Origin: Porphyromonas sp.
GTDB taxonomy: Bacteria > Bacteroidota > Bacteroidia > Bacteroidales > Paludibacteraceae
Reading direction: 5' to 3'
DNA length: 35,509 bases
Assembly: GCA_020726365.1 (NCBI GenBank)
Contig: DYSC01000004.1
Span: 1-35,509 of the forward strand
Positions 1-35,509 of the stretch are shown piece by piece. The first letter of the stretch is position 1; the number at the start of each line of letters is the position of its first letter. The translations under genes and the position numbers were made by a program. Under the pieces are notes generated by a model. The model had not been told where the DNA came from. It saw nothing but the letters and a program-made list of their open reading frames with translations, and made no database searches.

Positions 1-186
1 AAATTTGCATATACCCAAAGGATTGTACAACGAATAACCGGTAAAAGTGAACGTTACGGAAGGACATTGCTTTCTCAAATAAAGCAACATTATCAAAAAC
101 AAGAACATCAATTTGTCAGCATTGAAGAATTCTGCTCATACACGGGACTAAAAGCCGAACATGTACATCCTTTTATTATAGGATAA
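1..186 (+). CDS. 3' end of a small conserved hypothetical protein (cut by window edge)
   Basis: An open frame runs from the first base to a TAA at 184-186, giving 61 residues that end in HVHPFIIG. It is too short for the ORF track because the start lies outside the window. The text contains ITGKSERYGRTLL and later EEFCSYTGL. I associate this pattern with a small uncharacterised Bacteroidales protein, but that is recollection, not a search. The spacing of basic and hydrophobic residues would suit a small helical DNA-binding-like domain, which is inference only. No terminator is obvious straight after the stop. No function is assigned. Confidence 0.6.
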   Translation, partial: KFAYTQRIVQRITGKSERYGRTLLSQIKQHYQKQEHQFVSIEEFCSYTGLKAEHVHPFIIG

Positions 187-266
187 CAGACTGCTAAAGC
201 ATATCAAAAGTTAGTTATCTTACTATATATTATATCTGAACCACACTAAAAAACAGCCTTCAACCC

Positions 267-297
267 ATTGCCAAAAAAAATAAATTCCGTATCTTTG
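267..297 (+). promoter_or_regulatory. Bacteroidota-type promoter of the candidate ncRNA
   Basis: ATTG at 267-270 is followed after 19 bp by TATCTTTG at 290-297. This matches the Bacteroidota -33/-7 consensus (TTTG and TAnnTTTG). It predicts a start site near 301-304. No convincing ORF follows before the terminator at 432-477. Confidence 0.7.
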
Positions 298-301
298 ATG
301 T

Positions 302-477
302 ATAAAAATTCACACATTTTTATACCATTTTTTCTCGGTGGAGAACTCGGTGTACATTCAGATTAAACAGGCGTAACACGCTGAAATTCAATGTATAATT
401 GAGAGAATACAAGTTCCTCTCTCCGCTTTTTAAAAACAAAACGCCGTATATTAATCGTATACAGCGTTTTGTTTTTT
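302..477 (+). ncRNA. candidate structured small RNA (6S/Bacteroidales-1-like in layout)
   Basis: A good promoter and an intrinsic terminator bracket about 175 nt with no convincing reading frame. The segment has local pairings: a 9-bp hairpin (TATAAAAAT at 301-309 with ATTTTTATA at 316-324), TACAT at 353-357 with ATGTA at 391-395, TCAG at 358-361 with CTGA at 381-384, and an inner CAG-g-CGT/ACG-CTG hairpin at 368-383. GGAGAAC near 340 can pair imperfectly with GTTCCTCTCTCC near 413. Size, isolated promoter-terminator structure and long-range pairing resemble 6S RNA or the Bacteroidales-1 motif, which I recall has been proposed to be 6S-like. I cannot score a covariance model, so the family is a guess. 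The existence of a transcript is better supported than its identity. Confidence 0.5.
432..477. terminator. bidirectional intrinsic terminator (ncRNA and polA)
   Basis: AAAAACAAAACGC (432-444) pairs exactly with GCGTTTTGTTTTT (464-476). An inner GTATA/TATAC stem continues past one mismatch around a 7-nt loop. A T-run follows on the plus strand and the A-run gives a U-tract on the minus strand. It can therefore end both the upstream RNA and the polA transcript, whose stop is at 493-495. Confidence 0.85.
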
Positions 478-492
478 ATATTCAGGGACTAA

Positions 493-3348
493 TCAGTGGG
501 CTTCGAGCCAATTTGCTCCTACACCACAGTCGGCAATTAGCGGCACTTTTAGCTTCAACACGTTTTCCATTTCTTCTACAACCACTTTTCGGGATTGTTC
601 TATTTCAGATTGAGGAACTGTAAAGTTTAACTCATCATGTACCTGCATGGTCATTTTGGTTTGGAGATTTTCAGAGGTCAATCGCTTTTGAATATTCACC
701 ATAGCAATTTTTATAATGTCGGCAGCTGAGCCTTGTATTGGAGCATTAATCGCATTTCGTTCGGCAAAACCACGCACCACACTATTCTGCGAATTAATAT
801 CAGCCAAATAGCGTTTACGTCCAAATATTGTTTCTACATAGCCATTTTCTTTAGCGCGCTGAATACATTCGTCCATGTAACGTTTTACATCCGGATAGGT
901 TGCAAAATAGCCATCAATCAACTCTTTAGCTTCGGCACGTGGTATAGTGAGGCGTTCGGAAAGTCCGAAAGTAGAAATACCGTAAATAATACCAAAGTTA
1001 GCTGTTTTGGCTTTTCGACGCATATCCGAAGTAACTTCTTCGACAGGTATTTTATAAATTTTGGCAGCAGTAGCTGTATGAATATCAAGTCCACTGTTAA
1101 AAGCATTTAGCATATTGCTGTCGCCACTTAGGTGCGCCATAATGCGTAGTTCAATTTGCGAATAGTCGGCACTCAGAAAAACGCAGCCCTCTTCGGGAAT
1201 AAAAGCTTTCCGAATTTCCTTACCTTGCGCATCGCGAATAGGGATATTTTGCAAATTGGGATTCGTAGAACTCAACCGACCGGTAGCAGCCACCGTTTGG
1301 TTAAACGAAGTATGCACTTTTCCTGTACGTGGATTAATAAGCTGTGGCAATGCATCAATGTAAGTGCTCAGCAGTTTTTTCAGTCCGCGATAATCAAGAA
1401 TTTTAGCAATAATAGGATGTTTCGAACGAATTTTTTCTAAAATATCTTCGGAAGTTGAATATTGTCCGGTTTTGGTTTTTTTGGCTTTATCATCTAACTT
1501 TAGACGGTCGAACAATATTTCGCCCACCTGTGCTGGCGACGATACATTAAACGAATAGCCCACCATGTCGTGTATTTCTTTTTCTATTGAAATAAGCTCT
1601 GCAGTAAGAATTTCGGAACTTTGGCGCAAAGCCTTACTATCAATGCGAACGCCATTACGTTCCATTACAGAAAGCACTCGTAGCAAAGGCATTTCAATTT
1701 CGTAAAACAAATTTTCTAATCCATTTTCTTTTAATTCTGTTTCTAAAATTTGTTTTAGCTGAAACGTAATATCAGCATCCTCTGCGGCGTAGTTACAAAG
1801 CAAATCTGCATCTACAAAGCGAATATCCATCTGATTTTTACCCTTTCCTCCCACTAATTCTTCGTAATGAATAGTCCGATAGCGCAGGTAAATTTCGGCT
1901 AAATAATCCATTCCGTGACGAAGTTCCGGTTGCACAAGGTAATGCGCAATCATGGTATCAAACAAATTTCCTTTCAGTTCAATACCATATATCGAAAGCA
2001 TCAACAGGTCAAATTTTATATTCTGTCCGATTTTCTCAATATGTTCGCTTTGAAAAAAGGCTTTAAATTCTTTCAAAACATCTTCTGATTCAACCCTTTC
2101 GGTAGGTAAAGCTACATAATATGCTTCACCTTTTGTAAAACAAAACGACATTCCTACCATCTCGGCCGTAAACACATCCACACCGGTAGTTTCGGTATCA
2201 AAACAAACCGATTTTTGCATAAACAATTTCGAAATCAGGTCAGCGCGTTTTACTTTTGTATCAACCAGCTGATAGTTATGCGGTACATTTTTGAGTGTAA
2301 GCAATTCATTATCAGCAACTGGTTCTAAAACTTGAACTTCTTTCGTAACTGATTTTGTAGCCGGTTTTTCTTCAGGCGCATCAAAAGCGCTGAATAGTGA
2401 CATTTGTCCGGCAGGAGATTTGGGTCGTGCAAACTGAATGTTAGTCGAAGGTTCGTCCGGTGGCAATGAAGTGAAAGGTTTAGCACCAAATTTATTCTGC
2501 GTCATGGTACGAAATTCGAGCTCGTCGAATAAAGCTTTCAATTCGGCATCGTTAACAGGTTCAATTTCAAGAGCTTTTTCATTGAATTCAATAGGCACAT
2601 CAATTTTAATGGTAGCCAAAAAGCGTGAAAATTCAATTTGCGCCATGTTATTTTCTACCTTTTCTTTCAAAGCCCCTTTTAATTCGGCGGTTCGGGTGAG
2701 CAAATTGTCGATACTTCCAAATTCTTTTAAAAGCTTCACTGCCGTTTTTTCGCCCACACCAGGACAGCCCTGAATATTATCGGCAGTATCGCCCATAAGC
2801 CCCAATAAATCAATCACTTGTTCGTGACTGTCCAACCCATATTTTGCCTTTATTTCAGCGGGACCCATTATCTCAAAACCGCCTGTATGTTTGGGTCGGT
2901 ACATGTAAATATTATCCGACACCAACTGTCCGTAATCTTTATCGGGCGTAAGCATAAATACGGTAAAGCCTTTTTTTTCTGCCAATTTAGACATCGTACC
3001 TATAACATCATCAGCCTCAAAACCTGCAACTTCCAAAATTGGAATATTATATGCTTTAATGATTTTTTTTATGTAGGGCACAGCTAATTTAATATCTTCG
3101 GGAGTTGATTCGCGTTGTGCTTTATATAAATCGTATGCTTCATGCCTAAAAGTGGGTCCGCTGGGGTCGAAAGCCACTGCAATATGTGTAGGCTTTTCGC
3201 GTTTTAATACGTCTTCGAGCGTATTTACAAAACCGTAAATTGCCGAAGTATTTAAACCTTTGGAGTTAATGCGCGGAGCACGAATAAACGCATAATATGC
3301 TCTATAAATGATAGCATAAGCATCAATTAAAAATAATTTTTTATCCAT
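493..3348 (-). CDS. polA: DNA polymerase I
   Basis: Family A polymerase for Okazaki fragment processing and repair synthesis in the cytoplasm. The 951 residues hold all three domains. The 5' nuclease is at about 1-290 (FEADD at 110-114, GVGEKTA helix-hairpin-helix near 197). The 3'-5' exonuclease follows, with DTETTG at 384-389. The polymerase has DYSQIELR (motif A, near 729), the O-helix RRKAKTANFGIIYG (near 776) and QVHDE (motif C, near 902). The exonuclease acidic motif is intact, so proofreading is likely retained, unlike in Taq. The linker between the nuclease domains carries QMSLF (315-319), which resembles a sliding-clamp binding motif. The start overlaps the stop of the upstream MFS gene by one base (TAATG), indicating one operon. 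Transcription ends at the hairpin at 432-477. Confidence 0.97.
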   Translation of the reverse strand: MDKKLFLIDAYAIIYRAYYAFIRAPRINSKGLNTSAIYGFVNTLEDVLKREKPTHIAVAFDPSGPTFRHEAYDLYKAQRESTPEDIKLAVPYIKKIIKAYNIPILEVAGFEADDVIGTMSKLAEKKGFTVFMLTPDKDYGQLVSDNIYMYRPKHTGGFEIMGPAEIKAKYGLDSHEQVIDLLGLMGDTADNIQGCPGVGEKTAVKLLKEFGSIDNLLTRTAELKGALKEKVENNMAQIEFSRFLATIKIDVPIEFNEKALEIEPVNDAELKALFDELEFRTMTQNKFGAKPFTSLPPDEPSTNIQFARPKSPAGQMSLFSAFDAPEEKPATKSVTKEVQVLEPVADNELLTLKNVPHNYQLVDTKVKRADLISKLFMQKSVCFDTETTGVDVFTAEMVGMSFCFTKGEAYYVALPTERVESEDVLKEFKAFFQSEHIEKIGQNIKFDLLMLSIYGIELKGNLFDTMIAHYLVQPELRHGMDYLAEIYLRYRTIHYEELVGGKGKNQMDIRFVDADLLCNYAAEDADITFQLKQILETELKENGLENLFYEIEMPLLRVLSVMERNGVRIDSKALRQSSEILTAELISIEKEIHDMVGYSFNVSSPAQVGEILFDRLKLDDKAKKTKTGQYSTSEDILEKIRSKHPIIAKILDYRGLKKLLSTYIDALPQLINPRTGKVHTSFNQTVAATGRLSSTNPNLQNIPIRDAQGKEIRKAFIPEEGCVFLSADYSQIELRIMAHLSGDSNMLNAFNSGLDIHTATAAKIYKIPVEEVTSDMRRKAKTANFGIIYGISTFGLSERLTIPRAEAKELIDGYFATYPDVKRYMDECIQRAKENGYVETIFGRKRYLADINSQNSVVRGFAERNAINAPIQGSAADIIKIAMVNIQKRLTSENLQTKMTMQVHDELNFTVPQSEIEQSRKVVVEEMENVLKLKVPLIADCGVGANWLEAH

Positions 3349-4571
3349 TAGATTTCAGTTCGTTTTTTACGTTGAAAATAATTATTGAAAAAATAAAAAG
3401 TAATAATACAAATTGCCCACAAAACGGCAAATACCAACTCACTATTCTGATTTGTAAAATAAGTTATTATCCAAAACAGGAATGTACCAATGGTAACAAA
3501 AATAAATGTAGTTAAGTTGAGATATGCAATTAAATCACCTAATTTTCGTCCCGACTTTGATTTTTCGATAGTTGAAATACAGGGAACCTGAAAAAATCCA
3601 CCCGAAAAAGCAACCCCAAAAACACAAATTGCAAAAAAGAAAAAAGTCAGGTCGAAAAAAGTGATAAAACCCAGAAAGACAATCATACCAGCAATTCCGG
3701 GTAAAATCAGTTTCTGTCCTGTGGTATGTCCGGCAACTTTAGCAGCCGCAAAACAGCCTGTGGCAATAGCTATAGCAGCCACAGCCATAATAATTCCGGT
3801 TTCGGTATTGCTTGCATTAAAATAATCCTTCGAATGTATTACTAAATTCATCTGCAACATGCCGCCAATAAGCCAAAAAACCGACGAACCGATAACCGAA
3901 GCATTCACATCTTTGTAATGTTTGGCAATTTTGTACGATTGTCGTAAAAAAACAAATGGATTATTACTCTGACTTTGCTTTTCTACAGGCATTTCTTCTA
4001 CTTTAATTATAGCTGTAGTCAAATATCCCAAAGCAGCAGTTGCTAAAAAAGCGATGATTAAAACCCATTTATCGGCAAAATCGGAAAGTACAGATGCCAC
4101 TACAGTACCGGCTAATATTCCCAAAAACGCCATTGTTTCGAATACACCGCTCCCGAAAGCCACTTTTTTTTCACCACCAATATCGCGTATTAAACTGTAT
4201 TTTGCCGGCGAATACATGCTACTTTGAATACCCATCAGAAGCACAGCAAAGATAGCAAGGTACACATTTTCGGCAACAAAAGCAATAGAAGCCAATGCCA
4301 TAATTGGAATCTCAATCAGTTTGAAAAAACGAAATATTTTTAGTTTTGATATGCGAACACTAAGATTTCCGGCGTAGGGCGAAAACAAAAGATAGGGAAT
4401 AATCAGAGCTACCGAAACTACTGAAATTAATTGTGAAGAATTTAACCACTCGGGTAATTTCCAACTTAGTGTAAAAAATATAATGCTGTTTTTCAACAAA
4501 TTATCGTTAAAAACTCCCAAAAAATTACTCGAGAATAATGCACTCCAATTTACAGCTCTACGATACGGCAT
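3348..4571 (-). CDS. MFS transporter (LplT-like subgroup by N-terminal motif)
   Basis: A polytopic inner-membrane protein of 407 residues with about 12 hydrophobic segments, the usual size for the major facilitator superfamily. The N-terminus has NFLGVFNDNLLKN, a motif shared with the lysophospholipid transporter LplT and with the MFS half of LplT-acyltransferase fusions. No acyltransferase domain is attached and none is next door, so a lysophospholipid substrate is only a suggestion. A basic C-terminal tail (FQRKKRTEI) ends the protein. It is the first gene of the unit with polA, overlapping it by one base. A clear minus-strand promoter lies 24 bp upstream of the ATG. Membership of MFS is secure; the substrate is not. 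Confidence 0.85.
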   Translation of the reverse strand: MPYRRAVNWSALFSSNFLGVFNDNLLKNSIIFFTLSWKLPEWLNSSQLISVVSVALIIPYLLFSPYAGNLSVRISKLKIFRFFKLIEIPIMALASIAFVAENVYLAIFAVLLMGIQSSMYSPAKYSLIRDIGGEKKVAFGSGVFETMAFLGILAGTVVASVLSDFADKWVLIIAFLATAALGYLTTAIIKVEEMPVEKQSQSNNPFVFLRQSYKIAKHYKDVNASVIGSSVFWLIGGMLQMNLVIHSKDYFNASNTETGIIMAVAAIAIATGCFAAAKVAGHTTGQKLILPGIAGMIVFLGFITFFDLTFFFFAICVFGVAFSGGFFQVPCISTIEKSKSGRKLGDLIAYLNLTTFIFVTIGTFLFWIITYFTNQNSELVFAVLWAICIITFYFFNNYFQRKKRTEI

Positions 4572-4594
4572 TGAATTTGTTGATTTGTACGAAA

Positions 4595-4625
4595 CAAAAA
4601 TACTTTTTTTTTTGCTATCTGCAAA
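4595..4625 (-). promoter_or_regulatory. promoter of the MFS-polA operon
   Basis: Read on the minus strand, TTTG (4625-4622) is followed after 19 bp by TATTTTTG (4602-4595), a full match to the Bacteroidota consensus. The predicted start near 4590 leaves a leader of about 20 nt before the MFS ATG at 4571. Confidence 0.75.
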
Positions 4626-4732
4626 ACTAAACGACGATATAAAATGTTTTAAGTTAAAACCAAATAAAATACAATAGAAAAAGGGAGATAACTTCTATTT
4701 TAATAAATATATGTTAAATTTCAGCGTTAAAC

Positions 4733-4763
4733 TTGTTAATGTTAAGTTTTAAATATATTTTTG
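4733..4763 (+). promoter_or_regulatory. promoter of rprX-rprY; overlaps the ORF-track start
   Basis: TTG at 4733-4735 and TATTTTTG at 4756-4763 are separated by 20 bp, a consensus -33/-7 pair. The TTG is the very codon that the ORF track uses as a start. The predicted transcription start (about 4767-4770) falls just before the ATG at 4772, so the message would be leaderless or nearly so. Confidence 0.7.
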
Positions 4764-4771
4764 CACATGGT

Positions 4772-6298
4772 ATGAAACGAACAACAATTTTAATATTAAT
4801 AATTTCGATGATAGCCACTTTTGTGGGTTTGATAATACTACAAGTTCGGTATGTGAGTATTAATGCCGAAATGATTGAGAATCAGTTTAACGAGAGCGTT
4901 GAGCGAAGTCTGTTTCAAACTGCTATTTTGGTTGAAGAAAACGAAGCTCTCGAATACCTTGGTGAAGTACTTGAAAACAAAAGTATTAAATCGAAAGAAA
5001 CGACCAATTTAAGTTTTAATCAAAACGAATTAAGTCATCATATTGACAGCGTTTCGAAGAATCTGAAAATTTCGAATTTAGACAAAAATAAACCACGAAT
5101 CAGGTTAAGCACCCGACATGGAAATGCGACTATAGAAGAAACATCGCGATTTTTGCAGGAAAAGTTCAAGCAAAACTTTTCACGTTCGAAAACAATTTTA
5201 GATCAGGCTGTTTTTCGTTGGCTTAAAGAATCGGAGAGTAAAGATATAAGCGAGCGCGTCAATTTTGTTGAATTGGACAATATTATCGAAAAAGTATTGT
5301 TGAATAATGGTGTAGAGCTGCCGTTTTATTATTCAATTGTTGATAAACAGGGAAATGTAATTTTTAAATGCGTCAAGGAAATACACAATCACACGAATAA
5401 CAACAATGTATATTCACAAAAATTATTTCCTTCGGAGGACTCAAACAGAGCAGCTTTTTTGCAGGTAACATTTCCGACAAAGCAAAACTTTATACTTAAA
5501 TCGCTTAATTTATTGCTGCCATCGGTATTGCTGCTAATATTTATTTTATTCATTTTTACGTATGCTATCATTGTTATTTTTAAACAAAAACAATTGAACA
5601 TTATTAAAAATGATTTTGTAAATAATATGACGCATGAGCTTAAAACTCCAATTTCGAGTATTTCGCTTGCTTCACAAATGCTACAAGACCCAAGCGTGGG
5701 AAAAACACCCGAAACATTGAGCCATATATCGAAGGTAATACGCGACGAAACCAAGCGACTTAGTTTTATGGTCGAGAAAGTTTTGCAAATGGCTATATTC
5801 GAAAAAGATAAATCGATATTAAAAGTGAACGAGAAGCAGATTAATTTGTTAATTAAAGAAATAGTAACAAATTTTTCGCTTCGTGTAACGAGCAAAGGCG
5901 GACAAATAACTTCGAAACTGAATGCTACCAACGATGCTGCTTTAATTGATGAAGTTCATTTTACCAATGTGATTTTCAATTTAATGGATAATGCGCTGAA
6001 ATATTGCGATAAACCGTTGTTATTGACCATAGAAACTTGGAACGAAAAAGAAAATATATTAATTAGTATCGAAGATAATGGTATCGGAATTCAAAAAGAC
6101 GATTTAAAACGCGTTTTTGAAAAATTCTATCGGGTTTCTACCGGAAACCTCCACAATGTTAAGGGATTTGGACTTGGTTTGGCTTACGTTAAAAAAATTG
6201 TAACCGAACACAGGGGCACTATTAAAGTAGAAAGCGAGATAAACATCGGAACTAAATTTACAATCACTATACCAACATTAAAAAACTACGAGTTATGA
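4772..6298 (+). CDS. rprX: sensor histidine kinase of the RprX type
   Basis: Membrane-bound kinase of a two-component system. From the ATG at 4772 (508 aa) there is one membrane segment at about 5-24, a periplasmic domain of some 220 residues, a second segment at about 248-270, a HisKA domain with MTHELKTP (phospho-acceptor near His288) and an HATPase domain with DNALKY, DNGIGI and GFGLGLAYV. I chose 4772 rather than the ORF-track TTG at 4733 because a consensus promoter covers 4733-4763 and because MKRTTILILII is a normal N-terminal signal anchor. The stop overlaps the start of the response regulator by four bases (ATGA). The RprX name rests mainly on its partner, which closely resembles RprY from my memory of Bacteroides. 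The ligand sensed is unknown. Confidence 0.85.
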   Translation: MKRTTILILIISMIATFVGLIILQVRYVSINAEMIENQFNESVERSLFQTAILVEENEALEYLGEVLENKSIKSKETTNLSFNQNELSHHIDSVSKNLKISNLDKNKPRIRLSTRHGNATIEETSRFLQEKFKQNFSRSKTILDQAVFRWLKESESKDISERVNFVELDNIIEKVLLNNGVELPFYYSIVDKQGNVIFKCVKEIHNHTNNNNVYSQKLFPSEDSNRAAFLQVTFPTKQNFILKSLNLLLPSVLLLIFILFIFTYAIIVIFKQKQLNIIKNDFVNNMTHELKTPISSISLASQMLQDPSVGKTPETLSHISKVIRDETKRLSFMVEKVLQMAIFEKDKSILKVNEKQINLLIKEIVTNFSLRVTSKGGQITSKLNATNDAALIDEVHFTNVIFNLMDNALKYCDKPLLLTIETWNEKENILISIEDNGIGIQKDDLKRVFEKFYRVSTGNLHNVKGFGLGLAYVKKIVTEHRGTIKVESEINIGTKFTITIPTLKNYEL

Positions 6299-7002
6299 CA
6301 GAAGAAAAAGTTAAAATTTTATTGTGCGAAGATGACGAAAATCTTGGCATGCTTTTAAGAGAATATTTGCAGACAAAAGGTTACGATGCTGATTTGCAAC
6401 CCGATGGAGAAGCAGGTTACAAAGCATTTACACGCAACAAATACGACATGTGCGTATTCGACGTAATGATGCCTAAAAAAGATGGTTTCCAATTGGCAGC
6501 CGACATCCGCGCAGTGAATGCCGATGTTCCAATTATTTTCCTCACCGCTAAATCGCTGAAAGAAGATATTCTACAGGGCTTCAAATTAGGCGCCGACGAT
6601 TATTTGTCGAAACCATTCAGCATGGAAGAATTATTGTATCGTATTGAGTCAATTCTTCGCCGTGTACGTGGCAAAAAAGTAAAAGAAGCCGTTGTTTATA
6701 GCATTGGTAAATTTACATTTGATGCTCAAAAACAAACTTTGGCAATCGACGGAGATTCAAAAAAATTGACCACCAAAGAATCAGAATTACTTAACTTGTT
6801 GGCTGCTAATGCTAACAGCATTTTGGAACGTAATTTTGCACTAAAAACTATTTGGGTGGACGATAATTATTTTAATGCCCGCAGCATGGACGTGTATATC
6901 ACTAAATTGCGCAAATTATTGAAAGACGACGAAAACGTTGCAATTATCAACATTCACGGTAAAGGTTACAAATTGATTACTCCACAGGTAAAAGAAGACT
7001 AA
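6295..7002 (+). CDS. rprY: OmpR-family response regulator RprY
   Basis: Cytoplasmic DNA-binding regulator of 235 residues. The receiver domain (about 1-125) has the acidic pair in LLCEDDENLG, phospho-acceptor Asp56 in VFDVMMPKKDG and the conserved Lys in LSKPFS. The C-terminal winged helix (about 135-230) has ARSMDVYITKLRKLL and ends in INIHGKGYKL. The sequence closely follows Bacteroides RprY as I remember it. RprY has been linked to stress responses and to Na+-transporting NADH:quinone reductase genes in Porphyromonas; that is literature knowledge, not visible here. Translation is probably coupled to rprX through the ATGA overlap. A strong terminator follows 24 bp after the stop. Confidence 0.92.
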   Translation: MTEEKVKILLCEDDENLGMLLREYLQTKGYDADLQPDGEAGYKAFTRNKYDMCVFDVMMPKKDGFQLAADIRAVNADVPIIFLTAKSLKEDILQGFKLGADDYLSKPFSMEELLYRIESILRRVRGKKVKEAVVYSIGKFTFDAQKQTLAIDGDSKKLTTKESELLNLLAANANSILERNFALKTIWVDDNYFNARSMDVYITKLRKLLKDDENVAIINIHGKGYKLITPQVKED

Positions 7003-7025
7003 TCAAACCGATTTGCTAACATCCT

Positions 7026-7067
7026 ATAAGGCTGATTCAAATAAATGAGTCAGCCTTATGGTTTTTT
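7026..7067 (+). terminator. intrinsic terminator after rprY
   Basis: ATAAGGCTGA (7026-7035) pairs with TCAGCCTTAT (7050-7059) and TTTTTT follows at 7062-7067. It separates rprXY from the downstream protease gene. Confidence 0.85.
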
Positions 7068-7120
7068 GCCCCCAACCACCAAAGGGAAGCTATAACCCCT
7101 AATTAATATTTACAAACAAG

Positions 7121-7981
7121 ATGATAAAAGGTAGCTTACAAAATTCAGGTTTTTTCAATAAAGTAATGCATTTGTTTGCAGTTTTGCTTATTGCAATTTT
7201 CGTAATCACATTACTTACTACTTTGCTCACCGACAGCGATTTGAATAACATCATTAGCGTAAAACGTATGCAATTGATTCAGTCGTTGGTTTTGTTTGTG
7301 GGGGGTCCTTTCCTACTCGCTTTTTTATGGAGCGATAAGCCAGTGATTTACTTACAGTTAAAAACAAAAAGCAAACCTTCGTTGTACGTTTTAGTTGCAA
7401 TTACTATGATTGCAGCCATTCCGTTTATCAATTTACTGACCGAACTTAATCGTCAGATTTCGCTGCCCGAAGCATTAGCACCCATCGAAAATTGGATGAG
7501 AGCCACTGAACTACAGTTGGAAGAAGTTACGCTGAGGATGTTGAATGTTCACGCTGTCAGCGATTTAATTTTCAATTTGTTATTAATAGCTGTACTTGCA
7601 GGTTTGGGCGAAGAACTTTTTTTCAGAGGAATTTTGCAAAAAATATTTAGCGAATGGCGTAATGCTGTTTTAGCAATTTGGTTGGCTGCATTTATTTTTA
7701 GCGCCATCCACTTACAATTCTACGGATTTTTTCCACGCATGCTTCTTGGTGCATTTTTTGGTTATTTGCTGTTTTGGAGTGGAAATTTGTGGTTACCAAT
7801 TTTGGCACATACAATAAACAATGGCATAGCAGTACTTTTTTATTATTTAAAATTTAACGGAGTTCAAATGCCTGATTTGGATATAATTGGAACAGGAAAT
7901 ACACTTTATCTGAGCGCACTGAGTTTTGTAGTTACTGTATTTTGTATTTTAAAAATCAGAAAAGAATCATTTGTGAAATAG
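7121..7981 (+). CDS. CPBP-family intramembrane metalloprotease
   Basis: Polytopic membrane protein of 286 residues with about 7-8 hydrophobic segments. It carries the three CPBP (CAAX protease and bacteriocin-processing) motifs: EELFFR (Glu164, Glu165, Arg169), FSAIH (Phe193 to His197) and HTINN (His230 to Asn234). The family includes Rce1-type CAAX proteases and bacteriocin-immunity proteins; the bacterial substrate is rarely known and nothing here reveals it. No consensus promoter was found between the rprY terminator and the ATG. The stop lies two bases from the stop of the convergent exosortase-like gene, with no room for a terminator. Confidence 0.9.
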   Translation: MIKGSLQNSGFFNKVMHLFAVLLIAIFVITLLTTLLTDSDLNNIISVKRMQLIQSLVLFVGGPFLLAFLWSDKPVIYLQLKTKSKPSLYVLVAITMIAAIPFINLLTELNRQISLPEALAPIENWMRATELQLEEVTLRMLNVHAVSDLIFNLLLIAVLAGLGEELFFRGILQKIFSEWRNAVLAIWLAAFIFSAIHLQFYGFFPRMLLGAFFGYLLFWSGNLWLPILAHTINNGIAVLFYYLKFNGVQMPDLDIIGTGNTLYLSALSFVVTVFCILKIRKESFVK

Positions 7982-7983
7982 CA

Positions 7984-8538
7984 TTATTTCTTCACTATTT
8001 TTTCATCCCACAAAACCCACATAGCAAACAATATTATATAAAACAGATATTTAAAAATATATTCGTGCAGCAATTCAAACTGATTTGGGTAAGCTCCTAC
8101 AAGTGCTGTAATAGCCGAAATACGCAAAATATTCACCGTATAAACAACCAACAAACCTCCAGTAATATACCAAAACTTTTTCTTTAGATTCCCATTATAA
8201 AAAGCTATCAAACAGATAAATATATATGCCTGTTTCAATCCGGTACACGACCATACAATGCGAACAGCCACGCCATTTTCGTGTCGTAACACATTATTAT
8301 TAAACTCTTGAATTTCGTATCCCCAAAATTGTAAAACACTGGTAGTAGCATTCGCTACATGTGCTGCCATGAAATTAAACGGACCCGAAATATTTAGACC
8401 TAAAAACGTAATAATAGTATCCGTTTCGTCGCCTCGTACAGTAATTTTCCAAAAAAAATGGGCACACACCAACACTACCATGAAGTAAATAACTCCACTG
8501 TATGGTCGCAATTTTTCGGGTAATTTCTCTGCAAACAT
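7984..8538 (-). CDS. exosortase/archaeosortase-family protein (orphan)
   Basis: Small polytopic membrane protein of 184 residues. The family's Cys-Arg-His triad is visible in order: Cys98 in WSCTGLKQ, Arg139 in NILRI and His158 in HEYIFKYLFY. Exosortases are cysteine transpeptidases that cut proteins bearing a C-terminal motif-transmembrane-basic tail and are usually linked to exopolysaccharide production. No such substrate or polysaccharide cluster is in the window, so it is an orphan here. It follows tsaD on the same strand with a 64-bp gap that lacks a promoter or terminator, so it is probably co-transcribed with tsaD. Family placement is firm; subfamily and substrate are unknown. Confidence 0.85.
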   Translation of the reverse strand: MFAEKLPEKLRPYSGVIYFMVVLVCAHFFWKITVRGDETDTIITFLGLNISGPFNFMAAHVANATTSVLQFWGYEIQEFNNNVLRHENGVAVRIVWSCTGLKQAYIFICLIAFYNGNLKKKFWYITGGLLVVYTVNILRISAITALVGAYPNQFELLHEYIFKYLFYIILFAMWVLWDEKIVKK

Positions 8539-8602
8539 TTTAAGAATTTACAATTTTATCATCTACAATTTACCATTTTCAAAACATTATATCTCATCAT
8601 TA

Positions 8603-9625
8603 TCACATCGAAACTCTTGAATATGGAGCTTCGTTGAGCGCACAAAATTCATTATTTTGATATTTAAAATAGCCGGTAATCGCTATCATAGCCGCATTGT
8701 CAGTTGTATACGCAAATGGAGGTACAAATACCTTCCATCCATATTTGTTTGCATGCTGTTGAAAAGCCTCTCGCAATGCAGAGTTGGCCGAAACGCCACC
8801 GGCTAACGCCACTTGATAAATATTTAAGTCTTTTGCTGCCTTTCGTAATTTTGCCATAAGTATCTCAACAACTGTATATTGTATAGATGCACACAAGTCA
8901 TTTAAGTTTTCGGCAATAAAGTTTGGGTTTTCTTTTATTTTATCGCGGACAAGATACAAAAACGACGTTTTTAAACCACTAAAGCTATAATTGTATTCGG
9001 GAATTTGCGGTTTACTGAATACAAAGGCCTGTGGATTTCCTTGTTTAGCCAATCGATCTACATGAGGACCTCCGGGGTAAGGTAAGCCCATTACTTTGGC
9101 ACATTTATCAAAAGCCTCGCCAGCAGCATCATCAATGGTTTGACCAACAATTTCCATATCGCTATACGAACGTACCACAATTATCTGCGAATTTCCACCC
9201 GAAACAAGCAAACATAAAAACGGGAATTCGGGAAATTGCTCGTTGTCAGTACCTTCGCTTATAAAGTGCGCCAATACGTGTGCCTGAAGATGATTTACAT
9301 CTACTATCGGAATTTCGAGAGCCTGAGCAAATCCCTTAGCAAACGAAGTTCCTACCAACAGCGAACCCAATAAACCAGGACCACGCGTAAATGCCACAGC
9401 ACTGAGGTCGGTTTTCGAAACACCGGCAACAGTCAAAGCCTCATTTACAACAGGTATAATGTTTTGTTGATGCGCACGCGATGCAAGTTCAGGAACTACG
9501 CCACCATACTTAGCGTGTACAGACTGCGAAGCCGTAATATTCGACAGTAAAACACCATCTTTAATGACAGCAGCAGAAGTATCATCGCACGACGACTCAA
9601 TTCCGAGTATAACAATAGAATTCAT
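8603..9625 (-). CDS. tsaD: tRNA N6-adenosine threonylcarbamoyltransferase TsaD
   Basis: Catalytic subunit that transfers threonylcarbamoyl to A37 of ANN-decoding tRNAs, together with TsaB and TsaE, which are not in this window. From the ATG at 9625 the protein has 340 residues. It shows GIESSCDDTSAA at the N-terminus, the metal-binding His112 and His116 in NHLQAHVLAH, the DDAAGEAFDK segment and TTDNAAMIA near the C-terminus. The ORF-track start at 9673 adds MFFTYLYY..., which lies inside the promoter (minus-strand -7 box at 9678-9671), so I reject it. It diverges from tamB and is followed by the exosortase gene. Confidence 0.96.
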   Translation of the reverse strand: MNSIVILGIESSCDDTSAAVIKDGVLLSNITASQSVHAKYGGVVPELASRAHQQNIIPVVNEALTVAGVSKTDLSAVAFTRGPGLLGSLLVGTSFAKGFAQALEIPIVDVNHLQAHVLAHFISEGTDNEQFPEFPFLCLLVSGGNSQIIVVRSYSDMEIVGQTIDDAAGEAFDKCAKVMGLPYPGGPHVDRLAKQGNPQAFVFSKPQIPEYNYSFSGLKTSFLYLVRDKIKENPNFIAENLNDLCASIQYTVVEILMAKLRKAAKDLNIYQVALAGGVSANSALREAFQQHANKYGWKVFVPPFAYTTDNAAMIAITGYFKYQNNEFCALNEAPYSRVSM

Positions 9626-9670
9626 TTGTGATTTTGGAACAATAATTGTGTAATAGAGGTACGTGAAAAA

Positions 9671-9692
9671 CAAAAATAAATCACTATTTTTG
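9671..9692. promoter_or_regulatory. symmetrical divergent promoter of tsaD and tamB
   Basis: CAAAAATA (9671-9678) and TATTTTTG (9685-9692) are exact inverted copies 6 bp apart. Each is a -7 box (TAnnTTTG) on its own strand, the first for tsaD and the second for tamB. Matching -33 elements are weak on both sides. The tamB ATG at 9701 would begin within a few bases of the transcript start. Confidence 0.6.
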
Positions 9693-9700
9693 CATAAATA

Positions 9701-12700
9701 ATGCTCAAAGGTATAAAAAAATCGATAAACATATTTCTAAATTTCGTTGCAGTAATCGTTTTGATTGCGGCTATGTTACCTATTTCCCTGCAAAACAGCC
9801 GAATACAGAATTATTTTTCTGACATTATTGAAAATGAAATTTCGCGCAAAATTAATTCGAAAGTTACAATCGGGCAAATTGATTACCGACTTTTCAACAC
9901 CATTCGTATCAAAGACCTCTATGTGGCAGATTTGCAAAAAGATACGCTTCTACATGTTGATAAAACCTATTTAAATTTTCATTTTCGAAAACTATTCGCA
10001 GGCAAAATTATTTTTAATGCTATTGAATTTGAAGAACTTAGAGGAAATTTAAAACAATACCCGGATGGTAAAACAAATCTCGATTTTATTATCGAAGCAT
10101 TTAAAAAGCCGGAAACAAATAAAAAATCGGAAGTTGAATATCAAATTGAAAAATTAGAGTTAAGAGAATCTGATATTCACTTTAAAGTATTTTCGAACAC
10201 AAAAACTAATCGAAAAAGCAAGTTCGACCCTACCAATATGCATTTTAGAGCAATAAATGCCGATATTGCTTTAAACAAATTAAATGCCGATACACTTAGT
10301 CTTAATATTAAAAATTTGAGTTTTAACGAAAAATCGGGTTTTGAACTCAAAAGATTCAGTTCGCAGATTTTTGGTTCGAATAAAGGCGCCACCATTCAGT
10401 ATATCGATATTGAAATGCCCGAAACTAAACTTTCGCTATCGGATATTAAGCTAAAATACGACAGTTTGAGCGAATTCAAAAATTTTAGTCAAAAAGTTAA
10501 GTTTCTTATTCCTATTAATCGTTCATCGATAAATTTATCCGATTTAAAAGCATTTGTGCCTGAATTTGAAAAATTGACCGAGTTTGTAGATGTTAGTGGA
10601 GTTATTTCGGGTAGTATTTCGAATTTAAAGCTAAAGCAACTCGAACTGCAACATGGTAAATCGTTTTATCTGAATTCAGATATCGAAATCAGCGGCCTTC
10701 CTTCTATTCAGGACGCATTTATTTACACTGATATTAAATCACTTACAATAAACAGAAACGAAATTCAGGATTTTGTTTCGAGCATCACCAACAAACCGCT
10801 AATACTTCCTAAAGAATTAAATAATTTGGGAATGATAAACTATAAAGGGAATATTACCGGATTTTTAAGCAACCTTGTAACCTACGGAAGTTTGAAAACT
10901 TCTATAGGCACACTCTCGACCGATATTTTGTTGAAATTCGAAAACGACCTGAAAGATCTCACTTATAGTGGAAAACTCAAAACAAACAAGTTACAGATCA
11001 ACAAGTTATTAAATTCTGATAAAGTTGGGAATATTACTATGAGTATTTCGACCAAAGGTACCAAACTTTCGGGTAAAGCTCTGAAAGGAAGTGTAATAGG
11101 CGAAATAAACAGTTTAGACATTTTAAATTATAAATACAACGATATTAAATTGGATGGAAAGTACGATGGATCGGGTTTTGACGGCAGTGTGAGTGTGAAT
11201 GACAAAAATATTCTTGCTGATTTCAAGGGAATTATCGACTTAACTAAAAAATTACCCGTATTCGATTTTGACTTAAAAGTTGAAAATGCAAATTTGAACG
11301 CGCTGAATTTTACAAAACAATATGCAGGTTCGTCGCTTTCGTTTACAGGAAAAACAAATATGACCGGTAAAACAGCCGATGATATTAATGGTTATGTTTC
11401 GTTTAATCATATTTTATTTACCAATAAAAATAAAACACTTAATATCGATGATATCAAATTTATTAGCAGAATATCAGACGATTATACAAACTTTTCTATT
11501 AATTCTGATTTTATTAACGGGACTTTTTCCGGACAATTCAGGTATAGTAAAGTGCCTGCAATTGTAAATAATATTTTGAAAAATTATTTACCATCACTCT
11601 CAACAAAAAATTCGGATAAACTAAATTTGAACGACAATATTGCTGTCAATTTAACTATTTCAAATACCAAATCAATTACTGAGGTACTCGAACTACCTTT
11701 TGAACTCAATGGAACTACTCAGGTAACAAGTAATATCAGCAACAATACGAACAAAATTAATTTAGAAGCAGATGTGCCAAAATTCAGATACAATAAACAG
11801 AAATTTGAAAAAATAACGCTAAACATAGAGAATGTAGGAAAACTCCTGGAGATGAATATTCGTGGGCAAATGCTACAAAAAAACGGCATTACAAGCCTGT
11901 TTGCTAACGCTTCAGCTTCTGCCGATACAATATCGAGTTCAGTGGGTTGGCAGTCGAATTCGAAAAAAGTTACAAACGCAGGTGAAATTTCGACCTTTGC
12001 CCGCTTGCGAAACGAAAATGGTAAAATTGCAGCCAATATTGAGTTTAGACCATCGCAACTGATTATTGCCGATTCTATTTGGAATATTAAAAATAGCTCC
12101 ATTGATTTAAATACTGATAGTACCATCAAAATTAATAAATTTCGATTTGAAAATAATACACAGTATATTTTTGCGGATGGTTTAATATCTAAAAAACTCG
12201 GTAATAATATCCAGTTTGCGATGAATAATATCGATTTGGGTTTTATTTTTCAGTTATTAAAACTCAAAAGCATCAATATAGGCGGTAACGTTTCGGGGAA
12301 AGCTTCGCTGCTAACAAAGGAAAATCAACCTGTATTTCTGGCCGATTTGCGGGTGAAAAATGCTACACTGAACAAAGAAAGTATCGGAAATGCACACATA
12401 AAGTCGACATGGAATAATGCGAATAGTCAGATGATGTTAGATGCAAATTTTGTAAAAGACAATAACGATTCGATAGGTGTGGCTAAAGGAATTTTCGAAC
12501 CAAAAACCGATTCATTGGATGTGGTTTTCGACTTGAAAGGATTGCCTATCAGCTTTTTACAACGATATTTCGATGGAGTAGTAAGTAATGTAAAAGGTTA
12601 CGGTTACGGAAAACTGCGTATGTTTGGACATACAGAAACCATTGGTTTTGAAGGAACTGCATTTATCGACAAAGCACAAATGATGGTAGATGTATTGAAA

Positions 12701-14143
12701 ACAAATTATTTTTTTAACGATACAATACGACTTACACAAAAATCAATTGAATTAAAAAATTTAGATTTTTTTGATGCAGAGCGCAACAGAGGGACTATAA
12801 ATGGTATTGTTCATCATGATGGCACTTTTAAGGAAATGAATTACAATATTAATATCAAAGCTAAAAATATTATTGGTATTGATACACATTCGCACGATAA
12901 TGATTATTTTTATGGCAAAGCATATATTACCGGAACAGTAAAAATTACTGGAAATGATAACGAGTCGAATATAGTTGTTAATGGAGTTACGCAACCTAAA
13001 TCGAAAGCATTTATACAGATGGGAGGTGCTTCAACAGCTTCGGACAATAGTTTTATACGATTCGAAAGTCCGACAACAGCAACCGATTCAACACCAAAAG
13101 TGGTAGATAAAAATCGCTTCAACACCAAGGTTGATTTAAATATTGATGTAACCAATGATGCTGATATGCAACTGATTGTAGACCCCAAAGCCGGCGATGT
13201 AATTGCCGGACGTGGAAGTGGTAGTTTACGTGTGCAATTTGATACTTTTTCGGATATAAAACTTTATGGAACATATACCATAAATAGTGGATATTATTTA
13301 TTTACGCTTCAAACCATTGTGCGAAAAGAATTTAAAATTGACAATGGCAGTACGCTTTCGTGGACTGGTGATCCCTTTGGCGCAAAGGTAAATATTCGTG
13401 CCATTTATCCACTTACAGCTTCGTTGAGCAACATTATTGATGCTACGGAGTTATCTACATCGGCGCGGCGTACGAGTATGCCGGTAAATTGTATTCTGAA
13501 GCTTACCGACGATTTGGCGACACCCAATATTAAGTTCGAAATTGACCTGCCAACTGCCGATGAAAGTTTGAAACAAAGAGTGCGAAGCGTTATAAATACA
13601 GAAGAGATGATGAATCGTCAGATTGCTTATTTGCTGGTTGCAAATAGTTTTTATAACCCTGAAATAACAACTTCTTCTAATCAAGGTGCGCTTAACTCGT
13701 TTATAACTTCTACGTTAAGCTCACATTTAAATAATTTTATTCAGAAAACATTTAAAAACGATATACTTTCCGTTGGTTTCGATTGGCAACAAACCGATGT
13801 AACTGATAACCAATACAAAGCACAGGTTATGCTTCAACCAAACGACCGAATTACACTGAATGGAAATGTAGGTATACGCGATGATAATTTTGTTGTAAAT
13901 CCCGAAGACAGGTATATGTGGGATGTGGATTTTGAATATTCGCTTACCCATAATGGCAAACTCCGCTTTAAAGCTTACAGCCACACCATCGACCGCGCAC
14001 AATTGAAAGAAGCCAAAACAACCCAAGGAATGGGGTTTGTGTATAAAGAAGATTTTCAGAGTGTTTCCGAAATGTTTAATTACTATTGGAGAGCATTTTC
14101 TGAAAAAATTAAAATTAAATCCGAGTCGAAAATTAAAGAATGA
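9701..14143 (+). CDS. tamB: TamB-like translocation and assembly module protein (DUF490)
   Basis: Very large envelope protein of 1480 residues. One N-terminal membrane anchor (about 8-28) is followed by an AsmA-like N-terminal region and then a long run of alternating polar/apolar beta strands. The C-terminal TamB domain (about 1150-1450) contains INSGYYLFTLQTI, FKIDNGSTLSWTGDPF and RAIYPLTASLSNII. Proteins of this class form a periplasm-spanning hydrophobic groove and are implicated in phospholipid transport or outer-membrane protein assembly. In many Bacteroidota TamB sits beside a TamL/TamA Omp85 protein; none is adjacent here. The stop overlaps the next ATG by four bases (ATGA). The ATG is preceded by a -7 box only 8 bp away, implying a very short leader. 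Confidence 0.9.
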   Translation: MLKGIKKSINIFLNFVAVIVLIAAMLPISLQNSRIQNYFSDIIENEISRKINSKVTIGQIDYRLFNTIRIKDLYVADLQKDTLLHVDKTYLNFHFRKLFAGKIIFNAIEFEELRGNLKQYPDGKTNLDFIIEAFKKPETNKKSEVEYQIEKLELRESDIHFKVFSNTKTNRKSKFDPTNMHFRAINADIALNKLNADTLSLNIKNLSFNEKSGFELKRFSSQIFGSNKGATIQYIDIEMPETKLSLSDIKLKYDSLSEFKNFSQKVKFLIPINRSSINLSDLKAFVPEFEKLTEFVDVSGVISGSISNLKLKQLELQHGKSFYLNSDIEISGLPSIQDAFIYTDIKSLTINRNEIQDFVSSITNKPLILPKELNNLGMINYKGNITGFLSNLVTYGSLKTSIGTLSTDILLKFENDLKDLTYSGKLKTNKLQINKLLNSDKVGNITMSISTKGTKLSGKALKGSVIGEINSLDILNYKYNDIKLDGKYDGSGFDGSVSVNDKNILADFKGIIDLTKKLPVFDFDLKVENANLNALNFTKQYAGSSLSFTGKTNMTGKTADDINGYVSFNHILFTNKNKTLNIDDIKFISRISDDYTNFSINSDFINGTFSGQFRYSKVPAIVNNILKNYLPSLSTKNSDKLNLNDNIAVNLTISNTKSITEVLELPFELNGTTQVTSNISNNTNKINLEADVPKFRYNKQKFEKITLNIENVGKLLEMNIRGQMLQKNGITSLFANASASADTISSSVGWQSNSKKVTNAGEISTFARLRNENGKIAANIEFRPSQLIIADSIWNIKNSSIDLNTDSTIKINKFRFENNTQYIFADGLISKKLGNNIQFAMNNIDLGFIFQLLKLKSINIGGNVSGKASLLTKENQPVFLADLRVKNATLNKESIGNAHIKSTWNNANSQMMLDANFVKDNNDSIGVAKGIFEPKTDSLDVVFDLKGLPISFLQRYFDGVVSNVKGYGYGKLRMFGHTETIGFEGTAFIDKAQMMVDVLKTNYFFNDTIRLTQKSIELKNLDFFDAERNRGTINGIVHHDGTFKEMNYNINIKAKNIIGIDTHSHDNDYFYGKAYITGTVKITGNDNESNIVVNGVTQPKSKAFIQMGGASTASDNSFIRFESPTTATDSTPKVVDKNRFNTKVDLNIDVTNDADMQLIVDPKAGDVIAGRGSGSLRVQFDTFSDIKLYGTYTINSGYYLFTLQTIVRKEFKIDNGSTLSWTGDPFGAKVNIRAIYPLTASLSNIIDATELSTSARRTSMPVNCILKLTDDLATPNIKFEIDLPTADESLKQRVRSVINTEEMMNRQIAYLLVANSFYNPEITTSSNQGALNSFITSTLSSHLNNFIQKTFKNDILSVGFDWQQTDVTDNQYKAQVMLQPNDRITLNGNVGIRDDNFVVNPEDRYMWDVDFEYSLTHNGKLRFKAYSHTIDRAQLKEAKTTQGMGFVYKEDFQSVSEMFNYYWRAFSEKIKIKSESKIKE

Positions 14144-14763
14144 AAAGAATAATTTTAGCAATTGTAACTGTGTATTTCGTGGCAGGTACAGTATTGGCAA
14201 TACCCACCGATAGTGTTTTTTTGAAAATGCCGGATAATTTACTTCCAACACTCGCCAGGAAACAACGTTACGAACTTGCTGAATACTATAAGGCAGGAAA
14301 AGCTGATAGTGTTCCTAATTTATTCGGACACAATTCAATACTTCAAAAATACGATACTGCGAGCTGCCATATTTTGTTAAAAACCTCGTATACAGGGACT
14401 ACTGAGATTAAAAAATTTACTTTTTCGGATAATAAACTCGTATTTGGAATAATTCAAACTGTAGATCAGCCATTTAAAAACTCCAATATTCAATTTTTTA
14501 CCGAAGATTGGCAGCCCTTAAAAATTGCAGTGGATATTCCTGATTTTAAAACGTGGATAAACGAAAAACAGCTTTTAGAATCAGGATTGGAGCCTGTTTG
14601 GATTAAAAATTTACTTCAAAATAAGTATTTTTCGATGCATTTTACAGAATCAAATGAACTTGAAATCGAAAATAACGTTTTAAGTACGCTTAGTTTGGAA
14701 GACCAAAAAATGGTAGAACCATTTTTTGAAAACAAAACTATTCGATTAAATTTTGTAAAATAA
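14140..14763 (+). CDS. DUF3256-like exported protein
   Basis: A protein of 207 residues with a clear signal peptide (MKRIILAIVTVYFVAGTVLA), so probably periplasmic. The start of the mature part (DSVFLKMPDNLLPTLARKQR) matches my memory of the DUF3256 family, which is largely confined to Bacteroidales and has no known function. No catalytic motif is visible and no lipobox is present. It overlaps tamB by four bases and precedes menG by 6 bp, so the three genes form one operon. A role in envelope maintenance with TamB is inference from position only. Confidence 0.75.
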   Translation: MKRIILAIVTVYFVAGTVLAIPTDSVFLKMPDNLLPTLARKQRYELAEYYKAGKADSVPNLFGHNSILQKYDTASCHILLKTSYTGTTEIKKFTFSDNKLVFGIIQTVDQPFKNSNIQFFTEDWQPLKIAVDIPDFKTWINEKQLLESGLEPVWIKNLLQNKYFSMHFTESNELEIENNVLSTLSLEDQKMVEPFFENKTIRLNFVK

Positions 14764-14769
14764 CCCAAT

Positions 14770-15522
14770 ATGCAACTGACTACCAACGAGTATACAAAAG
14801 TAAAACCCTACAACAAACACGAAGCGAAAACGAAACAACTTTCGCGCATGTTCAACACCATTTCTACAAAATATGATGCTTTTAACGATATAATGACCTG
14901 GGGAATGGCTCGTTATTGGCGCAAAAAAGCTTTACAAAGTCTGAAGCCTTTCAATCCTAAAACGATTCTCGACATTGCCACCGGAACTGGCGATATTTGC
15001 ATAAAAGCTTTTTCGTATCTTCGCCCCGAATCGGCAGTTGGTGTGGATATTTCGGACAAAATGATGGAAATCGGAAAGCAAAAAGTAGAGAAGGCAGGTT
15101 TATCCGGCAAAATTTCGTTCGAAGTACAGGATTGCGCAACATTGACTTTCGGCGATGCAACATTTGATGCAGCCACCATATCGTTTGGAATTCGTAATTT
15201 TGAGCGGTTAGATGAAAGTCTGCAACAAATACGCCGTGTTCTTAAACCAAAAGGTCATTTGCTGATACTCGAAATGAATGAACCACAAAAAGGCTTATTA
15301 TTAGCAGCTTATAAACTTTACACACGCATTTTTGTAGGGCTCACTTCGCGCATTTTATCCAACGACACCAAAGCCTACGATTACCTGCAACAATCGATGC
15401 ATGTATTTGCAAGTGGCGAAAAATTACTAAGAATATTGGAAAATAACGGATTCGGACAAATAAAATACCACAAATTCACCTTTGGTGTATGCAGCATGTA
15501 TCTGGTGGAAAAAGTGGATTAA
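14770..15522 (+). CDS. menG: demethylmenaquinone methyltransferase (UbiE/MenG)
   Basis: Class I SAM-dependent methyltransferase of 250 residues that makes the last step of menaquinone synthesis (demethylmenaquinone to menaquinone). Visible motifs are DIATGTGD (68-75, SAM motif I), VGVDISDKMMEIG (motif II), a central FGIRNFERLDESL segment typical of UbiE, and LKPKGHLLILEMNEPQ. Length and motifs match the family throughout. It is the last gene of the tamB operon, 6 bp after the DUF3256-like gene. Its stop overlaps that of the convergent T9SS cargo gene by four bases, so no dedicated terminator separates them. Confidence 0.95.
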   Translation: MQLTTNEYTKVKPYNKHEAKTKQLSRMFNTISTKYDAFNDIMTWGMARYWRKKALQSLKPFNPKTILDIATGTGDICIKAFSYLRPESAVGVDISDKMMEIGKQKVEKAGLSGKISFEVQDCATLTFGDATFDAATISFGIRNFERLDESLQQIRRVLKPKGHLLILEMNEPQKGLLLAAYKLYTRIFVGLTSRILSNDTKAYDYLQQSMHVFASGEKLLRILENNGFGQIKYHKFTFGVCSMYLVEKVD

Positions 15523-16802
15523 TTATTTTTGCCGCGCAACAAATTTATATTGCCTTTTACATTGTATTTTTCACCATCGGCTCCAAGCGCTTCGATAACA
15601 TAAAAATAAGCTCCCTGAGTGGCCGAACGACCATTAATTTTGCCATCCCAACCTTTCTGAGGATCAGTCCAATAAAATACCTTTTGTTGCCAACGATTGA
15701 AAACCCAACAACGAAATTCGACTATAGATTTGTAGGCTACTCTGAACTCTTCGTTTATGCCATCGCCATTAGGTGTAAAAACACGTGGCACCTCTAATCT
15801 CGATTCCACCACTTTTATAGTTAGAGAATCACTAAACTGACAATTGGTTGTATTACTGACAGTTAATTTTACGTTATAGGTTCCTGCTTCGGTAAACGTA
15901 AAACGCAAATCCTGATCGTTACGTGTAAAAAGTAAACTTTTATCTTTCAGAATTTGCCATTCGTAAAATTCGGCAACTGGCAAATTGGCATTACTTGCAA
16001 AAACAATTTCGATAGGTGCCGAAGCCGTTGTAATATCTGCCTTTTCGGGGCGGTCATCCTCGTTTAGCTCTGTTCGGGTTGAAGCTGTATTTACAATATG
16101 ACATTCCACTTTTACAGCACTGTAGAGTGGCGATTCAATTTCGAATGGTGCTAATCCCAAATCGGTTGCAAAGTTATCGCCTGTTAGTTTGAATTTCGTA
16201 TCACAAAGTGGTGGTTCTAAAACTGATAAAGAGAATGCTGGCAGCTTATATTCAATGTTCATTTCCTTATCAGTCCATGCTTTGGTACTTTCCGACCATT
16301 CTTTTGTTGCATATTTCAACTGAAAAGTGCGTGGAATTGTAACAGTTGTATTCGATGGTGTTTTGTACTGCAAAGGTAAAACTGAATGATTTAGGTTCAA
16401 AATCAATTCATTACATTGTTCACTGGGTTTGTCTTCCGGAATTAAAGAGGTAAAAGCAGGAAGATAATTTTTATAATCTATCACCCATACGTATTTTTTA
16501 TCGCCATCAATTTCTACTATATATCCCGTTGCATCTTCAATATTAGTATTAATGCTATCGTATTGCAATACAATATAGTTTGTTGGAGATGTAAACTTTG
16601 ACCATTTTATAGAAGTTGAATTTTCTTTATATTCAATTTCGGTTTGTGACGTGATGCCATCAAACACAAATAAGTAATCGATACCGTTCAATTTTTGACC
16701 ATTTAATTCGGTATATATTCTGTGCGTTCCGGTTGCTGTAAATTGAGCCTGAGTAATTAAAGCACTAAAAATCAACGTATAAAAAAGCAAAAATCTTTTC
16801 AT
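15519..16802 (-). CDS. secreted protein with PKD-like domain and T9SS type B sorting domain
   Basis: A 427-residue exported protein. A signal peptide (MKRFLLFYTLIFSALITQAQ) is followed by about 230 residues I do not recognise. A PKD-like beta domain at about 265-335 contains FTEAGTYNVKLTVSN. The C-terminal domain at about 340-427 contains VPRVFTPNGDGINEEF and WDGKINGRSATQGAYFYVI, which is the gliding-motility-associated (type B) C-terminal signal of the type IX secretion system. The organism therefore should encode T9SS, and the protein is probably exported across the outer membrane. A minus-strand -7 box (CAAAGGTA, 16864-16871) lies 62 bp upstream. The gene diverges from the LysM protein. 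The specific function is unknown. Confidence 0.85.
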   Translation of the reverse strand: MKRFLLFYTLIFSALITQAQFTATGTHRIYTELNGQKLNGIDYLFVFDGITSQTEIEYKENSTSIKWSKFTSPTNYIVLQYDSINTNIEDATGYIVEIDGDKKYVWVIDYKNYLPAFTSLIPEDKPSEQCNELILNLNHSVLPLQYKTPSNTTVTIPRTFQLKYATKEWSESTKAWTDKEMNIEYKLPAFSLSVLEPPLCDTKFKLTGDNFATDLGLAPFEIESPLYSAVKVECHIVNTASTRTELNEDDRPEKADITTASAPIEIVFASNANLPVAEFYEWQILKDKSLLFTRNDQDLRFTFTEAGTYNVKLTVSNTTNCQFSDSLTIKVVESRLEVPRVFTPNGDGINEEFRVAYKSIVEFRCWVFNRWQQKVFYWTDPQKGWDGKINGRSATQGAYFYVIEALGADGEKYNVKGNINLLRGKNN

Positions 16803-16863
16803 GTAAAAAGTATATTGAGCATTTTAAAATATAAAAATAATGTTTGATATTTCTATTACCATA

Positions 16864-16893
16864 CAAAGGTACAGATTTCTATTTAAAAACAAA
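16864..16893 (-). promoter_or_regulatory. promoter of the T9SS cargo gene
   Basis: On the minus strand the -7 box is TACCTTTG (16871-16864), with a TTTG at 16893-16890 placed 18 bp upstream, slightly shorter than the usual 19-20. The predicted leader is about 58 nt. Confidence 0.5.
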
Positions 16894-16942
16894 AAAAAGT
16901 GGGATTTATTGCCGTTAATTCCATTACAACGTTTATTTTTAG

Positions 16943-16950
16943 TAATTTTG
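16943..16950 (+). promoter_or_regulatory. -7 box for the LysM/periplasmic-binding gene
   Basis: TAATTTTG matches TAnnTTTG. No good -33 element was found at the expected distance. The predicted start near 16955 gives a leader of about 58 nt to the ATG at 17014. It also lies downstream of the ORF-track start at 16840, which argues against that start. Confidence 0.5.
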
Positions 16951-17013
16951 CATTCAAAATATTTTTTCGGAATAATAATTGTGTCTCGATCGTTGTATCA
17001 TAAAACAATAAAT

Positions 17014-18843
17014 ATGAAAACATTCCATTCTATTTTAATTGCGATTTTAATACTTTTTGTTTTTCATCTCAATGCTCAGGAAAATTATCAATACAAAAAA
17101 ATTGATGGTAAAGAGTATATATTATATTCCGTGCAGCCCGGCGAAGGATTGTATGGCATTGGACGGAAATTTAATATAGCTGTAAAAGAGTTGAACACAC
17201 TGAATCCCGAGGCAGCCAACGGTTTGAAAACGGGGCAGATACTGTTGATTCCTGTTACTAAAGACTCCAAAAAAGCAATTGCAACTACCAATGAACCAAC
17301 TACTCAAAGTGCAGTTAATCAAAGTACTAACTCCGAAAAATCACAATACATTGAACATATTGTCGAAAAGCGACAAACGCTTTTTGCTATTAGCCGAAAA
17401 TATGATGTTTCGCAGAATGAACTCAAAGAACTTAATCCAGAGTTGGAAAATGGCGTACGTGCAGGTATGGTATTGCGTATTCAAAAAATTGATGAAAATG
17501 AAAAACTGCAAAGCAAGAAAAATAAAAAAGAGGCGAAAACCATACAAATCAAACACATTGTGAAACCAAAAGAAACGTTATATGCTATCAGCAAACAATA
17601 TAATGTGGATGTGGAAGATATTATCAAACTAAACCCTACCGCTCTTGCTTCGTTAATTATTGGTTCGGAGCTTACTATCGAAGTTAAAAAAGAGATTGCT
17701 GCTTCGCTCGATAAAACCGAAGCTAAACCTGCCGAACAAGAAATTATCAAGCCACAGCAAACGAATAACGAACCACAATACTTGACACGATTGACCAAAA
17801 ATGTAAAACCAAATAATTCTCCAATAAAAATTGCTGTTTTATTACCTTTAGTAATCGAAAATACGAAAGCGGATGCCGTTAACGAACGTTTTCAGGAGTT
17901 TTATGCCGGCTTTTTGTTGGCTGCAAACGAGGCAAAAAGTAAAGGCGTAAGCATTGATATACTAACTTTTGATACCGAAAAAACAGAAGAAAAAATAGTA
18001 GAGGTACTTCAGAGCAGGGAATTAAAATCAGTTAATTTGATTATAGGACCGGCTTATTCCAATCAGGTTTCGTATGTAAGCGATTTTGCAAAAACCAATA
18101 AAATTAATGCAATTATTCCTTTTACTTCCAAAGTAACAGATATTAGCGACAATCCTTATTTACTCCAATTTAATCCTTCGCAAAGTATTGAAACAGAATA
18201 CTTAACTAACTTATTGACAACTCGATACAAGAATGATAATATTGTATTTATTGATCTTCCAAACGTACCTGACAACGATGGCGGATTTGAATGTTCGTCG
18301 AACTTGAAACAACTATTGAAGAGTAAAAACAGAAAATTCAATGTTATTGATACAATACCCAATCAATCGCTTCAAACTGCAGTAGCTTTTGAAAAAGAAA
18401 AATCGAATATTGTTATTTTTAATACAGATAAGTTTTCGAGTATTTTTCCATATTTGAGTTTCCTTAATGCGAATGCTTTGGATTACAACATTTTACTATA
18501 CGAACAATACAGTTGGAAGAATCAGAATGCGCAGGTAAAATTTAAATCGTTTAGCATCGCTCCTTTCAAACCCTTACTGAATGATGTAGATTTTAATAAT
18601 TATACGACCCTATTCAAAAATTATTTTAATTGGAGAATAACTTCAGTAAATCCGCGATACGATGTATTGGGCTATGATTTAGGCAATTATGCTATCGCTA
18701 TGATTTACGAATTGGGACCGCAATTTGGTTGGGGAAAAACAGAATTACCTTTAGCATCAGGCATTCAATCGTATTTAAAATTTGAGCGTTCGACACACTC
18801 GGGCGGATTTGTAAATACACAACTTTACCAACACGAAAAATAA
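17014..18843 (+). CDS. triple-LysM protein fused to a periplasmic-binding-like domain
   Basis: From the ATG at 17014 the protein has 609 residues: signal peptide (MKTFHSILIAILILFVFHLNAQ), three LysM peptidoglycan-binding repeats at about 36-81, 113-157 and 179-224 (for example TLFAISRKYDVSQNELKELNP), a linker, and a C-terminal domain from about 270 beginning IKIAVLLPL, which resembles the type I periplasmic binding fold (Peripla_BP_6 / amino-acid ABC receptors). The architecture suggests a cell-wall-tethered periplasmic protein that binds a ligand or a partner. No ABC permease is nearby, so it is not an obvious transporter component; LpoA-type activators of penicillin-binding proteins share this fold and are an alternative. 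The ORF-track start adds 58 residues that precede the signal peptide and cover the promoter. Confidence 0.85.
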   Translation: MKTFHSILIAILILFVFHLNAQENYQYKKIDGKEYILYSVQPGEGLYGIGRKFNIAVKELNTLNPEAANGLKTGQILLIPVTKDSKKAIATTNEPTTQSAVNQSTNSEKSQYIEHIVEKRQTLFAISRKYDVSQNELKELNPELENGVRAGMVLRIQKIDENEKLQSKKNKKEAKTIQIKHIVKPKETLYAISKQYNVDVEDIIKLNPTALASLIIGSELTIEVKKEIAASLDKTEAKPAEQEIIKPQQTNNEPQYLTRLTKNVKPNNSPIKIAVLLPLVIENTKADAVNERFQEFYAGFLLAANEAKSKGVSIDILTFDTEKTEEKIVEVLQSRELKSVNLIIGPAYSNQVSYVSDFAKTNKINAIIPFTSKVTDISDNPYLLQFNPSQSIETEYLTNLLTTRYKNDNIVFIDLPNVPDNDGGFECSSNLKQLLKSKNRKFNVIDTIPNQSLQTAVAFEKEKSNIVIFNTDKFSSIFPYLSFLNANALDYNILLYEQYSWKNQNAQVKFKSFSIAPFKPLLNDVDFNNYTTLFKNYFNWRITSVNPRYDVLGYDLGNYAIAMIYELGPQFGWGKTELPLASGIQSYLKFERSTHSGGFVNTQLYQHEK

Positions 18844-18845
18844 AA

Positions 18846-18884
18846 AACTGCCGACTTAGATTAGTAAGTCGGCAGTTCTATTTT
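18846..18884. terminator. bidirectional intrinsic terminator
   Basis: AACTGCCGACTTA (18846-18858) pairs perfectly over 13 bp with TAAGTCGGCAGTT (18865-18877) around a 6-nt loop. T-rich sequence follows on the plus strand and an A-run precedes it, serving the minus strand. It sits between convergent genes. Confidence 0.9.
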
Positions 18885-18907
18885 ACAGTGTGATTTAGCA
18901 ATAATTT

Positions 18908-19996
18908 TTACTTTGTAGCAAGAGCTAATGTCTTTTTTTCTTTGTAATTAGATACCAAATCATCAATCACTTCTTTTACTGTTGATATTCGAGTCGATAA
19001 ATAAGCATTGCTTCCGGCAAATGCATATCCTTTATCCATACGCCCTTTGTACGCATTATAAAGCGTTACAATTATACAATAAGGCACCACTTTATAGTCG
19101 CAGGTATGTAAACAGTTGTATGGACAAGATTTTGGACGAGTTAAGCCTAACTTTACTTTGTCCAAAAATGAACCATTCAAAGCTCTTCCGGGCATCCCGA
19201 CAGGGCTTTGGATAATTTCCACGTTATTATCTTTGGCTTTTATATACGAGTTTTTAAATTTTATATCGGCATCACACTCTTCGGTAGTTACAAAACGACT
19301 GGCAATTTGCACCCCTTTTGCCCCAAGTTCCATCATTCGATACATATCTTCGCCGCTATAAATTCCACCCGCAGCTACAACAGGAATTTCCTGATTATAT
19401 TTCTCTTCGAAAACTGCTACTTCGCTCACTACCTGAGGTATAAGCTTCTCGATAGCGAATTCGGGGTCTGCAATTTGGTTCGTTTTAAAGCCTAAATGAC
19501 CTCCCGCTTTCGGACCTTCCACAACTATCATATCAGGAAGATAATTGTAAAGCGTTTTCCATTTTTCGCAAATAATTTTGGCAGCCCGAGCCGACGAAAC
19601 AATCGGAACTAATTTGGTTGTGCAACCTTCCGTACGATACCTTGGTAAATCGAGTGGCAAGCCAGCTCCGGCAAATATTACATCAGCTTTTTCGGCAATA
19701 GCAGTTTTCACCATATCGCCAAAATTTGTCAGCGCCATCATAATATTTATACCAACTATGCCCGACGATTTTTCTTTCGCCTTGCGAATTTCTTCTTTCA
19801 AACCCACTATACATGATTCCATGTAACTGCGTGCTTTTTCGCGATATATCAACCCCAATCCTGCACATGAAATCACTCCCACTCCACCTTCGTTTGCTAC
19901 TGCCGAAGCCAACCCCGACAAAGAGATTCCAACTCCCATACCACCCTGAATTATAGGCAAACGGGCTGTTAAATTTCCAATTTTTAATCCATTCAT
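18908..19996 (-). CDS. NAD(P)H-dependent flavin oxidoreductase, nitronate monooxygenase/FabK family
   Basis: FMN-dependent TIM-barrel enzyme of 362 residues. The N-terminus LPIIQGGMGVGIS and the central VVEGPKAGGHLGF (with the family's catalytic-position His) are signatures shared by nitronate monooxygenases (2-nitropropane dioxygenases) and the enoyl-ACP reductase FabK. KGVQIASRFVTTEEC is the phosphate-binding end of the barrel. The C-terminal part has an unusual cysteine set, CPYNCLHTC then C (spacing C-x3-C-x3-C-x7-C, near residues 290-306), which could bind metal. The next gene upstream is fabI, which makes a fatty-acid role worth considering. No own promoter was found, and a weak hairpin separates it from fabI. 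Family firm, substrate uncertain. Confidence 0.85.
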   Translation of the reverse strand: MNGLKIGNLTARLPIIQGGMGVGISLSGLASAVANEGGVGVISCAGLGLIYREKARSYMESCIVGLKEEIRKAKEKSSGIVGINIMMALTNFGDMVKTAIAEKADVIFAGAGLPLDLPRYRTEGCTTKLVPIVSSARAAKIICEKWKTLYNYLPDMIVVEGPKAGGHLGFKTNQIADPEFAIEKLIPQVVSEVAVFEEKYNQEIPVVAAGGIYSGEDMYRMMELGAKGVQIASRFVTTEECDADIKFKNSYIKAKDNNVEIIQSPVGMPGRALNGSFLDKVKLGLTRPKSCPYNCLHTCDYKVVPYCIIVTLYNAYKGRMDKGYAFAGSNAYLSTRISTVKEVIDDLVSNYKEKKTLALATK

Positions 19997-20050
19997 AAAA
20001 AAAATTTTTTAGAAAATTATTATTATCAACAACACAGTTATCATCCAAAC

Positions 20051-20089
20051 AAATAAAAGAACCCGAAACAATTCCGAATTCTTTTATTT
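20051..20089 (-). terminator. probable weak terminator after fabI
   Basis: AAATAAAAGAA (20051-20061) pairs with TTCTTTTATTT (20079-20089). The stem is AT-rich with a 17-nt loop and a U-rich but not pure tail on the minus strand. It may allow read-through into the flavoprotein gene, which has no clear promoter of its own. Confidence 0.5.
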
Positions 20090-20117
20090 AATGTAAAAAA
20101 ATTATATGTCAAAAAAA

Positions 20118-20975
20118 TTATCCATAAATAATTTTTCCTTCTTCATCTTTAAAACAATCAAAACTCTTGTTATATTGTTCCATAGCTCTGTAACTCATTG
20201 CCATACTTGAAAAACCACCATCGTGATATAAGTTTTGCATGGTTACTTTACGTGTAAAATCACTAAACATTACCACGCAATAATCGGCACAATCGTCGGC
20301 TGTAGCATTACCAAGTGGCGACATACGTTCCGAAAAATCGAGTAAACTGTCGATTCCTTTAACTCCACTACCAGCAGTTGTTACAGTTGGTGATTGTGAA
20401 ATAGTATTTATCCGTACATTTTTCTCCCGACCGTAAATATATCCAAAACTACGGGCAATCGATTCCAAAATTGATTTGGCATCTGCCATGTCGTTGTACC
20501 CAAAAACAGTACGTTGCGCTGCCATATATGTTAAGGCAACCACAGAACCGTATTCGTTAATTGCATCCATTTTTTTTGCTACTTGTAGCATTTTATGAAA
20601 TGAAATTGCTGAAATATCGAGAGTTGTAGATAGCATATCATAATCCAAATCATCGTAAGTACGTTTTTTACGAACATTTGGCGACATACCGATGGAGTGC
20701 AAAACAAAGTCAATTTTGCCACCAAGAACTTCCATTGATTGTCTGAAAACCTCTTCTAAGTCAGCAACACTTGTAGCGTCTGCTGGGATAAGTTTCGCAT
20801 TTAACTTTTCCGACAATTCGTTTGTTGTACCCATACGAACTGCAAGTGGTGTGTTCGACAATGTGATTTGAGCTCCTTCTTCTACAGCTCGTTCGGCCAC
20901 TTTCCAAGCAATAGACATATCGTTCAGTGCGCCAAAAATAATTCCTTTTTTTCCTTTTAATAAATTATTACCCAT
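20118..20975 (-). CDS. fabI: enoyl-[acyl-carrier-protein] reductase (NADH) FabI
   Basis: Short-chain dehydrogenase that reduces trans-2-enoyl-ACP in the last step of each fatty-acid elongation cycle. From the ATG at 20975 it has 285 residues. The cofactor loop GALNDMSIAW and HSIGMSPN are typical. The catalytic residues Tyr150, Tyr160 and Lys167 keep exactly the spacing of E. coli Tyr146/Tyr156/Lys163. The ORF-track start at 21074 adds 33 residues (MHIYSIFVQ...) and lies upstream of the predicted transcript start (about 21047), so it cannot be used from this promoter. The promoter's -33 box nearly touches the end of uvrA. Confidence 0.95.
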   Translation of the reverse strand: MGNNLLKGKKGIIFGALNDMSIAWKVAERAVEEGAQITLSNTPLAVRMGTTNELSEKLNAKLIPADATSVADLEEVFRQSMEVLGGKIDFVLHSIGMSPNVRKKRTYDDLDYDMLSTTLDISAISFHKMLQVAKKMDAINEYGSVVALTYMAAQRTVFGYNDMADAKSILESIARSFGYIYGREKNVRINTISQSPTVTTAGSGVKGIDSLLDFSERMSPLGNATADDCADYCVVMFSDFTRKVTMQNLYHDGGFSSMAMSYRAMEQYNKSFDCFKDEEGKIIYG

Positions 20976-21052
20976 TTTTTTATGTTTATTAGTTCTGTTC
21001 GATAAAACTAATTTGAAGCCAAATAGTTTTGAAATTTCCCTGAATTTTTGCA

Positions 21053-21083
21053 CAAAGATACTATAAATGTGCAATAGTACAAA
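21053..21083 (-). promoter_or_regulatory. promoter of fabI
   Basis: On the minus strand TTTG (21083-21080), 19 bp, TATCTTTG (21060-21053). Full consensus. It lies 2 bp from the uvrA stop codon region (uvrA ends at 21085) and predicts a leader of about 72 nt. Confidence 0.75.
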
Positions 21084-21084
21084 A

Positions 21085-23925
21085 TTATTTTAGTTCAAGC
21101 CTCAAAAAACGTCCTGTTTCACTGCTCTTATTTGCAGCCACATCAGTTGGTGTACCACTACAAATAACTTTTCCTCCGGCAGCTCCACCTTCTGGTCCAA
21201 TATCAATTATATAGTCGGCAACTTTTATCACATCCATATTATGTTCAATAATAATCACCGTATTTCCCTTATCTACCAATCGGTTAAGTACTCCAAGCAG
21301 CACCTTGATGTCTTCGAAATGCAAACCGGTTGTTGGTTCATCCAAAATATAAAGTGTCTTTCCTGTATCGCGTTTCGATAGTTCGGTTGCTAATTTAACA
21401 CGCTGACTTTCGCCACCCGAAAGCGTAGTACTCGACTGTCCAAGTTTAATGTAACCCAAACCAACATCCTGTAAGGTTTTTATCTTATTAAGTATCGAAG
21501 GTTGGTTTTCGAAAAAATCAACAGCCTGATTTATGGTCATATCAAGCACATCGGCAATTGATTTTCCTTTAAACCTGACTTCGAGCGTTTCCTTGTTGTA
21601 TCGCTTTCCACCACAAGTTTCGCAGGGCACATACACATCGGGTAAAAAGTTCATTTCTATGGTTTTATAACCATTTCCACCACAGGTTTCGCATCGTCCT
21701 CCGGCAGTGTTAAACGAAAAACGTCCGGGTTTGTAACCACGAATTTTTGCTTCGGGCAAACTGACAAACACATTTCGAATATCCGAAAAAACACCCGTAT
21801 ATGTTGCAGGATTCGAGCGTGGAGTGCGTCCGATAGGCGATTGGTTCACTTCAACCACCTTGTCGATATGTTCTAATCCTTCAATACTTTTATATTCCAA
21901 AGGGTCTTGCAGCGAGCGGTAAAACTTCTGACTCAGAATGGGTTGCAGCGTTTCATTTATCAAGGTCGATTTTCCGCTTCCCGAAACTCCGGTTACACAA
22001 ATCATTTTACCAAGTGGAAAAGTTACATCTATTCCTTTCAGATTATTGCCTTTTGCTCCTTTAAGTGTAAGAAATAAGCCATTACCTTCACGCACTTTTT
22101 CGGGTATGTCAATTTTCTTTTTTCCGTTTAAATAGGCTGATGTCAAGGTATTGGCTTTCAGCATTTGAGCCGGAGTACCTGCAAAAACCACTTCACCACC
22201 ATGACGACCAGCATGTGGGCCTAAATCGACCACATAGTCGGCAGCCAACATCATATCTTTGTCGTGCTCCACCACTATCACCGAATTGCCGGTATCGCGC
22301 AGTTGCTTGAGGGAGCGAATAAGACGTTCGTTATCGCGTTGGTGAAGTCCGATACTCGGTTCGTCGAGTATATAAAGCACATTCACCAATTGCGAACCGA
22401 TCTGCGTTGCAAGGCGAATACGTTGACTTTCGCCACCCGAAAGTGATTGGGAACTGCGGTTGAGCGACAAATAATTAAGCCCCACATCTAACAAAAACTG
22501 TAACCGACTACGAATTTCTTTCAGAATTTCGGCAGCAATTGTTTTTTGTTTTTCAGATAAATGCGGCGTTACCGAATTCAACCATTCAGCAAGTTCACCA
22601 ATATCCATAGCCGAAAGTTGAGCAATATTTTTATCGTAAATGCGAAAATGCAACGATTCTTTTTTGAGTTTTGCTCCATCACATTCCGGACATTTTATTT
22701 CTTTCGAATACTGATTTGCCCATTTCTGCTCCGTTGCCGAAGCTGAGTTATCCGCCTGTGATTCAATATATTTTAAAATCCCATCGTAACTCAAAAAATA
22801 ATTTGTACCAATGGCTTGATTTTTAATATTCAATCGCTCTTCGGTACCGTTCATTATTTCATCAAACGCTTCTTCGGGAATATCTTTTACAGCGGTTTTT
22901 AACGTGCAATCGTATTTTTCGAGTATCGCTTCAATTTGCCAAAAAATAGTCGAACTTTTATGCTTTCCGAGAGGTGAAATAGCTCCATTATAAATACTCA
23001 GACTTTTATCGGGGATAATTTTATCCATATCAATCTGATTTACAAAGCCTAAGCCTTTACATTTGTGACAAGCTCCGTGCGGTGAGTTAAACGAAAAATT
23101 ATGAGGAGCAGGTTCATCGTACGAAATACCGCTCGTTGGACACATCAACATTTTACTGAAATATCGTGCTTCATCACTATCTTTTTCGAGCAACATAACT
23201 ATGCCATTGCCTTGCTGCATAGCTTTTTGCATTGATTGCTTGAGTCGTTGTCGATCTTTTTCGCTTACCAGCAATTTATCAATAACTACTTCAATATCGT
23301 GAATTTTATAACGGTCTACCTTGAGCCCATGCGTTATTTCCCGAATTTCGCCATCAATTCGAACATTTAGATAGCCCTTTTTGCGAATTTGTTCAAATAG
23401 TTCTTTGTAATGTCCCTTTCGTCCACGAACAATGGGTGCGAGTAAAAATGTTTTTTTACCTTCATATTCTTTCAAAATCAAATCCACAATCTGATCTTCG
23501 GAATATTTCACCATTTTCTCGCCTGTAACGTACGAGTAGGCCTCTCCTGCCCTTGCAAAAAGCAAACGCAGAAAGTCGTAAATTTCGGTGGTAGTACCAA
23601 CTGTCGAACGTGGATTTTTATTGGTAGTTTTTTGTTCGATGGAAATAACCGGACTTAATCCCGTAATTTTATCCACATCGGGGCGCTCCATATTACCCAA
23701 AAAGCTACGGGCATAAGCCGAAAATGTTTCGATATAACGTCGTTGACCTTCGGCAAAAATAGTATCGAATGCCAATGACGATTTACCACTTCCACTGAGT
23801 CCTGTAATCACTGTTAGTGCATTACGCGGAATACTTACATCTATATTTTTGAGGTTGTGCACACGAGCGCCTATCACCTCTACCTGCTCTTGTTCGTCGG
23901 GATTTATTATTGAAGTTGTTGCCAA
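21085..23925 (-). CDS. uvrA: excinuclease ABC subunit A
   Basis: DNA-damage recognition ATPase of nucleotide excision repair, working as a dimer with UvrB. The 946 residues contain two ABC ATPase modules: Walker A GLSGSGKSS near 42 and GVSGSGKST in the second half, and two signature motifs LSGGESQR. Two zinc-binding modules are visible: CHKCKGLG with CPECDGAKL in the first half, and CETCGGNGY with CETCGGKRY in the second. All family motifs are intact and the length is normal. Promoter assignment is open: a full consensus promoter lies about 220 bp upstream (24144-24175), and a lone -7 box TAATTTTG sits at 23977-23970. No LexA-like operator was recognised. Confidence 0.97.
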   Translation of the reverse strand: MATTSIINPDEQEQVEVIGARVHNLKNIDVSIPRNALTVITGLSGSGKSSLAFDTIFAEGQRRYIETFSAYARSFLGNMERPDVDKITGLSPVISIEQKTTNKNPRSTVGTTTEIYDFLRLLFARAGEAYSYVTGEKMVKYSEDQIVDLILKEYEGKKTFLLAPIVRGRKGHYKELFEQIRKKGYLNVRIDGEIREITHGLKVDRYKIHDIEVVIDKLLVSEKDRQRLKQSMQKAMQQGNGIVMLLEKDSDEARYFSKMLMCPTSGISYDEPAPHNFSFNSPHGACHKCKGLGFVNQIDMDKIIPDKSLSIYNGAISPLGKHKSSTIFWQIEAILEKYDCTLKTAVKDIPEEAFDEIMNGTEERLNIKNQAIGTNYFLSYDGILKYIESQADNSASATEQKWANQYSKEIKCPECDGAKLKKESLHFRIYDKNIAQLSAMDIGELAEWLNSVTPHLSEKQKTIAAEILKEIRSRLQFLLDVGLNYLSLNRSSQSLSGGESQRIRLATQIGSQLVNVLYILDEPSIGLHQRDNERLIRSLKQLRDTGNSVIVVEHDKDMMLAADYVVDLGPHAGRHGGEVVFAGTPAQMLKANTLTSAYLNGKKKIDIPEKVREGNGLFLTLKGAKGNNLKGIDVTFPLGKMICVTGVSGSGKSTLINETLQPILSQKFYRSLQDPLEYKSIEGLEHIDKVVEVNQSPIGRTPRSNPATYTGVFSDIRNVFVSLPEAKIRGYKPGRFSFNTAGGRCETCGGNGYKTIEMNFLPDVYVPCETCGGKRYNKETLEVRFKGKSIADVLDMTINQAVDFFENQPSILNKIKTLQDVGLGYIKLGQSSTTLSGGESQRVKLATELSKRDTGKTLYILDEPTTGLHFEDIKVLLGVLNRLVDKGNTVIIIEHNMDVIKVADYIIDIGPEGGAAGGKVICSGTPTDVAANKSSETGRFLRLELK

Positions 23926-24007
23926 AATCGTTTTATGTTTTTCTAAAAAAATAATCTAATTCTACTTTACAAAATTAATAATCAAATAAATATTTTAATA
24001 ACTTAAA

Positions 24008-24111
24008 CACAAAAGAACACAAAAGTTAACAAAAAAAATCATATTCATTATTGAGAATTCTTTTTGTTATATTCATATAAGACATTATTGTCCTTTTGTG
24101 ATTCTTTTGTG
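24008..24111. repeat. imperfect inverted repeat with CACAAAAG arms
   Basis: CACAAAAGAACACAAAAG (24008-24025) faces CTTTTGTGATTCTTTTGTG (24093-24111); the arms are complementary except for one extra base. Each arm is itself a doublet of CACAAAAG. If transcription starts at the distal uvrA promoter, the arms would fold in the uvrA leader. A loosely similar string is found at about 27761-27799. Confidence 0.6.
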
Positions 24112-24143
24112 GTTTCATATTTTATTATGGTAAAGTAGAGCTA

Positions 24144-24175
24144 CAAAGATACAAATTTCAAAGCATGCAGGCAAG
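24144..24175 (-). promoter_or_regulatory. distal uvrA promoter
   Basis: On the minus strand TTG (24174-24172), 20 bp, TATCTTTG (24151-24144). The consensus is good, but the leader to the uvrA ATG would be about 215 nt. Confidence 0.6.
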
Positions 24176-24189
24176 ATTATTCTATAACA

Positions 24190-24226
24190 ATATCCTCCCG
24201 CTACTAATAAAGTAGGAGGAGGATAT
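24190..24226. other. stable hairpin downstream of tpx
   Basis: ATATCCTCC (24190-24198) pairs with GGAGGATAT (24218-24226), and CTAC/GTAG (24201-24204/24212-24215) extends the stem beyond a 2x2 internal loop. There is no U-tract on either side, so it is not a classical terminator; a 3'-end stabiliser for tpx is possible. Confidence 0.5.
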
Positions 24227-24284
24227 CTTCACACGTAAACAGCATCGCGTTCTCAAAACGAAATGCCTTTTTATTTTACACTTT

Positions 24285-24773
24285 TCAGAATTTCACGTCG
24301 TAATTAGGCTCTTCCACAATTTCGGGAACAAGCTGATTGTAAACTACTTTTCCGTTTTCGTCGATAGCTACTACCGAGCGTGCCATTAAACCACCCAATG
24401 CACCATCAGTCATCAACACACCATAGTCTGTTGCAAAATTATTGTAGCGGAAATCGGAGGCTACAGTTACGTTTTCAAGACCTTCGGCACCACAAAAACG
24501 ACTTGCAGCAAATGGTAAATCTTTTGATACACAAAGTACTACGGTATTTTCATGAGCTGCTGCCCATTTGTTAAAATTACGAACCGATGCAGCACAAACG
24601 CCTGTATCGATACTTGGGAAAATATTTAATACCAATTTTTTGCCTTTAAAGTCGGCCAGACTAATTTCGTTCAATCCAGCACCTACCAATTTAAAATCGG
24701 GTGCTTGACTTCCTACTGCAGGTAAACTTCCATTTGTAGCTACTGGGTTTCCTTTAAATGTTACTGTTGCCAT
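24285..24773 (-). CDS. tpx: thiol peroxidase, Tpx-type peroxiredoxin
   Basis: Atypical 2-Cys peroxiredoxin of 162 residues that reduces hydroperoxides with thioredoxin. The peroxidatic Cys60 lies in [15 protein letters not shown] and the resolving Cys94 in SRFCGAEG, only one position away from E. coli Tpx Cys61/Cys95. [16 protein letters not shown] is the typical strand before the active site. It is transcribed alone, divergently from the lipoprotein gene. No consensus minus-strand promoter was found in the 106-bp gap, and no PerR-like box was recognised there. Downstream are two hairpins, neither with a convincing minus-strand U-tract. Confidence 0.95.
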
Positions 24774-24832
24774 GTTTATTTATTTGTTTAAAATTATTGT
24801 TTTTATTGTTTACATGAATAACGAAATACATC

Positions 24833-24850
24833 TATTTTTGTTTACTTTTG
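24833..24850 (+). promoter_or_regulatory. two overlapping -7 boxes for the lipoprotein-GH13 unit
   Basis: TATTTTTG (24833-24840) and TACTTTTG (24843-24850) both match TAnnTTTG, 10 bp apart. No strong -33 element was found for either. They lie 30-47 bp before the ATG at 24880. Confidence 0.5.
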
Positions 24851-24879
24851 CATAAATATTTTTTGTAACCAATTCAAAA

Positions 24880-26061
24880 ATGAAACTTTCGTTTTACGTT
24901 CTCATTTTGTTTATTACGTTTATTGTTAGCTCCTGCGGCGACCCAAACGAATACAGAGTTGAGCCTGAATTTACACAATACGTTCAGCGCTTCGAGTCCG
25001 AAGCTGCTAAACGCGGTAAAAATTTTAAGCTTCAAACCGAAGGTTTAATTATTGAATTTGCCAAATTAAAAAATGATCAGGCCGGACTTTGTCACTACGA
25101 ACACCCCATTCGCATTGAAGTTGACTCGCTTTATTGGAAAAAAATTAGCGCTGTGGCAGGCGCTGATATGATGAAAGAAGACCTTATTTTTCACGAAATG
25201 GGACATGGTATTTTGGGTCGTAAGCACCTGAATACCACGCTCGAAAATGGCGATTGGAAATCGATGATGTGTGGTGGCGACAAAGTAGATAATCGACCTT
25301 GGAATATAAATTATCGCCGAATGCGCCGAGATTATTATGTCGACGAATTATTTAACGAAAATACGCCTCCACCAATTTTTACAACCACCCAATTATTAGT
25401 CGACACAACAGGTTTTGCACAAAAACTTTGGCTAAGCTTTGATACAGGGAGCAAATATGATACCGGTTGGGATTTAGTAAGCAACGGTGATTTAACCAAA
25501 GAAATAGAGAATTCTAAATTGAAAGCTACCTCCAATTATACCTCTTCGTATGCGCTGCTATTAACTATTCAAAGTACGAGTATAAATATCTATTCAAACT
25601 TTTTATTCGAGATGGAAATTGACAGCGAAACAAAAAGCGCATCCGATCAGTATGGGTTGGTTTTTGCCACAAGCTCGGCTGCAGATACCACCGAATACTT
25701 TAAAATTAACCGCGAACAAAAAATGTTTCCCGGCAATAGTGCTTGGTACAGCTATTATACACAATTGCACAAAAGCGCTATCAATACAACCGGAAAAAAC
25801 AAACTCAAAGTTTTAAAAATCAATGGTATAATTTATTATTTTATCAATAATGTGTATGTGTATCAAACTGAGATGGAAATTTTTGGGCGGGGTAGTAATT
25901 TTGGATTTGTTGTTCCAGGAGGTGCAACTGTTTGGGTCGACAATCTTAAAATAGGTATAAAATCGAGCAGCAACATTAAATCTAAAGTTTTATCTGTCAA
26001 TGATATATCATTTTCAGTTGTAAAAATGGAAGATAATAACAAACGTATTTCTGAAAAATAA
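24880..26061 (+). CDS. lipoprotein with zincin-like HExxH site and a C-terminal beta-sandwich-like region
   Basis: A 393-residue lipoprotein: signal MKLSFYVLILFITFIVSSC with lipidated Cys19 followed by GDPNE. Residues 105-116 read HEMGHGILGRKH, a gluzincin/metzincin-like zinc site with a third His, but with one more residue between HExxH and the Gly-x-x-His than the classical metzincin motif. WKSMMCGGD (about 126-133) could be the Met-turn. I recall similar HELGHxxLxRxH lipoproteins as putative metallopeptidases in Bacteroidota. Residues about 175-370 look like a jelly-roll/LamG-type sandwich (for example YGLVFATSSAADTTEYFKINREQ and WVDNLKIGI), perhaps glycan binding. The GH13 gene starts 5 bp after the stop. 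Protease activity is inferred, not shown. Confidence 0.7.
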   Translation: MKLSFYVLILFITFIVSSCGDPNEYRVEPEFTQYVQRFESEAAKRGKNFKLQTEGLIIEFAKLKNDQAGLCHYEHPIRIEVDSLYWKKISAVAGADMMKEDLIFHEMGHGILGRKHLNTTLENGDWKSMMCGGDKVDNRPWNINYRRMRRDYYVDELFNENTPPPIFTTTQLLVDTTGFAQKLWLSFDTGSKYDTGWDLVSNGDLTKEIENSKLKATSNYTSSYALLLTIQSTSINIYSNFLFEMEIDSETKSASDQYGLVFATSSAADTTEYFKINREQKMFPGNSAWYSYYTQLHKSAINTTGKNKLKVLKINGIIYYFINNVYVYQTEMEIFGRGSNFGFVVPGGATVWVDNLKIGIKSSSNIKSKVLSVNDISFSVVKMEDNNKRISEK

Positions 26062-26066
26062 AAATT

Positions 26067-27746
26067 ATGGCAAAATTCACACTATATCAGGTTTTGGTTC
26101 GTCACTTTGGTAATCGCACAACAACAAATAAATTCGATGGTAATATAACAGAAAATGGCTGTGGCAAAATGAACGACTTCACTGCGAAGGCGCTTGTTGA
26201 AATTAAAAGTTCAGGCATATCGCACGTTTGGTACACCGGAATTTTGGAGCATGCCACACAAACCGATTACGCAACTTATGGTATAAAACCCGACCACAAA
26301 GCTGTTGTAAAAGGTAAAGCAGGCTCGCCTTATGCTGTAAAAGATTATTACGATGTTGATCCAGATTTAGCCGTAAATGTAGAAAAACGAATGGTTGAAT
26401 TCGAAAACCTTGTAAACCGAACACACAAAGCCGGTTTAAAGGTAATTATCGACTTTATTCCCAACCATGTAGCACGTGAATATCATTCGGATGCAAAACC
26501 CGAAGGAATAAAAGATTTGGGCGAAACAGACAATTCTGATTGGGCTTTTTCGCCTTTAAATAATTTTTATTACATTCCAAATCAAGCGTTTAAGCCGAAT
26601 TTCGAATTAAAAGATTATACCGAATTTCCTGCAAAAGCCACAGGAAACGACCAGTTTACAGCCACACCGAATGTAAACGATTGGTACGAAACAATTAAAT
26701 TGAATTACGGGGTAAATTACACCGAAGGCGGTCAAAAGCAGTTCGATCCCCTACCCGATACATGGCTGAAAATGTACGATATACTTCATTTTTGGACTTC
26801 GAAAAAAGTGGACGGATTTCGGTGCGATATGGCCGAAATGGTTACTGTGGAGTTTTGGGGCTGGGTAATTCCACGCTTAAAAACCGATTTTCCGGAACTT
26901 ATTTTTATTGCCGAAGTGTATAATCCTGCCGAGTATCGCAATTATATTTTCAATGGTAAATTCGATTATTTGTACGACAAAGTTGGTTTGTACGATAAAC
27001 TCCGTGCCATTCTGACTGAAAATCATGCAGCGAGCGATATTACGCACTGTTGGCGTGCCCTCGAAGGCATCGAAAGCAATATGCTAAACTTTTTGGAGAA
27101 CCATGATGAACAGCGCATTGCATCCGATTTCTTTTGTGGAAATGCGTTTGCTGCTTTTCCGGCAATGGTAGTGGCAGCAACACTTACCAAAGCACCTGTC
27201 ATGATATATTCCGGGCAGGAATTGGGTGAAAAAGGCATGGAGAACGAAGGTTTTAGCGGACCCGATGGACGAACAACCATTTTTGATTACCGAAGCATCG
27301 AATCGGTTCAAAACTGGTTCAACAATGGTAAATTTGGAGAAGATAAATTGACCGATGAACAAAAAAAAATTCGTAGTTTTTATAAAAAGTTATTGAATAC
27401 TGTACTGACAGAAAAAGTAATTTCAGAAGGGCAACTGTATGATTTAGAATATGCTAACTTTGAAAATTCGGATTTCAACACACATAAACATTTTGCTTAT
27501 TTTCGAAAATTTGAAGAAGATTTATTGCTAATGGTTGTAAATTTTAATTTCACCAATGACAATATTAAAATTGAAATTCCAAATGAAGCTTTTGATTTTT
27601 TGCAAATTGAAAATGGAAAGGTAGTTACTGTAAATGATATATTAAATGCTGATAAACACGAATTTAAAACAATCTTAAGTTCAGTTGAAAAATTTGAAAT
27701 TTCGGTTCCTAAATATTCGGCTTGTATTTTAAAAATAAGGTATTAA
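26067..27746 (+). CDS. glycoside hydrolase family 13 (alpha-amylase-like), cytoplasmic
   Basis: A 559-residue (beta/alpha)8 enzyme acting on alpha-glucans or related alpha-glucosides. The four GH13 regions are present: DFIPNHVAR (I), GFRCDMAE with the nucleophile Asp near 254 (II), FIAEVYNP with the acid/base Glu near 283 (III) and NFLENHDEQR with the stabilising Asp near 347 (IV). A C-terminal beta domain of about 90 residues ends in KYSACILKIRY. There is no signal peptide, so it should work in the cytoplasm on imported or stored glucan. It begins 5 bp after the lipoprotein stop and is probably translated from the same message. No sus-type genes are nearby. Subfamily and substrate cannot be decided by eye. 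Confidence 0.9.
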   Translation: MAKFTLYQVLVRHFGNRTTTNKFDGNITENGCGKMNDFTAKALVEIKSSGISHVWYTGILEHATQTDYATYGIKPDHKAVVKGKAGSPYAVKDYYDVDPDLAVNVEKRMVEFENLVNRTHKAGLKVIIDFIPNHVAREYHSDAKPEGIKDLGETDNSDWAFSPLNNFYYIPNQAFKPNFELKDYTEFPAKATGNDQFTATPNVNDWYETIKLNYGVNYTEGGQKQFDPLPDTWLKMYDILHFWTSKKVDGFRCDMAEMVTVEFWGWVIPRLKTDFPELIFIAEVYNPAEYRNYIFNGKFDYLYDKVGLYDKLRAILTENHAASDITHCWRALEGIESNMLNFLENHDEQRIASDFFCGNAFAAFPAMVVAATLTKAPVMIYSGQELGEKGMENEGFSGPDGRTTIFDYRSIESVQNWFNNGKFGEDKLTDEQKKIRSFYKKLLNTVLTEKVISEGQLYDLEYANFENSDFNTHKHFAYFRKFEEDLLLMVVNFNFTNDNIKIEIPNEAFDFLQIENGKVVTVNDILNADKHEFKTILSSVEKFEISVPKYSACILKIRY

Positions 27747-27807
27747 TATAAAAGTTATACCCCAAAGTAACACAAAGAAATGCACACAGTGACAAAAAAA
27801 AATAACA

Positions 27808-28392
27808 ATGATACATCAGTTCAAAAAAAGCTTACAGCACGAACGTGAACAAGCCAATATGGCAGATAAGTTTTACGTAGAAATGCTTCATGCAACTGAC
27901 ATTGTGCGATTTAACACAGATTCAGAAGCTCACATGGAAATACAACGGCAAGATGTTGATTTACAGCTGAATATTCGTGGCACGAATTTTCGGGTTTCCG
28001 AAAAATTTCGCGATAAAGATTTTGGTGATTTGTACATTGAAGTTTTCAGTAAATACCCTCACACAATGGGTTGGATGCATACTGGTAGTCCGGATGCCCT
28101 AGTTTACTTTACTCCTCAATCAGTATATTGGATTACGCATAAATCGCTAAAGTCATTTTGTGATGAAATTCTTTTTCCAGCAATTCCTACAACATGGTAC
28201 GAAGAAATATTCAAATCGAAAAAAACAATTGTATTGAAAAACTTATTTTTAAAAGATACAAATTGCAAAATAAACCTCATTCAAGCACATAATTTCGATG
28301 GACAATTGTGGGAAACAATAGGTGTAAGTATCGATTTTGAGGTTTTAGCCCATTTTGGGGTAAAATTCAAAAAAGTAATTTTTAAACAGTGA
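27808..28392 (+). CDS. 194-aa protein of unknown function, PD-(D/E)xK nuclease-like pattern
   Basis: Soluble, no signal peptide or membrane segment. I do not recognise a named family, but the order of conserved-looking residues is DVD (49-51), VSEKFR (63-68), D74, IE (77-78), GW (88-89) and DALVYF (96-101). This resembles a class of small phage-associated proteins that read like PD-(D/E)xK nucleases (acidic residue, then a strand with xEK or DEK, then a Glu, then Gly-Trp). The catalytic spacing is not canonical, since SEK replaces the usual (D/E)xK. It follows GH13 by 61 bp, with no promoter found in between. Three palindromes lie just after its stop. Function is unproven and confidence applies to the gene being real. 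Confidence 0.75.
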   Translation: MIHQFKKSLQHEREQANMADKFYVEMLHATDIVRFNTDSEAHMEIQRQDVDLQLNIRGTNFRVSEKFRDKDFGDLYIEVFSKYPHTMGWMHTGSPDALVYFTPQSVYWITHKSLKSFCDEILFPAIPTTWYEEIFKSKKTIVLKNLFLKDTNCKINLIQAHNFDGQLWETIGVSIDFEVLAHFGVKFKKVIFKQ

Positions 28393-28396
28393 GGGA

Positions 28397-28495
28397 CAAG
28401 CGACATCCTTGTTGCTTGATTCAACTTAACAAGGGATAAGCAATATCTTTGTCGCTTGAAAAATTATAATTATCAAGCGGTTAGGAAACCGCTTG
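28397..28495. repeat. cluster of three 22-bp palindromes (REP-like)
   Basis: Units lie at 28397-28418, 28437-28458 and 28474-28495. Each begins C/TAAGC and ends GCTTG and folds back on itself. The third has perfect 9-bp arms (CAAGCGGTT/AACCGCTTG) with an AGGA loop; the first two tolerate one or a few G-U pairs. Units one and two are preceded by AGGGA. The third is followed by TTCCTTA, so it lies in reverse orientation. The cluster fills the gap between convergent genes and the last hairpin may also help stop corA transcription. Confidence 0.75.
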
Positions 28496-28515
28496 TTCCT
28501 TACTAAATTTAAAAA

Positions 28516-29574
28516 TCAAAACCATTTTTTCCGTTTGAAATACCAAATCATTCCCAAAACTATCAAAGCCATTACACCTAACATGGCAAAATAGCCCCAT
28601 TTCCAATGCAGTTCGGGCAAATAGTCGAAATTTGTGCCATATACTCCTACAATAAAAGTAATTGGGATAAAAATAACCGAAATAATAGTCAGTACTCGCA
28701 TAATTTCGTTCAATTTAGTGCTCATAGTTGTATGGTAAATGTTCATCATATCGTACACCATTTCGCGATAACTATCGGCTAAGTCGTTGGCTTCGTTTAT
28801 ATTATCAATCAATTCTTTAAAATGAATTCGGTTTTCGTCTTTAATAAATTCGGTTTCTAATTTAGCAAGTCCTAAAATCATTTCTTTAGCCGGTTTAATC
28901 ACTTTTCGGATAAAATTCAGTTCACGTTTATAATGATTTATTCGCTCCATAAAATCTTTTCCGAGCTCGACAGACATTTCCTCTTCAAGGTTTTCAATTT
29001 CTTCGCCCAACTCTCCAATTACAAAAATATAATGATCAACAACAACATCGAGTAAGCTAAATGCTAAAAAATCAGTTCCTGTTTTTCGGATTTTATTTGT
29101 TGGTTTACGAATACGTTCTCGAATTGGTTCAAAAAAGTTTCCCCTTTGCTCTTGAAATGAAATAAGTATATTATTTGAAATTATTATACTTAAATTATCC
29201 ATGATTAAAACAGATTTATTCTGATTTATCATTCTGATATTCAAATAAATACTATTGTCGAGAACCTGAACTTTCGGACGCGTTGTTGGATTCATTACAT
29301 CCGACAATATCAAATTATCAATGGAAAATGCAGCCGAAATTGATTCCATTAACTTTACATTGTCCAACCCATACACATTAAGCCAACTTGTTGATTTACT
29401 TTGCTCTAATTCGGCAAGTTGTTCTGGTGTTTTTACTTCAAATTCGCGAAAGGTATCAGCATTGTAATCAAATGCATTTAACCATACTTTTTCAGTTTTC
29501 TTTAAACCTCTAAAAACCAATGCATAAGGCGATAAACCAATTTCTTCCTTCTTCTTTTTTATAAATCTGGACAT
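28516..29574 (-). CDS. corA: CorA-family magnesium/cobalt transporter
   Basis: Pentameric divalent-cation channel of 352 residues. The soluble N-terminal alpha/beta domain and long stalk helices (for example GEEIENLEEEMSVEL) are followed by two C-terminal membrane helices (about 290-310 and 328-346) and a basic tail KRKKWF. The signature loop after the first helix normally reads YGMNF; here it is YGTNFDYLPEL with Thr314 in place of Met. The following acidic MPEL-like segment is kept as LPEL. GMN variants are known in related channels (for example GIN in ZntB), so ion preference may differ. The leader carries a heptad tandem repeat and the gene is convergent with the 194-aa unknown. Confidence 0.92.
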   Translation of the reverse strand: MSRFIKKKKEEIGLSPYALVFRGLKKTEKVWLNAFDYNADTFREFEVKTPEQLAELEQSKSTSWLNVYGLDNVKLMESISAAFSIDNLILSDVMNPTTRPKVQVLDNSIYLNIRMINQNKSVLIMDNLSIIISNNILISFQEQRGNFFEPIRERIRKPTNKIRKTGTDFLAFSLLDVVVDHYIFVIGELGEEIENLEEEMSVELGKDFMERINHYKRELNFIRKVIKPAKEMILGLAKLETEFIKDENRIHFKELIDNINEANDLADSYREMVYDMMNIYHTTMSTKLNEIMRVLTIISVIFIPITFIVGVYGTNFDYLPELHWKWGYFAMLGVMALIVLGMIWYFKRKKWF

Positions 29575-29583
29575 ATAGTATCA

Positions 29584-29625
29584 ATTATGAATTAAGAATT
29601 ATGAATTATGAATTAAGAATTACGA
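29584..29625. repeat. heptanucleotide tandem repeat, 6 copies of ATTANGA
   Basis: ATTATGA, ATTAAGA, ATTATGA, ATTATGA, ATTAAGA, ATTACGA: six contiguous 7-mers varying only at position 5. The tract starts 9 bp upstream of the corA start codon and lies between it and the likely corA -7 box, so it would be transcribed in the leader. Confidence 0.85.
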
Positions 29626-29647
29626 GATTCAATAATGTTAGTGCTTA

Positions 29648-29655
29648 CAAAAATA
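29648..29655 (-). promoter_or_regulatory. -7 box of corA
   Basis: CAAAAATA on the plus strand reads TATTTTTG on the minus strand. No good -33 element was found upstream. The predicted leader of about 70 nt contains the heptad repeat. Confidence 0.5.
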
Positions 29656-29690
29656 CAAAATTTGACTGAAAATTCAGCTATGTAATAAAT

Positions 29691-29861
29691 ATTATTAAAT
29701 GATATGTTTTGAATGTGACCTCCAACCCCCCGAATGGTGGCTTTAAGACATATTTTCAATAATTCGAACTAACAGAGCAAATCACTTAATGGCATTCTTA
29801 AGCCCCCTTCGGTGGGTTGGAGGTCAAGAAAATAATAAAATAAAAACATATCATTAATAAT
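29691..29861. repeat. 171-bp MITE-like palindromic element
   Basis: The ends are inverted copies with a single one-base indel: ATTATTAAATGATATGTTTT (29691-29710) and AAAACATATCATTAATAAT (29843-29861). Inside, GACCTCCAACCC (29717-29728) pairs exactly with GGGTTGGAGGTC (29814-29825), and GAAtGGtGGCTTtAAGA is matched imperfectly by the complement of 29796-29810. The middle 40 bp is AT-rich and unpaired. There is no ORF. No certain target-site duplication was seen. The remaining sequence from 29575 to 29994 holds the corA leader on the left and the mdh promoter on the right. Confidence 0.7.
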
Positions 29862-29916
29862 TTCGAATTACTTATGTAAAATTTTTAGCGAAAATAGATA
29901 TTTAATGAAATTTTTC

Positions 29917-29948
29917 TTTAATTAATCAGGAAAGTTTTTTTATCTTTG
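29917..29948 (+). promoter_or_regulatory. promoter of mdh
   Basis: TTTA (29917-29920), 20 bp, TATCTTTG (29941-29948). The -7 box is perfect and the -33 has one mismatch. The AT-rich leader of about 42 nt has no Shine-Dalgarno sequence. Confidence 0.7.
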
Positions 29949-29994
29949 CAGCATATAAAATTGAAATCAATTAAAAATACAAAAATTAAAAATT

Positions 29995-30936
29995 ATGTCA
30001 AAAGTAACCGTAGTAGGCGCCGGAAATGTAGGTGCAACCTGTGCAAATGTGCTTTTATTCAACGAAGTCGCCGACAAGATTGTAATGCTTGATGTGAAAG
30101 AAGGTGTATCGGAAGGCAAAGCCTTAGATATGACTCAAACTGCAGCATTGTTAGGATTCGACTCAACAATAGTTGGTTGTACAAACGATTATGCTCAAAC
30201 TGCTGATTCGGATGTAGTGGTCATAACTTCGGGTATACCACGTAAACCGGGAATGACACGCGAAGAACTTATCGGAGTAAATGCCGGTATTGTAAAAAGC
30301 GTTGCTGAAAACATTTTAAAATACTCGCCAAACACAATTATCGTTGTGGTTAGTAACCCAATGGATACCATGACTTACCTTGCGTTGAAAGCTACAGGAT
30401 TACCAAAAAACAAAATTATTGGTATGGGTGGTGCTTTGGATAGCTCTCGTTTTAAATGCTATTTGAGCAAAGCTATGAATGCAAACCCAAACGAAATTGA
30501 CGGTATGGTTATTGGCGGACATGGCGACACTACTATGATTCCATTGACACGATTTGCGTCGTACAAAGGTCGCCATGTAAGCGATGTGTTGGGTCAAGAA
30601 GAATTGGCTAAAGTGGTAGCCGACACTATGGTAGGCGGTGCTACACTTACAGGTTTGCTTGGAACTTCGGCTTGGTATGCTCCCGGAGCTGCTGCTGCTT
30701 ATTTGGTAGAATCGATTATTCACAATCAGAAAAAAATTATTCCATGCTGTGTTTCACTCGAAGGCGAATACGGACAAAATGATATTTGCATTGGTGTTCC
30801 TTGTGTTATTGGCAAAAATGGTTTGGAAGAAATTATCGACTACAAACTAAACGAAGAAGAAATGGCTTTATTCAACAAAAGTGCAGCTGCCGTACGTGCA
30901 ACAAACGATGTTTTGAAAGAAATTAACGTATTGTAA
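29995..30936 (+). CDS. mdh: malate dehydrogenase (LDH-like type)
   Basis: NAD-dependent oxidoreductase interconverting malate and oxaloacetate in the cytoplasm; 313 residues. The Rossmann loop GAGNVGATCA is at 8-17. Substrate-binding Arg83 and Arg89 lie in IPRKPGMTRE, and Arg89 occupies the loop position that selects malate over lactate as I align it. Further active-site residues are Asn121 (NPMDT), Arg152 and the catalytic His176 in IGGHGDTT. In Bacteroidota this enzyme serves the reductive succinate/fumarate branch as well as the TCA cycle, which is pathway knowledge. It is a single-gene unit with its own promoter and terminator. Confidence 0.95.
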   Translation: MSKVTVVGAGNVGATCANVLLFNEVADKIVMLDVKEGVSEGKALDMTQTAALLGFDSTIVGCTNDYAQTADSDVVVITSGIPRKPGMTREELIGVNAGIVKSVAENILKYSPNTIIVVVSNPMDTMTYLALKATGLPKNKIIGMGGALDSSRFKCYLSKAMNANPNEIDGMVIGGHGDTTMIPLTRFASYKGRHVSDVLGQEELAKVVADTMVGGATLTGLLGTSAWYAPGAAAAYLVESIIHNQKKIIPCCVSLEGEYGQNDICIGVPCVIGKNGLEEIIDYKLNEEEMALFNKSAAAVRATNDVLKEINVL

Positions 30937-30952
30937 AAATGTCATCTTTCAT

Positions 30953-30995
30953 AAATAAATGAGTTGCAACTAACTTGTAACTCATTTATTTCTTT
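30953..30995 (+). terminator. intrinsic terminator after mdh
   Basis: AAATAAATGAGTT (30953-30965) pairs with AACTCATTTATTT (30979-30991), and the stem continues as CAA/TTG past one mismatch. A T-rich tail follows. Confidence 0.8.
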
Positions 30996-31057
30996 ACCAA
31001 AACAGCAACTATAAATTTAGTTAAATAAATAGCATTTTGCTATTTTTACTATCGATT

Positions 31058-31091
31058 TTTGATTTTATATTGTGCTTTTAATTTATCTTTG
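31058..31091 (+). promoter_or_regulatory. promoter of perR
   Basis: TTTG at 31058-31061 and TATCTTTG at 31084-31091, with a 22-bp gap that is slightly long. The leader is about 70 nt. Confidence 0.6.
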
Positions 31092-31103
31092 TAATCATTA
31101 TAA
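31089..31103 (+). promoter_or_regulatory. PerR-box-like operator over the perR promoter
   Basis: TTGTAATCATTATAA is a 7-1-7 inverted repeat that differs from the Bacillus PerR box (TTATAATnATTATAA) at one position. The flanking T and A extend it to 8-1-8. It overlaps the end of the -7 box and the transcript start, a placement expected for repression by the gene's own product. Confidence 0.65.
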
Positions 31104-31165
31104 ATTTGGATAAAAATACATAGATTTATAGTTTTAAAATCGTTTTAAATTCAACATCCAACATT

Positions 31166-31585
31166 ATGAATAATTACATTCAAATTCACAATTATTTGAA
31201 ACAGTTCGACATTAAACCATCGGTTCAACGAACAGCAATTATGGATTATTTAATGACGCATAAAATCCATCCAACGATTGATGAAATTTATTCTACGCTT
31301 AGTCCTTTTATGCCAACGCTCTCGAAAACAACTATTTACAACACTTTGAATTTGTTTGTTGAAAAAGGAGCTGTACTTCAACTATCTATCGACGAGAAAA
31401 ATGCACGCTACGATGCTGATATTTCGAATCACGCACATTTTATGTGTAAAAGATGTGGTAAAGTGTACGATTTGTTTGATTTAAAACAAGAACTTTTCAA
31501 CAAACCACAATTGAAAGACTTTGATATTCATTCAGTTGAAATTTCGTACAGTGGTTTCTGTGGTACCTGCACCGGATTGAATTAA
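31166..31585 (+). CDS. perR: Fur-family regulator, PerR type
   Basis: Metal-dependent repressor of 139 residues: winged helix (about 1-80, with LSKTTIYNTLNLF as recognition helix) and a dimerisation/metal domain with HAHF (His89, His91). The structural zinc site is complete: Cys94/Cys97 (CKRC) and Cys132/Cys135 (CGTC). His35 in HPTIDEIY corresponds to the oxidisable His37 of Bacillus PerR, and the residue five after the second Cys is Asp102, the PerR-type choice (Glu in Fur). These features and the PerR-box-like site on its own promoter favour a peroxide sensor over an iron regulator. It is a single-gene unit, with a strong terminator 27 bp after the stop. Confidence 0.85.
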   Translation: MNNYIQIHNYLKQFDIKPSVQRTAIMDYLMTHKIHPTIDEIYSTLSPFMPTLSKTTIYNTLNLFVEKGAVLQLSIDEKNARYDADISNHAHFMCKRCGKVYDLFDLKQELFNKPQLKDFDIHSVEISYSGFCGTCTGLN

Positions 31586-31612
31586 GATTTAAAACTACTT
31601 ACAATTTGATAT

Positions 31613-31644
31613 AAGGCATACTTTTAAGTGAGTATGCCTTTTTT
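31613..31644 (+). terminator. intrinsic terminator after perR
   Basis: AAGGCATAC (31613-31621) pairs with GTATGCCTT (31632-31640), and the T-run continues to 31644. Confidence 0.9.
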
Positions 31645-31660
31645 ATTAAAGTAATTTTCA

Positions 31661-31668
31661 TATCTTTG
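31661..31668 (+). promoter_or_regulatory. -7 box of the outer-membrane protein gene
   Basis: TATCTTTG, a perfect TAnnTTTG match. The -33 position falls in the T-run of the preceding terminator. The leader is about 25 nt. Confidence 0.6.
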
Positions 31669-31697
31669 AAGCGTTAAACATTTAAATATTTATTAAT

Positions 31698-32981
31698 ATG
31701 GTAAAAATCAATAAATTAGTTTTGTTATCTCTAATTTTAACTTTAACTCAAGTTGGATTTTCGCAACAAAAAATAAAAAAAGGGCTTGGTTTTGGCGCTA
31801 TACCGGCTGTTTCGTTCGATTCCGATCTTGGTTTTCAGTATGGTGCTGTAGTCAATTTGTATCATTATGGCGATGGTAGTCGTTTCCCAAAATACGACCA
31901 TTCGTTATACATGGAATGGTCGCGTTTTTCGAAAGGTACAGGCATAAACCGCATTATGTACGATTCGGAAAAACTTATTCCTAAAGTGAGAACTACGGTG
32001 GATATGACTTACATGACCGATAAGATGATGGATTTTTATGGATTTAATGGTTATCAGACGATTTATGACGACACTTTAAGTAAATCTACTCGCCATTTTT
32101 ACAAAAACGAACGAAACATGTTTCGGGTAAAAGCCGATTTTCAGGGTAGTTTTGGCGAATCGAAATTTGGCTGGGTTGCCGGTTATACTTTCTATAATTT
32201 TGCAATCGACACGGTAAATATCAATAAGTTAGGCCTCCCATCGGTGACAGATGGAACATTATTTCAACGTTATATTAAAAATGGATTGATTAGCGCAACT
32301 GAAGCCAATGGTGGAAGTCTGAATTATTTGAAACTTGGTTTAAAATACGACTCGCGCGACCAACGTGCCTGCCCTATGAAAGGAATTTGGACAGAAGCGG
32401 TTATACAAACTGCACCAGGGTTTGTAAACGAATTTGCTCACACAAAATTTGCATTGATTCATCGTCAGTATTTTACGCTTGCCAAAGACATATCTTTAGC
32501 CTATCGCATTGATTATCAAACCACATTGGGTAATTCGCACGTACCATTTTATGCACAACCACTATTAATAACGAGCTTTCTGACAGCATCAACCAATCAG
32601 GGCTTAGGTGGTAAAAACTCCCTTCGTGGCATTCTACGCAACCGTATTGTAGGCGATGCGGTTGGTTTTGGCAACTTTGAATTTCGCTATAAATTTGTAC
32701 GGTTTGAATGGTTAAAACAAAATTTTTACGTAGGAACCAATATTTTCTTCGATTCGGGAATGATTATAAATCCAATTGAAATACCAACAAGTTTAACTGC
32801 AACTGAAAAAAGCGAACTGTATCTGAATGATTACGAATCAGGTAAATTACATTCATCAGCTGGTATCGGTTTAAAAATTGGTTGGAATGAGAATTTTATT
32901 ATTTCGGCCGATTACGGAAAAGCATTTAATAAACAAGATGGAAACTCCGGAATGTATATTGGTCTAAATTATTTATTCTAA
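31698..32981 (+). CDS. outer-membrane beta-barrel protein (Omp85/BamA C-terminal-like)
   Basis: A 427-residue protein with a signal peptide (cleavage probably after GFSQ) and alternating beta strands through the whole length. It ends in MYIGLNYLF, an aromatic terminal beta-signal for barrel insertion. The middle (YLKLGLKYDSRDQRACPMKG) and the late GLGGKNSLRGILRNRIVGDA segment, with the SLRG motif, resemble the bacterial surface antigen (BamA/TamA) barrel. The protein lacks POTRA repeats, so it is a barrel-only member, not BamA itself. The GT2 gene starts 4 bp after the stop, so they are probably co-transcribed. Cargo or pore function is unknown. Confidence 0.8.
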   Translation: MVKINKLVLLSLILTLTQVGFSQQKIKKGLGFGAIPAVSFDSDLGFQYGAVVNLYHYGDGSRFPKYDHSLYMEWSRFSKGTGINRIMYDSEKLIPKVRTTVDMTYMTDKMMDFYGFNGYQTIYDDTLSKSTRHFYKNERNMFRVKADFQGSFGESKFGWVAGYTFYNFAIDTVNINKLGLPSVTDGTLFQRYIKNGLISATEANGGSLNYLKLGLKYDSRDQRACPMKGIWTEAVIQTAPGFVNEFAHTKFALIHRQYFTLAKDISLAYRIDYQTTLGNSHVPFYAQPLLITSFLTASTNQGLGGKNSLRGILRNRIVGDAVGFGNFEFRYKFVRFEWLKQNFYVGTNIFFDSGMIINPIEIPTSLTATEKSELYLNDYESGKLHSSAGIGLKIGWNENFIISADYGKAFNKQDGNSGMYIGLNYLF

Positions 32982-32985
32982 AAAA

Positions 32986-34089
32986 ATGCTACTTGCAACT
33001 GTTTTTATTTCGGCAATTTATTTTAGTTTAATTGCCTTATTTATAAAAGGTTGGAATCTGATTCCAACCTTTTATTTTCCTGCCGACCTACCAACCAAAA
33101 CTGGAATCTCAGTTGTTGTAGCCTGCCGAAACGAAGTTGAAAACTTACCAATACTTTTAAATGCACTTAAAAATCAAAGCCTAAAATCGTTTCAAATCAT
33201 TTTGATTGATGATCATTCAACCGATTCAACCTTTGAAATTATGAAACAAGCCGAAAAAGAATTTGGAGATATACTTATTTTAAAATCAATAAATTACGGC
33301 AAAAAACAAGCATTAAAATTCGGAATTGAAAATGCAAAAAACGACCTGATTGTAACAATAGATGCCGACTGCTCTCCCACTCCACTTTGGCTCGAAACAA
33401 TTATTCAATTTCAGGAACAAACCAAGTCGGACTTAATAATCGGACCTGTAGCTATTCAACCGAAAAATACGCTATTTGAAAAACTGCAGCAATTGGAATT
33501 TCTATCGCTTGTAAGTTCCGGAGCCGGAGCAGCTGGAATTGGACAAGCCATTATGTGTAATGGAGCGAATTTAGCTTTTCAAAAACAAACATGGCTTGAT
33601 AATTATACTAAACTTCAAACAAAATCGAACTCCGGCGACGATATTTTTTTGCTCCATGCACTGAAAATGCAAAATGGCAAGATTAATTTTCTAAAATCGA
33701 AAGACGCCATAGTAAGTACAAAAGCCTGTACAACAACTGAATCGTTATTCAAACAACGTCAGCGCTGGGCATCGAAAGCGCCATTATACACCGATTTTGC
33801 AACTATCGTAGTAGCAATAATTGTTTTTGCTGTTTCGCTTTTACAACTTATTTTGTTTGGTGCAAGCTTTGTTAAATCAGAATTTCTTTGGTATCTGACA
33901 ATTCTTACTGTTTCAAAATTAGTAATTGATTCGTTTTTTCTAATTCAAACATCTACTTTTTTTGGACAAAAAATAACCGCCAAAACATTTTTCACGTTGG
34001 CGGTTGCATATCCATTTTATATTGTTTATACTGCTGTTTCTGGTATTTTTAAAGGCTTTAGCGATATACGTAAAGGCTTGTTTCGGTAA
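32986..34089 (+). CDS. membrane-anchored family 2 glycosyltransferase
   Basis: A 367-residue inverting glycosyltransferase. An N-terminal membrane segment (about 4-22) is followed by the GT-A domain, with ISVVVACRNE at the nucleotide-binding strand, Asp75-Asp76 in LIDDHSTD, the DxD-like DAD at 126-128, GDDIFLLH and QRQRW, the product-binding motif of processive-type GT2 enzymes. About three membrane helices close the protein (about 265-345). The sugar and acceptor are unknown; a lipid-linked or envelope glycan product is likely from the architecture. It follows the barrel gene by 4 bp. Its last 32 bases overlap the 3' end of the convergent Rieske-like gene. Confidence 0.88.
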   Translation: MLLATVFISAIYFSLIALFIKGWNLIPTFYFPADLPTKTGISVVVACRNEVENLPILLNALKNQSLKSFQIILIDDHSTDSTFEIMKQAEKEFGDILILKSINYGKKQALKFGIENAKNDLIVTIDADCSPTPLWLETIIQFQEQTKSDLIIGPVAIQPKNTLFEKLQQLEFLSLVSSGAGAAGIGQAIMCNGANLAFQKQTWLDNYTKLQTKSNSGDDIFLLHALKMQNGKINFLKSKDAIVSTKACTTTESLFKQRQRWASKAPLYTDFATIVVAIIVFAVSLLQLILFGASFVKSEFLWYLTILTVSKLVIDSFFLIQTSTFFGQKITAKTFFTLAVAYPFYIVYTAVSGIFKGFSDIRKGLFR

Positions 34090-34531
34090 CTGTAACTTTG
34101 TATTTTCGAAGTATTTCTTTTGACGGTCCCGATACCGGATTTCCAAATCCTAAGCTCACATCGTAAACTGTACCGCACTTAGCACATTTCACTTTACCAA
34201 AATCGCCTTCAACAGGATAAACCTTTGCATCGCGGCTTAGTTCATGCGTACAAGCCATATCAAAAGCGTAATAAACGGAGTTCCCATTATCGTCGAAATT
34301 CACTCCCGAATAAACGAGAATACCTGCATAGCCTATTCTATCAGCCTCATAAACAGGTTTTTCAAAAATAAGAAACTCATTTGTACTATTTTTAAAGGTA
34401 TTATATTTGCCGGAAATATCAATTTTCAAACTAACTGGCATCAACGGAACAGATGACACATACGTATCATCACAAGCACTAAATAAGCTGTTTAATAACA
34501 AAAAAGCAATTATATTTCGCCAATTCGCCAC
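34058..34531 (-). CDS. Rieske-like lipoprotein with altered metal ligands
   Basis: A 157-residue lipoprotein: MANWRNIIAFLLLNSLFSAC with lipidated Cys20, followed by DD, which could favour surface display in Bacteroidota. The C-terminal half has a Rieske-type layout: ACTHE (Cys94, His96) and, 20 residues later, CAKCGTVYDVSLG (Cys116, Cys119), then GNPVSGPSKEILRKY. A true Rieske has C-x-H and C-x-x-H; here the last His is Cys, so the site would be three Cys and one His. A [2Fe-2S] centre of mitoNEET-like ligation or a zinc site are both possible. It starts inside the end of the aldo/keto reductase gene (22-base overlap) and its 3' end overlaps GT2. Confidence 0.78.
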   Translation of the reverse strand: MANWRNIIAFLLLNSLFSACDDTYVSSVPLMPVSLKIDISGKYNTFKNSTNEFLIFEKPVYEADRIGYAGILVYSGVNFDDNGNSVYYAFDMACTHELSRDAKVYPVEGDFGKVKCAKCGTVYDVSLGFGNPVSGPSKEILRKYKVTVTETSLYVYR

Positions 34532-35493
34532 AATTCGTCGTTACTAAAATGTAAGTTTTTAAGTGCGTCAATATTATCCTGCAATTGTTTCACAGAGCTT
34601 GTACCAATTATAAGTGAAGTAACCCGCTGCTGGTGAAAACACCATGCCAGAGCCATTTGAGCCAGAGTTTGTCCACGTTCTAACGCAATAGCATTCAGTT
34701 TTTTCAAACGTATGACTATTTCTTCAGTTATTTGTTCTTTTTTCAAAAAGCCATAACTCAATGCAGCACGTGAATTTTCAGGAATTCCATTCAGGTATTT
34801 ATCGCTTAACATGCCTTGAGCCAACGGTGAGAAACCAATAAAGCCAACACCATTTTCGGTAGCTGCAGGCAATACCTCGGTCTCAATTTCTCGTGAAAGA
34901 ATACTGTATCGTCCCTGAAAAATCAAACACGGTGTGCCATTTTCACGTAAAATACGATACGCTTCGCGCGCCTTATCTTCGGGATATTTCGAAATACCAA
35001 CATACAACGCTTTACCTTGCTTCACCATATCCGAAAGTGCGCCCATAGTTTCCTCAATGGGCGTATTTTCATCATAGCGATGCGAGTAGAAAATATCCAC
35101 ATAGTCGAGCTGCATACGTTTGAGGCTTTGTTCCAAACTCGCAAAGAGGTATTTTCGAGAACTACCATCGCCATAAGGACCAGGCCACATTTCGTGACCA
35201 GCTTTAGTGCTGATAATCATTTCATCGCGATAAGCGGCAAAATTTTCTTTCAGCATTTTGCCAAAATTCCGTTCGGCACTTCCAAAAGGAGTACCGTAAT
35301 TATTTGCCAAATCGAAATGTGTAATGCCTTTGTCAAAAGCATATTTGAGCATCCGTTCTGCTTCCTCAATATTGTCGACATCACCAAAGTTATGCCACAA
35401 ACCAAGTGATAAACGTGGTAATTGTAAGCCACTTTTTCCACAAAAATTGTAACCTACTGTGTCGGTGTAGCGTGATTCGGATGGAATGTACAT
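34510..35493 (-). CDS. gpr: aldo/keto reductase, YghZ/L-glyceraldehyde 3-phosphate reductase type
   Basis: NADPH-dependent (beta/alpha)8 reductase of 327 residues. The sequence follows E. coli YghZ/Gpr closely from the N-terminus (YNFCGKSGLQLPRLSLGLWHNFG). The catalytic tetrad is Asp61, Tyr66 (FDLANNYG), Lys97 (STKAG) and His138 (IFYSHRYDENTP). YghZ detoxifies methylglyoxal and reduces L-glyceraldehyde 3-phosphate. The protein stops at DELWRIGEI, about 18-20 residues before the end of YghZ as I remember it, right where the next gene begins. The start codon lies 16 bp from the window edge, so no promoter can be judged. Confidence 0.88.
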   Translation of the reverse strand: MYIPSESRYTDTVGYNFCGKSGLQLPRLSLGLWHNFGDVDNIEEAERMLKYAFDKGITHFDLANNYGTPFGSAERNFGKMLKENFAAYRDEMIISTKAGHEMWPGPYGDGSSRKYLFASLEQSLKRMQLDYVDIFYSHRYDENTPIEETMGALSDMVKQGKALYVGISKYPEDKAREAYRILRENGTPCLIFQGRYSILSREIETEVLPAATENGVGFIGFSPLAQGMLSDKYLNGIPENSRAALSYGFLKKEQITEEIVIRLKKLNAIALERGQTLAQMALAWCFHQQRVTSLIIGTSSVKQLQDNIDALKNLHFSNDELWRIGEI

Positions 35494-35509
35494 TTTTTAA
35501 GAGTTTGAA

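Follow-up and report, generated by a model that had tools for sequence, protein, structure and literature searches.

The window, a stretch of 35,509 nt that constitutes contig C101 of a 2.39-Mb MAG (89.6% complete), carries a perR-like gene downstream of a malate dehydrogenase gene (Table 1). A terminator-like hairpin with a 17-bp stem is situated 3' of the malate dehydrogenase gene, between it and perR. As this hairpin is probably the terminator of the malate dehydrogenase gene, the arrangement suggests that perR may form its own transcription unit. The sequence TATCTTTG located before perR conforms to TAnnTTTG, the -7 consensus of Bacteroidetes (PMC7366714), while a clear -33 TTTG was not established upstream of it. 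The last three bases of this element (31089-31091) are also the first three of the inverted repeat TTGTAATCATTATAA, which lies 62 bp from the start of the Fur-family gene. The original prediction had placed a PerR box over the -7/start region of this gene with a start at 31084. This overlap was confirmed, with 31084 corresponding to the first base of the -7 element and the box itself beginning five bases later.

Table 1. Features of the perR locus in the window and related sites in the MAG and other genomes
Feature	Position	Strand	Remarks
Thiol peroxidase gene (tpx)	24285-24773	-	
Terminator-like hairpin	30953-30991	+	-17.8 kcal/mol, z -8.69
-7 promoter element TATCTTTG	31084-31091	+	Fits TAnnTTTG, the -7 motif of the primary sigma factor in Bacteroidetes; 3 bases common to the operator
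PerR-type operator (predicted)	31089-31103	.	7-1-7 inverted repeat TTGTAAT-C-ATTATAA, 6/7 pairs symmetric
perR-like Fur-family gene	31166-31585	+	139 aa; Pfam FUR (PF01475), E 3.3e-22, over cut-off
Perfect TTGTAATNATTACAA before aldolase gene, MAG	C163:34256-34270 (L091:1501-1515)		
Site before ECF sigma-factor gene, MAG	C79:11145-11159 (L092:1501-1515)		
Sites before ECF sigma-factor gene, genus relatives	L163:1501, L176:1467, L181:1491		
Different Fur-family gene with rubrerythrin	L302 (G023:C13:25657-25926 and 26143-26406); G088:C1:78184-78993		

The product of perR belongs to the Fur family; its best solved relative is Bacillus subtilis PerR (2fe3, 8.9e-20), and its nearest named relatives are from Paludibacter-type Bacteroidales. 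Like B. subtilis PerR, it has five metal ligands (His35, Asp83, His89, His91, and Asp102, equivalent to His37, Asp85, His91, His93, and Asp104 in PerR numbering) and two CxxC zinc motifs (Cys94/Cys97 and Cys132/Cys135), which together provide a complete Cys4 structural site (PMC4866751). The last of the five ligands is Asp and not Glu, a difference reported to be key to peroxide reactivity (PMC4866751). His35, Asp83, His91, and Asp102 were present in all 101 proteins aligned and His89 in 100 of them, with the CxxC motifs almost invariant; the Asp102, His35, and full Cys4 site originally attributed to the regulator were thus borne out by both the sequence and the alignment. The best NCBIfam PerR equivalog model (NF052545) scored 105.2 bits, below its cut-off of 180, which is an annotation rule and not a functional requirement; this probably reflects lineage distance.

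Scanning of the window found that TTGTAATCATTATAA matches the Bacillus PerR box TTATAATNATTATAA, also a 7-1-7 palindrome (PMC4866751), at all but one position, as had been predicted. It likewise differs at a single position from TTGTAATNATTACAA, the consensus of sites upstream of perR in Bacteroidales. No other site in the window came within one mismatch of TTATAATNATTATAA, and only one further such site was identified elsewhere in the MAG. Of 20,000 dinucleotide shuffles of the 229-bp intergenic region before perR, 0.76% contained a sequence matching the Bacillus or the Bacteroidales consensus with no more than one mismatch. Judged alone, the box in this region is moderately unlikely by chance.

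To this single site can be added the upstream regions of 112 perR orthologues, of which 98 are distinct, with the best match to TTGTAATNATTACAA scored within 200 bp upstream of each gene. Among the distinct sequences, 21 contained a perfect match, 31 had one mismatch, and 21 had two, such that 52 of the 98 were within one mismatch, although related species share history and these counts do not represent independent events. The reversed motif gave no sites with zero to two mismatches, and shuffled sequences gave 0, 0.18, and 1.12 sites at zero, one, and two mismatches, respectively. The palindrome is seen immediately 5' of perR orthologues in many genera of related anaerobes, and this comparison places the box far beyond chance. 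Across 150 genomes of the family, perfect copies of TTGTAATNATTACAA numbered 58, compared with 6 for the reversed motif, and 21 of the 58 were directly upstream of perR. Approximately 14 of the 98 distinct upstream regions lacked a site within three mismatches of TTGTAATNATTACAA. In the near relatives L046 and L047, whose proteins are 94 to 95% identical, the box has decayed to TTGTAACCATTATAG (three mismatches, 4/7 symmetry). The box is retained in L048 and L049, which are more distant, and autorepression may thus have been weakened in some lineages.

Among the 66 boxes with no more than two mismatches, which were picked with the TTGTAATNATTACAA consensus itself, 65 had G at position 3 and 60 had C at position 13, suggesting that this symmetric pair is constrained. 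The operator in Bacteroidales is thus predicted to be TTGTAATNATTACAA rather than the Bacillus sequence, from which it departs by a G at position 3 and a C at position 13; it further differs from the Bacillus box in sharing bases with the TAnnTTTG -7 element. Palindromes also occur upstream of perR in the deltaproteobacteria Geobacter and Desulfovibrio, one of which overlaps the -10 element in Geobacter, but these motifs depart from the consensus of the Bacillus PerR box (PMC545781). The proposal of an operator conserved across phyla therefore holds only approximately, the exceptions being the two substituted positions in Bacteroidales and the other motifs used by deltaproteobacterial PerRs.

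An AT-rich Bacteroidetes promoter of the form TAnnTTTGTA, combined with chance on the right-hand side, could have generated such a box as a by-product. The left half, TTTGTA, belongs to this promoter type, the intergenic stretch is 20.5% G+C, and sites with up to two mismatches across the whole window were at chance level (2 found versus 1.52 expected). Because the left half could stem from the promoter, a bias toward TTTGTA that the reversed-motif control misses, the right half was tested separately. It matched ATTACAA with at most two mismatches at 38 of the 52 perR promoters that have TAnnTTTGTA, compared with 8 of 144 TAnnTTTGTA sites elsewhere. On this comparison, conservation of the box is not accounted for by the promoter by itself, and with perfect palindromes recurring 5' of perR, an origin as a by-product was judged highly improbable.

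The palindrome could also be the operator for another Fur-family protein, placing perR under iron or zinc control rather than self-control. A second Fur-family gene exists on contig C254 of the MAG, the TAATNATTA core is common to Fur, Zur, and PerR boxes, and the G found at position 3 resembles the Zur consensus (PMC545781). However, the T at position 2 agrees with PerR, and the site is three mismatches from the Zur consensus compared with one from that of PerR. The region upstream of the C254 gene itself lacks such a box, and almost all perfect boxes come from genomes that have this perR orthologue; 55 of the 58 fall in the 78 genomes with one, while the three in genomes without one are all inside reading frames. 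From the Fur consensus, the site is again three mismatches away, versus one from PerR. Control by another family member is therefore likewise highly improbable.

Since the palindrome recurs at perR orthologues and the regulator has the PerR ligands, the best explanation is that TTGTAATCATTATAA is very probably an autoregulatory operator, at which a PerR-type peroxide sensor binds to repress the gene encoding it. The peroxide-responsive autorepression proposed at the outset is supported as a prediction, and the reading of a self-repressed sensor is well supported by these comparisons. For DNA binding, repression, peroxide response, and the identity of the metal, we infer the following scheme. 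A PerR dimer carrying Fe(II) or Mn(II) at His35, Asp83, His89, His91, and Asp102 would bind TTGTAATCATTATAA, which overlaps the -7 element and the probable start of transcription, and would thereby block RNA polymerase. Oxidation of a metal-binding histidine by peroxide would then cause PerR to release the DNA, derepressing perR and its targets, which may include ahpC in the MAG and rubrerythrin in some relatives.

The MAG was searched for targets by patterns, families, and chosen stretches. Matches to the box had been expected near ahpC, katA, dps, and rbr. A weak candidate was found for ahpC (ATGTAATGATTATAA, ending 103 bp before the start), but searches of the MAG, which is 89.6% complete, did not find catalase, dps, or rubrerythrin genes. 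Sites with up to three mismatches were present in 10 of 29 distinct ahpC upstream sequences from the genus, compared with 2 in the control. Upstream of tpx in the window, the best site had three mismatches and so was not a good PerR box, and none was identified upstream of the ferritin gene. Three of the 58 perfect boxes in the family precede rubrerythrin, and another precedes an OsmC-like gene. Clear boxes preceded rubrerythrin in five distinct sequences from two other genera and in one relative from the genus, but most genomes compared had none. The PerR regulon thus seems to be small and to vary among genomes, in line with reports on deltaproteobacterial PerRs (PMC545781). The Bacillus 7-1-7 motif did not serve as a means of finding the regulon, as a scan of the MAG gave 96 matches versus 124 for the reversed control and so no enrichment.

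The only perfect TTGTAATNATTACAA in the MAG is located 181 bp before a class II fructose-bisphosphate aldolase gene. None of the 28 genus relatives has this box in the orthologous upstream region, making it species specific or a chance match, and the aldolase was rejected as a new target. Four of the 58 perfect boxes in the family, in four genomes of one genus (L186, L187, L190, and L191), lie approximately 112 bp before a gene encoding an N-terminal ATP-cone domain, probably an anaerobic ribonucleotide reductase. In two genomes without this perR orthologue, rubrerythrin is directly preceded by a distinct Fur-family gene (Table 1), perhaps a second PerR type.

Three further perfect boxes in the family lie before an ECF sigma-factor gene. 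Perfect or one-mismatch copies of TTGTAATNATTACAA were found approximately 260 to 280 bp before the same ECF sigma-factor gene in the MAG and three relatives from its genus, standing out in otherwise poorly conserved DNA. In two of these, the palindrome coincides with the opening codons of a divergent NfeD-like gene. That PerR also controls the sigma factor and its divergent neighbor in these Bacteroidales is a tentative suggestion that we consider rather unlikely; if true, it would connect peroxide sensing with a second tier of promoters.

PerR autorepression was to be expected, and the finding is correct and ordinary, of a kind already known. Within the same order, RegPrecise predicted PerR autoregulation and rubrerythrin control in Bacteroides thetaiotaomicron (BT0215/BT0216) (PMC12596196), where PerR occurs alongside OxyR (PMC8115020). 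Unlike in that species, perR is not beside rubrerythrin here, and ahpC is the only plausible target in the MAG. The finding adds a refined operator sequence for Bacteroidales PerR, TTGTAATNATTACAA, which is supported by the comparison of many genomes and does better than the Bacillus motif for locating regulons within Bacteroidales. The comparison also reveals a recurrent layout in which the operator shares bases with an unusual -7 promoter element.
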